This document shows, piece after piece, positions 1 to 64,000 of a stretch of 64,000 nucleotides of DNA. The stretch's first letter is position 1; each line of letters starts with the position of its first letter. Location of the stretch: assembly GCF_001419985.1 (NCBI RefSeq), contig NZ_LJAL01000004.1, forward strand, positions 124,001 through 188,000, written 5' to 3'. A program made the translations under genes and the position numbers. Origin of the DNA: Loktanella sp. 5RATIMAR09. GTDB taxonomy: Bacteria > Pseudomonadota > Alphaproteobacteria > Rhodobacterales > Rhodobacteraceae. Under the pieces are notes generated by a model. The model saw only the letters and a program-made list of their open reading frames with translations. It did not search any database and was not told the DNA's origin.

Positions 1-1226
1 TTGATCTCTCACAAAAGCTCGCGATTCTCAGTGATGCGGCCCGCTATGACGCCTCTTGCGCGTCCAGCGGGACCACGCGCCGTGACAGCCGCGATGGTAA
101 AGGGCTCGGGTCAACCGAAGGGTCCGGCATCTGCCATGCCTATGCCCCTGACGGGCGCTGCATCAGCCTGCTGAAAATCCTGATGACGAATTTTTGCATC
201 TACGATTGCGCCTATTGCGTCAATCGGGTGTCTTCGAATGTCCAACGCGCACGGTTTTCGCCGGATGAGGTGGTGCAGCTGACCATCGAGTTTTATCGCC
301 GCAATTATATCGAGGGGCTTTTCTTGTCCTCGGGCATTATCCAATCCCCCGACAAAACGATGGAAGACATGCTGCGGATTGCCAAGCGCCTGCGTGAGGT
401 CGAGAATTTTCGCGGTTACATCCACCTGAAAACGATCCCCGATGCCGCCCCCGAACTGATCGAAGAGGCGGGGCTTTATGCCGACCGTCTGTCAATTAAC
501 GTCGAACTGCCCACCGACCAAAGCGTGCAAGCCTATGCGCCCGAGAAAAACCCCGCCACGATCCGCAAGGCGATGGGCGACGTCAAGGCGCGCAAGGATG
601 TGGCAGGCGAGCGCAGCTATACCGGCAAGCGCGGCAAGCGCTTTGTACCAGCGGGGCAATCGACCCAGATGATCGTGGGCGCGGATGGGTCCACCGATGC
701 CACGATCCTGGGGCAATCGACGATGCTTTATGGCGATTACAAGCTGAAGCGCGTGTACTATTCCGCCTTTTCGCCGATCCCTGATGCCACTGCCAAACTT
801 CCCTTGATCAAACCGCCGCTTGCGCGTGAACACCGGCTTTATCAGGCCGATTGGCTCTTGCGGTTTTACGGGTTTGGGGTGGATGAAATCACCGCTGCCC
901 GCCCTGATGGCAATCTTGATCTGGATATTGATCCCAAGCTGGCATGGGCCTTGCAGAACCGCGCGCTGTTTCCGGTGAATGTGAACCGCGCCAGCAAGGA
1001 AATGCTGTTGCGTGTGCCGGGTTTTGGCACCCGCACCGTGGGCCGGATACTCTCGACGCGGCGGTACCGCAGCCTGCGCTATGATGATCTGTTGCGCATG
1101 GGGGCGTCATTGAAGAAAGCACAGGCCTTTATCACGGCCCATGATTGGACGCCCGGCGGTCTGACCGACAGTGTCAATTTACGCGCCCGTTTCGCCCCAC
1201 CCCCTGAACAGTTGAGCCTTTTTTGA
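1..1226 (+). CDS. Radical SAM DNA modification/repair-linked protein (5' end cut by window)
   Basis: The frame is already open at base 3, so only the first few residues lie outside the window; about 407 residues are visible. Cys codons at 195, 207 and 216 make the CxxxCxxC motif that binds the [4Fe-4S] cluster of radical SAM enzymes. Near 970-1030 the peptide NVNRASKEMLLRVPGFG is a helix-hairpin-helix of the DNA-binding kind. This is the layout of the family called putative DNA modification/repair radical SAM protein (TIGR03916-type, from memory), whose reaction is unknown. Its TGA overlaps the ATG of the next gene, the usual DUF4130 partner. The family call is firm; the substrate is unknown. 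Confidence 0.88.
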   Translation, partial: DLSQKLAILSDAARYDASCASSGTTRRDSRDGKGLGSTEGSGICHAYAPDGRCISLLKILMTNFCIYDCAYCVNRVSSNVQRARFSPDEVVQLTIEFYRRNYIEGLFLSSGIIQSPDKTMEDMLRIAKRLREVENFRGYIHLKTIPDAAPELIEEAGLYADRLSINVELPTDQSVQAYAPEKNPATIRKAMGDVKARKDVAGERSYTGKRGKRFVPAGQSTQMIVGADGSTDATILGQSTMLYGDYKLKRVYYSAFSPIPDATAKLPLIKPPLAREHRLYQADWLLRFYGFGVDEITAARPDGNLDLDIDPKLAWALQNRALFPVNVNRASKEMLLRVPGFGTRTVGRILSTRRYRSLRYDDLLRMGASLKKAQAFITAHDWTPGGLTDSVNLRARFAPPPEQLSLF

Positions 1227-2053
1227 TGTACACCGTTCCCCTTCCCCGCATCGGCACCGATCTTGCATGGCGCGACGCCGCCAAACGCCTGATTGGCGCA
1301 GGCGTGTCGCCCGAGGATATCCTGTGGGATTTCGACAATGAAATGGGCGAGCTGTTTGCCATCGACACGCCCCTGCCCCCTGTGACACGGCGGATCAAGG
1401 CGCCGCAAAGCTTTGTGGAAATGGCCGATTGGGTGGTCTGGCACAAAGATCCGCAGCGGTTCGCGCGGCTCTATGCACTACTGTGGAGGCTGCGTCATCA
1501 ACCCGGTTTGATGCAGGATCGCGCCGATGCGGATCTTGCCAAGTTGCGCCAGATGGAAAAGGGCGTGCATCGGTGCAAGCACAAGATGAAAGCCTTTGTA
1601 CGTTTCCGTGATCTGCGTCAGGGCGGCGCGCGGCGCAGCTTTGCTGCGTGGTTTGAACCCACCCACCACACCGTGGAACCGACAGCCCCGTTCTTTGCAC
1701 GCCGCTTTGCCGACATGGACTGGATGATCGCAACACCCGATGTGACCGCTCAGTTCATCGACGGTAACCTGACCTTCCACCCCGGCCAACCCAAACCCGA
1801 CCTGCCCGAGGATGCGACTGAGGCGCTGTGGGGGACCTATTTTTGCAATATCTTCAATCCGGCGCGCCTGAAGGTGAGCGCAATGACATCCGAGATGCCC
1901 AAGAAATACTGGAAAAACCTGCCCGAGGCGCGGCATATCCACGATCTGATTGCAGGGGCGGAAGCGAAAGTGCAGGAAATGCGCGACGCCGCACCCACCT
2001 TGCCACCCGAACGGGTCGCCAAAATCAAACGGCAGTTGCGTGGCGAGGATTAG
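1226..2053 (+). CDS. DUF4130 protein, stand-alone (no uracil-DNA glycosylase domain)
   Basis: A 275-residue protein whose ATG overlaps the TGA of the radical SAM gene (TGATG), so the two are translationally coupled. The whole length matches the DUF4130 region that, in many relatives, forms the N-terminal half of UdgX-type uracil-DNA glycosylase fusions; the conserved block NIFNPARLKVSAMTSEMPKK and the following YWKNLPEA lie near residues 208-235. Here the protein stops at the linker where the glycosylase domain would begin, and the next gene (ychF, opposite strand) overlaps its last bases, so no glycosylase remnant can follow. A TTG three bases upstream is an alternative start. Its role in DNA metabolism is inferred from the pairing only. 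Confidence 0.82.
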   Translation: MYTVPLPRIGTDLAWRDAAKRLIGAGVSPEDILWDFDNEMGELFAIDTPLPPVTRRIKAPQSFVEMADWVVWHKDPQRFARLYALLWRLRHQPGLMQDRADADLAKLRQMEKGVHRCKHKMKAFVRFRDLRQGGARRSFAAWFEPTHHTVEPTAPFFARRFADMDWMIATPDVTAQFIDGNLTFHPGQPKPDLPEDATEALWGTYFCNIFNPARLKVSAMTSEMPKKYWKNLPEARHIHDLIAGAEAKVQEMRDAAPTLPPERVAKIKRQLRGED

Positions 2054-3147
2054 GTATTGAACAAGAAGTGCATCACATCGCCATCCTTGACGATATAGGC
2101 CTTGCCCTCGGCGCGCATCTTGCCCGCCTCTTTGGCGGGTTGTTCACCGCCCAAAGTCACAAAATCATCATAGGCAATTGTCTCGGCACGGATGAACCCG
2201 CGTTCGAAATCGCCGTGGATCACGCCGGCGGCCTGCGGGGCGGATGTGCCTTCCTTGATGGTCCATGCGCGGGCCTCTTTCGGACCAACCGTGAAATAGG
2301 TTTGCAGGTGTAGCAGCTCGTATCCCGCACGGATCAACCGGTCGAGACCTGCCTCTTCCAGCCCCATTTCCTCTAGGAACATAGCAGCTTCTTCGGGTTC
2401 AAGCTGGCTGATCTCTTCCTCGATACGGGCCGAAATCACAACATGGGAATTGCCCTGTGCAGCAGCCATTTCAGCCACGCGTGCGGACTGGCTGTTGCCT
2501 TTACCGGCGCTGTCTTCTTCGACGTTGCAGACGTATAGGACGGGTTTTGTCGTCAGCAGTTGCAGCATTTTCCACTGCTTGGCATCATCGGCATCGACCG
2601 CAACGGTGCGGGCGGGTTTGCCATCTTCCAATGCCGCCTGCGCCATCTCAAGCAGGCGCACCTGCTGGACCGCCTCTTTGTCGCCACCCCGCACCTTGCG
2701 CACGAGGTTCTGCAAGCGCTTCTCGATGCTTTCCAGATCAGCGAGCATCAATTCGGTCTCGATCACTTCGGCATCTTCAACAGGGTCGACGCGGCCTTCA
2801 ACGTGGGTAATGTCATCGTCCTCGAAACAGCGCAGCACGTGGGCGATGGCATCGCACTCACGGATATTCGCCAGAAACTGGTTTCCCAGCCCTTCGCCTT
2901 TGCTGGCACCCTTGACCAGACCCGCGATATCCACAAACGTCATACGCGTTGGGATGATCTGCTTGGACGAAGCAATCGCCGCCAGCTTGTCGAGCCGCGC
3001 ATCAGGAACGGCCACATCACCGACATTGGGTTCAATCGTACAAAACGGGAAATTGGCCGCCTGTGCAGCCGCCGTTTTGGTCAGCGCATTAAACAAGGTC
3101 GATTTGCCCACATTCGGCAAACCCACAATACCCATCTTGAAACCCAT
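2050..3147 (-). CDS. ychF: Redox-regulated ATPase/GTPase YchF (OLA1 family)
   Basis: A 365-residue Obg-superfamily P-loop protein that binds ribosomes and hydrolyses ATP better than GTP in characterised members. The G1 loop GLPNVGKS lies at about residues 8-15, followed by [11 protein letters not shown] (switch region) and the [21 protein letters not shown]3 segment. The TGS-like C-terminus contains [14 protein letters not shown] and ends in [11 protein letters not shown], as usual for the family. The start is the ATG at 3147 (MGFKMG), placed seven bases after AGGAG; a GTG directly before it is less well spaced. The 3' end overlaps the convergent DUF4130 gene by four bases. Confidence 0.97.
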
Positions 3148-3285
3148 CACGGCTCTCCTTTGAACGTTAGGGCGCTTCTAGGCGGCGCGCGTCCTCTGCG
3201 CAAGCCACATGGGATCGTCACTCAGCCATTGATTTTCCGCCCCCCATCAAGCAAACCAAGCCAAGTTTGCAGACCGGGGACAGAG

Positions 3286-4077
3286 ATGAGCAGAATCGAC
3301 GCCAAATTCGCGCAGTTGCGCGCAGAGAACAAAAAAGCTTTCGTGGCTTACGTGATGGCGGGTGATCCTGACTATGACACCGGTCTTGAGGTCGTCAAAG
3401 GCCTGCCAGCTGCGGGTGTCGACATCATCGAACTGGGCATGCCCTTTACCGATCCGATGGCCGATGGCCCCACGATCCAACTGGCCGGTCAGCGCGCGCT
3501 TGAGGGCGGGCAGACGCTTGAGAAAACGCTGCAGTACGCGCGCGAGTTGCGCAAGAAAGACGACACAACCCCGATTGTGATGATGGGCTATTACAACCCG
3601 ATCTATTCGCGCGGTGTCGACACATTCCTTGCCGATGCCAAGGCCGCCGGCATTGACGGGCTGATCATCGTTGATCTGCCCCCCGAAGAAGATGACGAAT
3701 TGTGCATCCCCGCGCAAGAGATGGGGATCAACTTTATCCGGCTGGCCACGCCCACAACCGATGATAAACGCCTGCCCAAGGTGCTCGAAAATACCTCGGG
3801 CTTTGTTTACTACGTATCCGTCACGGGCATCACCGGTGCTGCCGCAGCGCAGGCCGATGAAGTCGGCCCCGAGGTCGCACGCATCAAAGCGCAAACCGAT
3901 CTGCCTGTGATCGTGGGTTTCGGCATCAAGACCCCTGACGCCGCCGAGAGTATCGCCAGCATCGCGGATGGTGCTGTTGTCGGCTCTGCGATTGTTGAAA
4001 AGATCGCGGCAGGTGAAAGTGTGGCCGACGTGCTGGCCTTTGTGAAATCGCTGGCGGATGGCGCCCACCGCGGTTAA
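3286..4077 (+). CDS. trpA: Tryptophan synthase alpha chain
   Basis: A 263-residue TIM-barrel enzyme that cleaves indole-3-glycerol phosphate to indole and glyceraldehyde-3-phosphate, passing indole to TrpB. The catalytic pair is visible as Glu49 in DIIELGMPF and Asp60 in [15 protein letters not shown] and the phosphate-binding VGFGIKTPD and GAVVGSAIV segments follow. The start ATG at 3286 has GGGGACAG upstream. It stands alone, separated from trpF and trpB (about 8-10 kb away, opposite strand), as in many Rhodobacterales. No trp operator or attenuator was recognised before it. Confidence 0.97.
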
Positions 4078-4118
4078 GCGCTTTGATCCACATCAACGTA
4101 GCCTCTTGCGTGAACGCC

Positions 4119-4149
4119 TTAAATCGGTAACAAATAATTACCAATTTAA
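4119..4149. promoter_or_regulatory. 31-bp near-perfect dyad upstream of lldD, candidate operator
   Basis: Left arm TTAAATCGGTAA (4119-4130), spacer CAAATAA, right arm TTACCAATTTAA (4138-4149): eleven of twelve positions pair. It begins 41 bases after the trpA stop and ends 10 bases before the lldD start, so its right arm abuts the ribosome binding site. The flanks are AT-rich in a GC-rich genome. A repressor-binding site for lactate control is the likely reading (GntR, LysR or other family not decidable); an mRNA hairpin masking the ribosome site is the alternative. Confidence 0.55.
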
Positions 4150-4159
4150 GGAATTCGGC

Positions 4160-5323
4160 ATGCCCGTCATCACAACCATCGCTGATCTGAAGCGGCTGCA
4201 TAAACGCCGTACGCCCAAGATGTTCTATGACTATGCCGAAAGCGGCAGTTGGACCGAACAGACGTTCCGCGAAAACACATCCGATTTCGACCAGATCAGG
4301 TTCAAGCAACGTGTCGCGGTGGATATGACCAACCGCAACACTGCCAGCCAGATGATCGGCCAGGATGTGGCGATGCCGGTGGCGCTTGCCCCTGTTGGCC
4401 TCACGGGCATGCAATGTGCAGACGGCGAGATCAAAGCCGCCCGCGCGGCCGGAAAATTCGGCGTGCCGTTCACGCTGTCCACCATGTCGATCTGTTCGAT
4501 TGAGGATGTGGCCGAAAACACCACCAATCCCTTCTGGTTTCAGGTCTATACGCTCAAAGACGATGACTTCATGAAGCGCCTCTTTGACCGCGCCCGTGCC
4601 GCCAAATGTTCGGCCATTGTCATCACGCTGGACCTGCAGATTATGGGTCAACGTCACAAGGACCTGAAAAACGGGCTGTCTGCGCCACCAAAATTCACCG
4701 CAGCCAGCATCGCAGACCTTGCGACGAAATGGGGTTGGGGCATCGAGATGCTGCAAACCAAACGACGCTTCTTTGGCAACATCGTGGGCCACGCCAAAGG
4801 GGTCACGGACCCCTCGTCGCTGGCATCGTGGATTGCAGAGGCTTTTGATCACGCCTTGGACTGGGAGCGCGTCGCGCAGCTGATGAAGATGTGGGACGGT
4901 CCTGTGATCCTGAAGGGGATTATGGATGCCGATGATGCACGAAAAGCAGCAGAATTAGGCGCGGATGCAATCATTGTTTCCAATCACGGCGGCCGTCAGT
5001 TGGATGGCGCGCTTTCTTCGATCCGCGCCCTGCCCGCCATTATGGACGCTGTAGGCGATAAGGTTGAGGTTCACCTCGACAGCGGTATCCGTTCGGGGCA
5101 GGACGTGCTCAAAGCGCTCGCGATGGGGGCCAAGGGCACCTATATCGGACGGGCTTTTGTGAACGGTCTAGGGGCGATGGGCGAAAAAGGTGTGACCAGC
5201 GCGCTGGAGGTGATCCACAAAGAGCTTGATCTGACGATGGCGCTTTGCGGGCGGCGCGATGTGAATAAACTCGACAAGGATATCCTGCTGATACCGCAGG
5301 ATTTCGAAGGGCGTTGGCAATAG
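4160..5323 (+). CDS. lldD: FMN-dependent L-lactate dehydrogenase / alpha-hydroxy-acid oxidase
   Basis: A 387-residue FMN-dependent alpha-hydroxy-acid dehydrogenase that oxidises L-lactate (or a related 2-hydroxy acid) to the keto acid, normally at the inner membrane with electrons going to quinone. The N-terminus DLKRLHKRRTPKMFYDYAESGSW and the substrate segment MPVALAPVGLTGM are typical. The signature SNHGGRQLDGA carries the catalytic His and the substrate-binding Arg, and HLDSGIRSGQDVLKALAMGA binds flavin phosphate. The start ATG at 4160 follows TAAGGAATTCGGC; the open frame extends further upstream without homology. The length (E. coli LldD 396) suits lactate dehydrogenase, but glycolate- or mandelate-type specificity cannot be excluded. 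A 31-bp dyad sits just upstream. Confidence 0.88.
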   Translation: MPVITTIADLKRLHKRRTPKMFYDYAESGSWTEQTFRENTSDFDQIRFKQRVAVDMTNRNTASQMIGQDVAMPVALAPVGLTGMQCADGEIKAARAAGKFGVPFTLSTMSICSIEDVAENTTNPFWFQVYTLKDDDFMKRLFDRARAAKCSAIVITLDLQIMGQRHKDLKNGLSAPPKFTAASIADLATKWGWGIEMLQTKRRFFGNIVGHAKGVTDPSSLASWIAEAFDHALDWERVAQLMKMWDGPVILKGIMDADDARKAAELGADAIIVSNHGGRQLDGALSSIRALPAIMDAVGDKVEVHLDSGIRSGQDVLKALAMGAKGTYIGRAFVNGLGAMGEKGVTSALEVIHKELDLTMALCGRRDVNKLDKDILLIPQDFEGRWQ

Positions 5324-5533
5324 GCAGGTGACATTAACAGGAAATCACGCCTGGTAAGACCTTGTGTCCACCCGCGTGAAATATGTCACAACACGTTGGA
5401 AATGTTATCTATTTTCAGCATGAAACCCCCAGTTTGCTGACGCTGCAACACTTGTTGGAGACGTTCGCACCACACAGGCGGGATGTCAGATGCCGCCTGA
5501 ACCTGGAAACATGTGTCAGTGAGGAATAGAGTA

Positions 5534-5824
5534 GTGCTTACAAGAACAACAGCGATAGCCGCAGTCATTGCAATCTCGGCGTCATCTGCCTTCGCAGGTG
5601 GTCTTGCCGACCAGATTGTCGAAGCACCCGTCGTGGAAGAGGCAGTCGTCGCTGAATCGCGGATCAACACCACCTATGTCGTTGTTGGTATTCTTGCCGC
5701 GCTCCTGATTGCTGCAGCCGTGGGTCAGGAAGATGACGAAGAAGATCAAGGGCGGCGTCCAGCCAACGGTGACGGCCAACTTCAAATCACGCCTGATGAC
5801 GGGAATTTCCAACCGGACACCTAG
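5534..5824 (+). CDS. Small secreted or single-TM protein, first of a tandem pair
   Basis: A 96-residue protein. The chosen start is GTG at 5534, eight bases after GAGGA; an in-frame ATG at 5513 lacks such a site. Residues 1-20 form a signal peptide ending SSAFA before GGLADQIVEAP. A hydrophobic helix (TTYVVVGILAALLIAAAVG) follows at about 48-66, then an acidic tail rich in Asp and Glu. The same plan recurs in the next gene (GGLSPEIIEAAP, TYIVLGVVALLLIAAT, acidic tail), so the two are paralogues. Such mini-proteins are common in roseobacters and have no known function. Location is the inner membrane or periplasm by prediction. Confidence 0.7.
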   Translation: MLTRTTAIAAVIAISASSAFAGGLADQIVEAPVVEEAVVAESRINTTYVVVGILAALLIAAAVGQEDDEEDQGRRPANGDGQLQITPDDGNFQPDT

Positions 5825-5916
5825 GATTCGTTCACGGGCGGTGTTAGCGTCCGGTCAGCGCAGCAGGGTTTGACATGCTGCTGCCTTAGGAAGTGTTAAC
5901 GAGTTAGGAACACCTG

Positions 5917-6162
5917 ATGCTTAAGAAGATAACAGCTCTTGCAGCTGCAACTGCCCTTTGTGCGTCCACTGCATTTGCAGGCGGCCTCTCACCCGAAATT
6001 ATCGAAGCGGCACCTGCCGAACCCGCGCCAGCCGCGGCTTCTATCAGCCCGACCTATATTGTGTTGGGCGTGGTTGCCTTGCTTTTGATCGCCGCGACGA
6101 TTGACGATGACGACAATGAGGAAGAAACCAGACCGGTAAAACAACCGCAGCAGCCCGGTTAA
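5917..6162 (+). CDS. Small secreted or single-TM protein, second of a tandem pair
   Basis: An 81-residue paralogue of the preceding gene: signal peptide (MLKKITALAAATALCASTAF, cleavage after AFA), GGLSPEIIEAAP, an Ala/Pro-rich linker, one predicted membrane helix (YIVLGVVALLLIAATI) and a short acidic C-terminus (DDDDNEEE). AGGA lies eight bases before the ATG. Both copies keep the same order of elements while the linker and tail differ, which suggests an old duplication. The pair is 92 bases apart and ends at a strong hairpin terminator. No function can be assigned. Confidence 0.72.
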   Translation: MLKKITALAAATALCASTAFAGGLSPEIIEAAPAEPAPAAASISPTYIVLGVVALLLIAATIDDDDNEEETRPVKQPQQPG

Positions 6163-6222
6163 TGCCAGCACACTGTGCAGGATGACCATGCTGTACTGCG
6201 CCACAAGCGCGTATAGATAGCC

Positions 6223-6262
6223 AAAACAGGCCAGCACTCCTAAGAGGATGCTGGCCTGTTTT
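6223..6262. terminator. Strong bidirectional intrinsic terminator
   Basis: Perfect 14-bp arms (AAAACAGGCCAGCA at 6223-6236 and its complement at 6249-6262); the 12-base loop can itself pair TCCT with AGGA. The arms begin with A4 and end with T4, so each strand has a U run after the stem. It lies between the tandem small genes (plus) and the MFS gene (minus, stop at 6302) and probably serves both. Confidence 0.85.
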
Positions 6263-6301
6263 ACGTTTGAATAGCTGTCAGAGGCTTCGAAACGATGACG
6301 A

Positions 6302-7441
6302 TCATCTGACCGGAAGCCTTTTGGCAACGAGGGCCACGGGAACCACAGTCAGCAGCAAGACTGCAACCGCGACAAAGGCCACCCGCAGCCCGAAGGCATC
6401 AGAGAGCAATCCCATAAGCACCGGGGCAAAGAAGAATCCCGAAAACCCGATCACCGCCGTACGGCTGATCGCTTCGGTCCGCAGATGCGGCGCGACCAGT
6501 TTGCCCACCAAAGCCAGCCCCATCGGCCCAATTACAGACACACCAAGGCCAAGGATGCCAAAGCCGATATAGGCAACAAGCGGTGAAGGGGCCAAAGCCG
6601 CGATGACAGCGCCAATTGCCGAGATGACCGCCGCCCCGATCACAACCGGAATTTCGCGCAACCGCTCTGCCACGGCTTGTCCGGAAAACCGCCCGATCGC
6701 CATAGTAATCCCCAGCATCGCAGGACCCAGCGCGCCTTCGGCCGCACCACCGCCCAAAGTGCGCTCAACATGTAGTGCCGACCACGCCTCAACCGTGGCC
6801 TCGGACATGAAGGCCACCAGCACAATCGCCCCGCAAAGCAGAATTGGCCAGAGCGGATAAGCCCCCGCATAGCCCTCTTCCGCGTCCACATAGGTCACAT
6901 CCATACGCATCATCGGCAGCAAAAGGATGGCGATGACGCCGAAGCCCGCAAAAACCGGCCCCGGCGGTAGCCCTGCTTCACGGGCCGCGCCCACGATCAA
7001 TGCGCCCGCCGCATAAGCCACAGAGAACATCGCATGGTTCGCGTTCATCAAAGGCCGGTGATGGCGCGCTTCGAGTTCGCTCACCCGCGCGTTCATGACC
7101 ACATCAAGCAGCCCAGAGGCCAAGCCGACCAGCGCCATCGAAAGCGCAAACACCAAAGGCACAGTAACCTGACCGGGGAAAAGCCAAGCGAAGGCCAACA
7201 GGGCCGCCCCTACCTGCATGGCGCGCGATCCCAATATCCGGTCCGCACGCGGGGCCAGCCACATGGACGACACCAGCCCCGTCGCCGAGCCCAAAAGCAA
7301 AGCACCGAAAAGCGCATCCGACGCCCCCAATTGCGCTTTGATCACAGGGACATAGGCGGCAAAACAACCCCAGAACATGCCGATAACGACAAAGGCGGTG
7401 GCAGGGCGACGGGACAGGGACAGGGCGTTCAAAATCGACAT
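6302..7441 (-). CDS. MFS transporter (YbjJ-like)
   Basis: A 379-residue major facilitator with about twelve hydrophobic helices. Motif A-like residues appear as [12 protein letters not shown] between helices 2 and 3, and a long [17 protein letters not shown] helix carries the ARV-type end typical of YbjJ-like transporters. The start ATG at 7441 ([17 protein letters not shown]) was chosen over an upstream in-frame ATG at 7477, which would add an untypical leader. No substrate can be deduced; sugar or drug export is usual for the group. It is transcribed alone, divergent from rplY, and shares the terminator at 6223-6262. Confidence 0.82.
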
Positions 7442-7509
7442 GGCGCCATGCCTGCATCGCAAAAGAAACCAAAGCAAGTTTCAAAGTAGCCGCCCGCGCA
7501 AAAAGTACC

Positions 7510-7538
7510 TTTCCAAACGGGCGAATCCCCCCTATACG
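7510..7538 (+). promoter_or_regulatory. Predicted sigma70 promoter of rplY
   Basis: TTTCCA at 7510-7515, 17-bp spacer, TATACG at 7533-7538. The same -10 hexamer is predicted for rpsA in this window. The start point would be near 7545, leaving a leader of about 55 bases before the rplY ATG. Read by eye only. Confidence 0.45.
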
Positions 7539-7599
7539 GCGGGCTTCATCGGGTTCGGACACCCTTGGAGGCGGGCCCCTATATTATTGGAGAATTACT

Positions 7600-8250
7600 A
7601 TGGCTGCTAAGGTCCAGGATCTTAACGCCAAGGTACGCGCGGGGACAGGCAAGGGGGCCGCCCGCCAAGCTCGCCGTGATGGCGACGTACCTGGCATTGT
7701 TTATGGTGGTGGCGCAGAGCCCCAGTCCATCAGCATCCCTTTCAACTACCTTCTGACAAAACTGCGCAAGGGTGGCTTTATGTCCACGCTGCACAACCTC
7801 AAGATTGAGGGTCAGGATGACGTGCGTGTCATTTGCCGTGGCGTTCAGCGCGACGTCGTAAAGGACCTGCCAACACACATCGACCTGATGCGCCTCAAGC
7901 GCACAAGCCGTGTGAAGATCTTTATCCCTGTTGAGTTCATCAATGCGGATACATGCCCCGGCGTGAAAAAAGGTGGCGTTCTGACGGTTGTGCGTAACGA
8001 AGTCGAACTTGACGTTCTGGCCGGTGACATTCCAGAGCACATCACAGTTGATCTGGCCGACGTGCAAATTGGCGACACCATTTCGATCAGCAGCGTGACA
8101 CTGCCCGAAGGCGCGACACCTGCAATCACGGACCGTGACTTTGTCATCGCCAACGTACAAGCACCACGTGCACTGCTCGCAGACGACGGCGACGAAGAAG
8201 AAGTTGCAGCGGACGAAGTACCGACAACATCTGACGAAGAAGAAGAATAA
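7600..8250 (+). CDS. rplY: 50S ribosomal protein L25 / general stress protein Ctc
   Basis: A 216-residue L25 of the long Ctc type: an N-terminal 5S rRNA-binding beta barrel (residues 1-95; [20 protein letters not shown] and IVYGGG are typical) joined to the C-terminal TL5-like domain, then an acidic tail rich in Asp and Glu. It binds 5S rRNA in the large subunit. GGAG lies eight bases before the ATG. It is followed by a good terminator and then pth, a gene order conserved across many bacteria. Confidence 0.96.
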
Positions 8251-8279
8251 GCCGCAGCGATCAATCGCAAGCGCGGTAA

Positions 8280-8306
8280 GGGCATCCCAAACGGGGTGCC
8301 CTTTTT
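8280..8306 (+). terminator. Intrinsic terminator after rplY
   Basis: GGGCATCCC, loop AAAC, GGGGTGCCC, then T5. One G-U pair in a nine-pair stem. It separates rplY from pth, so pth may depend on read-through or its own promoter in the 63 bases that follow. Confidence 0.8.
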
Positions 8307-8369
8307 CGTTTCATCATCCAAGGTCAGGACACTCTGGCGCTGCACTGCGGCATACTGTAGGTTAGGCCT

Positions 8370-9044
8370 ATGAAATTGCTTGTTGGCCTTGGAAATCCCG
8401 GCGCGAAATACGCGCAGAACCGTCATAATATCGGCTTTATGGCGATGGACCGTATTGCCGCCGATCACGGTTTCAGCAGCTGGCGGTCAAAATTTCAGGG
8501 CCAAACCTGCGAAGGGCGTCTTGGATCCGAAAAGGTAACGCTGCTCAAGCCCGAGACATTCATGAACCTTTCGGGCCAATCTGTCGGCGAAGCGATGCGC
8601 TACCTGAAACTCGCGCCTGACGACATTATTGTCTTTCACGACGAACTTGATCTGGCCCCCGGCAAAGTGCGGCTGAAGACCGGTGGTGGCCATGCCGGAC
8701 ACAACGGTCTGCGGTCGATCCATGGCCATATCGGTCCGGACTATGACCGCGTGCGCATGGGCGTTGGGCATCCGGGACACAAAGACGCTGTCGCAGGCTA
8801 TGTGCTGCGCGATTTCCCCAAGGCCGACGCGGACTGGCTTGATGACGAATTGCGCGGGATCAGTGACGGGATCACGGATTTGATCGCGGGCGATGGTGGC
8901 AAATTCCTCAATGCCATCGCCCTGCGCGTGGCCCCGCCGCGATCGTCGAAATCGTCACCCAAAGCGACCAAACCCACCCCGGAACCAGAGCCTGAACCCG
9001 ACAGCCGCTCGGCCATGCAAAAGCTTGTGGATCGCTTTCGGTGA
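8370..9044 (+). CDS. pth: Peptidyl-tRNA hydrolase
   Basis: A 224-residue enzyme that frees tRNA from peptidyl-tRNA dropped by ribosomes. Asn9 and the catalytic His19 lie in GLGNPGAKYAQNRHNIGF; the acid and substrate residues lie in VFHDELDLAPGKV and GGGHAGHNGLRSI. The core is normal for the family; a Pro/Ser/Lys-rich extension of about 35 residues at the C-terminus is typical of alphaproteobacterial forms. Its TGA overlaps the GTG of the next gene (GTGA), so translation is probably coupled. Confidence 0.96.
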   Translation: MKLLVGLGNPGAKYAQNRHNIGFMAMDRIAADHGFSSWRSKFQGQTCEGRLGSEKVTLLKPETFMNLSGQSVGEAMRYLKLAPDDIIVFHDELDLAPGKVRLKTGGGHAGHNGLRSIHGHIGPDYDRVRMGVGHPGHKDAVAGYVLRDFPKADADWLDDELRGISDGITDLIAGDGGKFLNAIALRVAPPRSSKSSPKATKPTPEPEPEPDSRSAMQKLVDRFR

Positions 9045-10072
9045 CACCCACCGCACTCCAAGAGGCGTTTCTCTACCAATCAAAGGCCTGCATAAGCCTC
9101 GGCTCACCCTTTATGGGGCGGCTGATGACGCTGTGTGCGACAATGGCGTGGCCCGCAGGTATCATCACAGATCGTATATTTGCGTGGCAGGGCGATATCG
9201 GTCCGCGCGGGCAATCCGTCCCGCTGCGTCTTGCCGGTGCGCTGCACGCGTTGCATTTGCAGGAACACGCAGGGCTTGGTGCGGTTTACCCGCCGCAAGA
9301 CGCCACCGATACGGCCCTATGGGGTGCCGTCAGTACTGTGCTGGTGGCTGAGGCTGATCACATCAACACATGGCTTGACGACGCGCCACAAACAAATGAG
9401 GTGCGGCGTTCCGCGACGCTTATTGCCGTCGGGCACGTTTTGGCAGAGCGTTACGGCCTGCCAATACGCACATCCGAACTGGGGGCAAGCGGCGGGTTAA
9501 ATCTGCATTGGGATGCCTACGCGCTCGCGATCAGGGATCAGAAGTTCGGTGCGGATGAGCCTGCGCTGACGCTTTCACCGGACTGGCACGGGCCGCTTCC
9601 GCCTGCGACAAGATCTCTGGTCGCGTCACACGGTGGCGTGGATATCAACCCGCTTGATCCGCACAATCCCGACGATGCGTTACGCCTGCAGGCCTACCTC
9701 TGGGCGGATCAGCCAGAGCGGCTTGCCCTCACAGGTGCCGCGATGGCAACGGCACAGACCCCGGTCGACAAGGGCGATGCAATTGACTGGCTTGCACCGC
9801 GCCTTGCCCATGTGTCCGGTCAGACGCATCTGATCTACAGCACGGTCGCATGGCAGTACTTTCCCGCCGAAAAACAGGCCCTCGGCACCAATCTGATCGC
9901 AGCAGCCGGTGCAACGGCGACCAAAAACACGCCATTGGCATGGTTCAGCATGGAAAACGACGGCAGCACACAGGGGGCGGCGTTGACATTGCGGCTTTGG
10001 CCCGGTGATTTGACGCTCCACCTGGGCCGTGCCGATTTTCACGGACGCTGGGTGGAGTGGACCGCAACCTGA
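9041..10072 (+). CDS. DUF2332 family protein
   Basis: A 343-residue protein starting at a GTG that overlaps the pth stop. It reads throughout as DUF2332: FLYQSKACISLGSPFMGRL near the start, SELGASGGLNLHWDAY around residue 150 (a Gly-rich loop like a nucleotide- or SAM-binding turn), and a C-terminus with LTLRLWPGDLTLHLGRADFHG. No enzyme activity is established for the family, and none is proposed here. Coupling to pth suggests co-expression only. Confidence 0.85.
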   Translation: MTPTALQEAFLYQSKACISLGSPFMGRLMTLCATMAWPAGIITDRIFAWQGDIGPRGQSVPLRLAGALHALHLQEHAGLGAVYPPQDATDTALWGAVSTVLVAEADHINTWLDDAPQTNEVRRSATLIAVGHVLAERYGLPIRTSELGASGGLNLHWDAYALAIRDQKFGADEPALTLSPDWHGPLPPATRSLVASHGGVDINPLDPHNPDDALRLQAYLWADQPERLALTGAAMATAQTPVDKGDAIDWLAPRLAHVSGQTHLIYSTVAWQYFPAEKQALGTNLIAAAGATATKNTPLAWFSMENDGSTQGAALTLRLWPGDLTLHLGRADFHGRWVEWTAT

Positions 10073-10141
10073 CGCCGCACCCCATGGCAAATGCCGCAGG
10101 AACCACTAAGTTAGCAAGACGATCAGAAAGGCAGCGTACCC

Positions 10142-10525
10142 ATGGAAAAAGACCCCTCCTTCAATGTTCTTGGAAGCGCGCTCGCGCCCTGCTCGACCGA
10201 CCCGATGACAGGGTTCTTTCGCAACGGGGCTTGCGACACATGCGCCGCCGATCACGGCAGTCACACAGTTTGTGCCGTGATGACAGATGAGTTTCTGGCC
10301 TTTTCCAAATACGTCGGAAACGACCTGAGCACACCGCGGCCAGAGTTCGGCTTTCCGGGGCTGAAGGCAGGCGATGGCTGGTGTCTTTGTGCGAGCCGCT
10401 TTCTACAAGCCCATGAGGAAGGCTGCGCACCACAAGTGAACCTGCACGCGACCCATGTGCGGGCTCTCGAAATCGTGCCAATCGACGTTTTGCACGCGAA
10501 TGCGGCCCCCGATCAGAAAACCTGA
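10142..10525 (+). CDS. DUF2237 family protein
   Basis: A 127-residue cytosolic protein of the DUF2237 family. Characteristic pieces are NVLGSALAPCSTDPMTGFFRNG, CAVMTDEFLAFSKYVGNDLSTP, and the acidic-aromatic core GDGWCLCASRFLQAH, followed by VNLHATHVRALEIVP. Six Cys are present, some in positions conserved in the family. The ATG at 10142 has AAAGG upstream. Its stop codon directly abuts that of the convergent LuxR-type gene (TGATCA at 10523-10528). Function unknown. Confidence 0.88.
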   Translation: MEKDPSFNVLGSALAPCSTDPMTGFFRNGACDTCAADHGSHTVCAVMTDEFLAFSKYVGNDLSTPRPEFGFPGLKAGDGWCLCASRFLQAHEEGCAPQVNLHATHVRALEIVPIDVLHANAAPDQKT

Positions 10526-11005
10526 TCAGGCCTTGGCCATGAGATCATCAATAAAGAGGCTCATAAGCTGTGTGCGCCCGCTGACACCAGCCTTGCGGTA
10601 AATGGCGTTTGTCTGGGCTTTGATGGTGCCCTCACTGACCTCGCGAAGCCCCGCAATCTCTTGGGTCGACATGCCTTTCAGCGCAAAAAGCGCAACATCC
10701 CGTTCTGCGGGGGTCAATTCCCATGTGCTAAAGCGTTCTTCCAGAACATCCATAAAGGCCCCCGACGCCAGACGAAGCTGATCTTCAACGACAGCATTGC
10801 GTTCCATCGTCCGCCGTAAGGTGAACCAACCAAAACCAACCCCCAGCAAAAGACCCAGCGCTGCGCCGAGTTCCACCAACTCGTAAAGTTGCCAACTCAG
10901 CGGACTGATCCCGAGGATCGATGCGAGGATGCGCGACACGAAGAAAATAGCGCAGAGGAACTGCACCATTACGATTGCGACAATTGCCACCTGACCTTTT
11001 AGCAA
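10526..11005 (-). CDS. Membrane-anchored LuxR-family (HTH) regulator, TTG start
   Basis: A 159-residue protein with two predicted membrane helices (about 5-31 and 43-62), a short linker, and a C-terminal LuxR/GerE helix-turn-helix (LTPAERDVALFALKGMSTQE to IYRKAGVSGRTQLM, about 98-148). There is no receiver or autoinducer domain, so the signal would be sensed in or near the membrane. The start is TTG at 11005, supported by GAGGAAG six bases upstream; no ATG or GTG fits better. It lies 25 bases downstream of the poly-aspartate gene on the same strand and is probably co-transcribed, suggesting the two act together. Confidence 0.8.
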   Translation of the reverse strand: MLKGQVAIVAIVMVQFLCAIFFVSRILASILGISPLSWQLYELVELGAALGLLLGVGFGWFTLRRTMERNAVVEDQLRLASGAFMDVLEERFSTWELTPAERDVALFALKGMSTQEIAGLREVSEGTIKAQTNAIYRKAGVSGRTQLMSLFIDDLMAKA

Positions 11006-11030
11006 ATGCGCTTCCTCTGCTCAGAGCGGA

Positions 11031-11501
11031 CTAGTCATCATCGTCGTCGTCGTCGTCATCGTCGTCGTCGTCGTCATCATCATCATCGTCATCGTCGTCG
11101 TCATCATCATCATCATCGTCATCGTCATCATCGTCATCATCGTCGTCGTCATCATCATCGTCATCATCATCGTCATCATCGTCGTCGTCGTTGTTGTTCG
11201 TCCGTGTGGGCGACCCCCTATTGTCAGAACCGCCCGGGTTGAAAAGCCGTGGACCATCGACGTCGTCGTCGCGCCAGTAGTCGCGCAGGATTTCCCCGGT
11301 TTGCGGGTTGAAGACAAGCTCACGGCGCAGATCATCTCGTATCGCGATCACGCGCACGCGGCCAAGCCATGTGCGTTGCAATGTGATCTCCGAGAATCCT
11401 TGATTGCGCAGTTGCGCGACGATCTGATCCTGCACGGATTGCGCCGCTGCCAGTTGGGGTGTGCCCGCAAGCGCGAGGCAGATAACGATTTTCCTCAACA
11501 T
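11031..11501 (-). CDS. Secreted PepSY-like protein with a 52-residue poly-aspartate tail
   Basis: A 156-residue precursor: signal peptide (MLRKIVICLALAGTPQLAAA, then QS), a domain of about 75 residues resembling a single PepSY unit (IVAQLRNQGFSEITLQRTWL, ELVFNPQTGEILRD), a short Gly/Asn/Arg linker, and then an unbroken run of 52 Asp up to the stop. GGGAGG lies seven bases before the ATG. The tail would carry about -52 charge in the periplasm or outside the cell, which suggests binding of calcium or other cations; that is inference. It precedes the membrane LuxR-type regulator in an apparent operon. Confidence 0.85.
   Translation of the reverse strand: MLRKIVICLALAGTPQLAAAQSVQDQIVAQLRNQGFSEITLQRTWLGRVRVIAIRDDLRRELVFNPQTGEILRDYWRDDDVDGPRLFNPGGSDNRGSPTRTNNNDDDDDDDDDDDDDDDDDDDDDDDDDDDDDDDDDDDDDDDDDDDDDDDDDDDD
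11034..11189 (-). repeat. Low-complexity GAY tract encoding 52 aspartates
   Basis: 156 bases made only of GAC and GAT codons in irregular order on the minus strand. The two synonymous codons are mixed rather than forming one pure triplet repeat, which argues for selection on the protein as well as replication slippage. The opposite strand reads as His/Arg-rich nonsense. Tract length is likely to vary between strains and is prone to assembly error. Confidence 0.95.
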
Positions 11502-11680
11502 GCGAAAGCCTCCCGTTCAAATGCGCGCATCTGTTGTTCGTGTGACATTGCCAACCTCACCATCGACCACCAGCACATATCCAAGATCGGAACGCCGGTG
11601 AATGCAGGGATCATAGCCCTGCACACGGGTCAGGCATATTGATAATGCGTTTACTCAAACAACGACAACGACGCCAAATC

Positions 11681-11704
11681 GCGCCTAAACCAAAGTTTAG
11701 GCGC
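11681..11704 (-). terminator. Hairpin downstream of trpB
   Basis: GCGCCTAAA, six-base loop, TTTAGGCGC: a perfect 9-bp stem 8 bases past the trpB stop on the minus strand. Only a weak T-rich stretch follows (GATTT), so termination may be partial. Confidence 0.6.
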
Positions 11705-11711
11705 TTATCAC

Positions 11712-12938
11712 CTAGGCCTTCATGTCAAAACCGAGGTGTTTTGCCACAGTAAAGATGTCTTTGTCCCCGCGCCCGCACATATTCATGACCAACAGGTGGT
11801 CTTTGGGCAGGTCGGGTGCAATCTTCATCACATGAGCAAGGGCGTGTGACGGCTCCAGCGCAGGAATGATGCCTTCAAGTGCGCAGCAGAGCTGAAATGC
11901 CTCCAAAGCCTCAACATCGGTAATGGCCACGTATTGCGCACGGCCAATGTCATGCAACCAGGCATGTTCCGGCCCGATGCCGGGGTAATCAAGACCGGCC
12001 GAGATGCTGAAGCCCTCAAGAATTTGCCCCACATCATCCTGCAAAAGGTAGGTACGGTTGCCATGCAAGACGCCCGGGCGGCCCCCCGTCAACGAAGCGC
12101 AGTGCTCCATCTTGGCGTTCACACCTTTGCCACCGGCCTCGACGCCGATGATATTGACCTCTTTGTCGTCGAGGAACGGGTAGAACAGGCCCATCGCGTT
12201 CGAACCGCCCCCGATTGCAGCGATCAACGTATCGGGCAAACGGCCCTCGGCGGCTTGCATCTGTTCTTTGGTTTCCTGACCGATGATCGCCTGAAAATCT
12301 CGGACCATCGCGGGGTATGGATGCGGACCAGCCACGGTGCCAATGCAATAGAAGGTGTCGCGTACGTTGGTGACCCAGTCGCGCAACGCATCGTTCATCG
12401 CATCTTTCAGGGTGCCACGACCGGATGTCACAGCCACCACCTCGGCACCAAGAAGACGCATACGGAACACGTTGGGGGCCTGACGCTCAACATCATGCGC
12501 GCCCATATAGACGACACATTTCAGGCCGAACTTCGCACAAACCGTGGCCGTCGCAACACCGTGTTGGCCTGCGCCGGTTTCGGCAATAATGCGGGTCTTG
12601 CCCATGCGGCGGGCCAGAATGATCTGGCCCAGCACATTGTTGATCTTATGCGCGCCAGTGTGGTTCAGCTCATCGCGCTTCATATAGATCTTGGCACCGC
12701 CCAGATGCTCCGTCAGGCGCTCGGCGTGGTAAAGCGGGCTGGGGCGGCCCACATAGTGGGTCCACAAATCGTGCATTTCGGCCCAGAACGTCTCATCGGT
12801 TTTGGCATGCTCGTATTGTGCTTCCAACTCGAGGATCAGCGGCATCAGCGTCTCGGACACGAAACGTCCGCCAAAATCGCCGAAACGGCCCTTTTCGTCG
12901 GGACCGGTCATGAAGCTGTTGAAAAGATCGTTGGCCAT
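11712..12938 (-). CDS. trpB: Tryptophan synthase beta chain
   Basis: A 408-residue PLP enzyme that condenses indole with serine to give tryptophan, working with TrpA. The PLP lysine lies in [15 protein letters not shown], the catalytic Glu in [15 protein letters not shown], and the phosphate loop in [22 protein letters not shown] closes the protein. AGGTG precedes the ATG at 12938. It follows trpF on the minus strand, but a broken small gene and a cluster of four hairpins occupy the 412 bases between them. Confidence 0.97.
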
Positions 12939-12995
12939 AGAACACCTGCTTTATTTGTGCCCGCCAGACCTAACGAGTCCTGTCAGAATGGTAAA

Positions 12996-13080
12996 GCGAC
13001 CATCAGGTCGCAGACTTTCAAGGAAAGTCTGAAAACAAATCCTTGCTACGGATTTGCCCATAATTCCTGACACAGGAATT
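12996..13080 (-). repeat. Four consecutive perfect hairpins in the trpB leader
   Basis: Within 85 bases lie four different inverted repeats: GCGACC-atca-GGTCGC (12996-13011), CAGACTTTC-aag-GAAAGTCTG (13011-13031), CAAATCC-ttgctac-GGATTTG (13036-13056) and AATTCCTG-aca-CAGGAATT (13062-13080). They begin right after the stop of the broken small gene and end 57 bases before the trpB ATG. Stems differ in sequence, so this is not a tandem repeat or CRISPR array. It may be a structured mRNA leader, a processing site or a transcription-control element for trpB. On the minus strand the order is reversed. Confidence 0.7.
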
Positions 13081-13082
13081 GG

Positions 13083-13316
13083 CTATCCAACCACAGCTTT
13101 CACAGGTTTGGCATTACAAAACACGATGATCTGTCCTGCGTTTTCAACGGCAGAGTATCCACGACGACTGATTTACGCAGTAAACACGTCACGCCCCACC
13201 ATCCGCTCCATGTCGCGCACCTTGCGCCGGACCACGCCACCATCGCGCGCAGATTGCGCTGAAAAAAGATGCCGAAACCAAGCTTCGGGCGAGAGCGGAA
13301 GAATCGCGTGATGCAT
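13083..13316 (-). pseudogene. Small conserved gene between trpF and trpB, broken by an in-frame TAA
   Basis: From ATG 13316 to TAG 13083 one frame gives 77 codons with a single TAA at 13173-13175. Before the stop it reads MHHAILPLSPEAWFRHLF, then RDGGVVRRKVRDMERMVGRD and VFTA; after it, ISRRGYSAVENAGQIIVFCN and AKPVKAVVG. The two halves make one continuous protein like a small family I recall at this locus in Rhodobacterales, sometimes named after the neighbouring trpF. A GAA-to-TAA change is the simplest cause. Either half alone would be a fragment. Sequencing error cannot be excluded. Function of the intact family is unknown. Confidence 0.65.
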
Positions 13317-13350
13317 ACCGACAGCATCCACCGAGAGGGTAAACGCCGCC

Positions 13351-13998
13351 TTAATCAGCCTGCGCAGCCGCGCAAAAAGCAGCAATCAGCGCAGCATCTT
13401 TTACACCCGGTGCGGATTCGACCCCCGATGACACATCAACCTGCGCGGCCCCCGTCAGTGCAATCGCCTCACCCACCGTCTGCGGCGTCAAACCACCGGC
13501 CAGCATCCACGGCACAGGCCAGCGGCGCCCCGCAATCAGACGCCAATCAAAGGACAAACCGTTTCCGCCCGGCAAATCCGCATCTTTGGGGGGCTTGGCA
13601 TCCACAAGGATCTGATCCGCGACACGGGCATAGCTGTCGAGCGCGGCCAGATCGCTTTCATCGGCAACCCCCACGGCCTTCATGACGGGCAGACCGTAAC
13701 GCGCGCGTATCTCAGCCACACGTTCCGGTGTTTCGTGTCCGTGCAATTGCAGAATATCAATCGGGACATTCGTGGTGATCGCATCAAGCAGCGCGTCGTC
13801 TGCATCGACAACCAAAGCAACCTTGGCGACACCGGGTGGAACAGTCAGCGCGAGCGTCGCAGCTTCTTCTATCGTCACGTTGCGAGGGGACTTGGGAAAG
13901 AACACCAGCCCGACATAAGCAGCGCCTGCATCGACAGCAGCTTGCACTGCGGCAGCATCACGAAGCCCGCAAATCTTCACCCGCGTTTGCGCTGGCAT
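13351..13998 (-). CDS. trpF: Phosphoribosylanthranilate isomerase
   Basis: A 215-residue TIM-barrel enzyme performing the Amadori rearrangement of phosphoribosylanthranilate in tryptophan synthesis. The general base Cys is in [12 protein letters not shown], the general acid Asp in [10 protein letters not shown], and phosphate binding in [14 protein letters not shown] and [15 protein letters not shown]. The ATG at 13998 overlaps the stop of the LapA-domain gene upstream, a coupling seen in other roseobacters. Confidence 0.96.
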
Positions 13999-14354
13999 CA
14001 GCCTGTCTTTTCAAGAAGTGCCAGAACGTCATCACCGTCTTTGCCGGTTCCCGCAGCACCGCGCAGCTGCGCCACTTCACGTTTTAGCGCTTCGACCTCA
14101 CGCGCTTTGCCGCGCGCCTCAGAGCGAATGCGATACTCACGAACCCATTCCCACAGGAAACCGATCATGAGACCAGCACCGACAGCAATAAAGATCACAA
14201 CGAACAGGGGCAGCTGGATATCCGGGGACAGGCCCAGCAAATCGCCCGCGGCTTGTGGCATAGCGCGCACAGTCACGAAGTCACGATTGGCGAGGCCAAT
14301 CAGGATAAGACAAAGGCCCACAATGGCCCAGAATGCATAGCGAATGGTTTTCAT
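13998..14354 (-). CDS. lapA: LapA-domain (DUF1049) inner membrane protein
   Basis: A 118-residue protein with two predicted membrane helices (about 6-24 and 49-69), an arginine-rich stretch and a C-terminal coiled coil ([20 protein letters not shown]). This matches the lipopolysaccharide assembly protein A domain, which in enterobacteria helps control LpxC turnover with LapB; the role in this group is not established. It lies between ihfB and trpF on the same strand. Confidence 0.85.
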
Positions 14355-14438
14355 AGAGAAAGCATACCGCAGTTCATCGGCGCGGTGAACTGCTATTCCG
14401 CACCGCGCGTTTCAATTCTGTCAAAGCTCCGTAAGGCG

Positions 14439-14720
14439 CTAGTTGCCGTTCAGGCGGTCGCGCAGCAGCTTGCCGGTCTTGAAGAAGGGCACGTGCTTTT
14501 CTTCGACTTCGACTGCCTCACCGGTCCTTGGGTTGCGGCCAATCCGTTGATCACGCTTCTTGACAGAGAACGCGCCAAAGCCGCGCAGCTCAACCCGGTC
14601 CCCACGCGCCATCGCTTCGATGATCTCTTCAAAAATCGTATTCACAATTTTCTCAACGTCGCGTTGATAAAGATGCGGGTTCTCGTCGGCGAGTTTCTGG
14701 ATCAGTTCGGAACGGATCAT
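14439..14720 (-). CDS. ihfB: Integration host factor beta subunit
   Basis: A 93-residue DNA-bending protein of the HU/IHF family. [20 protein letters not shown] is the dimerisation helix region; [20 protein letters not shown] and the [11 protein letters not shown] arm with the intercalating Pro are typical. The start is ATG at 14720, seven bases after GGGAGG; the frame extends ten codons further upstream but without family similarity. It follows rpsA in the same direction, as in other Rhodobacterales. Confidence 0.96.
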
Positions 14721-15078
14721 AATTTGGCCTCCCAACCAGTAAGCGAACACATGGCAGCAGGTTTGTTCCCGCTTTTCAAACGACTATAGGCATTTTGTGG
14801 CTTCGAAGAAATACCGCGATTGCGGCGTTTTCGCCTATTTACGTCACCAAGGGCGCGCCAAGCACCCGGATTAGGAGCCATACTGCCCCACTCTTTGGCC
14901 TTGGCAGCATGATGGGCCACCAGAGCGCGCCCACCGATTCGCAATTGGTCCGACCGATTTTCAGCACAGCCGGTGTCAGATGAACGGCCTATGTGAAGGC
15001 CGGTCTGCGCGCAGACGCCCCACTGGCATATGCGTGAGGGGCGCAGACTCTCTTAAAGCTCCCCGGCACAACGAAGAA
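14721..15078 (-). other. Intergenic region between rpsA and ihfB
   Basis: About 360 bases with no gene I can support. A minus-strand frame (14717-14944) gives an Arg- and Lys-rich peptide containing KEWGSMAPNPGAWRAL but it lacks a ribosome binding site and runs into the ihfB start; I do not recognise it. Near 15000-15045 GC-rich inverted repeats (GCCCC/GGGGC) occur. The ihfB promoter probably lies here. Confidence 0.3.
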
Positions 15079-15106
15079 CCCCCGCCGCAGTCTCCTGCGG
15101 CGGGGG
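15079..15106 (-). terminator. Intrinsic terminator of rpsA
   Basis: Perfect 12-bp arms (CCCCCGCCGCAG and its complement) with a 4-base loop, 30 bases after the rpsA stop on the minus strand, followed by TTCTTCGTT. The stem can extend through flanking AAGAAC/GTTCTT after a small bulge. Confidence 0.88.
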
Positions 15107-15135
15107 CCCAGTTCTTCAAAGCAAAAGCTGAAAGC

Positions 15136-16809
15136 TTATTCGTCGCCCTTCAGAGCTGCACCAAGGATATCACCCAAGGATGCGCCGGAATCGGATGAAC
15201 CATACTGCTCGACTGCTTCTTTCTCTTCTGCGATCTCACGTGCCTTGATCGACAGACCCAGCTTGCGGGTCTTGCTGTCGATGTTGGTCACGCGCACGTC
15301 AACCTTGTCGCCAACGCCGAAACGCTCGGGGCGCTGTTCGGCACGGTCACGGGACAGATCGGAACGACGGATGAAGGATTTTGCACCCTCATAGTCAACT
15401 TCGATGCCACCGTCTTCGATCTTGGTCACCTCGACAGTGATGACCGAACCGCGCTTCACGCCGCCAACGGCCTCTGCAAATGGATCGCCATCCAGCGCCT
15501 TGATCGAGAGCGAAATACGCTCTTTCTCGACGTCAACTTCGGCAACCTTGGCACGAACCATATCGCCCTTGCGGAAATCACCGATGACGTCTTCACCGCG
15601 GCCTTCCCATGTCAGGTCGGACAGGTGAACCATGCCGTCGATGTCGCCTTCAAGGCCAACAAACAGACCGAATTCGGTGATGTTCTTGACTTCGCCTTCA
15701 ACTTCAGTGCCCTCGGGATGTGTCTCGGCAAAGACTTCCCATGGGTTACGCTGTGTCTGCTTGAGACCAAGGGAAACGCGACGCTTCGCAGAATCGATTT
15801 CCAGAACCATAACTTCCACTTCCTGCGAAGTAGACACGATCTTGCCGGGGTGTACGTTCTTCTTTGTCCAGGACATTTCAGAGACGTGCACCAGACCCTC
15901 AACACCGGCTTCCAGCTCAACAAATGCGCCGTAATCCGTGATGTTGGTCACACGACCCTGATGAACGGAACCCAAGCTGAACTTGGCTTCAACAGCATCC
16001 CAAGGATCATCCTGCAGCTGCTTCATGCCAAGGCTGATACGGTGGGTTTCCTTGTTGATCTTGATGACCTGCACCTTGATCGTTTCACCGATTGTGAGGA
16101 TCTCGGAGGGGTGGTTCACACGGCGCCATGCCATGTCTGTGACGTGCAACAGACCGTCCACACCGCCCAGATCAACGAACGCACCGTATTCGGTGATGTT
16201 CTTGACCACGCCGTCAACTTCCTGACCTTCGGTCAGGTTGCCGATAACTTCGGCGCGCTGTTCGGCACGTGATTCTTCAAGGATTGCACGGCGGCTTACT
16301 ACGATGTTGCCACGACGACGGTCCATTTTCAAAATCTGGAATGGCTGCTTCAGACCCATTAGCGGGCCTGCGTCACGCACAGGGCGGACGTCTACTTGCG
16401 AGCCGGGCAGGAACGCAACAGCGCCGCCAAGGTCCACGGTGAAACCACCTTTGACGCGGCCAAAGATTGCGCCATCAACGCGCTCTTCGTCAGCATAGGC
16501 TTTTTCCAGACGATCCCATGCTTCTTCACGGCGCGCCATCTCGCGAGAGATAACAGCTTCGCCGCGGGCGTTTTCAACCTGACGCAGGAACACTTCAACA
16601 GTGTCACCAACGGCCAGTTCAGCCTCTTCACCGGGATTTGCGAATTCTTTAATATCAACGCGGCCTTCCATCTTGTAGCCTACGTCGATGATGGCTTGGC
16701 CCGCTTCGATCGCGATCACCTTGCCTTTGACAACTGACCCTTCGGCGGGCGTGTCCATTTCGAAGCTTTCGTTCAAGAGTGCTTCAAACTCTTCCATTGA
16801 ATTAGCCAT
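15136..16809 (-). CDS. rpsA: 30S ribosomal protein S1
   Basis: A 557-residue protein with six S1 (OB-fold) RNA-binding repeats; the repeating cores VVKGKVIAIEAGQAIIDVGY, VKNITEYGAFVDLGGVDGLL, VTNITDYGAFVELEAGVEGL and VKNITEFGLFVGLEGDIDGM are plain. It brings mRNA to the small subunit. The C-terminal tail (EYGSSDSG-like, DILGAALKGDE) is typical of alphaproteobacteria. The likely ribosome site is TAGGAAAA about 12 bases before the ATG; weak sites are usual for this autoregulated gene. A promoter at 16987-17015 would leave a leader of about 170 bases. Confidence 0.97.
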   Translation of the reverse strand: MANSMEEFEALLNESFEMDTPAEGSVVKGKVIAIEAGQAIIDVGYKMEGRVDIKEFANPGEEAELAVGDTVEVFLRQVENARGEAVISREMARREEAWDRLEKAYADEERVDGAIFGRVKGGFTVDLGGAVAFLPGSQVDVRPVRDAGPLMGLKQPFQILKMDRRRGNIVVSRRAILEESRAEQRAEVIGNLTEGQEVDGVVKNITEYGAFVDLGGVDGLLHVTDMAWRRVNHPSEILTIGETIKVQVIKINKETHRISLGMKQLQDDPWDAVEAKFSLGSVHQGRVTNITDYGAFVELEAGVEGLVHVSEMSWTKKNVHPGKIVSTSQEVEVMVLEIDSAKRRVSLGLKQTQRNPWEVFAETHPEGTEVEGEVKNITEFGLFVGLEGDIDGMVHLSDLTWEGRGEDVIGDFRKGDMVRAKVAEVDVEKERISLSIKALDGDPFAEAVGGVKRGSVITVEVTKIEDGGIEVDYEGAKSFIRRSDLSRDRAEQRPERFGVGDKVDVRVTNIDSKTRKLGLSIKAREIAEEKEAVEQYGSSDSGASLGDILGAALKGDE

Positions 16810-16986
16810 GTGGCGTCGTTTTCCTAACGTTTGGTTTTATACGGGCCGTGCGGTTGTCTCCGCCGGTCTTTTGGGTTTCGGTTGGTCATTCGCATCATCC
16901 GAGGAACATAAAACAACAGGGCCGGTTACAAACCGACCCCGCTCAAGTCTCACGTCCGCGCCTGTTTCGACACTTCGACAGGGCGG

Positions 16987-17015
16987 CGTATAGGCGGGTT
17001 TTTTCAAGTTTGCAA
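16987..17015 (-). promoter_or_regulatory. Predicted sigma70 promoter of rpsA
   Basis: On the minus strand TTGCAA (17015-17010), exactly 17 bases, TATACG (16992-16987). Placed about 180 bases before the rpsA start and just downstream of the broken acetyltransferase gene, so rpsA can be expressed independently of cmk. The long leader is a natural place for S1 autoregulation. Confidence 0.55.
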
Positions 17016-17053
17016 GGGATTTCCCGCTGACAGGACGGCCATTGTCAAACGCT

Positions 17054-17680
17054 CTAAAGCGTCTCCAACGCCCCCTGCACCGCGCCAAAAAACGCGCCGA
17101 CCTGCGCGCCATCCACCAGCGCGTGATGCACCTCAAGCGTCATGGCCATGTCCCAGCGTCCGTCCCGCTCAACAAATTTGCCTCATGTCACCCGCGGAAT
17201 GCAGTCATCCGGTCCCGGCAGCGCGTTGTTGATCGCCGTGTAATCCAGCCACGGCATGCACGACAGATAGGCGAGATCATCGCGCTCTCCGCTATTGGCT
17301 TGTAACACACCGCCCTTCGCCACCTCACCGATCAAGGCTGCCGCCTGCGCCTCAAACGCATCAAAATCGGCGACATAGGGCACATAGGCATAGCCGAAAC
17401 TGCCCGCAACCGTCGGCACGGTCATGGATAACGTCACCATATCATGGGCAACCACGGTATCACCGCGGAACCGCATGCAAAGTTCCGGTACAGCATGCAA
17501 ACCTGCCCCGATGGCATAAAGACAGGCGCGGTAGGGTGAAACCCCGTCGGTCTTGCGCTGCATCAGATGTGTCACATCCATGCGCGTGGTCGTTGCGTAA
17601 TGCGGCTGCTGGTAGGTCCGGAAAAACCGGAATTGCGCGGCGCGCGGCCAGGTCTGAAAATCAACAAGCGTGTAGGTCAT
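17054..17680 (-). pseudogene. Chloramphenicol acetyltransferase-like gene interrupted by in-frame TGA
   Basis: One minus-strand frame of 208 codons matches the trimeric CAT (CatA-like) acyltransferase fold from MTYTLVDFQTWPRAAQFRFF to the end, but codon 166 (17183-17185) is TGA. The residue expected there is Trp (T-W-G-K in the family), so TGG to TGA is the simplest lesion. The catalytic block EVHHALVDGAQVG, with the general-base His, lies after the stop, so a truncated product would be inactive. Length and everything else look intact, so the mutation is recent or a sequencing error. It lies between rpsA and a secreted protein gene, where other Rhodobacterales usually have cmk next to rpsA. 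Confidence 0.8.
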
Positions 17681-17693
17681 TGGCCAAGTGTTG

Positions 17694-18212
17694 TCAGATG
17701 TCCTGACCTTTCTCCAGCAATCTTTCGATCAGCTCACGCTGTAGATCACCGCTGTCACCGGCCCCAAACTGTCCGGCCCCACTGCTGTAAAGAGAGCCAT
17801 AGGTCTTGGCCACATTCACCGTCTGCGCCACACCAGAGATAAACTGGTTCCGTTCCAATTCCTTGAAAGGGTGCAGGAACACGCCCCATAACTGCCCACC
17901 CGCCACAGCATAGCGAGCATCAAGCGCGCTATCGAAATTGGCCTGCATGACGCGGCGCATCTCTTCGGGTGTCATCGTCTCGGCCGACCGTATCGGGACC
18001 ATTGCGCGCATCCGGTTGGCACCGACATCCGTGACGATCAGGACAGGAATATCATCAATGGTCAGTGAAAAGCCCGCCCCCGCAAGCTGCGCTTCGGGGT
18101 CCAGCGCAAGCACGATCTCGGCCATGCGCGGCAGTGTCATAGGGGGTTCCGCTTCTTGCGACTGCACAGCCGCGGGCAAAAGGAAAGCGAGGACGACGAG
18201 AATACGGATCAT
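17694..18212 (-). CDS. Secreted protein, possible YbjN/secretion-chaperone fold
   Basis: A 172-residue precursor with a signal peptide (MIRILVVLAFLLPAAVQS). The mature part begins TLPRMAEIVLALDPEAQLAG and looks like the YbjN or type III chaperone alpha/beta fold (two-stranded pieces, VMQANFDSALDARYAVAGGQ, then a helix FISGVAQTVNVAKTYGSLY), though I cannot place it firmly. A Gly/Ser-rich linker and a charged C-terminal helix follow. The start is ATG 18212, six bases after AAGGAG; an upstream TTG is rejected. It lies 13 bases before the broken acetyltransferase gene. Function unknown. Confidence 0.6.
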   Translation of the reverse strand: MIRILVVLAFLLPAAVQSQEAEPPMTLPRMAEIVLALDPEAQLAGAGFSLTIDDIPVLIVTDVGANRMRAMVPIRSAETMTPEEMRRVMQANFDSALDARYAVAGGQLWGVFLHPFKELERNQFISGVAQTVNVAKTYGSLYSSGAGQFGAGDSGDLQRELIERLLEKGQDI

Positions 18213-18299
18213 GGGCAACTCCTTGTCTCATGAGCCTAGACCACCATTTCACAAACCGGCAAAGCAAGCATTGGTGAACCATTGAAACATGGTGCCATC

Positions 18300-18906
18300 C
18301 TAATTGCGTACCGCGTCGACGACCTTGATCGCAGCGGCAATTGCCTGTGCCGCCGTCAGCTCTGACGTGTCCAGCAACACCGCATCATCCGCGGGCACAA
18401 GGGGAGCCGCCGCACGGTTCTGATCCCGTGCATCACGTTCTTTGACATCCGCCAGCACCGTCTCAAAAGTGGTCGCGGCGCCAGTGCCCGAAAGCTCCTG
18501 AAACCGCCGTTCGGCGCGGCATTCGGGACTGGCCGTGACAAATAGCTTCACATCTGCAGCAGGACAGATCACCGTACCGATGTCACGCCCGTCCAACACC
18601 GCACCACCATCACGCTTTGCAAAACTGCGTTGAAAGACCACGAGTGCGGCACGCACCTCGGGGATCACCGACCTCGCTGGCCGCTTGCGCCACAGCCGCT
18701 GTGCGCAGGCTGGCATCTTCCAGATCAACAGGATCAAGCGCGCGTGCGGCGGCAACCGGTTCCGCACCTGCGATCACTTTGGCCCCGACTGCACGATAAA
18801 GCAGCCCTGTATCAAGATGCGCAAAACCGAAATGCGCGGCAACTGCCTTGGAAATCGTGCCCTTGCCCGCTGCGGCAGGACCATCAATGGCGACAATAAA
18901 GCTCAT
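18300..18906 (-). pseudogene. cmk: Cytidylate kinase, split by a frameshift
   Basis: The N-terminal half (18906 to about 18670) begins [20 protein letters not shown] with the CMP-kinase P-loop and the LDTGLLYRA acceptor region. The C-terminal half, in another frame, starts at about 18668 with [20 protein letters not shown] and continues [20 protein letters not shown] to the end. The junction is around base 18669: relatives suggest loss of two bases (or gain of one). Neither half alone has all active-site parts, so the enzyme (CMP/dCMP phosphorylation) would be lost unless this is a sequencing error. It overlaps the aroA stop by four bases, as in intact relatives. Confidence 0.85.
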
Positions 18907-20255
18907 GCGTCCATGCGCAGGACCTGCGCACCCAGTCCGGCCATCAGGTCCTCGAATATCGGGAAAGAGGTGGCAATCGGGCTGCCATCATCCACGCTCA
19001 TCGGCTCTTGCGTGGCCATGCCCATGACCATAAAGGCCATCGCAATGCGGTGATCCAGCTGGCTGGCCACTCTCACACCGCCCGGCACGTTGCCATGGCC
19101 CAAGCCGATGACTTTCCACCAATCCAGCCCTTCATCCACGCGCACGCCCGCCGCGCGCAGGCCCTTTGCCATTGCATCAATCCGGTCGCTTTCCTTGACA
19201 CGCAATTCCTTGACGCCCTGCATGTCTGTCACACCTTCCGCAAAAGCCGCGACCACCGACAGCACCGGATATTCGTCAATCATGCTCGCCGCGCGCGCAG
19301 GCGGCACAGCGATGCCACGCAAATCGGGCGAGAATTTCGCGCGCAGGTCGGCCACAGGCTCACCCCCTTCTTCGCGCATATTCTCATAAACCAGATCAGC
19401 ACCCATTTCCTGCAATGTGGTGAACAGACCGGCACGCGTGGGGTTCAGCCCGATATTGGGCACCAGTACATCCGACCCCGGCGTAATGATGGCGGCACAC
19501 ACAGGAAAAGCCGCCGAGGACGGATCGCGGGGGACAACGATGGTTTGCGCGGCCAACTCGGGCTGGCCATCAAGCGTGATCACGCGCCCCTCATCTGTAT
19601 CTTCGACCGTCAAGGTCGCGCCAAAGCCCTGCAACATCCGTTCGGTATGATCGCGGGTCGCTTCCTTTTCGATCACAACGGTCTGACCCGGGGCATTCAG
19701 ACCCGCCAGCAAAACGGCCGATTTTACCTGCGCCGACGGCACCGGCACGACGTACCGCACCGGCACAGGGGCGCGCGCACCCACGACGGTCATCGGCAAC
19801 CGCCCACCGGCACGCCCCACGGCCTGCGCGCCGAAAAGCGCCAGCGGATCAGTCACCCGGCCCATCGGACGCCCGTTCAGCGACGCATCACCGGTATAAG
19901 TCACAGTAATCGGCGAGGTCGCCGCAGCCCCCATTATCAGGCGCACCCCCGTACCGGAATTGCCGCAATCAATCACCTGGTCAGGCTCGGCAAAGCCGCC
20001 AACACCCACGCCACTGACAGTCCACGCCCCGTCACCATGATTGGTCACTGTCGCCCCAAAAGCCTGCATCGCCTTGGCGGTATCCAGCACGTCCTCACCT
20101 TCCAGAAGGCCGGTGATCCGCGTCTCGCCAATGCACATCGCGCCCAAAATCAACGACCGATGCGAAATCGACTTGTCGCCGGGCACATGTGCCTCACCCA
20201 CCAAGGGGCCACAGGGGTGCGATATCATGGGGATCGGGGTGCCGTGACCGGACAT
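18903..20255 (-). CDS. aroA: 3-phosphoshikimate 1-carboxyvinyltransferase (EPSP synthase)
   Basis: A 450-residue shikimate-pathway enzyme joining phosphoenolpyruvate to shikimate-3-phosphate. [20 protein letters not shown] and [14 protein letters not shown] bind substrates, [16 protein letters not shown] is of the class II (CP4-like) form, and [18 protein letters not shown] and [11 protein letters not shown] complete the site. In the loop that carries the resistance-associated Ala in CP4, this protein has Gly (NSGTG), so glyphosate tolerance should not be assumed. ATG 20255 follows AAGGAAG; a TTG six bases upstream is rejected. It is coupled to cmk. Confidence 0.96.
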
Positions 20256-20340
20256 TGGCAATCTTCCTTCTTAACTCGCGCGGTTGATAGCGCAGCCGGT
20301 TCGCCGGGTCTATCACCTGTCTTATCATCTTGCCGGAAAT

Positions 20341-20356
20341 ACTCCCCCCGGAGGGT
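20341..20356 (-). terminator. Terminator-like hairpin after trmB
   Basis: On the minus strand CCCTCCGGGGGGAGTATTT: a short GC stem followed by a T-rich tail, 8 bases after the trmB stop. Similar CTCC-N-GGAGTATTT elements are frequent between genes in roseobacters. Confidence 0.4.
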
Positions 20357-20363
20357 CCGACGC

Positions 20364-21077
20364 TCACACCCGGCGGAAGGTCAGATAATGCGGTGTCCGG
20401 CCTTCACGCAGCGCCTTCTGCTCATAGCGTGTCGACACCCAGTCCCCCCAAGGCGCGCGCCAATCGTCAGGCCTTTCGGCCAGCCATTCAAACCCGTGCA
20501 TAGGCACCTGCTCCAACGTCTGGCGGACATAGTCCTTGATGTCAGTCGCAACGCGCAACTCCGCCCCCGGCTTCATCACACGGTGCAAGGGGGCAAGATG
20601 CTCCGGTGTGACAAACCGGCGGCGGTGATGGCGCTTCTTGGGCCAAGGATCAGGATAATTCAGAAATACCTTAGACAGCGTCGCATCAGGCAAAACGTCA
20701 AAGAGATCGCGTACATCGCCCGGATGAACCCGCAGATTGTCCACATCGGCCTTGCGGATTTTGCCCAGGAGCATCGCCACACCGTTGATGAACGGCTCAC
20801 AGCCGATCAGACCAATGTCGGGATAGGTCTGTGCCATATGCACCAGATGCTCACCACCCCCAAAACCGATCTCGAGCCAGACGTCCTTGCCCCCAAACAC
20901 TCCGTCCAGATCAAGGGCGGTCCGGTCGGGGTTCTCTTCCCAACTGATAGGGCCGGGCGATAACGGACCAAGATCATTCTCGAGATAGTCATGCTGGGAC
21001 GCACGGATCGTCTTGCCACGAAAGCGGCCATAGAAATTGCGCCACGGTGCGCCCGAAGGATGGTTGGTTTTACTCAT
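20364..21077 (-). CDS. trmB: tRNA (guanine-N7-)-methyltransferase
   Basis: A 237-residue SAM-dependent enzyme making m7G46 in tRNA. The SAM loop LEIGFGGGEHLVHMAQTYPD and the signature FLNYPDPWPKKRHHRRRFVT are diagnostic; the end GRTPHYLTFRRV is typical. The start is ATG 21077 (MSKTNHPSGAPWRNFYGR); twelve further upstream codons lack similarity. A pair of REP-like palindromes separates it from metK upstream. Confidence 0.95.
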   Translation of the reverse strand: MSKTNHPSGAPWRNFYGRFRGKTIRASQHDYLENDLGPLSPGPISWEENPDRTALDLDGVFGGKDVWLEIGFGGGEHLVHMAQTYPDIGLIGCEPFINGVAMLLGKIRKADVDNLRVHPGDVRDLFDVLPDATLSKVFLNYPDPWPKKRHHRRRFVTPEHLAPLHRVMKPGAELRVATDIKDYVRQTLEQVPMHGFEWLAERPDDWRAPWGDWVSTRYEQKALREGRTPHYLTFRRV

Positions 21078-21118
21078 GAGCGGGGCTTTAACAAGGGCAT
21101 GCAGTTTTCGCAATCAGC

Positions 21119-21182
21119 AGGGTGGATCAAGATCCACCCTACGCAGCGTGCAAACTGTAAGGTGGGTCTTGACCCACCCTAC
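21119..21182. repeat. Doublet of REP-like palindromes between metK and trmB
   Basis: First unit 21119-21140: AGGGTGGATC-aa-GATCCACCCT, perfect 10-bp arms. Second unit 21157-21182: GTAAGGTGGGTC-tt-GACCCACCCTAC, one mismatch. A 16-base spacer separates them. Single units of the same family occur at 27618, 30444 and 48714. The element lies 6 bases after the metK stop, so it may also shape metK mRNA ends. Confidence 0.85.
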
Positions 21183-21187
21183 CGTGA

Positions 21188-22369
21188 TCAGACAGCGCGC
21201 TTGAGCGCCGCAACCAGATCGGTCCGTTCCCAGCTGAACCCGCCATCCGCATCCGGCGCACGGCCAAAGTGACCGTAGGCCGCTGTGCGTTCGTAAATCG
21301 GCTTGTTCAGGCTCAGATGCTCGCGGATACCGCGCGGCGTCAAATCCATGACCTGTGCGATCGCACGCTCGATCGCGGCTGGATCAACCTCGCCCGTGCC
21401 GTGGGTGTCAGCATAGATCGACAAGGGCTTGGCCACACCGATTGCATAGCTCAGCTGGATCGTGCAGCGCTCTGCCATGCCAGCCGCCACCACGTTCTTG
21501 GCCAGATAGCGCGATGCATAGGCCGCAGACCGGTCCACCTTGGTCGGATCCTTGCCCGAGAAAGCACCGCCACCATGCGGGGCCGCACCACCGTAGGTAT
21601 CCACGATAATCTTGCGCCCCGTCAGACCCGCATCGCCATCAGGCCCGCCGATCACGAATGTGCCCGTCGGGTTTACCCACCATTCGGTCCGCGCAGTAAT
21701 CAGACCCTCCGGCATCACTTCGCGGATGTAAGGCTCGACAATCGCGCGAATATCCGCGCTGGTCTGGTTCTCGTCGCTATGCTGGGTCGACAGCACAATA
21801 GACATCGCCTCAACCGGCTTGCCGTTTTCATAGCGCAGCGACACCTGGCTCTTGGCATCAGGGCGCAGCGTTGGTTCTTCGCCGGATTTGCGTACCTCGG
21901 CCAGACGGCGCAGGATCGCGTGGGCATATTGGATCGGGGCCGGCATCAGGGCATCGGTTTCAGTTGTGGCATAGCCAAACATGATCCCCTGATCGCCAGC
22001 ACCTTCTTCTTTGGTTTCGGATCCATTCACACCTTGGGCGATATGCGCGGATTGCTCATGCAGCAGGTTCGTAATCTCGCATGTCGCGTGATGGAATTTA
22101 TCCTGTTCGTACCCGATGTCTTTGATACAGGCGCGCGCAATGTCTTCGATGCGCGCCATATGATCTTTCAGCTTGGACTGGTCAGACAGGCCCACTTCGC
22201 CGCCGATCACCACACGGTTTGTCGTCGCGAAAGTCTCGCAAGCGACACGCGCTTCGGGTTCTTCGGTCAGGAATGCGTCCAGAATACTGTCGGAAATGCG
22301 GTCGCAGACCTTATCAGGATGCCCCTCTGAAACGGATTCAGAGGTGAAGATGTAATTGTTACGCGTCAT
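21188..22369 (-). CDS. metK: S-adenosylmethionine synthase
   Basis: A 393-residue enzyme making SAM from methionine and [23 protein letters not shown] binds ATP and magnesium, [10 protein letters not shown] is the active-site loop, and [20 protein letters not shown] the phosphate loop. The start ATG 22369 ([12 protein letters not shown]) is set by the SAM/SAH riboswitch directly upstream, whose conserved GGAGCA serves as the ribosome binding site. A much longer in-frame extension upstream is riboswitch and promoter DNA, not protein. SAM itself is thus expected to repress translation. Confidence 0.97.
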
Positions 22370-22376
22370 GGGGATG

Positions 22377-22420
22377 TGCTCCAGTAAGTTATACCGCCAC
22401 GTCAGGAAGCCGTTGTGACA
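22377..22420 (-). promoter_or_regulatory. SAM/SAH riboswitch controlling metK
   Basis: The minus strand reads GTCACAACGGCTTCCTGACG followed by TGGC, a variable AT-rich loop, then ACTGGAGCA. This matches the SAM/SAH aptamer known from Rhodobacterales: GUCAC pairs with GUGGC, and the UCCU of the hairpin loop can pair with the downstream GGAG, hiding the metK ribosome site in a pseudoknot when ligand binds. The GGAGCA ends 7 bases before the ATG. Recognised from memory of the motif. Confidence 0.9.
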
Positions 22421-22432
22421 GAATCGAACACC

Positions 22433-22461
22433 CCGATATGGTGTGCCCGCTGCTAGGTCAA
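22433..22461 (-). promoter_or_regulatory. Predicted sigma70 promoter of metK
   Basis: On the minus strand TTGACC (22461-22456), 17 bases, TATCGG (22438-22433). The -35 overlaps the lnt stop region. Initiation near 22426 would start the transcript about six bases before the riboswitch, a sensible arrangement. Confidence 0.6.
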
Positions 22462-23957
22462 TCGCTATCACGTCTGGCCCTGAAATAACCGCCAAAGATG
22501 AACAAAAGCACCAACAGGACAACCGGCAGATCGCCCCATTGACTATAGGGTGTCGCCCCAAGGGCTGCAGGCAGAGGCGCATCAATCGCACCATCAACAC
22601 CCAGCGGCAATGCGGCGGTGATACGCCCTTTGGGATCAATCATCGCACTGATGCCGGTGTTGGCAACGCGCACCATCGGCAAACCCTGCTCGATTGCGCG
22701 CAACCGCGCCTGTGCCAGATGTTGGTGCGGGCCTGCGGCCTCGCCGAACCATGCATCATTCGTGATCAACAACAACAACCGCGGGCGGATATCGCCATAA
22801 GTGATTTCCTCGGCAAAAATCCCCTCATAGCAAATCAGGGGCACTGCAGGGCCAATGCCGGGCAGATCAACCGGCCCGGGCGTCGCACCCGGCGTAAAGC
22901 CGACCCCTAGATTGCGGGCCAGCCCCGTGGCCCCCAATTGCCCCAAGAGCCGGGCACCCGGAATATATTCACCGAAGGGCACCAGATGGCGCTTGTCATA
23001 GATGCTTTGCACCGCCCCGCCAGGGCCAACGACGACCAGACTGTTATAGGCCCTTGCCGCAGCATCGCGCCGCTGGATCCCGAAAACAAGTGGTGCACCA
23101 CGCGCGGCATCAGTCAAAAAGCCCATATCATCGTCGATGTGGTTCAACAGATAGGGAACGGCTGTTTCGGGCCAGACCACCAGATCAGGCACAGGGCCCT
23201 CGGCGCTATGAGTGGTCAGTCGGTGCAGAAAAACATCTGAAAAGGCAGGGTCCCATTTCTGCGCTTGCGGGGCATTGGGCTGCACCAGACGCACGATTGG
23301 CAAATCATCGGATGGCTGCCCTACCGGTCCGGGGCGCAGCACAAAGGACAGCGCCAGCACCAGCCCCAGCACCACAAGCCCCACAATCCGCGCAGACCCC
23401 GTCAGGGCTGCGACAGCCAGCCCGCAAAGCACCGCCAGAAACGTCAATAAATGCGGCCCGCCAAAGGCCGCCACCTGCGCCAACCCTGTCGTCACCCAGA
23501 CATGGCCCAGCAAAGCCCAAGGGAACCCTGTCAGAACCAGTGAACGCAACACCTCGGCGCCGACCAACATCAGGGCAAACATCATCATGCTGCGCGGCGC
23601 GACCTTTGACGCCACCCAAGCCGCGAGCGCCCAGAAAATCGCAGCCCCTGCCGCCATCAAGAACAGCGCAAAGGGGGCCATCCAGCCATGCCGCTCGATG
23701 TCGACAAGAAAAGGCTCGACAATCCAGCGCAGGCTGAAGGCGAAATAGCCGAACCCGAAGGCCCAAGCATGAAAAACGCTCTGACGACGCGACAGCGCAT
23801 GCGGATACAGGGCAAACACAACGCCCAGCGCAAGGATCGTCGCAGGCCAAAAGTCAAAAGGCGCTTGGCCCAATCCCGCCACAGCCCCCAAAGCCGCAAA
23901 CGCGAGAAGCCGCAACAACGGCCCGCGCGCAGCAAACTGCGCGCCAATGTTAGCCAT
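22458..23957 (-). CDS. lnt: Apolipoprotein N-acyltransferase
   Basis: A 499-residue inner membrane enzyme that adds the third acyl chain to lipoproteins. About seven to eight N-terminal helices precede a periplasmic carbon-nitrogen hydrolase domain: the triad Glu is in [12 protein letters not shown], the Lys in [12 protein letters not shown], the Cys in [12 protein letters not shown]. One C-terminal helix closes it. The ATG at 23957 overlaps the end of corC, as is standard in alphaproteobacteria. Confidence 0.95.
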
Positions 23958-24837
23958 TGCTTGCCGATGTCAGGCGGACGCGCAACCGTTTGATCCGGCG
24001 CGGGTCGGCATCCACGACTTCGAATTCGGGCCCTGCAGGGTGCACGATGACCTCACCACGCGCAGGCAAATGGCCTGCAAGCATTGTCACCAACCCGCCG
24101 AGCGTATCAATTTCTTCCTCGTCGATCTCCTCGGCCTCGGTCAGGTTCAAACCGATCTCGGCCTCGAAGTCATCCAGGTCCGTACGGGCCTGCGCCAGAT
24201 AACACCCGGGTTTTTCAAGCACCCAGCTCTTGGCCTCTTCGATATCATGTTCGTCCTCGATCTCGCCGACGACCTGTTCAATGACGTCCTCAATGGTGAC
24301 CAAGCCGTCTGTGCCACCATATTCGTCAATGACGAGGGCCATGTGGATACGTTCGGCCTGCATCTTTTGCAGCAGCACACCGAGCGGCATCGAAGGGGGA
24401 ACAAAAATCAAAGGGCGGACCATTTCACGCAGGTCCAGTTCCTGACGATTGCCGTTGAACCCGTGCCGCAGCGCAAAATCCTTGAGGTTGGCAATTCCGA
24501 TGGGCGTATCCAGCGTGCCGTCATATACCGGCAAACGGGTCATGCCGCTGGTCCGGAACACTTCGACCAGTTCATCCTTTGTAATTGTAACCGGCACGGC
24601 CACGATATCAGGCTTGGGGATCGACACGTCTTCCACGCGCATCCGGCGCAGATTGAGCATCCCCAGCATCGCACCTGCTGCATTCACATTCTCGCGTGGT
24701 GTCTCGTGGTTTTCTTCTGATGTCGCGGGCGCGGAAAACACGTTTACCAAACGCGAAAATAGCCCGGGAGAGGTCTCCGTCTCATCCTGCTGCGCGCTTT
24801 GCGCAGCGCTAGACGGTCCTTCGTCTGTGTCGCCCAT
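23950..24837 (-). CDS. corC: CBS/CorC_HlyC-domain protein (CorC-like)
   Basis: A 295-residue cytosolic protein: an acidic N-terminal tail, two CBS domains (around residues 70-195; [38 protein letters not shown]-like core) and a CorC_HlyC transporter-associated domain at the C-terminus ([35 protein letters not shown]). Relatives are linked with magnesium and cobalt efflux and tolerance, but lack membrane helices like this one. It overlaps lnt by eight bases and follows ybeY. Confidence 0.9.
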
Positions 24838-24870
24838 TTTATCCTTACCTATGTGGGTCAGTTGACCCGA

Positions 24871-25355
24871 TTACTCCCTATATGGGTCAGGAACACCCAG
24901 TTTGCCAAGTATCTCTGTTTCCAAGCCTTCCATTAAGGTGGCATCGCGGTCACGTTCGTGATCAAAACCCAATAAATGAAGGGTGCCATGAACAAGTAAA
25001 TGAAGCGTATGATCGCGCAAAGGTTTGCCCGCCTCGGTCGCCTCGCGCGCGCAAGTGTCATAGGCAATGGCAATATCGCCCAATTCAGGGTCCGGCACGG
25101 GCTGTGGCGGTACAGGCATTTCGCCGTCAATCGCTGCACCGCGTTCTTCTGAAGGCCAGCTCAGGACATTGGTCGGCATGGGCTTGTCACGAAAATCGGC
25201 ATTCAGCGCGGCGATACGCGTGTCATCACAGGCCAGCAGGCTGATCTCGAAAACCGAAGGCTCTAACCCCAGCCGTTCAAGTGCCGCATCGCAGGCCAAT
25301 TGCGCCAGGGCATCAATGTCGCCCCAGCGCTCATCCTCGACAACACAATCGACAC

Positions 25356-25359
<4 letters not shown>
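24871..25359 (-). CDS. ybeY: Endoribonuclease YbeY
   Basis: A 162-residue single-strand-specific endoribonuclease for 16S rRNA maturation and ribosome quality control. The zinc motif HLLVHGTLHLLGFDHERD carries the three His; NADFRDKPMPTNVLSWP is also conserved. The start is GTG at 25359, overlapping the phoH stop as GTGA, so translation is coupled. Between its stop and corC lies the small dyad GGGTCA-gt-TGACCC (24855-24868). Confidence 0.95.
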
Positions 25360-26369
<1,010 letters not shown>

Positions 26370-26428
26370 TCAGCTCTCCTCTTTGTCTATATCTAGGTAT
26401 CGTGGCAAGTGCACGCACAAGGCGCAAG

Positions 26429-26446
26429 GCTCTTTGCGCAAAGAGC
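26429..26446. promoter_or_regulatory. 18-bp perfect palindrome between phoH and the CorA/ZntB gene
   Basis: GCTCTTTGCGCAAAGAGC reads the same on both strands. It lies 60 bases upstream of phoH and about 195 bases upstream of the divergent transporter gene. A dimeric regulator site is possible; no partner can be named. Confidence 0.35.
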
Positions 26447-26640
26447 GGATATTGAGTGCGCCCTGTTTCATACGATGTAGATGCGGCGCAGCGTTCTTCC
26501 ACCTTAAACCTTTGATGCACCGACAAAACACCCTATCCAAGACGCAAATTGCCAAATGCTATAAACTTGCGCAAAATGCCGCGAAAAGGGCCATGACCGC
26601 TGCCGGATAGGTGGATCTGCGCCAAGAGGAGAGCACAGTC

Positions 26641-27621
26641 ATGGTGAAGAGGGATTCGATCAGCTTTGTCTTCACCGGATCAGGCATCGGCACGCCGGTC
26701 AGCCCCGAAGAATTTGTCGCCACCTTAGCGACACTCGCCCCGCCCGGCTTTGGCTGGCTGCACCTGAACAGAGCGGACACGAAGACGCCTGTGCTACTGG
26801 CCGAGGCCGGGCTGGATCATTTCGTGATTTCCGCCCTCATCGCCGATGAAACCCGCCCGCGCTGCACAGTGCATGGCAACGGCGTGCTCTTGAACCTGCG
26901 CGGTGTAAACCTGAATCCTGATGCAGAACCCGAAGACATGGTGTCGGTGCGGCTCTGGCTGGAACACCAGCGGGTGATCGGGGTTTGGGGACGGCCCCTT
27001 TTTGCGGTGCAGGATCTGGCCGAGACAGTGACACGCGGCGAGGCCCCCCGATCACCGGGCGATTTTGTGGCGAAGCTGGCGTTACGCCTGACAGATCGGG
27101 CCGAACCGGTCGTGGCGACCCTGAACGAAGAAATCGACACGCTGGAAGAGGCGGTCATTGATCCCAAGGCCCAAGTGTCACGGGCGCGTCTCGGTGGCTT
27201 GCGGCGCAAAGCCATCGTGCTGCGCCGCTATTTCGTGCCGCAACGCGACGCCCTGACCACGTTAGAGATAGAGGACCTGGGCTGGCTGGATGCCCATGAC
27301 CGCGCCCGCCTGCGCGAAGCGGCGGAACGGGTCCAGCGGTTTGGCGAGGAACTCGATGCGATCCGCGACCGTGCGCAGATCGTGCATGACCAGATCATGG
27401 ACAACCGCGCCGAAGCGATGAACCAACGCATGCTTTTGTTGTCGATTGTATCCGCGATTTTCCTGCCTTTGGGGTTGTTGACCGGATTGCTGGGCATCAA
27501 TGTCGGCGGCATGCCCGGCGTTGATGATCCGCGCGCATTCTGGGCCGTCTGTCTGGCATTGGTTGTGCTGGGGGCGGGACTGGTGTGGATGTTCCGGAAA
27601 CTGGGACTGTTCCGTACGTAA
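26641..27621 (+). CDS. zntB: CorA-like divalent cation transporter, ZntB type
   Basis: A 326-residue member of the 2-TM-GxN family: a large N-terminal cytosolic domain, a long coiled helix (LREAAERVQRFGEELDAIRD), then two C-terminal helices around the pore motif GIN (GLLTGLLGINVGGMPG; CorA proper has GMN). GIN or GVN motifs and the short basic C-terminus (RKLGLFRT) favour a ZntB-type zinc carrier. The start ATG 26641 is seven bases after GAGGAGAG. The TAA stop is formed by a REP-like palindrome that it shares with the convergent miaB. Confidence 0.86.
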   Translation: MVKRDSISFVFTGSGIGTPVSPEEFVATLATLAPPGFGWLHLNRADTKTPVLLAEAGLDHFVISALIADETRPRCTVHGNGVLLNLRGVNLNPDAEPEDMVSVRLWLEHQRVIGVWGRPLFAVQDLAETVTRGEAPRSPGDFVAKLALRLTDRAEPVVATLNEEIDTLEEAVIDPKAQVSRARLGGLRRKAIVLRRYFVPQRDALTTLEIEDLGWLDAHDRARLREAAERVQRFGEELDAIRDRAQIVHDQIMDNRAEAMNQRMLLLSIVSAIFLPLGLLTGLLGINVGGMPGVDDPRAFWAVCLALVVLGAGLVWMFRKLGLFRT

Positions 27622-27643
27622 GGTGGATTTTAATCCACCTTAC
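27618..27643. repeat. REP-like palindrome providing both stop codons of convergent genes
   Basis: GTAAGGTGGATT-tt-AATCCACCTTAC, perfect 12-bp arms. The TAA at 27619-27621 ends the zntB-like gene and the TAA at 27642-27640 on the other strand ends miaB, so the element is the whole junction. It could fold at the 3' end of both mRNAs. Confidence 0.92.
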
Positions 27644-28947
27644 ACCAAAACACCTTTCAGGGAATTCGGACTGTCCTCGATAATCCGCACCGCGCGCACC
27701 TGCCCCAGCACATCTACGGGCGCATCGGCATAAACCGCATGCAGATATTCGGACTTGCCAATCATCTGGCCCGCTTCACGCCCCGCCTTTTCAAACAGGA
27801 CCTTTACCTCACGCCCCACCATTGCGGCCTGTGTCGCCTGCTGTTGTTCGCGCAAGAGCGCCTGTAGCCGCTGCAAACGGTCATGCATCACATCCTCGGG
27901 CAACTGCGGCTTTTCAGCGGCGGGCGTGCCGGGGCGAGTGGAGTATTTGAACGAATACGCCTGCCCGTAATGCACATCGCGCACCAGCTGCATGGTGTCT
28001 TCAAAATCCTGCTCTGTCTCGCCCGGGAACCCCACAATGAAATCCCCCGACAACAGCAGGTCCGGCCGCGCCGCGCGAATACGTTCAATCAAGCGCAGAT
28101 AGCCCGCAGCCGTATGTTTGCGGTTCATCGCCTTCAAAATCCGGTCAGAGCCGGACTGCACCGGCAAATGCAGATACGGCATCAGCTTGTCGCAGGTACC
28201 ATGCGCGTCAATGAGTGCCTCATCCATGTCGTTGGGGTGGGATGTGGTAAAGCGGATCCGTTCCAACCCATCGACCTTGTCCAATTCCCAGATCAGCCCC
28301 GCAAGACCGCCCTCATGCCCGTGATAGGCATTCACATTCTGGCCCAAGAGCGTGATCTCCTTCACACCACTTTCCACCAGTTCCTGCGCTTCGCGGATAA
28401 TCCGGTCCGCCGGGCGCGACACCTCGGCGCCGCGCGTGTAGGGCACAACACAAAAAGCGCAAAACTTGTCGCAACCCTCTTGGACGGTCAAAAACGCCGT
28501 CGGGCCGCGCTTGGCCTTGGAGCGTGCTTTCAACGTATCAAACTTGTCATCGTCGGGGAAATCTGTGTCGAGCGCCTTGGCCCCCGCCTGCACCGCCTCT
28601 TCCATCGCAGGCAAGCGATGGTAACTTTGCGGGCCCACCACCAGATCGACCATCGGCTGGCGGCGGATGATTTCCTCACCCTCGGCCTGCGCGACGCACC
28701 CCGCCACACCGATCTTCAAATCGGGGTTTGCGGTCTTCAGCCCCTTAAAGCGGCCCAACTCGGAATAAACCTTTTCGGCGGCCTTTTCGCGAATGTGGCA
28801 GGTGTTGAGCAGAATCATATCCGCATCATCCGGCGTGGTGGTTTCCACATAGCCCTTGCCGCCCAGCGCCTCGGCCATGCGTTCGCTGTCATAGACGTTC
28901 ATCTGACAACCATAGGTCTTGATATAAAGCTTCTTTGGCGCGGACAT
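27640..28947 (-). CDS. miaB: tRNA-2-methylthio-N6-dimethylallyladenosine synthase
   Basis: A 435-residue radical SAM methylthiotransferase that modifies A37 of tRNAs reading UNN codons. The N-terminal domain has three cluster-binding Cys ([34 protein letters not shown]); the radical SAM motif is [15 protein letters not shown]; a TRAM domain ends it ([17 protein letters not shown] onwards). The start ATG 28947 ([14 protein letters not shown]) was chosen because the 74 further codons upstream show no similarity. Confidence 0.96.
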
Positions 28948-29060
28948 GGGGGCTGCTCCCGGGTTAGGATAACTCGGGCCTTCTAACGACTTGGCGGAAT
29001 GCTTGCAATGCGGCCCGATATCACCGAGTTTGCACCCTGCCTTTCGACGAAACGAGTTAG

Positions 29061-29924
29061 ATGCACTATCATTCCCTTTCCGCACTCGCAGGCGAACTTC
29101 GGCGCACCCCATCCAAGGGGCCTGTGGCCTTGATCCTGATCGAGGACGATGTGGCGGTTGCGCGCACAATTACCCATCACGCGAACGCAGGTTTTGCCCG
29201 CACCCTCGTCTTTTGTGCCCCCGAGCAGACTTTGCCAACCGACCTACCCGAGACCGTTGACCGCGTTGATGTTGACGTCAGCGCCGAGGACGCCTTGCAG
29301 GTCATCGTCAATACGATGATCAAAGTGCTGCCGGACCAGTGGCTCTATTATTGCTATAATGCGGAGTATCTTTTCTACCCGTTTTGCGAGACACGCAGCG
29401 TTGGCGAGATGCTGACGTTCATGGGCGAGGAACGGCGCGACACGGTGATGAGTGCGATTGTCGATCTCTATGCCAAAGACCTGACGGCCCATCCGGACGG
29501 TGTTGATCACGACGGCGCCCATTTCGACAAATCCGGCTACTATGCGCTCGCTCGCGCAGATGATGATGGCGAAACACTCGAGCGGCAGGTTAATGTCTTT
29601 GGCGGGCTGCGATGGCGGTTCGAAGAGCATATCCCGAAACTGCGCCAACGGACCGACAGGATTTCATTTTTCCGTGCGCAGCCCGGTCTGGAAATGCAGG
29701 CGGACCGGGGGTTCAATATCGCCGAGTACAACACCTATTCCTGCCCTTGGCACAACAACCTGTCTGCGGCGATCGGATCGTTCCGGACGGCCAAGGCACT
29801 CAGGCGCAACCCCGGCAGCCGTTCAGCCATCACAACGTTTCACTGGCCTCAATCCGAGCGCTTCAACTGGCATTCACAACAGCTTCTGGATTTGGGGCTG
29901 ATGGAACCGGGGCAATGGTTCTAA
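29061..29924 (+). CDS. Conserved roseobacter protein, possible glycosyltransferase
   Basis: A 287-residue soluble protein. It opens with a Rossmann-like strand and acidic turn ([20 protein letters not shown]) followed by [11 protein letters not shown]; later pieces are [40 protein letters not shown] and [19 protein letters not shown] recall similar roseobacter proteins annotated as family 2-like glycosyltransferases, but no DxD pair is obvious to me, so the activity is open. It stands alone, divergent from miaB; its last 62 bases overlap the convergent transposase relative. No clear ribosome site precedes the ATG. Confidence 0.6.
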
Positions 29925-30393
29925 GCTGCTTCTTTGGATGATGCAGTGATGAATAAGGCCAATCGCTTGCTTTTTTGACCAAACCGGCATGGATTGGCGC
30001 TGACCGGATCAAGTGCATATGCAGTGCGAAATCGTCCGCGTCGCGGATCAAATGCTCCCAGAACCTGCGCTGCCAAATACCCTTTTTGCCACGCTTGCGG
30101 TGGCTCTCTGGAATATGGGCTGGGGCGGGTATATGGCGTGAAAAACTTGATTTGATCAAACGCCAGCGTTTGGAAAAATCGGCGTCCCCGTCCGGCAAAG
30201 TCCAGATCATGTGCAGCTTGTTGGGAAGGATCACCGCCGCATCAATTTCAAACGGCCAGCGTTTGCAGCACAGCCGCGTGGCGTCCCGCAACAGGTCAAT
30301 CTGCGACACCAGAAGGTCTGCACGCTGATCCTGCAAACGAAGCGTAAAGAAATAGGTGCCACCGGGCACACGCAGACGACGGTAATTTGACAT
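29863..30393 (-). CDS. REP-associated tyrosine transposase (RAYT) relative, catalytic residues lost
   Basis: A 176-residue Y1/IS200-like protein of the RAYT group: MSNYRRLRVPGGTYFFTL, then IWTLPDGDADFSKRWRLIKS, GIWQRRFWEHLIRDADDF and ASDWPYSSLHH are diagnostic. The HUH motif, normally H-x-H (DHLH), reads NKLH: Lys59-Leu60-His61. The nucleophile Tyr, expected in Y-x-x-N-P context, is Leu128 (HLIRSAP) and the Asn is Ala132. After residue 155 the frame runs antisense into the neighbouring gene, so the C-terminus is also lost. A REP palindrome lies 51 bases upstream. It is either a decaying copy or a non-catalytic DNA-binding relic. Confidence 0.82.
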   Translation of the reverse strand: MSNYRRLRVPGGTYFFTLRLQDQRADLLVSQIDLLRDATRLCCKRWPFEIDAAVILPNKLHMIWTLPDGDADFSKRWRLIKSSFSRHIPAPAHIPESHRKRGKKGIWQRRFWEHLIRDADDFALHMHLIRSAPIHAGLVKKASDWPYSSLHHPKKQLRTIAPVPSAPNPEAVVNAS

Positions 30394-30443
30394 GACATCA
30401 ACGTCGCGCAGCAAGGTTAATTAATTATGAAGCTGTGCAGAAT

Positions 30444-30469
30444 GTAAGGTGGATCAAGATCCACCTTAC
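30444..30469. repeat. REP-like palindrome between irrA and the RAYT relative
   Basis: GTAAGGTGGATC-aa-GATCCACCTTAC, perfect 12-bp arms, three bases after the irrA stop. The 5' flank (GTGCAGAAT before GTAAGG) resembles the flank of the unit at 21157 (GTGCAAACT), so the repeat unit extends beyond the stem. Confidence 0.9.
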
Positions 30470-30472
30470 CCG

Positions 30473-30889
30473 TCACTTCCGGCGCAACCGGATGACAACA
30501 TCCACTGACGCAATTTCGGCCCCTGCAGGTGCATCGGGCAAGTTGCGGATTTCCAACTCTTCCGCAGGCGCATCTGTCAAGGTCGCGCTGTCTTCCCAAT
30601 AAAAATGGGGATGGTCGGTCATATTGGTGTCAAAATAACTTTTCGAACCATCGACCGTGATTTCGCGCACCAAGCCTGCGTCACAAAAAGCGCGCAGCGT
30701 GTTGTATACAGTCGCCAGCGATACTTTCTCGTCCGCATCAGAGGCTGCTTCAAACAGGCTCTCGGCCGTCACATGGCGGTCCTGCCCGTCGCCCACAAGC
30801 AAAGACGCCAAGGTCACGCGTTGCCGGGTCGGACGAAGCCCCGCTCCGGCCAACCAGTTTGTGCTGCGCTGTGTCGCTATATCTGACAT
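30473..30889 (-). CDS. irrA: Iron response regulator Irr (Fur family)
   Basis: A 138-residue Fur-family winged-helix repressor. GLRPTRQRVTLASLLVGDGQ begins the DNA-binding domain, with recognition helix VSLATVYNTLRAFCDAGLVR; the metal/haem region is MTDHPHFYWEDSATL. The length and the divergent position from fabA match Rhodobacterales Irr, which in alphaproteobacteria senses haem availability and represses haem and iron-using genes when iron is low. No Cys-Pro haem motif (as in Bradyrhizobium) is present. A candidate iron box and promoter lie directly upstream. Confidence 0.92.
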   Translation of the reverse strand: MSDIATQRSTNWLAGAGLRPTRQRVTLASLLVGDGQDRHVTAESLFEAASDADEKVSLATVYNTLRAFCDAGLVREITVDGSKSYFDTNMTDHPHFYWEDSATLTDAPAEELEIRNLPDAPAGAEIASVDVVIRLRRK

Positions 30890-30901
30890 GATCGTCCTTT
30901 A

Positions 30902-30916
30902 TGACAATTATTCTCA
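30902..30916. promoter_or_regulatory. Candidate Iron-Rhodo box (TGA-N9-TCA) upstream of irrA
   Basis: TGACAATTATTCTCA fits TGA-N9-TCA, the consensus proposed for RirA-type iron control in Rhodobacterales. It directly abuts the predicted irrA -10 hexamer, 13 bases before the ATG, so a bound repressor would block irrA. It also lies about 120 bases upstream of fabA. Confidence 0.6.
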
Positions 30917-30946
30917 ACTATATGGGAAGAATATCCCCCGGATCAA
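30917..30946 (-). promoter_or_regulatory. Predicted promoter of irrA
   Basis: On the minus strand TTGATC (30946-30941), 18 bases, TATAGT (30922-30917), leading straight into the iron box. By eye; spacing is one base over optimal. Confidence 0.5.
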
Positions 30947-31038
30947 ATGAAAACCGTCAGAAAAGCGCAGACTTGCTCTCATAAACCGCTGAGTGATAGA
31001 GGTCTTTCGACGCAGTAAAGAAGAACGAGACCAAAGAC

Positions 31039-31548
31039 ATGGCCGATTACCCAACTTTTTTCGACAAAGACGCCTTGCTGGCTTGCGCCAGAGGAGAGCT
31101 TTTTGGCGAAGGCAATGCCCAGCTTCCGGCACCTCCGATGTTGATGATGGACCGGATCACCGAAATATCGGGCGATGCTGGCGCACATGGCAAAGGCCAT
31201 GTTGTCGCCGAATTCGATATCACGCCTGACTTGTGGTTCTTTGACTGCCACTTCCCCGGAAACCCGATCATGCCGGGCTGCCTCGGGCTTGACGGTCTGT
31301 GGCAATTGACCGGTTTCAATCTTGGCTGGCGCGGCTGGCTGGGGCGCGGTTACGCACTTGGTGTGGGCGAGGTCAAGCTGACCGGCATGGTCCGCCCTGA
31401 CCGCAAGATGCTGACATATAAGGTGGATTTCACCAAAGCCATCCAGACCCGCCGCCTGACAATGGGTGTCGCCAACGGGATTGTTGAGGCTGACGGCGAG
31501 GTCATCTATCAAGTCACCGACATGAAAGTCGCCCTGTCTGAAAGCTAG
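31039..31548 (+). CDS. fabA: 3-hydroxydecanoyl-ACP dehydratase/isomerase
   Basis: A 169-residue hot-dog-fold enzyme that dehydrates 3-hydroxydecanoyl-ACP and isomerises the product to cis-3-decenoyl-ACP, the branch point to unsaturated fatty acids. The active-site His71 lies in [20 protein letters not shown]; the acidic partner follows in that helix. The length is normal (E. coli 172). First gene of fabA-fabB-fabI, divergent from irrA. Confidence 0.97.
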
Positions 31549-31600
31549 TGCGAGAGCCAAGCCCTTGCACATCCATCACCGTTCAAAAGGAGAGGTGCCC

Positions 31601-32830
31601 ATGCGCCGTGTTGTTATCACAGGTCTCGGGATCGTATCACCGATCGGAAACAATGCCGAAGAAGTGCTTGCCGCACTCAAGGCCGGAAAATCCGGGATCG
31701 AGGCATCGCCCGAGATGGCCGAACACGGTTTCCGCAGCCAGATCGCGGGTACTCTCAAGATCGACATTACCGACCATGTCGACAAGCGTACTCTGCGCTT
31801 CATGGGTCCGGGTGCGGCCTATGCGCACATCGCAATGGGACAAGCGATTTTTGACGCCGGATTGACCGAAGAACAGGTCGTCAACCCGATGACGGGTCTG
31901 ATTGCAGGTTCGGGTGGCCCTTCGACGTCCGCCATTCTGGCAGCGCATGAAGTTGTCAAATCGACAGGTGCCACCAAACGCATCGGGCCTTTCGCCGTGC
32001 CAAAGGCCATGTCCTCGACAGTCAGCGCGAACCTTGCGACGGCTTACAAAATCAAGGGCATGAACTTTTCCATCACCTCTGCCTGCTCCACATCGCTGCA
32101 CTGTATCGGCATGGCCGCCCAGCAGGTGGCACTCGGCACGCAGGACATCATGTTCGCAGGCGGCGGAGAAGAGCTCGACTGGACGCTGTCCTGCCTCTTT
32201 GACGCGATGGGCGCGATGTCTTCGAAATACAACGACACCCCCGAACGCGCCAGCCGCGCCTTTGATGCGGACCGCGACGGTTTCGTGATCGCGGGCGGCG
32301 GTGCCATGGTCGTGCTCGAAACGCTGGAAAGCGCACAGGCACGCGGTGCGAAAATTTACGCCGAAGTGACCGGCTTTGCCGCAACATCGGACGGCGCCGA
32401 TATGGTGGCCCCTTCGGGCGAAGGCGGCGAACGCGCGATGCGCGGCGCATTGGTCACCCTGCCCGAGGACCGCAAAGTCAGCTACATCAACGCGCATGGG
32501 ACATCGACCCCTGTGGGCGACGTCGGCGAAGTCGAGGCCGTGCGCCGCGTCTTTGGCAAAGGGACGACGCCACCGATCAGCTCGACCAAATCCATGACCG
32601 GCCACAGCCAAGGGGCTACAGGCGCGCAAGAGGCCGTCTATTGTCTGTTGATGCTTGAACACGACTTTATCGCGCCGTCGATCAACGTTGAAAATCTGGA
32701 CCCTGCGCTGGACCCTGCCGAAATCGCCACGACGCTCGTGGAAAACGCAGGCCTCGACACAGTAATGACCAATTCTTTCGGGTTTGGCGGCACCAACGGG
32801 TCGATGCTGCTTTCCAAATTCAAAGGATAG
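31601..32830 (+). CDS. fabB: 3-oxoacyl-ACP synthase I
   Basis: A 409-residue condensing enzyme elongating the unsaturated acyl chain made by FabA. The nucleophile Cys162 is in ITSACSTSLHCIG, the two His in NAHGTSTPVGD and MTGHSQGATG, and the C-terminal loop GFGGTNGSMLL is typical. AAAAGGAGAG precedes the ATG at 31601. Overlap with the fatty-acid operon pattern fabA-fabB-fabI is conserved in Rhodobacterales. Confidence 0.97.
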   Translation: MRRVVITGLGIVSPIGNNAEEVLAALKAGKSGIEASPEMAEHGFRSQIAGTLKIDITDHVDKRTLRFMGPGAAYAHIAMGQAIFDAGLTEEQVVNPMTGLIAGSGGPSTSAILAAHEVVKSTGATKRIGPFAVPKAMSSTVSANLATAYKIKGMNFSITSACSTSLHCIGMAAQQVALGTQDIMFAGGGEELDWTLSCLFDAMGAMSSKYNDTPERASRAFDADRDGFVIAGGGAMVVLETLESAQARGAKIYAEVTGFAATSDGADMVAPSGEGGERAMRGALVTLPEDRKVSYINAHGTSTPVGDVGEVEAVRRVFGKGTTPPISSTKSMTGHSQGATGAQEAVYCLLMLEHDFIAPSINVENLDPALDPAEIATTLVENAGLDTVMTNSFGFGGTNGSMLLSKFKG

Positions 32831-32834
32831 GCCA

Positions 32835-33623
32835 ATGACAATTTCCATGCAGGGCAAACGCGGGCTGATCATGGGCGTGGCGAACGAGCGTTCAATCGCC
32901 TGGGGCATCGCCAAAGCCATGGCCGACGCAGGTGCCGAACTTGCCTTTACCTATCAGGGCGAGGCGTTTGGCAAACGGCTTGAACCGCTTGCGGCCTCTG
33001 TCGGGTCCGGCATCATGGTCGATGTGGACGTGAACGACGACACCAGCATGGACTTGGCCTTCCAGACACTGAAAGACCGCTGGGGGACACTCGATTTCGT
33101 GGTCCACGCGATTGCCTTTTCCGACAAAAACGAACTGACAGGGCGCTTCATCAATACCAGCCGCGAGAACTTCAAAAACTCGCTGGCGATTTCGTGCTAT
33201 TCCTTCATCGACGTGGCCAATCGCGCCTCCCAAATGATGCCAAACGGGGGCACATTGCTGACGCTGACCTATCAAGGGTCCAACAAGGTCACACCGTTCT
33301 ACAACGTCATGGGTGTGGCGAAAGCAGCCCTTGAGTCCGCGACACGCTACCTTGCCAACGACCTTGGCCCCCAAGGGATCCGTGTCAACGCCATCAGCCC
33401 CGGCCCGATGAAAACGCTTGCCGGTGCGGCCATCGGCGGCGCGCGCAAGACCTATAAACACGCCGATATGAACGCCCCCCTGCGCAGCAACGCGACGCTT
33501 GAGGCGGTGGGCGGCACGGCCGTCTACCTCGCCTCTGATGCGGGTGCCTGCACCACAGGCGAGATCATTCGTGTGGACGGAGGCTATCACGTCTTGGGGA
33601 TGCCGCAGGCGGATAATCTGTAA
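32835..33623 (+). CDS. fabI: Enoyl-ACP reductase (NADH)
   Basis: A 262-residue short-chain dehydrogenase family enzyme for the last step of each elongation cycle. GKRGLIMGVANERSIAWGIA is the cofactor loop with the FabI-specific form; the catalytic Tyr-x6-Lys is in FYNVMGVAKAALESATRYLA. It starts 4 bases after the fabB stop with AAAGGA. Triclosan-type inhibitors act on this family. Last gene of the operon. Confidence 0.96.
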   Translation: MTISMQGKRGLIMGVANERSIAWGIAKAMADAGAELAFTYQGEAFGKRLEPLAASVGSGIMVDVDVNDDTSMDLAFQTLKDRWGTLDFVVHAIAFSDKNELTGRFINTSRENFKNSLAISCYSFIDVANRASQMMPNGGTLLTLTYQGSNKVTPFYNVMGVAKAALESATRYLANDLGPQGIRVNAISPGPMKTLAGAAIGGARKTYKHADMNAPLRSNATLEAVGGTAVYLASDAGACTTGEIIRVDGGYHVLGMPQADNL

Positions 33624-33971
33624 ACACCACACCCTGTTTTGAACGCATCCGCCTGCACGTGCTTTGCACCGTCGGGCGGCATGCATAAGGGCGGTCATCT
33701 GCTAGAATAGGCTGACTGGCTGCTTTGCGGGCGCATGCTCCGCTTTGCTCAGGCAGCTATTGTGACAGAGCAACTATTCGCACGCGCCGCACGTTCAAGG
33801 TTTTGATGCGGCGCAAGCCGCAAAAACCGTTCAGAGCAGAGACCGCACCGCAGCAGCAGCAAAATCACAAAGGCACGTCGCTGGCGGTTACCTTTGGCCT
33901 TTCTTTCTTCACCCAAGTCATGCGCATAGGCGGATTTGTTGAAAACGAGAGCAGCGTTCCGTGTCGGCGGG
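33624..33971. other. Intergenic region between fabI and the thiamine operon end
   Basis: About 350 bases without a supported gene. It contains an imperfect hairpin at 33797-33826 (GGTTTT-ga-TGCGGC, loop GCAA, GCCGCA-AAAACC), which could be a transcript end or a repeat unit, and a weaker stem CAAAGG...CCTTTG near 33869-33898. Frames in it give only Arg-rich nonsense. Confidence 0.4.
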
Positions 33972-34715
33972 TTAAGACCCCTCCGGCCGGTCCAGTGTTT
34001 TTTCGCAAAGTTTATTCACAGCCGCGTGCAGCAGGATCGTCAGAACCGCGAGCACGATCAGGGCAGCAAACATCAGATCGGTTTTGGCGCGCCCGTTGGC
34101 CAAAAGCATGAGATATCCCAAGCCCTTTGAGGCCCCGACCCATTCGCCGATGATCGCACCGATGGGCGCATAGACCGCAGCCAAGCGCAGCCCCGAAGCA
34201 AAGCCCGGCAAGGCTGCGGGCACGCGGATATGCCACATAATGCGGGCGGGACTTGCGCCCATCACCTTGGCCAGGCCGATCCAGTCACGGTTTGTGCGCA
34301 TAAGGGCGTCAAAAAACGACGACGTCACAGGGAAATAGATGATGATAAGCGCCATGGTGATCTTGGACCAAAGGCCGAAGCCCAGCCAAAGGGTCAAGAT
34401 AGGTGCCAGCGCAAACACTGGCACCGCTTGGCTGAACAGCAAAATGGGGCGCACCAGCGCACGTGCGGTTGGCGATGCAACCAGCCCAACGGCCGACACA
34501 AACCCGAGTGCGGCACCCAGGACAAGGCCGATAAGGACTTCGGCGATCGTGATCAACGCATGCTCTGCCAAAAGTGCGCGGCTTTCCCAGATTGTCTGCC
34601 CCACCAGCACAGGGGGCGGCAGGATGAAGCGGGCGACACCTGTGGTCCAGATCACTGTTTGCCAGAGCAGCAATATAAGACATGTCGCTGCTATGCCTGC
34701 CCGCCAACCGCTCAT
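33972..34715 (-). CDS. thiX: ABC transporter permease for thiamine precursor (ThiX)
   Basis: A 247-residue binding-protein-dependent permease with about six helices. The EAA loop appears as LAKVMGASPARIMWHIRVPAALPGF-like sequence around residue 155-180, facing the ATPase. It belongs to the nitrate/sulfonate/taurine-type group used by ThiXYZ for formylamino- or hydroxymethylpyrimidine. Its ATG overlaps the stop of the TenA gene upstream. It is the last gene of the thiamine operon. Confidence 0.88.
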   Translation of the reverse strand: MSGWRAGIAATCLILLLWQTVIWTTGVARFILPPPVLVGQTIWESRALLAEHALITIAEVLIGLVLGAALGFVSAVGLVASPTARALVRPILLFSQAVPVFALAPILTLWLGFGLWSKITMALIIIYFPVTSSFFDALMRTNRDWIGLAKVMGASPARIMWHIRVPAALPGFASGLRLAAVYAPIGAIIGEWVGASKGLGYLMLLANGRAKTDLMFAALIVLAVLTILLHAAVNKLCEKTLDRPEGS

Positions 34716-35365
34716 CGTGCGACCGCAAAGCCAACCCAGGAGGCGTCAAAGAAAGCGCGTTCCAAACGTACCGCTTCAGTGAAGGTCGCAGTGACGTCTT
34801 TGCGGGTGTCTTCGTCCAGCGTGTCCCAAACCGTATCCAGTTGATCGCGCAAATACGCGACCACTTGTGCAAAACCATCGCCTGCGTGCAGGGTTATCCA
34901 CTCACCCAGCCAGAATGGCAGATCATCTGCTCTGTCTTCGAACGGGGCGGCCCAATCAAGGTAAATCCATTCCGCAACCACGAGAACCGACAGCATAATC
35001 TCGTAGCGCCCCGAGCGGCGGGCGTGATCCATCAGCTTTTGAAACGCGATTGTCTCGGGCGCTGCTGGCGCGGTCGGCGGCACCTCAAGCGCATGAAGAG
35101 CGCGCAGAAAATAGGTGTTTTCGGGCCCACAGACCAAACCCAGAAATCGCGCGCCGGGCACGGCATCGGCCAATGTCGGCGCATGGGCCACGGCAGAAGC
35201 CAAAAGCCGTACAAACCCCTCGATGAACTGGTAGTCCTGCTGCAGATACCCCGCCATCTTGTCCCGACTTAGGGTCCCATCAGCCAGGGCATTGGTGAAC
35301 GGGTGATGTGTCGCGGCGTGCCAGTCATCAGCGACAAGCGATTGCAAGTGGTGTGTGGCGCTCAT
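34712..35365 (-). CDS. TenA-like protein, TenA_E type (no active-site Cys)
   Basis: A 217-residue all-helical TenA/thiaminase II fold protein (GYLQQDYQFIEGFVRLLASA, VLVVAEWIYLDWAAPF). The Cys that is the nucleophile in classical TenA is absent; instead Glu132 in AEWIYLDWA is the conserved acid of the TenA_E subgroup, which in plants hydrolyses amino- and formylamino-pyrimidine. It sits between the ATPase and permease genes with four-base overlaps on both sides. The operon thus has one TenA of each kind. Confidence 0.85.
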   Translation of the reverse strand: MSATHHLQSLVADDWHAATHHPFTNALADGTLSRDKMAGYLQQDYQFIEGFVRLLASAVAHAPTLADAVPGARFLGLVCGPENTYFLRALHALEVPPTAPAAPETIAFQKLMDHARRSGRYEIMLSVLVVAEWIYLDWAAPFEDRADDLPFWLGEWITLHAGDGFAQVVAYLRDQLDTVWDTLDEDTRKDVTATFTEAVRLERAFFDASWVGFAVAR

Positions 35366-36063
35366 GTGGGTCTCCGAAGTCGATCAAACAGGTCTTTTTG
35401 CGTGCGCAACACATCTGGTGCGTTGATGTCGCGCGGGATGGGGGTGCGTGGGGCGGCAATTTCGACAGTTCCCGTTGGGGTCATAATCAGAATTTTCTGG
35501 CCCAATCGCGCGGCCTCACTCGGGTCATGGGTCACCAGCAGGACTGTGCGCCCGGTCAACAGCTTTGTTGTCAGGTCCTGCATTTGTGCCCGCGTCAGCG
35601 CATCGAGCGCCGAGAACGGTTCATCCAGCAACACAACGGCGCGGTCTTCCATCAAAGTGCGCGCCAAGGCGACGCGTTGGCGTTGGCCACCCGACAGCGC
35701 GAGGGGCAGTTTGTCGGCATGATCCGCCAAGCCCACTTGCGCCAGCCTGTCGCGGGCAAGTACCCGGTCGAGACGTTCGCCGCGCAGCCTCGCGCCAAGC
35801 ATGACGTTGTCCAAAACGCTGAGCCACGGCATCAACAAGTCCTGCTGGGCCATCATGGCGACGCGACCGGGATCGCTGAGGGTGCCGTCAAATGTAACGC
35901 CTTCGGCGAGACCCGCAAAGAGGCGCAGTACCGTGGATTTACCGACGCCACTTGCCCCCAACAGACATGTCCAGCTGTGCGGCGTCAGAACCAAATCGAG
36001 CTGCGAAAAGATCGGCGTGCCGTTGATTGCCGCCGACCCTGCCATTCGCAGGGGCCGGTTCAC
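35362..36063 (-). CDS. thiZ: ABC transporter ATP-binding protein for thiamine precursor (ThiZ)
   Basis: A 233-residue ATPase. Walker A GASGVGKST, Q-loop MMAQQDLLMPWLSVLDNV, signature LSGGQRQRVALART, Walker B VVLLDEPFSALD and the switch His in LLVTHDPSEAARL are all intact. The start GTG at 36063 overlaps the stop of tenA as GTGA; a slightly longer ATG start at 36084 is possible. It energises uptake with the ThiX permease and ThiY binding protein. Confidence 0.9.
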   Translation of the reverse strand: MNRPLRMAGSAAINGTPIFSQLDLVLTPHSWTCLLGASGVGKSTVLRLFAGLAEGVTFDGTLSDPGRVAMMAQQDLLMPWLSVLDNVMLGARLRGERLDRVLARDRLAQVGLADHADKLPLALSGGQRQRVALARTLMEDRAVVLLDEPFSALDALTRAQMQDLTTKLLTGRTVLLVTHDPSEAARLGQKILIMTPTGTVEIAAPRTPIPRDINAPDVLRTQKDLFDRLRRPT

Positions 36064-36728
36064 GGATCGAGCCCCATATTCCAAAACCCGACCTCAAGCT
36101 GTGTCGCCACCCTGAACCGCGCTTGAAGACTGGCCCAACGGGGGCTGGCCGATGCGTTATCGCCAATGCGTCGCGCCACTGCCTCATCAATCAGCAAGCC
36201 CACATCGTCGCAGACCTGCTGGTACGCGGCGCTGGCATAGGTGTTGATCCATTCGGCGTAGGTGTCTGACGTCTTTGTGGCGGCCAAATGGGTGCCAATA
36301 TCACCGTACCCCAAGACACACGGGGCCAGGGCGGCCAGCAAATCCAACAGGTCACCCGAATGCCCTGCATCCAGGACATAGCGCGTGTAGGCCAGGTTTT
36401 CTTGCCGTTCCTGCGTCGCAAAGAGCGTTGCCTCATCAATGCCGGCCCGAGCGCAGGTTTTGATATGCAGGGCGATTTCCTCGTTGATCAACCCGTTCAC
36501 CGTCCCAGCGGCCAAGCGCATTTCCGCGACCGTATCCGCCTTGGTGATTGCCAAAGCCCAAGCGCGGGAAAAGTGGATCAGAAAGACGTAATCCTGTTTC
36601 AGATAATGCAGGAAGGCGGCGTGCGGCAGCGTGCCGTCGCCCAAACCCGCTACAAACTTATGACGGGTATAGGCGGGCCAGGCGGGGGTGTTATCCCGCC
36701 AAGCCGCGAAAGTGTTGCCGTAGGTCAT
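36060..36728 (-). CDS. tenA: Thiaminase II / aminopyrimidine aminohydrolase (TenA_C type)
   Basis: A 222-residue TenA that hydrolyses aminomethylpyrimidine to hydroxymethylpyrimidine (HMP), salvaging degraded thiamine. The nucleophile is Cys137 (AALAPCVLGYGDIG); HYLKQDYVFLIHFSRAWALA and INEEIALH carry other conserved residues. The ATG overlaps the stop of the binding-protein gene (36725-36728). Its products feed ThiD at the head of the same operon. Confidence 0.92.
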   Translation of the reverse strand: MTYGNTFAAWRDNTPAWPAYTRHKFVAGLGDGTLPHAAFLHYLKQDYVFLIHFSRAWALAITKADTVAEMRLAAGTVNGLINEEIALHIKTCARAGIDEATLFATQERQENLAYTRYVLDAGHSGDLLDLLAALAPCVLGYGDIGTHLAATKTSDTYAEWINTYASAAYQQVCDDVGLLIDEAVARRIGDNASASPRWASLQARFRVATQLEVGFWNMGLDP

Positions 36729-37660
36729 TCCGCCCCCAGATCGACTGCAAGAGCAGAGACAGGGCGGGTTCCCTCGACCAAGCCGCTCTCGGCCAGAAAG
36801 GCTTCAAATCGTGTGTAGCGACCTTCATCCAGCGCCTCGGGGCGCAGGGCAAAACGGGGCAGCGTATCAACCCATGCCTTTGCGTTCAGTTCGTCGTCCA
36901 GCTCTGGCGCGTAGCCCTTGAACAACTCCCATGAGGCTTCTGGATTGTTGATAATGTACTGTGTCGCCAGCTCTGTCGCGCGCAAGAACCGGCGGACCTG
37001 ACCCACATCCATCCGGTCGGGGTTCGCCACATAGATCAGTTCGTCATAGGTCGGCACGCCCTCTTCCTCGACATAAAAACAGCGGCCCTCCACGCCCTCG
37101 ATCTCCATCTGGTTCAGCTCGAAATTGCGGTAGGCCCCGATGACCGCATCCACCTGACCCGACATCAACGAGGGGCTGAGCGAGAAGTTCACGTTCACCA
37201 TCTCGACATCATCCAGCGTCACGCCGTGGCGGCCCAGCATCGCGCTCAGGACCGCCTCTTCCACACCCGCAACCGAGAAACCGATCGTGCCACCCTTGAG
37301 CTGGCTGATCTCCTGAATGGGGCCGTCTTTCAGAACCAGAAGGCAGTTGAGCGGTGTTGCCACCAATGTGCCTACACGCAACAGCGGCAAACCTTCGGCC
37401 ACATGCAAATGCTGGCTCGGTTGATAGCTGATGGCGATGTCGCCTTGGCCAGCCGCCACGAGTTTCGGCGGAGCGGACGGATCGGCGGGTGGGATGATCT
37501 CGACCTCAAGTCCCTGATCGGCGAAATAGCCCAGCTCTTCGGCCACGATAATCGGTCCGTGATCGGGGTTGATGAACCAGTCCAGAAGCAAGGTCATCTT
37601 GTCTTGTGCCAAGGCTGGTGTCGCGGCCAGTAGTGCCGCAGCAGTGATGAGGTATTTCAT
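36725..37660 (-). CDS. thiY: ABC transporter substrate-binding protein (ThiY/NMT1-like)
   Basis: A 311-residue periplasmic protein with a signal peptide (MKYLITAAALLAATPALAQD). The fold is NMT1/THI5-like: KMTLLLDWFINPDHGPIIVA, PPKLVAAGQGDIAISYQPSQ and VDAVIGAYRNFELNQM line the pyrimidine pocket in homologues that bind formylaminopyrimidine. The start ATG 37660 follows AAGGAG by six bases; an upstream extension is rejected. It partners with ThiZ and ThiX. Confidence 0.9.
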   Translation of the reverse strand: MKYLITAAALLAATPALAQDKMTLLLDWFINPDHGPIIVAEELGYFADQGLEVEIIPPADPSAPPKLVAAGQGDIAISYQPSQHLHVAEGLPLLRVGTLVATPLNCLLVLKDGPIQEISQLKGGTIGFSVAGVEEAVLSAMLGRHGVTLDDVEMVNVNFSLSPSLMSGQVDAVIGAYRNFELNQMEIEGVEGRCFYVEEEGVPTYDELIYVANPDRMDVGQVRRFLRATELATQYIINNPEASWELFKGYAPELDDELNAKAWVDTLPRFALRPEALDEGRYTRFEAFLAESGLVEGTRPVSALAVDLGAE

Positions 37661-37670
37661 GTGGGTCTCC

Positions 37671-38627
37671 TTACCCTCCGAGTGCGAGAAGTTTGATCTC
37701 GCCCTGCCAGTGTCGTGAAAGCCGATCCGCCGCCTGCCAGGCGCGCAGGCCTGATCGACAGGCCAGAACGGCGCGTTGATTATCGTGTGGTGTGGGGCCA
37801 TTTGATCCAAAATCGGAAACGGCATGGCGTCTTGCGTTTGGCAGGTCCGGGCCCGGCTCATCACGCGCGCGCAGGTCGATCAGAAAATCGGAACTGGCGA
37901 TGTCGCGCGGCGCGATAAAAGCGGGGTTGGGCACGGGATCGGCCGCCGTGTCAAAGCGAAACCCGCCGAACCGCAGCGTCGCGGCATCATAGGTCACAAG
38001 CCGGCCGAGGCCCTGCGCATCGCCCGTCAGGATCGCCATCGCCATTTGCGCCTGAAGGCTTCCGATGACACCGACACTGGGCCCCAACACACCATCTGTG
38101 TCACACGACCCGAGCTGGTCTGGCAGATCCGGGAAAACCGCACGCAGCCCCGGTTTGCCACCACAAAAGCCACCGACATAGCCATCGCGACCCACCACGC
38201 TGGCGCTGACAAGGGGTTGGCCTGTGGCAAGGCAATGATCGGATGCAATATAGCTGAGCGCGAAACTGTCAGCACAATCGAGGATCAAAGCCATGCCCGC
38301 GCAAAGCGCTGCAATATTGGCCGGATCGACGCGCTGGCGCACAGGCTCGATCGTGGTGCCGGCGTTCAATGCAGTCATCGCGCGCGCGATCACATCAACC
38401 TTCGGCAAGCCGATATCGGCCTCGCGAAACAGCGTCTGGCGGTGCAGGTTGGACAGGCTTACGACATCTGCATCCGCAATTCGGATATGGCCCACACCTG
38501 CGCCTACCAGATATTGCATTACTGGGGCGGCCAACCCGCCGCCACCGATCACAAGGACAGAGGCCCCCGCCAACTGATCCTGCGCAACTGGTCCTAGCAC
38601 CGCAGTTTGACGCGCATAGCGGCTCAT
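37671..38627 (-). CDS. thiF: ThiF/MoeB-type adenylyltransferase fused to a rhodanese domain
   Basis: A 318-residue protein. The N-terminal E1-like domain (to about residue 240) has [20 protein letters not shown] for [23 protein letters not shown] and the conserved [19 protein letters not shown]. The zinc-binding CxxC pairs of E. coli ThiF/MoeB are missing. The C-terminal 70 residues are a rhodanese-like domain with its Cys in [11 protein letters not shown]. It should adenylate the ThiS C-terminus and hand on sulfur. The start ATG 38627 overlaps the thiE stop; six upstream codons are rejected. Confidence 0.88.
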
Positions 38628-39220
38628 CGGCAAACCTCGAGCCATTCTCTGGCACGGCCCTCTGGATCGTCATTCAGCGTGATGTCCGTGACGGCCGAGA
38701 CAACATCCGCTCCGGCATCGAATGCCCCCGGTGCGCGTTCCGTTGTCATCCCGCCAATGGCGACAAGAGGGGTACTACCCACACGGTCTTTCCACACGCT
38801 CAGCTTTTCAACGCCCTGCTGATGCCATTTCATCTTTTTCAGGATGGTTGGATAGATCGGACCAAGGGCGACATAGTCAGGTTTCAACGGCAGCGCGCGC
38901 GCCAATTCCGCCTTGTCATGGGTCGAGACACCAAGCTTGAGACCGGCAGACCGGATCGCGGCCACATCCGCCGTATCAAGGTCCTCCTGGCCCAGATGGA
39001 CCCAGTCGCAACCCAACTCGATTGCGAGTTGCCAGTGATCGTTGACCACCAGATGTGCACCGTGGGCACGGCATAAATCTCGACCTTCGCTCAGTTGCGC
39101 GCGCAGCACGTCTTGTGGCTGGTCCTTGATGCGCAGTTGCACCAGCTTTACCCCCAACGGCAGCATGCGCGGCAGCCAGGCTACATCGTCAAAAATCGGA
39201 TAAAAACGCGGGAGCGTCAT
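38624..39220 (-). CDS. thiE: Thiamine phosphate synthase
   Basis: A 198-residue TIM-barrel enzyme joining HMP-pyrophosphate and thiazole phosphate to give thiamine phosphate. [32 protein letters not shown] and [15 protein letters not shown] are family blocks; [20 protein letters not shown] binds phosphate. It is on the short side for the family but complete. Coupled to thiG upstream and thiF downstream by four-base overlaps. Confidence 0.94.
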
Positions 39221-39987
39221 AGCATGGCCTTTCCGAAGACGGGTGTAGACGGCGCTGCCATATCGCGGGGATCCATTGGATCGGCGCCGGCAGCCAACGC
39301 GCCCGCCTCTACCGCAAGGGCAAACGCATGGGCCATCGCCGCAGGGTCGCCCGCTTTTGCAACGGCGGTGTTCAACAAGACCGCATCATAGCCCAGCTCC
39401 ATCGCCCGGGACGCATGCGACGGCAGACCCAGCCCCGCATCAACGACCAGAGGAATGTCCGGGAAATGCGCACGCAGGCTGCGCAAACCGTAGATATTGT
39501 TCAGCCCCAGACCTGTGCCGATGGGTGCCCCCCATGGCATCAAAACCTTGCAGCCGACCTCAACCAGCCGCTCGCACAGCACCAGATCTTCGGTACAATA
39601 GGGAAAAACCTCGAACCCGTCCTCAGCCAGTTGTGCCGCCGCTTCGACCAGACCGAAAGGATCTGGTTGCAGCGTATCGGCATGGCCAATGACCTCAAGT
39701 TTGATCCAGTTGGTGTCGAACAGCTCGCGGGCCATATGGGCTGTGGTCACGGCTTCGCGCACCGAATAACAGCTTGCCGTGTTGGGAAGCACAGCGACCC
39801 CCAGATCACGGATCAATGTCCAGAAATCCTGCCCCGCCTGATCGCCGCCCGCCTCGCGCCGCACAGAGACCGTGGCAATGCCTGCGCCCGAACGGCGGAA
39901 CGTGTCCGCCAGAGTTGCAGGCGAAGGGTATTGTGCGGTGCCCAACATCAGCCGTGATGTGATTTCGGTGCCGTAAAATGTAGGCAT
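39217..39987 (-). CDS. thiG: Thiazole synthase
   Basis: A 256-residue enzyme that builds the thiazole phosphate from deoxyxylulose phosphate, dehydroglycine and ThiS thiocarboxylate. [20 protein letters not shown], the imine-forming Lys in [34 protein letters not shown] and [20 protein letters not shown] are diagnostic. AAGGAGG sits five bases before the ATG at 39987, the strongest ribosome site of the operon. Confidence 0.96.
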
Positions 39988-39988
39988 G

Positions 39989-40186
39989 CTATCCTCCTTG
40001 TCGGGGGGCAACGACTTCGACGCGGTCCCCTTCATGCAAGCCGTGATCCGCGCGCTGATGTTTGGGCACAAAAACCTCATTGACCGAAGTGGCCACTTTA
40101 GCCTCGCCTTTTCCAAGCTCACCCAGTAGCGCCGCTAGCGTGGGCGCGCGGGTCTCCTGCGCCTCACCGTTGACGATGATCTTCAT
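39989..40186 (-). CDS. thiS: Sulfur carrier protein ThiS
   Basis: A 65-residue ubiquitin-like carrier ([20 protein letters not shown]) ending in the Gly-Gly that ThiF adenylates and that is turned into a thiocarboxylate. It overlaps thiO by 23 bases and ends one base before the thiG ATG. Confidence 0.95.
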
Positions 40187-41144
40187 ACCAAACCTCCGGT
40201 ATCTCGCCGTCCAGCACCAGATCCGCCGTCATTTGCGCCAACGCAGGTGCAAGCAGAAAACCATGCCGAAACAAGCCATTTACGTAAATTGTATCCCCGA
40301 TCCGCCGAATCCGCGGTTGGTTGTCTGGAAAGGCAGGGCGTGCATCTACGCCGATTTCCAACAATTCAGCCTCGCCAAAAGCGGGGTGAAGCGCATAGGC
40401 GGCATTCATCAATTCCATGACAGACCGCAGCGTCGCGCGCCCGCGTTCGCCTGCTTCGATCTGGGTGGCACCCAGCATGAAAACACCGTCACCGCGCGGC
40501 ACGATATAAAGCGGGAACCGCGGATGTAGCAGCCGGACGGGGCGCGAAAGTGTCACGTCAGGGCAGCGCACCACAAGCATCTCGCCTTTCACGCCGCGCA
40601 AATCCGTGAGCGTGTCGCGCGCAGCAAGGCCGCGACAGTCAATCACCTGACCTTCGATATCCGCATCAAAACGCACGCCCCTGTCTCTGAGCCGGGCATG
40701 CAGGGTGGTCAGCGTCGCGCGCGGATCAAGATGCCCCTCATCCGCCAGGAACAGTGCCTTGGAATAGCGGTCTGCCAGATGCGGCTCGTGGTCAGCGATC
40801 TGCGTTCTGGACAGCGGTGTTGCCGTCGGCGCACGGCGTGCAAAGGTTGCCAGATCGCTTTGATCGCGATGCAGCGCGACGACGAGTGTGCCTTCGTGAT
40901 GCACTGCCCCGCCTTGATGTTCCCACCACTTTGCAGCTTTGCGGCCCTGGCGCACGATCTCGGGCTCTGCACTTACCCCCTCGCAATCGGGCGCCAGCAT
41001 GCCGCCAGCCCACCAAGAGCAGGCATGATCGCCGGGCGCGCCTTTGGGATCAATAACCGTGACCTGCGCCGCGCGTGACGACAGCTCTGCCGCCATAGCA
41101 AGGCCGCACACGCCACCGCCCAGAATGGTGAAGGCGCCGCTCAT
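40164..41144 (-). CDS. thiO: Glycine oxidase ThiO
   Basis: A 326-residue FAD-dependent amine oxidase (DAO family) making dehydroglycine for thiazole synthesis. FTILGGGVCGLAMAAELSSR is the FAD dinucleotide motif; HACSWWAGGMLAPDCEG, PLYIVPRGDGVFMLGATQIE and IYVNGLFRHGFLLAPALAQM are conserved. The start ATG 41144 overlaps the thiD stop. It marks the aerobic (Bacillus-type) route, instead of ThiH. Confidence 0.94.
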   Translation of the reverse strand: MSGAFTILGGGVCGLAMAAELSSRAAQVTVIDPKGAPGDHACSWWAGGMLAPDCEGVSAEPEIVRQGRKAAKWWEHQGGAVHHEGTLVVALHRDQSDLATFARRAPTATPLSRTQIADHEPHLADRYSKALFLADEGHLDPRATLTTLHARLRDRGVRFDADIEGQVIDCRGLAARDTLTDLRGVKGEMLVVRCPDVTLSRPVRLLHPRFPLYIVPRGDGVFMLGATQIEAGERGRATLRSVMELMNAAYALHPAFGEAELLEIGVDARPAFPDNQPRIRRIGDTIYVNGLFRHGFLLAPALAQMTADLVLDGEIPEVWYEDHRQR

Positions 41145-41920
41145 TTCCAAAGCGCGTGAAAATGGTGAATGGGCCCGTGACCGCGCCCGACGTGCAATTC
41201 ATCGGCATGCAAAATCGCTTGGTGTAGCCATGTGTGTGCACGCGATACCGCATCACGCAACGCCATACCCTGCGCCAGACCCGCAGCGATGGCCGAGGAA
41301 TAGGAACATCCGGTGCCGTGGGTGTTGCGGGTGTTTACACGAGGGGCCGAAAACGCCTGCGTGCCTGTTTGCGAGACAAGATGGTCGGTGCAGGTCTCTC
41401 CGTCTGCATGCCCGCCCTTCATCAAAACCGCGCTTGCGCCCAGTTCCAGAAGGGCGTTCGCCTGTGCCTGCGTGCTGCCCTCGCCGACCAGCTTTACTGC
41501 TTCAGGCAGGTTGGGTGTCAGCAGGGTCGCGCGTGCAAAAAGTGAGGATTTCAACGCATCTATCGCGCTATCTGCCAACAACGTATCGCCTGATTTGGCA
41601 ACCATCACGGGATCAAGCACAACCGGCCCGTCATAGCCCGCCAGCGCATCTGCCACCGCAGCAATCAGCGATGGTGTCCCCAGCATCCCGATCTTGACCA
41701 CGTCAATATGGATATCATCCAGAACGGTTTTGATTTGCGCGACAACGACATCATCGGGGATCGGATGAATGGCAGTCACAGCTTTGGTGTTTTGTGCGGT
41801 GACCGCAGTCACAACAGAGGCGGCATAAACACCCATTGCCGAAAAGGCCTTGAGATCGGCCTGAATACCAGCCCCGCCACCAGAGTCGGATCCGGCAATC
41901 GTTAACGCCCTTGCTGCCAT
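41141..41920 (-). CDS. thiD: Hydroxymethylpyrimidine/phosphomethylpyrimidine kinase
   Basis: A 259-residue ribokinase-family enzyme phosphorylating HMP twice. LTIAGSDSGGGAGIQADLKA binds substrate, VLDPVMVAKSGDTLL and the anion hole NTHGTGCSYSSAIAAGLAQG are intact. The start ATG 41920 lies about 70 bases downstream of the TPP riboswitch. It heads the eleven-gene operon running to thiX. Confidence 0.96.
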   Translation of the reverse strand: MAARALTIAGSDSGGGAGIQADLKAFSAMGVYAASVVTAVTAQNTKAVTAIHPIPDDVVVAQIKTVLDDIHIDVVKIGMLGTPSLIAAVADALAGYDGPVVLDPVMVAKSGDTLLADSAIDALKSSLFARATLLTPNLPEAVKLVGEGSTQAQANALLELGASAVLMKGGHADGETCTDHLVSQTGTQAFSAPRVNTRNTHGTGCSYSSAIAAGLAQGMALRDAVSRAHTWLHQAILHADELHVGRGHGPIHHFHALWK

Positions 41921-41990
41921 GTCGTCGTCCCTTGGCTCAGGGGTCAGGATGGCAGAGAGCGTAGCCCAAAACGGATGGATGGTCCGCAAG

Positions 41991-42075
41991 CTGTTCCCTC
42001 CGCCGGTCCTAACCGGTTCAGGTTCAATGGGTTTGCAGCTTGTGCATCTCAGCCCGACTACGGGCACCCCAACAG
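41991..42075 (-). promoter_or_regulatory. TPP riboswitch (THI element)
   Basis: On the minus strand the P1 arms CTGTT and AACAG enclose GGGGTGCCCG, the invariant GGCTGAGAT, ACCCATTGAACCTGA and CCGGTTAGGACCGGCGGAGG: all landmarks of the thiamine pyrophosphate aptamer. It lies 71 bases before thiD, so TPP would shut down the operon, probably by hiding the thiD ribosome site. Confidence 0.96.
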
Positions 42076-42085
42076 ATTTGCCGCG

Positions 42086-42114
42086 ACGTTAACTTGATCG
42101 TTCAGACGCGTCAA
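42086..42114 (-). promoter_or_regulatory. Predicted sigma70 promoter of the thiamine operon
   Basis: On the minus strand TTGACG (42114-42109), 17 bases, TAACGT (42091-42086). Initiation near 42079 would start the RNA a few bases before the TPP aptamer. Confidence 0.65.
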
Positions 42115-42361
42115 ACGGATAAATGGTCCCCGAGCGCCAATTCCAGGTTGTTACGAAATTGCGCTTCGCGCGAGATAACAAGCCGCGACTGTGGGTCTCT
42201 TTAGTTGCGGCGCCAAACGGCTGTCTCGCGTTGGTTTGGGGGGAAGCTTTTTTGCGCTGCTTCGCAACACAGACCTTCGCGCGCAAGCAGCATTTTCACG
42301 CTGCGACCGGCGCATGTGTGTGCTTTGACAAGGGCGGCAATGCCCCCTGCGAAAGCAATAC
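42115..42361. other. Intergenic region between the thiamine promoter and the FKBP gene
   Basis: About 250 bases rich in short GC hairpins, for example TTGTTA...TAACAA around GCGC-ttc-GCGC (42148-42181) and TTGCG-ctgctt-CGCAA near 42253. No frame resembles a protein and no RNA gene was recognised. Confidence 0.35.
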
Positions 42362-42387
42362 GCGCACCCCGTTTTCACGGGATGCGC
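42362..42387 (-). terminator. Hairpin downstream of the FKBP gene
   Basis: On the minus strand GCGCATCCCG, loop TGAAAA, CGGGGTGCGC: a 10-bp stem with one G-U pair, 24 bases after the stop. The T tract is poor. Confidence 0.5.
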
Positions 42388-42410
42388 TTTGCATTGAAAG
42401 ATCGGGGTGC

Positions 42411-42845
42411 TTAGGCCGCTTTGATCTCGACAACCTCGATATCGAAGTTCAGGTCTTGCCCTGCCAGCGGGTGATTGGCGTCGAGGGTCACTTCGGCCTC
42501 GTTCACTTCTGCAACAGTTACCGGCACAACCTGCCCCTGCGGTGTCTGCATCTGCAACTGTGTGCCGATCTCAAGGGGGATTTCAGCGGGGATCTGTTCG
42601 CGTGGCACGGCTTGGCGCGCGTCCGGGTTCGCGTGGCCGTAGGCCTGATCACATGGCACATTGACGGTCTTTTTGTCGCCCACGGTCATGCCGGGGATCG
42701 CACTATCAAGGCCTTTGATGATCTGACCGGAGCCGACAACAAACTCCAACGGATCACGGCCTTCGGAACTGTCGAACATCTGCCCGTCGTTGAGTGTGCC
42801 GACATAGTTGATCTTTACGGTATCGCCTGTTTTTGCTTCGGTCAT
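42411..42845 (-). CDS. FKBP-type peptidyl-prolyl isomerase (SlyD/FkpB-like)
   Basis: A 144-residue cytosolic prolyl isomerase. The FKBP core is split by an insert-in-flap domain in the SlyD manner: VKINYVGTLNDGQMFDSSEG and QIIKGLDSAIPGMTVGDKK, then the flap AYGHANPDARQAVPREQIP, and the end DANHPLAGQDLNFDIEVVEI. There is no His/Cys-rich metal tail as in E. coli SlyD. It probably acts in folding as a general chaperone-isomerase. Confidence 0.92.
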   Translation of the reverse strand: MTEAKTGDTVKINYVGTLNDGQMFDSSEGRDPLEFVVGSGQIIKGLDSAIPGMTVGDKKTVNVPCDQAYGHANPDARQAVPREQIPAEIPLEIGTQLQMQTPQGQVVPVTVAEVNEAEVTLDANHPLAGQDLNFDIEVVEIKAA

Positions 42846-42977
42846 GGTCTCGCTTTCTCATCCTTTTCAAAATTTGAAGGCGCACCCTATGCAATCATAG
42901 ACAGGGATGCAAACGCATTGCCCCTTTTCGTGGGCGGGCGGGCATGCCACGATGGATTTCACCCAATGGAGATCCCT

Positions 42978-43655
42978 ATGCCCATCACCACCGCCGTCTT
43001 TGATGCCTATGGCACGCTCTTCGACGTCAACGCCGCCGCGATGCAAGCCGCGCAAGACCCTGCGCACGCGGGTCTCGCCGCCGTCTGGCCCGCATTGGCA
43101 CGCGATTGGCGGCGCAAGCAGCTTGAGTATTCTTGGCTGCGCGCCGTGGCCGACCGGCATTGCGATTTCTGGCAAGTCACACAGGACGGTCTGGACTGGG
43201 CGCTTGCGGCGCATGGGCTAAAGGATGCAGCAACACGTAAACGCTTGCTCGAGCTTTACTGGGAACTCAGCCCCTATCCGGAAGTCCCTGCCATGTTGCG
43301 CAGCCTCAAGGAACGCGGCATCGCCACGGCGATCCTGTCGAACGGGTCCCCTGACATGTTGCAGGCGGCAGTCAGTTCCGCACGGATCGGTGACCTGCTG
43401 GATGCGCTTTTGAGCGTCGAAGATGTGGGCGTCTTCAAACCTCACGCCCGCGTCTACGATATGATCGGCGCGCGTTTCGGATGTGCCAAGGACGACGTCC
43501 TTTTTGTGTCGTCAAATGGCTGGGACGCCGCCGGTGCTGCCGGTTACGGGTTCCAGACCGCATGGGTTAACCGCGCGGGCGAGCCGGTCGACAGGCTTTA
43601 TGCCACACCGCACCACGTGCTTTCCGACCTTACCACAATACCGGAGCGTTTGTGA
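42978..43655 (+). CDS. HAD-superfamily hydrolase, haloacid dehalogenase type II
   Basis: A 225-residue HAD enzyme. The nucleophile Asp is in VFDAYGTLFDVNAAA; motif II Ser in AILSNGSPDMLQAA; the Lys in VGVFKPHARVYDM and the acidic motif in VLFVSSNGWDAAGAAGYGF. The WDAAGA form is typical of L-2-haloacid dehalogenases, so 2-haloacids are plausible substrates, though many such genes are generic phosphatases. GGAG precedes the ATG at 42978. Its stop overlaps the ATG of the next hydrolase. Confidence 0.88.
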   Translation: MPITTAVFDAYGTLFDVNAAAMQAAQDPAHAGLAAVWPALARDWRRKQLEYSWLRAVADRHCDFWQVTQDGLDWALAAHGLKDAATRKRLLELYWELSPYPEVPAMLRSLKERGIATAILSNGSPDMLQAAVSSARIGDLLDALLSVEDVGVFKPHARVYDMIGARFGCAKDDVLFVSSNGWDAAGAAGYGFQTAWVNRAGEPVDRLYATPHHVLSDLTTIPERL

Positions 43656-44473
43656 TGCCCAGTTACACATCCGCCGACGGGCTGAACCTGCACTACACTG
43701 ACGAAGGCGAGGGTCTTGCGGTCATTGCACTGGCGGGTTTGACGCGCAACGGCGCTGATTTCGACCATGTCGCACCCCATCTGCCTGTCCGCCTGATCCG
43801 CCCCGACTATCGCGGGCGCGGACAATCGGACTGGGCCGATCCCGCCACCTACACGATCCCGCAAGAGGCCGCAGATACGCTCGCGCTGATGGATCATCTG
43901 GGGCTGGAAAAGGCTGCGATCCTTGGGACCTCGCGCGGGGGTCTGATTGCGATGATGCTGGCTGCGACGGCCAAAGACAGGCTTGCAGGCGTCGCACTCA
44001 ACGACATCGGGCCTGAAATCGCGCCAAAGGGCCTTGATGTCATCAAGGACTATATCGGGCGCAATCCGGCACAGGAAACCTATGCTGAGGCGGCTGAGGC
44101 GCGCGCCAAGCTCTGGACGCATTTCACCGATGTTCCGATGGAGCGGTGGCTGGCCGAAGTGCGGGCCCATTATCAGGAAACCCCCGATGGCCTCGTGATC
44201 CGCTATGACCCCAAACTGCGCGACGCGGTGCTGGCCAGCGGCGCGCAGCCTACGCCTGATCTGTGGCCCCTGTTCGACGCGCTGGCAGGATTGCCACTGG
44301 CCCTCATTCGCGGCGCAAATTCGGACCTGTTGACCCTGCAAACAGCAGATGAGATGTCCCGCCGCCGCCCCGATATGATCCGCGCCGACATTGCAGGGCG
44401 CGGGCACGTGCCCTTCCTTGACGAACCTGATGCCGTGGATGCCCTGCACCGCTGGCTGGAGAAACTACAATGA
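43655..44473 (+). CDS. Alpha/beta-fold hydrolase
   Basis: A 272-residue alpha/beta hydrolase with nucleophile Ser93 in ILGTSRGGLIAMM, an oxyanion region VIALAGLTRNGADF, the acid probably in RGANSDLLT, and the His in AGRGHVPFLDEPD. The start shares bases with the previous stop (TGATG), and it overlaps the dehydratase gene by four bases, so the three genes are one unit. The substrate is unknown; esterase or lactonase activity is likely. Confidence 0.85.
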   Translation: MPSYTSADGLNLHYTDEGEGLAVIALAGLTRNGADFDHVAPHLPVRLIRPDYRGRGQSDWADPATYTIPQEAADTLALMDHLGLEKAAILGTSRGGLIAMMLAATAKDRLAGVALNDIGPEIAPKGLDVIKDYIGRNPAQETYAEAAEARAKLWTHFTDVPMERWLAEVRAHYQETPDGLVIRYDPKLRDAVLASGAQPTPDLWPLFDALAGLPLALIRGANSDLLTLQTADEMSRRRPDMIRADIAGRGHVPFLDEPDAVDALHRWLEKLQ

Positions 44474-45441
44474 ACATCGACATGATCCGCGCCGCCGCCG
44501 ACCGCATCAAAGGCCACGCAAGGCGCACCCCGATCCTGACCTCGCCTTTCTTGGACGACATCGCAGGCAGGCGGGTTTTCGTCAAAGCCGAGTGCCTGCA
44601 ACACACAGGGTCGTTCAAGTTTCGCGGCGGCTGGGCCTCGGTCTCGGCCCTCTCGGACAACGCGCTGAAAACCGGCGTCATCGCCTTTTCCAGCGGCAAC
44701 CATGCCCAAGGCGTCGCACTTGCCGCCCGCGAACACGGCGCGCCTGCGGTCATCATCATGCCCGCCGATGCGCCTGCCGTGAAGATCGAGAACACCCGCG
44801 CGCTGGGGGCCGAAGTAATCCTCTACGACCGCGAAACCGAGGACCGCGACGAGATTGGCGCACGTCTGTCAGCGGAACGCAACCTGACCCTGATCAAGCC
44901 ATTCGATGCGGAAATGACAATCGCAGGCCAAGGCACAGTCGGCCTTGAGATCGCCGAAGATATGAGCGCCCTTGGCGTGACACAGGCCGATGTCATGGTC
45001 TGTTGCGGCGGTGGTGGTCTGACCTCGGGCATAGCACTTGCCCTCGCCGCAGATGCGCCCGGCCTGCGCGCGCGGCCCGCCGAACCGGAAGGGTTTGACG
45101 ATGCCACGCGCTCACTTCAAAGCGGCAAGATCGAACGCAACGCCCGCCTGAGCGGGTCGCTTTGCGATGCGATTATCACCCCGCAACCGGGCTATCTGAC
45201 GTTCCCGATCATGCAAAGACTCTGCGGCCCCGGCGTTGTCGTGAGCGAGGAAGAATGCCTGCGCGCGATGGCCCTCGCTTTTGAGCGGCTGCGGATTGTC
45301 GTGGAACCTGGCGGGGCTGCTGCCCTCGCTGCGGCCCTCTTTCATCCTGATGCCTTCAAAGGCGACGCGGTGATCGCGGTGGCCACAGGCGGAAACGTCG
45401 ATGCCACCGTCTTTGCCAAAGCGCTTGAGACGCTGGCGTGA
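44470..45441 (+). CDS. Threonine/serine dehydratase-like PLP enzyme
   Basis: A 323-residue fold-type II PLP enzyme. Lys50 in HTGSFKFRGGW forms the internal aldimine, Asn in AFSSGNHAQGVALAA and the phosphate loop VCCGGGGLTSGIALA are intact. There is no C-terminal ACT domain, so it is of the catabolic TdcB/serine-racemase type rather than regulated IlvA. Related EutB-type ectoine enzymes have the same plan, but no other ectoine genes are near. Confidence 0.86.
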   Translation: MNIDMIRAAADRIKGHARRTPILTSPFLDDIAGRRVFVKAECLQHTGSFKFRGGWASVSALSDNALKTGVIAFSSGNHAQGVALAAREHGAPAVIIMPADAPAVKIENTRALGAEVILYDRETEDRDEIGARLSAERNLTLIKPFDAEMTIAGQGTVGLEIAEDMSALGVTQADVMVCCGGGGLTSGIALALAADAPGLRARPAEPEGFDDATRSLQSGKIERNARLSGSLCDAIITPQPGYLTFPIMQRLCGPGVVVSEEECLRAMALAFERLRIVVEPGGAAALAAALFHPDAFKGDAVIAVATGGNVDATVFAKALETLA

Positions 45442-45476
45442 CGCCAAACCCTGATCGCGGTGGAAAAGTTAAGACG

Positions 45477-46289
45477 ATGCAAGAAAAGATGATCACTCGG
45501 CCAGACGGCACCAGCATTTATGCGCAAATGACGGGTCCTGCGAATGGACCAACGGTGGTGTTCTCGAACTCCTTGGGCACCACCATGCACCTGTGGGATG
45601 CGATCCTGCCCTTACTGCCCGAAGGGTTGCGGATTCTGCGCTATGACATGCGCGGACACGGACGCTCGGATGTGCCCGATGCGCCCTATACGATGGGCCA
45701 GTTGATCAGCGATGCCGAGGCGGTTTGCGATACCTTTGATGTGCGGGACGCGATGTTCGTGGGGCTGTCCGTCGGGGGCATGATCGCGCAAGGGCTGGCC
45801 GTGAAACGGCCCGATCTGATCCGCGCGCTGGTGCTGTCGAACACCGCGGCCAAAATCGGCAATCCCAAACTCTGGCAAGACAGGATCAGCTTTATCACCG
45901 CGAACGGTCTGGCTCCGACCTCGGACGAAATCATGCGCCGCTGGTTCGGGCGCGATTTTTACGGAACGCCGGAAATGACCCCATGGAAAGCAATGGTGGA
46001 GGCCACTTCGGTCGCGGGCTATACTGGCGTCTGTGCAGCCATTGCAGGCACCGATTTTTATACGCCGACCAGCGGGCTGCGCATCCCTGCGCTAGGGATT
46101 GCCGGAACGGAAGACGGCTCAACACCGCCCGATCTGGTACGTGAAACAACCGACCTGATCCCCGGCTCGAAATTCGCGCTGATCCGCAAAGCCGGCCACC
46201 TGCTCTGCGTTGAACAACCAGCGGAATTCGCGCAGCACCTGAGCGACTTTATATCGGCAACCGGCCATTTGCCCCCGCCAAACGGTTGA
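45477..46289 (+). CDS. pcaD: 3-oxoadipate enol-lactonase-like hydrolase
   Basis: A 270-residue alpha/beta hydrolase close to PcaD, which opens 3-oxoadipate enol-lactone in the beta-ketoadipate pathway. FSNSLGTTMHLWDAILPLLP, RYDMRGHGRSDVPDAPYTM, Ser98 in FVGLSVGGMIAQGLA and the final His in KAGHLLCVEQPAEFA are typical. No other pca gene is in the window, so aromatic degradation is only suggested. The start is uncertain: ATG 45477 is chosen, with GTG 45438 (overlapping the previous stop) or ATG 45489 possible. Confidence 0.8.
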   Translation: MQEKMITRPDGTSIYAQMTGPANGPTVVFSNSLGTTMHLWDAILPLLPEGLRILRYDMRGHGRSDVPDAPYTMGQLISDAEAVCDTFDVRDAMFVGLSVGGMIAQGLAVKRPDLIRALVLSNTAAKIGNPKLWQDRISFITANGLAPTSDEIMRRWFGRDFYGTPEMTPWKAMVEATSVAGYTGVCAAIAGTDFYTPTSGLRIPALGIAGTEDGSTPPDLVRETTDLIPGSKFALIRKAGHLLCVEQPAEFAQHLSDFISATGHLPPPNG

Positions 46290-46330
46290 TCCCGCTTGCA
46301 AACCCGACCGCGCAGTCTAATCCTGCGCGG

Positions 46331-47548
46331 ATGAACAAACGCCTCGCCGTCACCTTTATCTTCATCTCGGTCATGCTTGACAGTATGGGGATCGGGCTGA
46401 TCATGCCGGTGATGCCCGACCTGATCCAAGAGGTCGAAGGCCAAGGCATCGGCGGCGCGGCCGTCTGGGGCGGTATTCTTGCGACGATTTTTGCGGCGAT
46501 GCAGTTCCTTTTCGGGCCGACCTTGGGTAGCCTGTCGGACCGCTACGGGCGCAGGCCCATTCTCATCATCTCGCTGGTGATCATGGCTTTCAATTATGTG
46601 CTGATGGCGCTGGCCTTCACTATCTGGCTGTTGATCGTCGCGCGGGTGATCGGCGGGATCACGGCAGCAACACAATCAACCTCGGCGGCCTATATGGCCG
46701 ATATCTCAGCGCCCGAGGAAAAAGCCGCAAACTTTGGCCTGATCGGGGCGGCCTTCGGCGTGGGGTTTGTGCTGGGCCCGCTGATGGGCGGGGCGCTGGC
46801 GGAATTCGGCACACGCGCGCCGTTCTGGGCAGCAGCATTTCTGGCGATGAGCAACGCCATTTTTGGCTACTATGTTCTGCCCGAGAGCGTGACCGACCGC
46901 ATCCGCCGCCCCTTTGAATGGCGACGCGCAAATCCGCTTGGGGCATTTCGCAATATCGGTGGTTTGCCGGGCGTGAAGCGTCTTTTGTTGATCAGCTTTG
47001 TCTATACCATCGCCTTTTTCGTCTACCCGGGCGTCTGGGCCTATTTCGGCGCGGAACGCTTTGGCTGGGGGCCTGGCATGATCGGCCTGTCACTGGGAAT
47101 TTTCGGGATCGGCATCGCGGTTGTCCAAGGCCTGCTGATCCGGCCAATCCTCGAACGCATCGGCGAGCGCAAGGCTGTGATCCTTGGTCTGTCGGTTGAT
47201 GTGCTGGCCTTTGTCGCGCTGGGGTTCGTGACGCACGGATGGGTCGCGCTGGCGCTGACACCGCTCACGGCGCTGGGGTCGATCGCGGGGCCTGCACTAC
47301 AAGGGATCATGTCGCGCACTGCGGCAGATAACCAGCAGGGCGAATTGCAAGGCACAGTCAGTTCCATCAACGCGATTGCCACCATTGTCGCCCCGCTGAT
47401 GGTCACGCAGACCTTTTGGTTTTTCACCGACGGTCACGGCCCGGTCTATGCGCCCGGCGCGCCTTTCATTCTATCGGCGATCCTGACTATCGGCTGTATT
47501 GTGGTTTTTGTCCAAACCCCCCGGCCAAAGCGCGCTCGCGGCACATAA
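46331..47548 (+). CDS. MFS transporter, TetA/TCR family
   Basis: A 405-residue twelve-helix drug:proton antiporter-like protein. Motif A is clear (GSLSDRYGRRPILIISLV), helix 1 reads FIFISVMLDSMGIGLIMPVM with the Asp typical of TetA, and motif C-like LIGAAFGVGFVLGPLMGGAL follows in helix 5. The start ATG 46331 (MNKRLAVTF) is chosen over a longer frame. Tetracycline resistance should not be assumed; such chromosomal copies are common. Confidence 0.88.
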   Translation: MNKRLAVTFIFISVMLDSMGIGLIMPVMPDLIQEVEGQGIGGAAVWGGILATIFAAMQFLFGPTLGSLSDRYGRRPILIISLVIMAFNYVLMALAFTIWLLIVARVIGGITAATQSTSAAYMADISAPEEKAANFGLIGAAFGVGFVLGPLMGGALAEFGTRAPFWAAAFLAMSNAIFGYYVLPESVTDRIRRPFEWRRANPLGAFRNIGGLPGVKRLLLISFVYTIAFFVYPGVWAYFGAERFGWGPGMIGLSLGIFGIGIAVVQGLLIRPILERIGERKAVILGLSVDVLAFVALGFVTHGWVALALTPLTALGSIAGPALQGIMSRTAADNQQGELQGTVSSINAIATIVAPLMVTQTFWFFTDGHGPVYAPGAPFILSAILTIGCIVVFVQTPRPKRARGT

Positions 47549-47620
47549 CGTCGCGATCAGGCTTGCAAGACGCATCTGGCCAACGCAGGGTCGCACCAAA
47601 CAGGTTCCAAGGAGGCGTCC

Positions 47621-48700
47621 ATGCCAGAAATCAAAGCCGCCGTTTGCCGCCAGTTCGGCGCGCCGCTCACCATTGAAACAGTCACGCTTGCCGCCCCCGA
47701 AATGGGCGAGGTTGAGGTGACGCTGAAAGCCTGTGCCATCTGCCATTCCGACATTTCCTATATCGACGGCGGCTGGGGCGGCACCTTGCCTGCGGTCTAC
47801 GGGCACGAGGCCGCAGGTCACGTTACCGCAGTGGGCACAGGGGTGCGCGGTGTAGCGGTTGGCGATCCGGTCGTGGTGACGCTGATCCGCGCCTGCGGGA
47901 CCTGCCCTTCTTGCGCGGGGGGCAAACCCGTGGCCTGCGAAAGCGATATGGCCAGCGGTCCGCTCACGGGCGCAAATGGCGAGGCCTTGCATCAGGCGAT
48001 GAACACCGGCGGCTTTGCCGAACGTGTGGTCGTCGACCAAAGTCAGGTGGTGAAACTCTCCGACGGGATCGCAATGGAGGCGGCATCGCTGCTTGCCTGC
48101 GGCGTGATCACCGGCGTGGGTGCTGTGGTGAATGCGGCAGGCCTGCGGGCCGGACAAGACGTGGTGGTAATTGGTGCAGGCGGCGTCGGCCTCAACGCGA
48201 TCCAAGGGGCGCGTATCGCAGGCGCACGCCGGATTATCGCAGTGGATATGTCGGAAGAAAAGCTCGCCATTGCCAAGGAGTTCGGCGCGACCGACGGGGT
48301 GTTGGCCACCGCCGAGAAACCTTGGCGGATCGCGAAAAAGGCGATGGGGCGTGGGGCCGATGCGGTTTTCGTGACGGTGGGGGCGATACCGGCCTATGAC
48401 ACTGCGCCGCAATACCTTGCCAATGGCGGCAAGGTGATCATGGTCGGCATGCCCCATTCGGGTGCGATGTCCAGCTATGAGCCTGTGATGCTGGCGGCCA
48501 CCGGACAAGGCATGGTCGGGTCCAAAATGGGCGATGTTGTGATTGCGCGGGATATTCCGTGGATGGTTGATCTTTACGAACAAGGACGGCTGAAGCTGGA
48601 TGAGCTGATCTCGGGCCGGTGGTCGCTGGAGCAGATCAACGAGGCGATTGCAGACACCAAAACAGGATCGGCCAAGCGCAACGTCATTGTCTTTGACTGA
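47621..48700 (+). CDS. Zinc-dependent alcohol dehydrogenase (MDR family)
   Basis: A 359-residue medium-chain dehydrogenase. Catalytic zinc ligands Cys41 (CAICHSDIS) and His62-Glu63 (YGHEAAGHV) and the structural zinc Cys cluster (ACGTCPSCAGGKPVAC) are present; the NAD fold is VVVIGAGGVGLNAIQGARIA with Asp in AVDMSEEKLA, favouring NAD over NADP. AAGGAGG lies five bases before the ATG. The substrate is unknown. A REP-like palindrome follows at 48714. Confidence 0.92.
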   Translation: MPEIKAAVCRQFGAPLTIETVTLAAPEMGEVEVTLKACAICHSDISYIDGGWGGTLPAVYGHEAAGHVTAVGTGVRGVAVGDPVVVTLIRACGTCPSCAGGKPVACESDMASGPLTGANGEALHQAMNTGGFAERVVVDQSQVVKLSDGIAMEAASLLACGVITGVGAVVNAAGLRAGQDVVVIGAGGVGLNAIQGARIAGARRIIAVDMSEEKLAIAKEFGATDGVLATAEKPWRIAKKAMGRGADAVFVTVGAIPAYDTAPQYLANGGKVIMVGMPHSGAMSSYEPVMLAATGQGMVGSKMGDVVIARDIPWMVDLYEQGRLKLDELISGRWSLEQINEAIADTKTGSAKRNVIVFD

Positions 48701-48713
48701 TAGAAGCCAACCC

Positions 48714-48739
48714 GTAAGGTGGATCAGGATCCACCCTAC
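48714..48739. repeat. REP-like palindrome upstream of the enolase-superfamily gene
   Basis: GTAAGGTGGATC-ag-GATCCACCCTAC with one mismatch, 13 bases after the alcohol dehydrogenase stop and 24 bases before the next ATG. It is the only copy found between two genes pointing the same way on the plus strand. Confidence 0.88.
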
Positions 48740-48763
48740 CTTACCCGCGGGACGCACACAGAC

Positions 48764-49993
48764 ATGAAGCTTGCCGATCTTGATATCATCGTTACGGCCC
48801 CACCTGCCCCCGGTTGGGGCGGGCGCTATTGGATTATTCCCAAGGTGACGACCGATACGGGCGTTGTCGGCTACGGCGAATGTTATGCGTCTTCCGTCGG
48901 ACCCGAGGCGATGAAAGCGGTGATCACGGACGTCTTCGCGCGCCACATGGCAGGCGAGAACCCCGAAAACATCGAACTGATGTTCCGCCGCGTCTATTCA
49001 TCCGGCTTCACTCAGCGTCCTGACCTGTCGGTGATCGGCGCATGGTCCGGGCTGGAAATGGCGTGCTGGGATATCTTGGGCAAAGACCGCGACCGGCCTG
49101 TCCATGCCCTGATCGGCGGGCGCATGAACGACCGTATCCGCGCCTATACCTACCTCTATCCGCGCCCCGACCATCCGCTGCCTGATTTCTGGTCCAGCGC
49201 TGATATGGCCGCCGAAGTCGCGCTGGATATGGTCGAAAAAGGCTATACGGCAATCAAGTTTGACCCCGCAGGCCCCTATACGATCCGTGGCGGGCATATG
49301 CCTGCGATGTATGACATTTCGCTCTCGGTCGCTTTCTGCAAAGCGATCCGCGACGCCATCGGTGACCGCGCGGACCTTTTGTTCGGCACCCATGGGCAGT
49401 TCAGCACCGGCGGGGCAATCCGGTTGGCCAAAGCGATCGAAGCCTATAGCCCCTTGTGGTACGAAGAACCCATTCCCCCCGATAACGTCAACCAGATGGC
49501 GCGTGTTGCGAGCGCCACCAGCATTCCCATCGCCACCGGTGAACGGCTGACGACCAAGGCCGAGTTTGCCCCTGTTCTGCGGGCAGGTGCCGCGTCAATC
49601 CTGCAACCGGCACTGGGCCGCGCAGGCGGCATCTGGGAAACCAAGAAGATCGCCGCCATGGCCGAGGTCTATAACGCGCAAATCGCCCCGCACCTTTATG
49701 CGGGTCCGGTAGAATGGGCCGCCAACATTCAACTTGCCGCATCAATCCCGAATATCCTTATGGCAGAGACGATAGAGACACCGTTCCACAACGACCTGAT
49801 CAAAGGCGGCATTGCGGTCGAAGACGGCTACATCGAAGTGCCCAACACCCCCGGCCTTGGTATCGATTTTGACGAAGACCTCGCCCGCGCGCACCCCTAT
49901 GAGGGCGACGGGCTGCATCTGCAAATGCAGGACGCGCCAATCGGGTATCACGACGTCAACAATTTTGGTGGCGGTGCGCCGGTCAAGAGGTAG
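48764..49993 (+). CDS. Mandelate racemase/muconate lactonizing enzyme family protein
   Basis: A 409-residue enolase-superfamily enzyme: an N-terminal capping domain (to about residue 130) and a TIM barrel. YTAIKFDPAG, LWYEEPIPPDNVNQMARVA and PIATGERLTTKAEFAPVLR carry expected acid/base and metal residues; the usual first metal Asp region reads LLFGTHGQFSTGG, a form seen in some sugar-acid dehydratases of the family. The likely reaction is dehydration or cycloisomerisation of an acid sugar. The start ATG 48764 (MKLADLDIIV) avoids reading through the REP element. Confidence 0.86.
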   Translation: MKLADLDIIVTAPPAPGWGGRYWIIPKVTTDTGVVGYGECYASSVGPEAMKAVITDVFARHMAGENPENIELMFRRVYSSGFTQRPDLSVIGAWSGLEMACWDILGKDRDRPVHALIGGRMNDRIRAYTYLYPRPDHPLPDFWSSADMAAEVALDMVEKGYTAIKFDPAGPYTIRGGHMPAMYDISLSVAFCKAIRDAIGDRADLLFGTHGQFSTGGAIRLAKAIEAYSPLWYEEPIPPDNVNQMARVASATSIPIATGERLTTKAEFAPVLRAGAASILQPALGRAGGIWETKKIAAMAEVYNAQIAPHLYAGPVEWAANIQLAASIPNILMAETIETPFHNDLIKGGIAVEDGYIEVPNTPGLGIDFDEDLARAHPYEGDGLHLQMQDAPIGYHDVNNFGGGAPVKR

Positions 49994-50069
49994 GCGTCGC
50001 ACGACATTATTGACGCAGATCGCAAGAAGGTCTGCTTTGCGCCCAAACCGGGCGCTGCGAGAGCGTTTT

Positions 50070-50097
50070 TTGTCCAACGGCACAATTGGACTATATT
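50070..50097 (+). promoter_or_regulatory. Predicted promoter with internal dyad before the DUF4399 gene
   Basis: TTGTCC (50070-50075), 16 bases, TATATT (50092-50097). Between and overlapping them is GTCCAA-N8-TTGGAC (50072-50091), so a dimeric regulator bound there would cover the core promoter. The leader to the ATG is about 35 bases. Confidence 0.5.
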
Positions 50098-50136
50098 ACG
50101 CTTCGTGGGCACATCGCCCATTTTTGGGAGGTAAAA

Positions 50137-50565
50137 ATGAAGAACTTATTTATCGCTACCACATTAGGACTTCTGATCTCGGGGGCCGCGTTTGCCGATG
50201 CACACCGGAGCCCCGCACCCGAAGGTGCCAGCGCGTACATCGTTTCACCGGCAGATGGATCAACGGTGTCCAATCCGGTGACCATCGTTTTCGGTTTGGC
50301 GGGTATGGGCATCGCTCCGGCCGGAACGGAAGTGGACAATACAGGCCACCATCATCTGCTCATCAACACTGATCCCAGCCAGCTGGACATGGATTCCGGA
50401 CTCCCCGCGACCGATGAGATCGTCCATTTCGGCGGCGGCCAGACGCAGGTGACCAAAGAGCTGCCGGCAGGAACGCACACGCTCCAACTCTTGCTTGGTG
50501 ATTGGAGCCATGTGCCACACAACCCGCCTGTGATGAGCGAGGTCATTACAATCACTGTGAACTGA
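50137..50565 (+). CDS. Secreted DUF4399 domain protein
   Basis: A 142-residue precursor with a signal peptide (MKNLFIATTLGLLISGAAFA). The rest is one DUF4399 domain: YIVSPADGSTVSNPVTIVFG, the His-rich TGHHHLLIN and the end GTHTLQLLLGDWSHVPHNPP. The His cluster suggests metal binding, but the family has no known function. GGAGG lies five bases before the ATG at 50137; seventeen upstream codons are rejected. Confidence 0.85.
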   Translation: MKNLFIATTLGLLISGAAFADAHRSPAPEGASAYIVSPADGSTVSNPVTIVFGLAGMGIAPAGTEVDNTGHHHLLINTDPSQLDMDSGLPATDEIVHFGGGQTQVTKELPAGTHTLQLLLGDWSHVPHNPPVMSEVITITVN

Positions 50566-50730
50566 GCCGGCTGCGCCATCGCGGCCTTCAGCCTAGCAGA
50601 CGGAGCGGAGTAATCCGCTTCGTCCCCATCGCGGGCAAAGTTCTAGGTCTCTACAGACGGCAAGGCGTGCCCAATCCAAGATAGGCCGCACACGGATGCG
50701 TGCACATGCACCAAGGCGCGGCTGTCGGTG

Positions 50731-51084
50731 TTATCCCTCATGGACGACGTTGAATCCCCCCATGATAAGGCGCTTACCATCAAAGGGCATCGGCATTGCA
50801 TCCGGGGCCATGCGCGGATCTTGCATTGCCGCGCTCCAGCCGGCGTCGCGTGCTGCTTTGTCCGGCCAAGCGACCCAGGAGAAGACGATAATTTCGCCGG
50901 GTGCGGCTTTCACGGCCATCGGCATGGATGTCACCTCACCATCGGGGACGTCATCGCCCCAACAATCGACAACCGAGGTTGCGCCGTGTTCCTTGAATAC
51001 TTCGGTCATTGCGCGCGAGAAGGCGATGAAGTCGTCCTTCTTGGTCTCCGGCACGGCGCATATCATTCCATCAACGTAGCCCAC
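50731..51084 (-). CDS. DUF1428 family protein
   Basis: A 117-residue alpha/beta barrel-type small protein of DUF1428: MGYVDGMICAVPETKKDDFI, the core VVDCWGDDVPDGEVTSMPMA, FSWVAWPDKAARDAGW and MPFDGKRLIMGGF. The start is GTG at 51084, six bases after AAAGGAG. It is a single gene with no informative neighbours. Function unknown. Confidence 0.9.
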   Translation of the reverse strand: MGYVDGMICAVPETKKDDFIAFSRAMTEVFKEHGATSVVDCWGDDVPDGEVTSMPMAVKAAPGEIIVFSWVAWPDKAARDAGWSAAMQDPRMAPDAMPMPFDGKRLIMGGFNVVHEG

Positions 51085-51334
51085 AGTACTCTCCTTTTGT
51101 CACTTGCTTTACAGCTTTTAGTTCTTGGAAATCGCTGTTTCCGCAGATCATTGCGAAAACCTGTTCGTCGTCTGCGTGATGATAGCACGTTGGCCGGTTT
51201 GAGTCTGCATCATCCACATAACAGACAATGTTCTGACCTCTGCGGGGGCTTTGCGCAACGCGACCCTCTCCCTCAGCGCGGGTCTCCAACGCAGGAACAC
51301 GGCTCTTTCCAAGCCTTGATCCCTCCCTTATCAT

Positions 51335-51347
51335 TGAACTGCGTTCA
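51335..51347. promoter_or_regulatory. TGAAC-N3-GTTCA dyad before tetR (site 1)
   Basis: TGAACTGCGTTCA, 16 bases before the tetR ATG. Identical half-sites recur at 51966 and 52024 around the pspA promoter, pointing to autoregulation by the adjacent TetR protein. Confidence 0.7.
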
Positions 51348-51363
51348 TTAAAGTGAGGGGCCG

Positions 51364-51963
51364 ATGGCAACGAAAACAGAAATCCGCAGACAGGAACTCC
51401 GCGACAAGCTGATCGTGATTGCCGAACGCACCATTGCGCAAAACGGCCTGTCCGCCTTGCGTGCCCGTGATCTGGCGGGCGAGGCAGGCTGCGCTGTGGG
51501 AGCGATCTACAACGTCTTTGGTGACCTCACGGATCTGACACTCGCCGTCAATGCCCGCACCTTTCACCGCCTTGGCGCGGAAGTTGCCGAAGCATTGGCC
51601 GCAGCCCCCGAGGACCCCGTCGAACAACTGGTCGTCATGGCACAGGCCTATCATCACTTTGCAGCAAGCAATCACCTGAGCTGGCGCGCGCTTTTTGACG
51701 TCGAACGCCCTGCGGGCGAGGCAGCACCCGATTGGTACCTTGCCGAAATGGGGCAGCTTTTCACCTATATCTCTGATCCGCTTGCCGTGATCTTTCCGGA
51801 GCGGGAAGCCGAGGAACTTGCACTTTTGACCCGCGCGCTCTTTTCCTCGGTACATGGAATCGTGCTGTTGGGGTTGGACGAGGCAAGCGCAGGCGTGTCC
51901 ACGGGCAAGATCGACCACATGATCGCCCTTGTTTTACGGCAATTCACCGCCTCCCGAAAATAA
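51364..51963 (+). CDS. TetR-family regulator, predicted controller of the pspA operon
   Basis: A 199-residue TetR/AcrR repressor. The N-terminal helix-turn-helix spans about residues 10-58 (LIVIAERTIAQNGLSALRAR, then DLAGEAGCAVGAIYNVFGDL); the remainder is the helical ligand and dimer domain. GAGGGG lies just before the ATG. Three copies of TGAAC-N3-GTTCA flank this gene and the next promoter, so it very probably represses itself and pspA. The inducing signal is unknown; lipids or hydrophobic compounds are typical for the family. Confidence 0.85.
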   Translation: MATKTEIRRQELRDKLIVIAERTIAQNGLSALRARDLAGEAGCAVGAIYNVFGDLTDLTLAVNARTFHRLGAEVAEALAAAPEDPVEQLVVMAQAYHHFAASNHLSWRALFDVERPAGEAAPDWYLAEMGQLFTYISDPLAVIFPEREAEELALLTRALFSSVHGIVLLGLDEASAGVSTGKIDHMIALVLRQFTASRK

Positions 51964-51965
51964 TT

Positions 51966-51978
51966 TGAACATTGTTCA
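51966..51978. promoter_or_regulatory. TGAAC-N3-GTTCA dyad upstream of the pspA -35 (site 2)
   Basis: TGAACATTGTTCA, three bases after the tetR stop; one further T/A pair extends the dyad. It ends nine bases before the predicted -35 hexamer of pspA. Confidence 0.72.
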
Positions 51979-51987
51979 ATTTTTGTC

Positions 51988-52016
51988 TTGCAAGCGCAAG
52001 GCTGACTCGTTATCTC
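51988..52016 (+). promoter_or_regulatory. Predicted sigma70 promoter of pspA
   Basis: TTGCAA (51988-51993), exactly 17 bases, TATCTC (52011-52016). It lies between operator-like sites 2 and 3; site 3 covers the expected start point near 52023. Confidence 0.6.
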
Positions 52017-52023
52017 TATTTTA

Positions 52024-52036
52024 TGAACAGTGTTCA
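52024..52036. promoter_or_regulatory. TGAAC-N3-GTTCA dyad at the pspA start point (site 3)
   Basis: TGAACAGTGTTCA, seven bases after the predicted -10 and 26 bases before the pspA ATG, a classical repressor position. Confidence 0.72.
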
Positions 52037-52062
52037 CGCACTGAAACGAAACGGAGAAACAG

Positions 52063-52743
52063 ATGTTCAAGACACTTGCTACGCTCATCAACGGCCAGAA
52101 TGCCCGCGCAGAGGATCGCGTCCGTGATGCCTTTGCGATCGAGCTGATCGACCAGAAAATTCGCGAAAGCGAGGCCAGCTTGCGCGCAGCCAAAGCCACG
52201 CTTGCAAGCCTGATCCAGCGCCAGCGGTCAGAGGAAAAGCAATATGCGGGCCTGAAAAACCGCATCAGCGATCTGACCAAACGCGCCAAGGAAGCACTGG
52301 ACAACGACCGCGAAGATCTGGCTACAGAGGCCGCCCGCGCGATTGCCAATATGGAAAACGAACTGGCCGTCCGCAGCGAAACCCTTGATCGTCTTGATCA
52401 AAAGGTCGTCCGCCTGCGCACGTCGATCGAAAGCGGGCACCGCCGGATCATCGACCTCAAGCAAGGGGCTATTCAGGCCCGCGCGGTCCGTCGTGAGCAG
52501 AATATCCAGATGCAGATGACGAAAACAGGTGTGCAACACGGCAGCGTCGAAGAGGCCGAAGAATTGATCGCCCGCGTCCTGGGCCGCGACGACCCCTTCG
52601 AGCGCAGCGAAATTCTGGCGGACATCAACCGCGATCTGGAAGGCGGCAACCTCACCGACCGCATGGCAGACGCAGGTTTCGGCAGCGCCACACGCACCAC
52701 AGCCGATGATGTACTCGCGCGCCTCAAGTCATCCAAGAAGTAA
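52063..52743 (+). CDS. pspA: PspA/IM30-family membrane-stress protein
   Basis: A 226-residue, almost wholly helical coiled-coil protein of the PspA/Vipp1 superfamily, which forms ESCRT-III-like assemblies that support damaged inner membranes. The N-terminal helix (MFKTLATLINGQNARAEDRV) is the membrane contact; SLIQRQRSEEKQYAGLKNRI, RAKEALDNDREDLATEAARA and VRLRTSIESGHRRIIDLKQG are the hairpin helices. The C-terminal part (RDDPFERSEILADINRDLEG) is like that of PspA proteins paired with YiaA-type partners. GGAG precedes the ATG. No pspB, pspC or pspF is nearby; control appears to be by the adjacent TetR protein. Confidence 0.9.
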   Translation: MFKTLATLINGQNARAEDRVRDAFAIELIDQKIRESEASLRAAKATLASLIQRQRSEEKQYAGLKNRISDLTKRAKEALDNDREDLATEAARAIANMENELAVRSETLDRLDQKVVRLRTSIESGHRRIIDLKQGAIQARAVRREQNIQMQMTKTGVQHGSVEEAEELIARVLGRDDPFERSEILADINRDLEGGNLTDRMADAGFGSATRTTADDVLARLKSSKK

Positions 52744-52778
52744 ATCAAACACCTCAATTCACAAAAAAGGACAGACAA

Positions 52779-53057
52779 ATGCTTAAGAATAATTCGGACA
52801 ACGCCCTGATCATGACAGTCAACCTGCTTGGCGTGGTCATCGCCTACGGCATGCTTGGCATCTCGCTGTGGCTGTCCACCGATGTGCCGCTGTCGACCAA
52901 AGGTTTCTGGGCCATCTCGGTCATGATGCTGACGCTCTCGCTGGTGAACTTTGTCAAATACCGCTTTGACGAACGCATGGCCGAGGACCGCATCCAGCGC
53001 ATCGAAGACGCCCGCAACGAAAAGCTGCTGGAAGACTACGTCGGCGAAAACCGCTGA
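52779..53057 (+). CDS. YiaA/YiaB-like two-helix membrane protein
   Basis: A 92-residue protein with two predicted helices (about 10-31 and 43-60; MTVNLLGVVIAYGMLGISLW and GFWAISVMMLTLSLVNFVKY) and a charged C-terminal helix. The S-T-K-G-F-W turn and loop resemble the YiaA/YiaB domain. AAAGGA lies eight bases before the ATG, 36 bases after pspA, so the pair is co-transcribed and ends at a strong terminator. It may anchor PspA to the membrane; that is inference. Confidence 0.75.
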   Translation: MLKNNSDNALIMTVNLLGVVIAYGMLGISLWLSTDVPLSTKGFWAISVMMLTLSLVNFVKYRFDERMAEDRIQRIEDARNEKLLEDYVGENR

Positions 53058-53065
53058 TCACCCCC

Positions 53066-53104
53066 GCCCTGCCCCTGATCAGGGGCAGGGCTTTGCCCTT
53101 TTCA
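53066..53104 (+). terminator. Intrinsic terminator after the pspA-yiaA pair
   Basis: A 26-base perfect dyad (arms GCCCTGCCCCTGA and complement, 53066-53091) followed by TTTGCCCTTTTC. It should end most transcription before the acyltransferase gene, so that gene may rely on read-through or a separate start. Confidence 0.85.
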
Positions 53105-53134
53105 AAATCCGCGCCCTGCGCCAGAGTTAATCCC

Positions 53135-53776
53135 ATGAAATTCTTACGCCAGTTCGCAGCCCGCATCGTCGGCCAATCCATCCGCATCTTCGCGCGCGCA
53201 ATCACGGCCGTGCGGGCGGAATGGAAGGGGATTGAACCGGTCCCGCGCCAGCGCGTCTATTTTGCCAACCACACCAGCAACGCCGATATGCCGATGATCT
53301 GGTCGGTCCTGCCCCCCGCACTGCGCCGCACGGTCCGCCCCGTGGCCGCCGCTGATTACTGGCTGAAAAACAAACTGCGCGCCTTTGTTGGGCCCGAGGT
53401 CTTCAATTGCGTGCTGGTCGACCGCCGCCCCGAGGTGAAAGACAAACCGATGGACAAGATCATCGCCGCCCTCGATGAAGGATCGTCGCTGATCATCTTT
53501 CCCGAAGGCAACCGCAATATGACCGAGGACCCGTTGCTGCCCTTCAAGGCGGGGCTCTACAATATGGGTGTCGCGCGACCGGATGTTGATCTTGTCCCCA
53601 CATGGGTGGCCAACCTGACCGAAATCATGCCCAAGGGCGAGGTGATCCCCCTGCCGCTGATTTGCACTGTCACCTTTGGCGAGCCGATCCACGTGCACCC
53701 CGGCGAAAGCAAGGACGACTTCCTGAAGCGGGCCTCTGACGCCTTGCTCGCCCAACGGCCCGAGGCCCACAAATGA
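53135..53776 (+). CDS. plsC: 1-acyl-glycerol-3-phosphate acyltransferase (PlsC-like)
   Basis: A 213-residue PlsC-type acyltransferase making phosphatidic acid. The HX4D motif is NHTSNAD, and the substrate-binding FPEGNR appears in SLIIFPEGNRNMTEDPLLPF. One N-terminal amphipathic or membrane helix is likely. The start ATG 53135 (MKFLRQFAARIVGQ) is chosen over a longer frame passing through the terminator. It overlaps the CdsA-like gene by four bases, so precursor and CDP activation steps are coupled. Confidence 0.9.
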   Translation: MKFLRQFAARIVGQSIRIFARAITAVRAEWKGIEPVPRQRVYFANHTSNADMPMIWSVLPPALRRTVRPVAAADYWLKNKLRAFVGPEVFNCVLVDRRPEVKDKPMDKIIAALDEGSSLIIFPEGNRNMTEDPLLPFKAGLYNMGVARPDVDLVPTWVANLTEIMPKGEVIPLPLICTVTFGEPIHVHPGESKDDFLKRASDALLAQRPEAHK

Positions 53777-54714
53777 GCAGCACCACAGCGGATATCCTTC
53801 TTTTGGCCCTTGGCAGTTTCGGCATCCTGATCACCCTCACTGTGCTGGGCGAAATTCTGCGCGCACGCCAGCCTGTCCATGACGCCAACCCGATGCTCGA
53901 CACCTATATGACCCGCGTCCAAAGCTGGTGGGGCATGGTCGCTTTCATTGGTGCGGCGCTTTTGCTGGGCAAACCGGGGATCATGACGCTTTTTGCCTTT
54001 GCATCATTCGCCGCACTGCGGGAATTTCTGACGCTGACCACCAAAACGCAGGCCGATCACCTGGCGTTGGCGCTTGCCTTCTTTGCGGTTCTGCCCCTGC
54101 AATATGTCTTTGTCGGCTTCGGCTGGACCGGCCTCTATACCGTCTTCATCCCGGTCTACGCCTTTCTTTTCCTGCCCATGATCTCGGCCCTGCGGGGCAA
54201 TCCGCAACGCTTTCTGGTGCGGGTCGCGGAAACCCAGTGGGCGCTGATGATTGCGGTTTTCTGCGTCAGCCACGTGCCCGCGCTGATGTCGCTTGATATC
54301 GCAGGCTACGGCGACCGTTCGGTCCTGCTGATTGCCTTCCTTGTCATGGTCGTGCAAATCGGTGACCTGCTTGATTTCTTCTTTGGCCGCCGGATCGGCC
54401 GCACCAAGATCGCCCCCGGCCTGTCACCCAAAACATGGGAAGGGCTGGTCTGCGGTGTTCTGAGTGCCATGGTGATTGGCGCCATGCTCAGCTGGATCAC
54501 ACCTTTCGGCCTGTGGGGGGCCGCGCTTATGGCGGGCATTGCGTCGCTTGTCGGGATGTTCGGCAATCTCGTGGTTGCCGCAATCAAGCGCGACCGCGGT
54601 GTGAAGGACTGGTCGCACCTGATCCCGGGACAAGGCGGATTTGTAGACCAGCTCGACAGCGTGATCTTTGCCGCACCGATTTTCTATCAGCTGACCAAAT
54701 TCTTCTACACCTAA
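53773..54714 (+). CDS. CdsA-like phosphatidate cytidylyltransferase with variant signature
   Basis: A 313-residue membrane protein with about eight helices, converting phosphatidic acid to CDP-diacylglycerol in the classical family. The C-terminal signature reads AAIKRDRGVKDWSHLIPGQG then GFVDQLDS. Against the usual S-x-L-K-R...P-G-H-G-G...D-R-x-D it has Ala for Ser, Gln for His and Gln for Arg, and the preceding GDL is GNL. The KR, KD and the two Asp near the end are kept. It is likely a second, specialised CdsA beside a canonical one elsewhere; activity should be tested. Confidence 0.82.
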   Translation: MSSTTADILLLALGSFGILITLTVLGEILRARQPVHDANPMLDTYMTRVQSWWGMVAFIGAALLLGKPGIMTLFAFASFAALREFLTLTTKTQADHLALALAFFAVLPLQYVFVGFGWTGLYTVFIPVYAFLFLPMISALRGNPQRFLVRVAETQWALMIAVFCVSHVPALMSLDIAGYGDRSVLLIAFLVMVVQIGDLLDFFFGRRIGRTKIAPGLSPKTWEGLVCGVLSAMVIGAMLSWITPFGLWGAALMAGIASLVGMFGNLVVAAIKRDRGVKDWSHLIPGQGGFVDQLDSVIFAAPIFYQLTKFFYT

Positions 54715-55460
54715 CTTGTGCCCAAGAACTGCGGCAGTTTCGACAGGTTCTTGGCCACCAAGGTGCCAATGCCCCCCACTCCGTGACGGCGGATCGCGCG
54801 GTAATCCTCGCGGCTTTTGCGGATCATATGGGCGAAGGATTTATTGCTCGCCCCGCCCATTTTCATGCGCACCATCACCTTGGGAATATAGGCCAGCCGC
54901 ACCTGCCCTTCGGTCAGAAACCGCAGCATCCCGTCGTAATCACCCGCGATGCGAAAGCTCGTGTCATAAAGCCCTGCCCGTATGAAAACCTCGCGCCGCA
55001 AATAGAGCGTCGGATGCGGCGGCATCCACCCGCGCCGCAGCAGGGCCGCCGAATAGACCCCCGCTTTCCAATAACGGATCACGCGGCTTGGATCATTGCG
55101 GGCAACGTACTGCAGATCACCATAAACGCCATCAATCGCAGGATCCTCCAGTGCCTTGGCCACCCATGCAAACACATTCGCATCATCCAGTTGATCGTCC
55201 GCATGCAAGAGCCCGATCACATCACCCGTCGTGCGCTGGATGCCGTGATTGATCGCATCATATATGCCGGTATCCGGACAGGACTGCAGCACCATGTTGC
55301 GGTGCCCGTGTGCCTGCAAATAGGCAAGCGTCCCGTCGGTCGACCCACCGTCCTGCACGATATGCTCGACATCCAGATGCCCTTGGGCCGAAAGGCTCTC
55401 CAGCATCGCAGGCAAGGTCGCGCAGCCGTTCATCACTGCGGTCACAACCGAAATCTTCAT
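54711..55460 (-). CDS. Family 2 glycosyltransferase
   Basis: A 249-residue GT-A fold enzyme: MKISVVTAVMNGCATLPAML, HIVQDGGSTDGTLAYLQAHG, and the metal-binding LLHADDQLDD. The C-terminal part (GWMPPHPTLYLRREVFIRAG, FRIAGDYDGMLRFLTEGQV) is of the WcaA/colanic-acid type. It should add a sugar to the lipid-linked repeat unit. It overlaps the next glycosyltransferase gene by four bases and converges on the CdsA-like gene, whose stop it touches. Confidence 0.9.
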   Translation of the reverse strand: MKISVVTAVMNGCATLPAMLESLSAQGHLDVEHIVQDGGSTDGTLAYLQAHGHRNMVLQSCPDTGIYDAINHGIQRTTGDVIGLLHADDQLDDANVFAWVAKALEDPAIDGVYGDLQYVARNDPSRVIRYWKAGVYSAALLRRGWMPPHPTLYLRREVFIRAGLYDTSFRIAGDYDGMLRFLTEGQVRLAYIPKVMVRMKMGGASNKSFAHMIRKSREDYRAIRRHGVGGIGTLVAKNLSKLPQFLGTS

Positions 55461-56377
55461 GCGACCAACACCCTCTTTGCGGGTGCCGGCACGATGACGT
55501 CGATGCCCAGAACATCCTTGATCGCCTTGACCGGTGATGCACCATTGGCCGCCATGTAACGGCGGACCTCGCCCAGTTTGGCGTCAACAAGATAGCGGTA
55601 CCAGAAGCCTTGCAGCACATGAAAGGACCGTGCCCGCCTGCCATCGAGAAACCCCAACCGCAGCACATAACGGTAAAGGAAATAGCCACCCGCCCGCAAA
55701 CCTGCCGGCAAACGGGCGTAAATGTGCCGTTTCACCCAGCGCTTGGCGGAAGCGCGGCCATGTCCGGGCAAGACGCCAGCGCAGGGCAGAAACCCGAACT
55801 CCGCGTTCAGAACATCCACAACCTCGCGACTGGCATAGCCGTTGTGTTTGTGCACCCACCAATCCAGCGGGTGGCGGTTGTCATCAATCACCTGCCCGCA
55901 CAAATGCGCGGTCGGACCGGATACCACGATATGTTCATCCATCCAAAGCGCCTCGCACCGGCCGCGCCCGTTGCGGAACAGGCGCAGCGTCGGCGTGCGG
56001 CAAATGCCGCCATGTCTGACAAGCTCGCCCATGAATTTGATGCCGCGCCGGATGTAGTATCCATCCACATCCTCCGGCAGGCCCGCCGCGATCTCATCGG
56101 CGAGTGTCTGGGTCATGATCTCATCAGCATCCAGCCGGAGCACCCAACCCGGCGTGTCCGTGATCTGGTCCAGCGCCCAGTTGAATTGCACTGCGTGATT
56201 GACCCAAGCGTGCCGCAGCACCGTGGCACCGTGGCGCGCAGCAATCTGTGTGGTGCCATCGGTCGAACCGCTATCAATCACAAGGATGCGATCCGCCACA
56301 CCGCGCACCGACAGAATGGCGCGAGCAATATGCATCGCCTCGTTGCAAGTCAGGATGATCACTGTCAGCTGTGTCAT
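55457..56377 (-). CDS. Family 2 glycosyltransferase
   Basis: A 306-residue family 2 enzyme related to the WaaE/KdtX type: LTVIILTCNEAMHIARAILS, ILVIDSGSTDGTTQIAARHG, DxD in WVLRLDADEIM, then WWVHKHNGYASREVVDVLNA. The C-terminal third carries basic hydrophobic helices (FLYRYVLRLGFLDGRRARSF) for membrane association. Four-base overlaps with both neighbours show one operon. Confidence 0.9.
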   Translation of the reverse strand: MTQLTVIILTCNEAMHIARAILSVRGVADRILVIDSGSTDGTTQIAARHGATVLRHAWVNHAVQFNWALDQITDTPGWVLRLDADEIMTQTLADEIAAGLPEDVDGYYIRRGIKFMGELVRHGGICRTPTLRLFRNGRGRCEALWMDEHIVVSGPTAHLCGQVIDDNRHPLDWWVHKHNGYASREVVDVLNAEFGFLPCAGVLPGHGRASAKRWVKRHIYARLPAGLRAGGYFLYRYVLRLGFLDGRRARSFHVLQGFWYRYLVDAKLGEVRRYMAANGASPVKAIKDVLGIDVIVPAPAKRVLVA

Positions 56378-57510
56378 GCCATCACCCCGTCAAAGGCGTC
56401 CTGCGCCAGCCCGCGATAAAGATCGGCAAAAGCATCCACCATCGCAGCTGTTGAGAAATCACGGCGCATCCACGCGCGGCCCCGCTCGCCCATATGCACC
56501 AGATCCTGCGCCGACATCGCCAATATCTCGGCCGCCAGATTGCTGTTCGGCAGGTCAATGCAGCGGCCGCAGCCCTGCCGCGCAAGATCTTGCCAAGGTG
56601 TGTTCTGGGTCGTCAGAACCGGCACACCATGGGCCAGCGCCTCGGCCACGACGATCCCGAAGTTTTCCGAATGTGACGGCAGCACGAAAAGATCGGCCTG
56701 CGCAAAGGCCGCAGCCTTGGCCGCCCCGTCAACATGCCCGTGCAGCCGGATACGGCCAGCCGACAGGTTCGCGCGCATCTGCAACATGCGCACATATTCG
56801 GCATCTCCCGTCCCGTAAATATCCAGCGTAAAACGCGCTGGCAGGCGCGTCATCGCCGCGAAAAGCGCCTCAACGCCCTTCTTGGGGTGTAGACGGCTGA
56901 GAAAGAGCAAACGACACGGCCCGTCAGTCGGGCCACGTGGCGGCAATCCCTCCGGGACATCCACCGCATTGGGAATAATGGCACGGGCAATCTGCCCCAA
57001 TCGGGCCGTGCCATGCGATGCTTCCTGCGCCGAAGTGACATGCAACACAGCCCCCTTGGGACGCAGCAGATTGGCCAGATGCTCGAACCCTAGTTTGATG
57101 CGCCGCTTGGGGGCGTCCGGCCAATCCGCCGTGGCCTGCAATCCGCCACGGGGCGACCAGACCACAGGTTTGCCCATGGCACGCGCCAATATAAAAGCTG
57201 GCAAAGTCGGCATGTTGTAGGTGCCTGTCACATGCACAACATCCGCCCAATGGATCGCCGCAGGCATCCGCGCCAAGAGCCCCGGCGCGATACAATGTCC
57301 CGCCATGCGCCGCGCATAATGCACAGGATAAGCCAGCGGCACCGGCACCACCCGATCTGCAATGGCAGGGCCTGCCGCGTCGGCTGTCAGGACCCGCAAC
57401 TGGACCCCGTCCAAGGCGGAAACCCCGTCACAAATCGCCTTGGTGGACCAGATCGGACCGCCCCAATAGGTCGCAGGATAGAACGCGGGAACAATATGTA
57501 ATAATTTCAT
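56374..57510 (-). CDS. Family 4 glycosyltransferase
   Basis: A 378-residue GT-B enzyme (WcaI/GT4 type). The donor-binding half has LLFLSRLHPKKGVEALFAAM and the E-x7-E motif in SHSENFGIVVAEALAHGVPV; the acceptor half opens MKLLHIVPAFYPATYWGGPI. A retaining transferase using a nucleotide sugar is expected. Its start overlaps the stop of the acetyltransferase gene by four bases. Confidence 0.9.
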   Translation of the reverse strand: MKLLHIVPAFYPATYWGGPIWSTKAICDGVSALDGVQLRVLTADAAGPAIADRVVPVPLAYPVHYARRMAGHCIAPGLLARMPAAIHWADVVHVTGTYNMPTLPAFILARAMGKPVVWSPRGGLQATADWPDAPKRRIKLGFEHLANLLRPKGAVLHVTSAQEASHGTARLGQIARAIIPNAVDVPEGLPPRGPTDGPCRLLFLSRLHPKKGVEALFAAMTRLPARFTLDIYGTGDAEYVRMLQMRANLSAGRIRLHGHVDGAAKAAAFAQADLFVLPSHSENFGIVVAEALAHGVPVLTTQNTPWQDLARQGCGRCIDLPNSNLAAEILAMSAQDLVHMGERGRAWMRRDFSTAAMVDAFADLYRGLAQDAFDGVMA

Positions 57511-58076
57511 GCGGCAACCTCCTTGGTGCTGCGATGGCCAATGATGCGCGCCGGATTACCCGCCATAATTGCGCCTGCCGGCACGTCACGGGTGACAATC
57601 GCGCCGGCTCCGATGACCGCATGCGCCCCGATCTGCGCACAGGACGGCAGGATCACTGCACGTGCGCCGATCCAGACACCCGCGCCGATGACCTTGGGTG
57701 CGGGGCGGGCCAGACTATGCGGATCAAGCCCGTGATCATGGGTGAAGATCAGCGCGTGTTCAGACACCATCACATCATCGTGGATGGTCAGCCCGCCCTC
57801 TATGTCCAGATGGGCGAACTGGTTGATCTGCACACGGTCCCCGACCCGCAGGCAGGCATGCGCCCCCCTGCCCGACACCCCGACACCATGCCGGAAAGAA
57901 CACGCCGCACCCAGTGCAACCTGCGCAGGGCTGTCGAACCGGACCCCCGTCTGAAACCGCGTTCCAGCACCGGTTTTCGCAAGGCTGGCACGGTGCAGCT
58001 TTGTCGCCAGCACAGCGCCCGCACGGCGGGTCAGTGCGGCGGCGATACGTAAAACCCAGAACATCGCCCTAAACAT
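57507..58076 (-). CDS. Hexapeptide-repeat (left-handed beta helix) acyltransferase
   Basis: A 189-residue protein with N-terminal basic helices and a left-handed beta-helix core (VMVSEHALIFTHDHG with the catalytic His region, VIGAGVWIGARAVILPSCAQ, IGAHAVIGAGAIVTRDVPAG, MAGNPARIIG). It resembles WcaF/NodL-type O-acetyltransferases and probably decorates the polymer. The start ATG 58076 overlaps the polymerase stop; an upstream extension and an ATG three codons later are alternatives. Confidence 0.85.
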   Translation of the reverse strand: MFRAMFWVLRIAAALTRRAGAVLATKLHRASLAKTGAGTRFQTGVRFDSPAQVALGAACSFRHGVGVSGRGAHACLRVGDRVQINQFAHLDIEGGLTIHDDVMVSEHALIFTHDHGLDPHSLARPAPKVIGAGVWIGARAVILPSCAQIGAHAVIGAGAIVTRDVPAGAIMAGNPARIIGHRSTKEVAA

Positions 58077-59403
58077 GTGCCACCCCCAAATGTCTGACCG
58101 GAAGCGGACGTAAACGCGGCACAAAGACAACGATCATGGCGATGATCAGCACGGCCTGTACGACCGCAGCGACAATGAAACCGCTGAACGATGAATGCAG
58201 CGTGGCCTGCACGAAAGGGTAAAGCAGCAAAGGATAAAGATAGAACGCGCCAAAGCGCAGGCAGTGATGCGGTGCAAGCAAGATCACCTCGGCGCGCCGA
58301 TACACCCAGCCCAGCACAAAACCGACAACGGCCCCCGCCCAGCCGAAGTTTATGAATGCCTCGCCGGGACCGGTGACGTTAAACGCCCCGCCCGTCATCA
58401 CACCCATAACATCGCGTTTGAAAAAGACGCCCAGATCAATCGCAGGTTTGTCCAGCCACAGCGCGCGGGGCACCCAGCCAAAGGTCCACCAGCCATAGCT
58501 TTCACCCAACAGATAGGTTTCCGGCCCCACCTGATCGGTGACCATGACGGCCGCATTGATATCGAGAAAATAGGTTGACCTGACAACCTGCTCAAGCAGG
58601 CTCGCATCAACGCCGCGCAGCGCGGTCATATAGGCAGCCATAGTAAAGACACCCACCGCTCCGGCCATCATCCACAGCACGGACCGCAGCCCCGGAAGGC
58701 CCACCACGATCAGATAGGTTGCACAGGCAAAGACCAGCAGTTCAACAAGCTCGAAGCGGTCCCCCGACACCAGCGCAATCACCACGAGCAAAAGCGCCAG
58801 AACACCTGCCTGCAACATGAGCCATGGCGCACGCAGCACCAGCCCCTGCGCCAAAAGCATCACAAAGGCGCATTTGGGTACAACAAACAGCATCTTGATC
58901 CCCGCAAGCGTCGCACCCACACCGTCGCGGTTCACATTGATCTGTTTGTCCTGGTTGAACGCGGTCAGAAGATCCGCGGAAAAGAGCGACATCCCACGGG
59001 CCTGCAAGATCAGCGCAAAGGTCAAACCCGCCACACCGAAGGCCGCAAAAAACAGCCATCCCTGACGCACCAACCCACCCGCAATCAGGCGCGCCTCGCG
59101 GATCGCCAATTGCGGATCACAGGGCCGCAGCGCGAGGCGATAGCCCAGACACATCAGGATCACAAAGGCCGCCAGATAGACCGCCCCGCGCGGCATTGCC
59201 CCTGCTGTATCAATGTACTGGTCGAAAAAGGCCAAGGCAGGGTCAGCGCTGTAAACCGCAACCTTGATCAGGAACCCGAACGCGCAGAAATAGGCCAGCA
59301 GATGCATTGGCGAGACAAGACGCACCAGCCCATAGCGTTCGCCCATCCAGAACGGGATGACTGTGCACGTCAGCGCCAAAAGAATGATCAGGAGGTTTTC
59401 CAC
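58069..59403 (-). CDS. Wzy-like oligosaccharide repeat-unit polymerase
   Basis: A 444-residue protein with ten or more predicted helices and few recognisable motifs, as is normal for Wzy proteins. A large loop between late helices carries LGESYGWWTFGWVPRALWLD and TGPGEAFINFGWAGAVVGFV, features seen in O-antigen/oligosaccharide polymerases (the G-P-G-E-x-F-I-N-F-G-W stretch is characteristic). It would join repeat units in the periplasm. It overlaps the flippase gene by 16 bases. Confidence 0.82.
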   Translation of the reverse strand: MENLLIILLALTCTVIPFWMGERYGLVRLVSPMHLLAYFCAFGFLIKVAVYSADPALAFFDQYIDTAGAMPRGAVYLAAFVILMCLGYRLALRPCDPQLAIREARLIAGGLVRQGWLFFAAFGVAGLTFALILQARGMSLFSADLLTAFNQDKQINVNRDGVGATLAGIKMLFVVPKCAFVMLLAQGLVLRAPWLMLQAGVLALLLVVIALVSGDRFELVELLVFACATYLIVVGLPGLRSVLWMMAGAVGVFTMAAYMTALRGVDASLLEQVVRSTYFLDINAAVMVTDQVGPETYLLGESYGWWTFGWVPRALWLDKPAIDLGVFFKRDVMGVMTGGAFNVTGPGEAFINFGWAGAVVGFVLGWVYRRAEVILLAPHHCLRFGAFYLYPLLLYPFVQATLHSSFSGFIVAAVVQAVLIIAMIVVFVPRLRPLPVRHLGVAHV

Positions 59404-60677
59404 TGCCCCTCCTTCACCCGCCAGAGTACCGTGGCCGATGTATCAATGCCCAGCTTCCGCCAGACCGCCCACCACAGGGCCAGACCACCCAATGAGAGCG
59501 CGCCGACATAGCCCAGCGCATTGGTCAGCGCTGTCATTTCAGCGCCCCACCATACAAACCACGCCAGATAAAGCCCGATCATCAAAAGCCGCGCCGCCAG
59601 TGCCAAGCGCTGCAATCCACACAGCGTCGCAACGGTGAAACTTGATGCCAGCACCACCTGCCCCAACGCCCCAAGCAGCAACACACCGAAGATCATGGAC
59701 GGCACTGCACCGGCGGTTTGCGGCAATATGGCGGGCAGGACCGGCAGCGCAAGAATTGCTATGCAAAACAGCGCAAGCCCGGGTAAAATCGCAATCTGGC
59801 TGCCCTGCGCGCTCGCACGGGCAAGGGCGGCCATGTCACCGTCACCCTTTGCAGCCGACACTGCAGGCGCGCTGATCCATGTCGCCACGCTGACCGGCAG
59901 CGCCACAAGATTGGCAACGCGGCGCAGCAAAGCATAAACGCCCAGCGCTTCACCGGAAATCACGGCACCACCGAGGATTAGATCAATTTGCGCCACGACC
60001 ATGCCAGTGACCGACGTCGCCCAGAGCGCCAAGCTCAGATAAGGCCGGTGCCGCTGCGCCAGAACTGGCGTCCCTCGCATCTGCGGGATCGCCCAAAGCA
60101 AGCCGGCCACAGCAAAGCCTGCCATTACCAATGCACACAGCAAAAGGATGCCTGCCGCGCCTGTCTCGGGCAGCACAAGTCCGGCGACACCAAGCGCCAC
60201 CTGCGGTCCCGCATCGCGCAACGCCATGGACAGATGCACACTGCCCAGCGCCCGCATGAAGCTGGCAAGACAGCCCAGCAGATTGACGCAAAAACCGACG
60301 CCAAGAATGGCCAGCCAAGGCAACGCAGGCCAGATCAGCATCCCAAGGCCCCAGGCCACCAGTGCAAGTATTGCCGGATAAATCACAGCGAGCCGAAAAA
60401 TGTCTGCCGCGCGCAGCCCCTGTCCGTCTGTCAGCACCCGCAGCAAGATTACAGGCCCACCCACCGACACCAGCGTGCCAGCAACAAGCCCCGCGCCCCA
60501 AAGTGCTGCCAGCCTGCCAAAGGTCTCAAACCCCAGCCAAGCGGCAAGGCCCAGCATGACAAGGAAATTGACACCCACGATCCCGCCCCGAAGGCCCATA
60601 GACCCTGCGGCGCCTTTACTTGGCAAACTTGCAAATCTGGATACTGGCATCACACGAAAACCGTTGCTAAGCGCCAT
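59388..60677 (-). CDS. Wzx-like polysaccharide flippase
   Basis: A 429-residue MOP/MATE-like protein with about twelve helices (LRGGIVGVNFLVMLGLAAWL, VALPVSVATWISAPAVSAAK, MIFGVLLLGALGQVVLASSF). It should flip lipid-linked repeat units across the inner membrane. It is the first minus-strand gene of the cluster, divergent from the co-polymerase gene. No good ribosome site precedes ATG 60677; ATG 60650 is possible. Confidence 0.82.
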   Translation of the reverse strand: MALSNGFRVMPVSRFASLPSKGAAGSMGLRGGIVGVNFLVMLGLAAWLGFETFGRLAALWGAGLVAGTLVSVGGPVILLRVLTDGQGLRAADIFRLAVIYPAILALVAWGLGMLIWPALPWLAILGVGFCVNLLGCLASFMRALGSVHLSMALRDAGPQVALGVAGLVLPETGAAGILLLCALVMAGFAVAGLLWAIPQMRGTPVLAQRHRPYLSLALWATSVTGMVVAQIDLILGGAVISGEALGVYALLRRVANLVALPVSVATWISAPAVSAAKGDGDMAALARASAQGSQIAILPGLALFCIAILALPVLPAILPQTAGAVPSMIFGVLLLGALGQVVLASSFTVATLCGLQRLALAARLLMIGLYLAWFVWWGAEMTALTNALGYVGALSLGGLALWWAVWRKLGIDTSATVLWRVKEGQWKTS

Positions 60678-60789
60678 TAACCAAAGAAGGCGCAGCTTTA
60701 GTCCTCATTCATTGTGATTAATTAAAGGTTAACTCCTTTGTGGTGTTTTGCAGGAACGAACCCAGACAGAAGCCAAGACTTGGACTCCA

Positions 60790-62763
60790 ATGACACAGCG
60801 CAACGATGCCGCCAGACCGGACCCATACGACGGGTACCGTGACACCTTTGACCGGATCGCCCCGCTGGATGTGATAGCTCTGTTGCGGGTGCTGTGGCAC
60901 GGTAAATGGCTGATCCTTTGTGCGCTTCTTCTGACAACGGGGGCTGCGGGCTACTACGCATTTCGCATGGTCCAGCCGCAATATACGGCGGTGGCGACAA
61001 GCCAACTGGGTGGTGCGGAAAATGCAGCTACAGGCATAGCGGCAGCCTCCAACAGTCATGAAACGGCACTCAATACCGCCGCCGCACTTGTCACATCGGA
61101 CCCTGTGCTGACCCGTGTTGTCACAGCGCTGGATTTGCTGGCAGACGCCGAATTCAACCGATATCTAGCGCCAGAAAAACCCTTTTCGCCCAATGCTTTG
61201 CGCACGCAGCTGCGACACTGGCTGGCCGGCACAAGCGAACAGCCCCCCGATGAAGCTGCCGTTCTCGACAAGACGATCCAGAACCTGCGCCGCGCGCTCA
61301 CGGTCACCCGTCAAGCCGACACTTATATTTTGCACATCACAGCACAGAGCCGCGATCCGGATAAAGCAGTGATGCTCGCCAACACGACGGCGGCGCTTTA
61401 TCTGTCCCACCTGGAAGCAACGCAAAAACAAAAACTGACGGCAACAGAGGTCTTGTTACAAACGCGCGTCAATGATCTGCGCGCCGAACTCGCGCAGCAC
61501 GACCGGCAAGCCGCCGCAATCACCGCCTCCGCGCAAATTCAGGGTGATATCGCGCTGGATGCACTGACGGCACAGGTGCTTGCGGCAGACCAGGACCTGA
61601 GCGAAGCGCGCAACATGCTGCATGTCCTTGAAACCTCGCCTGATAGCGGAGGTGCACGCCATACCGCCGAAGTCATCCAGCTTCGTCAGAAAATTAACGA
61701 AATTGCGGCGCTGAAAGACCGGCGCAGTGCGCAGCTTTCGGTCCAATCGGAAGGGCACGCGGCCCTGCAACAGATTGCACTTCAGACCGAGGCCACGCGA
61801 TTGGTCTATCAGAGCTTTCTTGCACAACTACAGGAAAACCGGATGCAGCAGGGACTGGGCGCAGCCGCGGACCTGCGGATCACACCAGCCACCGAAGGCC
61901 GCTATATCGGACCGCAGAAGATGCTGCTTTTGACGATCGCAATCTTTTTGGGCGCCTTACTGGGCATCACGGCCGTGACGATCCGGCACATGACGCGCAA
62001 CGGCATCATTGACGCCAACAGCCTGCACGATGCAACCGGCCTGCCCGTTCTTGCGCAGTTCTCGCACCGCGCACTGCGGCACTTTGAAAAGGGCGCGCGC
62101 AATTTGCCGGCCACGGCCCGACCCGGCCTGTTGCAAGCGGGGCGCAAGTTGCACACCGCGCTCGCGCTGACACCGCAAGGCAGCAAAGCGAAAGTGATCG
62201 TATCAACGTCAAGCACAACCGCAGAAGGCAAAACGCACCATGCGCTTCTCTTGGCCCAGACGCTTGGCATGTCGGGTAAACGGGTGGTTCTGATCGGGGC
62301 CGATGGGCCTAATTCTCTGTTGCTGTCGGTTCTTGGCGCAGACCTTTCGCGTTCTGCGCAACAGGGCTGGATGAGCGGCGAAAAGACAACACATTGCCCA
62401 AGTATTGGGGCCGATGTTCTGGTTCTGCCGGACATGGCGGACTGCCATACGCCGCTCTTGCCAGACCAATTGGTCGCGCGACTGTACAGCCTGCGCGCAA
62501 GCTATGACCACATCATCATTGACGCCCCACCCGTATTGGCCGCACCAGAAGCCCTGCTTTTTGCGCGTGAATCCGATGCGATCATCTATGCGGTCCGCTG
62601 GTCAAAGACCCCGCGTGCCGTGGTCCAACGCGGGCTCGAGGCTCTGGAAGATATCGGGCATCCGGCGACAGGGCTTGTCCTGTCACGGATCAATCTGCGC
62701 AAGATGCGACAATGGTCCAACGATCCTTGCCTGACCGCACTGCAATCGGCGCAAATGATCTAG
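60790..62763 (+). CDS. Polysaccharide co-polymerase fused to a degenerate BY-kinase domain
   Basis: A 657-residue Wzc-like protein. A Wzz domain has helices at about 38-57 and 376-396 with long periplasmic coiled coils between. The cytosolic part (about 465 on) is a bacterial tyrosine kinase fold: Walker A reads TTAEGKTHH near 475-481, Walker A' reads VVLIGADG where IDAD is usual, so the first Asp is lost; Walker B HIIIDAPPVLAAP is intact. There is no C-terminal Tyr cluster. It probably sets chain length; kinase activity is doubtful. The start ATG 60790 lacks a strong ribosome site; TTG 60748 is possible. Confidence 0.85.
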   Translation: MTQRNDAARPDPYDGYRDTFDRIAPLDVIALLRVLWHGKWLILCALLLTTGAAGYYAFRMVQPQYTAVATSQLGGAENAATGIAAASNSHETALNTAAALVTSDPVLTRVVTALDLLADAEFNRYLAPEKPFSPNALRTQLRHWLAGTSEQPPDEAAVLDKTIQNLRRALTVTRQADTYILHITAQSRDPDKAVMLANTTAALYLSHLEATQKQKLTATEVLLQTRVNDLRAELAQHDRQAAAITASAQIQGDIALDALTAQVLAADQDLSEARNMLHVLETSPDSGGARHTAEVIQLRQKINEIAALKDRRSAQLSVQSEGHAALQQIALQTEATRLVYQSFLAQLQENRMQQGLGAAADLRITPATEGRYIGPQKMLLLTIAIFLGALLGITAVTIRHMTRNGIIDANSLHDATGLPVLAQFSHRALRHFEKGARNLPATARPGLLQAGRKLHTALALTPQGSKAKVIVSTSSTTAEGKTHHALLLAQTLGMSGKRVVLIGADGPNSLLLSVLGADLSRSAQQGWMSGEKTTHCPSIGADVLVLPDMADCHTPLLPDQLVARLYSLRASYDHIIIDAPPVLAAPEALLFARESDAIIYAVRWSKTPRAVVQRGLEALEDIGHPATGLVLSRINLRKMRQWSNDPCLTALQSAQMI

Positions 62764-62775
62764 GGGCAGTGAAAA

Positions 62776-62794
62776 GGGCCGCACACTGCGGCCC
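62776..62794. terminator. Bidirectional terminator between convergent genes
   Basis: GGGCCGC-acact-GCGGCCC, 7-bp stem, 12 bases after the co-polymerase stop. On the minus strand it is followed by TTTTC, on the plus strand by TGTTCCTT, so it works best for the minus-strand gene. Confidence 0.75.
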
Positions 62795-62800
62795 TGTTCC

Positions 62801-64000
62801 TTAGGGTGTCACCGAGATCACATGCCGGTTGTAAAACTGCACAGTGTCGCCCTCTTGCAGGGTCAATCCGCCATCCACACGCGCACTGATATAGGCCTTT
62901 GCGGGCCAGTCAGCCGCTCCGCTGGCAGTGCGGCCTTCGATATTGGGCAAGACAAACGCATCGAACGCATCAAGCCGGTTGCCCGCCACCGAAAGCGCGC
63001 CCGCCTCATGGCCATAAACGAAGCTCGCCAAAGGTGTGACACCCGTCAACCCCAGCGTGCCCGTAGCCGGAAAGGCCAGCAGATCATCCGTCTGGCCCGC
63101 ATAGTCTGCGGGGCTGACGACCGATCCGTTTTCTGCCGTCAGGGTCTCGATCACCGTTGTCGCGGTCTCCCCCTCCCAGCGGACAAAGGGCAACATGCCG
63201 GCATAGAGCCACTCCACATCAAAGCTGGCGGCTGTGACCGCAACCTGCACTGTGTGGTGGATGGCGCCGGCGGATATCGCGCGACTGGTCTGGCATGTCG
63301 CCAGCGGACCGCTGCCCCCACCTTGCCAGGTCGAGGTCTCGACCATCGCGATCCGGCGTCCGACACTCAGGCCGTTGCCCGTCGTCGCAGGTACCCAAGG
63401 CGTACCGTCAAGTGTGATGGACAGCGCATCCAAAGTATCGCGGCCATGGGTTTGCCCACCCACTTCCACGACACTGTCACCGACATCCAGACGCGCAGCA
63501 TATTCGCGCTCGGACGCATAATCGATGATGGCAAAGCTTGGATAGGTCGGGCGGCTGTCCACCCGCCAGTCCAGCGCCCCGTCCGAGGCGATCCCGCTCA
63601 TATGGGTCGGTCCCGCCGTGCCGCTGACACCGTTGGCACGGGCGGCATAATACATCCCACCGAATTGGACCTCATCCCCCATTGCGTAGGCCGTATCCGG
63701 CGTCCAAAGCGGCGGCAGGATATGCGGGTCGGCCAAGGCACCCGTGATGGCAACCGCTTCAACCATAATCGCCCCGCCACCGGGCGTAGCAGCACCACCA
63801 AAGCTCAGGGTGACAGTGTGTTCACCCGTCAGACCACTGGCCACCTTGATCGACTGGCGGCGGGTCAGATCGGTCGCGGCATAGCTCGAAAAGGCCTTAA
63901 AGCCCAAACCGGCAGGATCAGAGATCTCATTCACGAGGGTCTGCGCGCCATCAATCTCGACCTTCACATAGCCGCCACTGGTGCGACCGGTATAGTTGAT
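62801..64000 (-). CDS. Large protein of unknown function, 5' end cut by window
   Basis: The frame is open to the window edge, so 399 C-terminal residues are seen. It is beta-rich, low in Lys and high in Gly, Ala and Thr. SGLTGEHTVTLSFGGAATPG resembles a jelly-roll or carbohydrate-binding segment, WTPDTAYAMGDEVQFGGMYY resembles a small chitin-binding-like or tail-associated module, and a later part (SRAISAGAIHHTVQVAVTAA) is sandwich-like. No catalytic motif is clear. The place next to an exopolysaccharide cluster suggests a secreted glycan-binding protein, but a phage-type structural protein cannot be excluded. It has its own terminator. Confidence 0.45.
   Translation of the reverse strand: MNYTGRTSGGYVKVEIDGAQTLVNEISDPAGLGFKAFSSYAATDLTRRQSIKVASGLTGEHTVTLSFGGAATPGGGAIMVEAVAITGALADPHILPPLWTPDTAYAMGDEVQFGGMYYAARANGVSGTAGPTHMSGIASDGALDWRVDSRPTYPSFAIIDYASEREYAARLDVGDSVVEVGGQTHGRDTLDALSITLDGTPWVPATTGNGLSVGRRIAMVETSTWQGGGSGPLATCQTSRAISAGAIHHTVQVAVTAASFDVEWLYAGMLPFVRWEGETATTVIETLTAENGSVVSPADYAGQTDDLLAFPATGTLGLTGVTPLASFVYGHEAGALSVAGNRLDAFDAFVLPNIEGRTASGAADWPAKAYISARVDGGLTLQEGDTVQFYNRHVISVTP

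Follow-up and report, generated by a model that had tools for sequence, protein, structure and literature searches.

The pspA locus in the 64-kb stretch of DNA analysed here (the window) is best explained as a whole by a membrane-stress regulon of the Psp type that is run by a TetR-family repressor in Rhodobacteraceae, a reading to which we assign a probability of roughly 0.85. What carries it can be seen in the sequences themselves, namely TGAAC-N3-GTTCA dyads at tetR and pspA, their conservation, their overlap with a promoter, the co-inheritance of TetR and PspA, and the spread of the predicted regulon. A TetR-run response of this kind would be a new version of the Psp response.

Layout of the tetR-pspA locus

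The window holds exactly three exact copies of the dyad TGAAC-N3-GTTCA, at 51335, 51966 and 52024, compared with a chance expectation of 0.04 (mean of 100 shuffles, none of which reached three copies). The three sites noted in a preliminary description of this DNA are therefore real, and lie at the tetR and pspA promoters, as follows.

51306..51334, + strand: tetR promoter-like hexamers TTTCCA, 17, TATCAT (promoter scan); the end abuts the dyad
51335..51347, + strand: predicted autoregulatory tetR operator, TGAAC-TGC-GTTCA; centre not purine-N-pyrimidine
51364..51963, + strand: tetR, TetR-family repressor, 199 aa (Pfam, structure)
51966..51978, + strand: predicted pspA operator 1, TGAAC-ATT-GTTCA, upstream of the -35 element
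51988..52016, + strand: pspA promoter TTGCAA-N17-TATCTC (TTGCAA 51988-51993, TATCTC 52011-52016)
52024..52036, + strand: predicted pspA operator 2, TGAAC-AGT-GTTCA, covering the expected start site
52063..52743, + strand: pspA, PspA/IM30 family, 226 aa (Pfam)
52779..53057, + strand: YiaAB-like small membrane protein, 92 aa; homologue in 69/71 named pspA loci
53066..53091, + strand: GC-rich hairpin between yiaAB and plsC, possible terminator or attenuator
53135..53776, + strand: plsC-like acyltransferase (Pfam), probably a separate unit
53773..54714, + strand: cdsA-like cytidylyltransferase; 4-base overlap with plsC

The promoter that had been placed between the last two dyads was confirmed in both hexamers and in its 17-base spacer. 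This pair is absent from the list of a generic promoter scan of the window, where the generic promoter and terminator scans yield about chance level. The hexamer pair before tetR (one found, 1.2 expected by chance) is weak alone and adjoins the operator. In relatives with three dyads, the middle dyad supplies the -35 element of pspA (cTTGAAC).

Proteins encoded at the locus

The gene identities listed earlier (TetR, PspA, a small membrane protein, PlsC-like, CdsA-like) held up in Pfam searches, with the YiaAB assignment below cut-off. The TetR protein has the TetR_N DNA-binding domain and the TetR fold that define this repressor family, its scores lying barely above the cut-offs (PF00440, TetR_N, 24.1 bits vs 24.0; PF13305, 28.0 vs 26.8). 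Its orthologue of solved structure is 3CJD from Jannaschia sp. CCS1 (E 3.4e-90 with a profile, 52-53% identity); the structure model (pLDDT 93) superimposes on it with Z 24.9 and an rmsd of 1.5 over 182 residues (range across comparisons 1.5-1.9 Å). The records of 3CJD, titled as a putative regulator, give neither function nor operator, and a literature search found no paper on it. Below 3CJD many TetR structures score alike, and the structural matches single out no ligand. They include the lipid-responsive repressors FasR, KstR and FadR, which have the fold in common with the window protein at about 14-21% identity; the NCBIfam model of FasR gave 25.1 bits against 330. DesT and PsrA are further lipid-responsive TetR repressors; the operators of this group are palindromic, and the genes it controls act in lipid metabolism, with pspA not known to be among them.

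PspA matches PF04012 (PspA_IM30) over residues 2-225, thus as a whole protein, with 74.2 bits (cut-off 33.9), and scores 23.5 bits of the 242.95 set for the NCBIfam equivalog phageshock_pspA (TIGR02977). On these scores it is classed as a PspA/IM30 family member, not as the TIGR02977 equivalog. The small membrane protein is called YiaAB-like because its PF05360 (YiaAB) score, 23.1 bits, falls below the cut-off of 26.6; it scored 19.4 bits against 150 with NF008482, and hydropathy indicates two helices, with values of 2.12 and 1.51. A Pfam scan of six neighbouring proteins at the locus found no PspF, PspB or PspC.

Conservation of the dyads

The preliminary description had staked its model on conservation of the dyads at orthologous tetR and pspA genes, and the model came through this comparison. 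Among 80 named loci, 79 have an exact dyad in the predicted promoter region of tetR, and 70 of the 71 pspA genes are preceded by one to three exact copies, the exception being L076, which has none. The intervals of these loci hold 234 exact dyads vs 4 with a single mismatch. Before pspA, the dyads are spaced by 56-59, or by 21-23 plus 33-35, with a single gap of 35 in one locus.

A genus-level sample with one genome per genus consisted of 42 TetR-positive genera, left after 11 of 53 genomes were dropped for weak TetR matches (E 7e-22 to 7e-11), and 40 TetR-negative genera, from 145 genomes with no TetR match. PspA (PF04012) was found in 35/42 and 0/40 of these, respectively (Fisher 1.6e-16), and all 35 pspA genes so found have two or three dyads. 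In G132, tetR and pspA are on different contigs, and the unlinked pspA still has two dyads. G166 is PspA-less by PF04012, yet a weak pspA-like match (E 1.5e-6) adjoins its tetR, so the PF04012 search can miss divergent copies. No exact dyad was found near tetR in two TetR-positive genomes, G185 and G112 (L230). Because the dyads are conserved before both tetR and pspA, the prediction that TetR controls PspA together with the small membrane protein, as first put forward in the preliminary description, is well supported at the sequence level.

Dyads with a purine-N-pyrimidine (R-N-Y) centre number 155 in 40 TetR-positive genomes vs 21 in 40 TetR-negative ones, with G112 and G153 (64 and 69 exact sites) excluded. 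A control with the reversed pattern gave 16 vs 16, which counts against a simple compositional origin of the excess.

The central triplet distinguishes the sites at tetR. In the genus-level set, an R-N-Y centre is present in 67/68 of the dyads that lie downstream of tetR; of the dyads of tetR itself, 9/29 have such a centre and 19/29 have exactly one good half. Counted as distinct 23-base sites with related species included, the named set gives 3/76 for tetR and 134/143 for the pspA side. A "half-site" rule for tetR was considered and rejected, as the 3/76 of the named set becomes 9/29 at genus level; the contrast of tetR dyads with downstream dyads is the sole firm part of the centre rule.

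Wider distribution of predicted targets

The predicted dyad regulon is broader than the tetR-pspA locus. This genome has five further dyads, which lie before a lipoprotein-like/DUF2145 pair, an unnamed membrane protein of about 400 residues, and small membrane proteins in a mur cluster. The first of these is a dyad target in 3 genera and the second in 7, including some genera that lack PspA; the mur-cluster target was seen in no other genome than this one. Homologues of the ~400-residue protein are preceded by exact dyads in 8/13 TetR-positive vs 0/5 TetR-negative genomes, the other five of the 13 lacking a dyad. A tentative identification as DUF2157 was abandoned: PF09925 matched 0/80 genomes and two members gave no Pfam match, so the protein is left unnamed. 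The searches for PF09925 and for the homologues left out G033 and G061.

Four TetR-positive genomes (G026, G079, G134, G171; 93-100% complete), in which PF04012 finds no PspA and no pspA lies beside tetR, retain dyads at targets other than pspA. The wider regulon is lineage-specific, since several genera (G070, G108, G003, G025) have their exact dyads at tetR-pspA and nowhere else. Dyads also lie at a PlsC-type gene in G145 and at a KAS III gene in G190. The target survey covered 40 stretches around dyads outside the tetR-pspA loci known at that stage; two of these stretches (L157, L158) are divergent tetR-pspA loci and one (L122) is an unlinked pspA. A dyad pair in G185 (L141), flanked by the 3' ends of two convergent frames, was excluded from the target count.

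Proposed mechanism

In unstressed cells, TetR would occupy the dyads over or on either side of the -35 element and start site of pspA-yiaAB, blocking RNA polymerase, and would limit its own gene through the dyad over the tetR start site. Repression of tetR is expected to be weaker, because its dyad often has only one R-N-Y half where target dyads have both. Upon membrane damage, a cytoplasmic, probably hydrophobic ligand would bind the C-terminal domain of TetR, and the liganded protein would leave the DNA, allowing PspA and the YiaAB-like protein to be made. Scattered accessory targets (the lipoprotein-like/DUF2145 pair, the unnamed polytopic protein, others) would be derepressed together with pspA. 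The plsC-cdsA genes are adjacent, and their transcription is probably independent for the most part. Binding and repression by TetR, its ligand and the order of its affinities are what we infer.

Only tentatively do we suggest the more specific version, in which, in Rhodobacteraceae, a lipid-sensing one-component repressor took the place of the usual Psp regulators and controls a whole envelope-repair regulon with operator strength set in the central triplet. As a joint and equally tentative proposal, its regulon would comprise PspA, the YiaAB-like protein, the lipoprotein-like/DUF2145 pair, the ~400-residue protein, RoxA-like cytochromes and others, and its operator code would reserve purine-N-pyrimidine centres for tight targets and half-matching centres for self-control.

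Alternative explanations

The preliminary description had gone further, placing plsC and cdsA under TetR together with pspA as a supply of phosphatidic acid and CDP-diacylglycerol; we regard this full model as rather unlikely. The two proteins score above the Pfam cut-offs and below those of the curated models (PlsC-like, PF01553 61.1 bits vs 23 and TIGR00530 40.9 vs 102.95; CdsA-like, PF01148 178.2 vs 24 and equivalog NF008635 79.6 vs 385). The five-gene order it described was found in 58/80 named loci, but 11/80 have tetR-pspA-yiaAB only, and plsC-cdsA is missing from 12/71 pspA loci, some of whose contigs end nearby. A single five-gene transcription unit was not borne out: in the window, the yiaAB-plsC gap holds no dyad, and contains a GC-rich hairpin of 11 pairs (z -4.2; uncalled by a mechanical terminator scan), with hairpins also in relatives (-19.5 kcal/mol or lower in 55/55 folded; z below -2 in 42/55; 32 beat all of 40 shuffles). 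Before the shuffle control, this conservation had looked stronger. Read-through of the hairpin is possible, and in G171, L071 and L094, which have no pspA beside tetR, an exact dyad persists between tetR and plsC, as a remnant or as live control; L112, which has lost pspA-yiaAB and retained plsC-cdsA, has no such dyad. TetR control of plsC-cdsA is thus doubtful, and their synthesis of lipid precursors as part of the PspA response is not well supported. The dyads at plsC in those three loci, at the different PlsC-type gene in G145 and at the KAS III gene in G190 make a lipid link conceivable, though a thin one.

The inducing signal of the TetR-run regulon might instead be xenobiotic, with TetR a sensor of toxic amphiphiles of the AcrR/QacR/TtgR sort and membrane-active compounds, not a lipid signal, inducing PspA. 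This is conceivable, though we would not favour it: AcrR is the best NCBIfam match of the DNA-binding part, far under its cut-off (33 of 271 bits), and drug-bound QacR is among the structural matches, but FasR and KstR, which bind ligands of the acyl-CoA type, rank high in Foldseek, above QacR. A transporter-like frame (putative MFS type) at 46286-47548, about 3.8 kb upstream of tetR, carries no dyad, and no efflux gene adjoins tetR or recurs among the targets found. Enterobacterial PspA holds PspF, and the co-inheritance of TetR, PspA and the YiaAB-like gene would fit a similar arrangement, in which PspA or the YiaAB-like protein holds or releases TetR. We consider a protein-borne signal improbable, since TetR proteins usually respond to small ligands and the dyads kept in the four PspA-less genomes suggest that TetR works there without PspA. 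Ownership of the dyads by another regulator, such as a LexA-like repressor, is very improbable. Gram-positive LexA boxes resemble them, but the N3 spacing of the half-sites in the conserved set, the genome-by-genome match with TetR and the site on tetR itself led us to drop this reading.

Relation to known Psp systems

A soluble TetR protein with a conserved operator offers a simple handle on the Psp response, as finding its ligand would name a PspA-inducing signal. Because the operator varies so little, candidate targets can be read from genomes, giving new testable envelope-repair candidates in marine bacteria: the ~400-residue protein, DUF2145 with its lipoprotein-like partner, and DUF2339 and DUF2585 proteins. 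The genera that lost PspA and retained other targets provide a natural experiment.

The enterobacterial regulator PspF is a sigma-54 activator adjoining pspA. The window resembles the PspF-PspABC system in encoding PspA/IM30 alongside a small membrane protein, presumably as a defence against membrane stress, and differs from it in the TetR repressor, the sigma-70-like promoter and the YiaAB-like partner. PspA, which is related to ESCRT-III, guards membranes (PMC8281802). Its homologues are paired with different regulators by lineage, among them PspF, LiaRS and PadR-like proteins (Ravi et al. 2024, PMC11237479), and the combination with a lineage-specific regulator recurs here; TetR, YiaA, CdsA and PlsC have no occurrence in the main text of that paper. 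A comparable case is the TetR protein ZMO0281 of Zymomonas mobilis, also alphaproteobacterial, whose deletion raised a pspA gene among others (PMC10998469). The passage on ZMO0281 in that paper claims no pspA operator. ZMO0281 differs from the window TetR in being tied by its authors to an RND efflux pump and energy imbalance (PMC10998469), and the psp genes of Zymomonas are described as pspABCD with PspF (PMC8645129).

The tetR-pspA module and its dyads in the window

The genes of the module and the gene upstream of it are as follows:
50731-51084, minus strand, DUF1428 gene, upstream of tetR
51364-51963, plus strand, tetR
52063-52743, plus strand, pspA
52779-53057, plus strand, YiaAB-like gene
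53135-53776, plus strand, plsC-like gene
53773-54714, plus strand, cdsA-like gene

The preliminary description had claimed a same-direction run from tetR to cdsA, three dyads (TGAAC-N3-GTTCA) and a well-spaced promoter between the last two, all of which were recovered. The three dyads are exact, compared with 0.04 expected per 64 kb, and three were reached in none of 100 shuffles of the window; chance is ruled out. The pspA promoter, TTGCAA-17-TATCTC, is flanked by the dyads at 51966 and 52024, the latter lying at the expected transcription start of pspA. The tetR dyad has the centre TGC and directly follows a TATCAT hexamer. The place of the DUF1428 gene is taken by an enolase-superfamily-like frame (by sequence reading) in 8 of the 9 relatives compared.

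Conservation of the dyads

Conservation of the dyads before orthologous tetR and pspA genes was examined in the best 80 of 370 loci around orthologous tetR, a set that includes close relatives. The nearest named locus is Loktanella sp. PT4BL, with a TetR 99% identical (records very close to the window were possibly omitted), followed by uncultured Rhodobacteraceae, Yoonia and Roseobacter sp. CCS2. At tetR, 79/80 loci carry a perfect dyad, and the remaining one (L058) has a single mismatch. pspA lies downstream of tetR in 71 loci, mostly immediately, and 70 of these have exact dyads within 260 bases of pspA (two in 51, three in 17, one in 2); none was found within that distance in L076. The intervals upstream of tetR and between tetR and pspA hold 234 exact copies and 4 with a single mismatch. 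Dyads are spaced by 56-59, or by 21-23 then 33-35, with a single gap of 35 in one locus. In the three-dyad promoters inspected, the -35 hexamer (TTGAAC) is part of the middle dyad, and the expected start site is covered by the last. Such an arrangement is the geometry predicted for steric repression. Some genomes whose TetR belongs to a more distant group (identity about 37-44%) have tetR and pspA diverging around a common three-dyad array (L157, L158).

The central triplet differs between tetR dyads and those downstream of tetR. At genus level (30 loci), a purine-N-pyrimidine (R-N-Y) centre was present in 67/68 dyads downstream of tetR versus 9/29 tetR dyads (Fisher 7e-13); in the 80 loci, relatives included, the counts were 134/143 on the pspA side versus 3/76 at tetR. 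We infer that the tetR dyad is a weaker autoregulatory site, and hence that some TetR would be present at all times.

Co-inheritance of TetR and PspA

In a family sample of one genome per genus (198 Rhodobacteraceae genomes, numbered with G), TetR was matched at 1e-10 in 53; the 42 genomes with the strongest matches (E up to 1.4e-26) formed the TetR+ set, and 11 weak ones were left out. PspA (PF04012, E up to 1e-5) was found in 35/42 TetR+ versus 0/40 TetR- genomes (Fisher 1.6e-16), a count that very divergent copies elsewhere could also escape. The 35 are a lower bound, because in G166 (71% complete) a weak pspA-like match adjoins tetR (E 1.5e-6 against the PspA of a relative). Two or three exact dyads stand just 5' of each of the 35 pspA genes (30 by direct reading, 5 by coordinates). 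In G132, tetR and pspA are on separate contigs and two dyads still precede pspA, which argues that TetR may act in trans. Exceptions to the general pattern are G185 and G112, where tetR has no exact dyad nearby.

R-N-Y dyads numbered 155 in 40 TetR+ versus 21 in 40 TetR- genomes, compared with 16 versus 16 for the reversed-pattern control; the tetR-pspA loci account for most of the 155.

Linkage of plsC and cdsA

The proposed linkage of plsC and cdsA to tetR-pspA holds as gene order, the five-gene arrangement being present in 58/80 loci, but co-regulation with pspA is not proven. pspA-yiaAB occurs without plsC-cdsA in 11/80 (a few on short contigs), and a hairpin lies in the yiaAB-plsC gap. 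It folds at -19.5 kcal/mol or lower in 55/55 relatives (3 more were omitted for unsuitable intergenic lengths), with z below -2 in 42 and better than all 40 shuffles in 32. The window's hairpin has z -4.2 and a weak T-run, and received no call from the terminator scan. Four loci (L071, L094, L112, G171) keep tetR and plsC-cdsA and lack pspA-yiaAB between them; in three, L071, L094 and G171 (L245:1105-3501), an exact dyad is left between tetR and plsC, which may be either a remnant or a live control of plsC.

The TetR protein and previous reports

The closest solved structure is an orthologue, 3cjd from Jannaschia sp. CCS1. The fold does not name the ligand, because the matches below it (FasR, KstR, FadR, EthR2, QacR) fall within a narrow score band. 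The alignment has 33 invariant columns, 22 of them from residue 63 onward, a distribution that fits conservation of the pocket or the dimer face, without telling which.

No report of such a TetR-pspA system turned up in searches combining TetR, Rhodobacteraceae, Dinoroseobacter or Rhodobacter with pspA or phage shock protein, and RegPrecise with Rhodobacterales; most subscription papers lay outside the search, so absence is not proven. The word TetR is absent from the main text of Ravi et al. 2024 (PMC11237479), as is pspA from that of Leyn et al. 2016 (PMC5343134). PspA is noted under several conditions in the available text of a roseobacter proteome study (PMC6308992). Deleting the TetR gene ZMO0281 of Zymomonas mobilis raised other genes together with a pspA gene; the authors ascribe this to an energy imbalance that an efflux pump causes (PMC10998469).

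Candidate targets beyond pspA

This genome holds eight exact dyads and two reversed-pattern copies. The five dyads outside the window all have R-N-Y centres:
two dyads, 53 apart, directly 5' of a gene pair, one small, Ala/Ser-rich and lipoprotein-like, the other DUF2145
one dyad, directly 5' of an unnamed 400-residue polytopic membrane protein
two dyads, 29 bases apart (stretch L011:5356-6042), directly 5' of two genes for small membrane proteins, located between murC-like and murB-like genes (mur names by sequence reading)
The last pair, seen in this genome only, would tie the regulon to a cell-wall cluster.

The ~400-residue polytopic protein lies behind dyads in 7 genera, this one included. 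It is present in 13/42 TetR+ and 5/38 TetR- genomes, preceded by exact dyads in 8/13 versus 0/5; among the 8, G153 has 69 such sites genome-wide and the G022 gene is split in two frames. The lipoprotein-like/DUF2145 pair follows dyads in 3 genera, as does a periplasmic-type protein of ~400 residues that matches nothing in Pfam, before which two dyads abut with zero gap in two genera (L144:3510-3535, L145:3575-3600) and one dyad stands in the third. A RoxA-like cytochrome and a small lipoprotein-like protein each follow dyads in 2 genera. Single cases were:

Dyad-preceded genes found in one genome each
G145, PlsC-type acyltransferase
G171, VIT/VWA protein
G054, DUF2339 protein
G160, Acyl_transf_3 protein
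G032, DUF2585 protein
G163, DUF5671 protein
G190 (L149:726-3581), KAS III gene with a dyad pair 5', then epimerase-like and hydrolase-like genes (both by sequence reading)

One-dyad, one-genus targets each carry little weight alone. Four TetR+ genomes that yielded no PspA (G026, G079, G134, G171) retain dyads at the other dyad-bearing genes, which therefore appear to be targets independently of pspA.

Two genomes, G112 and G153, have 64 and 69 exact sites, with 1 reversed copy in each. In G112, 23 sites were sampled (samples L211-L229 and L231-L244 cover both genomes); all are in reading frames that run for 609 bases or more without a stop and would thus lie mostly within genes. No extended motif was found around these 23 and 15 sampled G153 sites, and their centres are not confined to R-N-Y; the same palindrome may serve some other use there. 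One R-N-Y dyad precedes an M48-type metalloprotease-like gene (by sequence reading) in G190 (L151:2703-3470). The promoter before the split-frame ~400-residue membrane protein of G022 holds three dyads, spaced 23/34 in the manner of pspA (L134:1755-3010).
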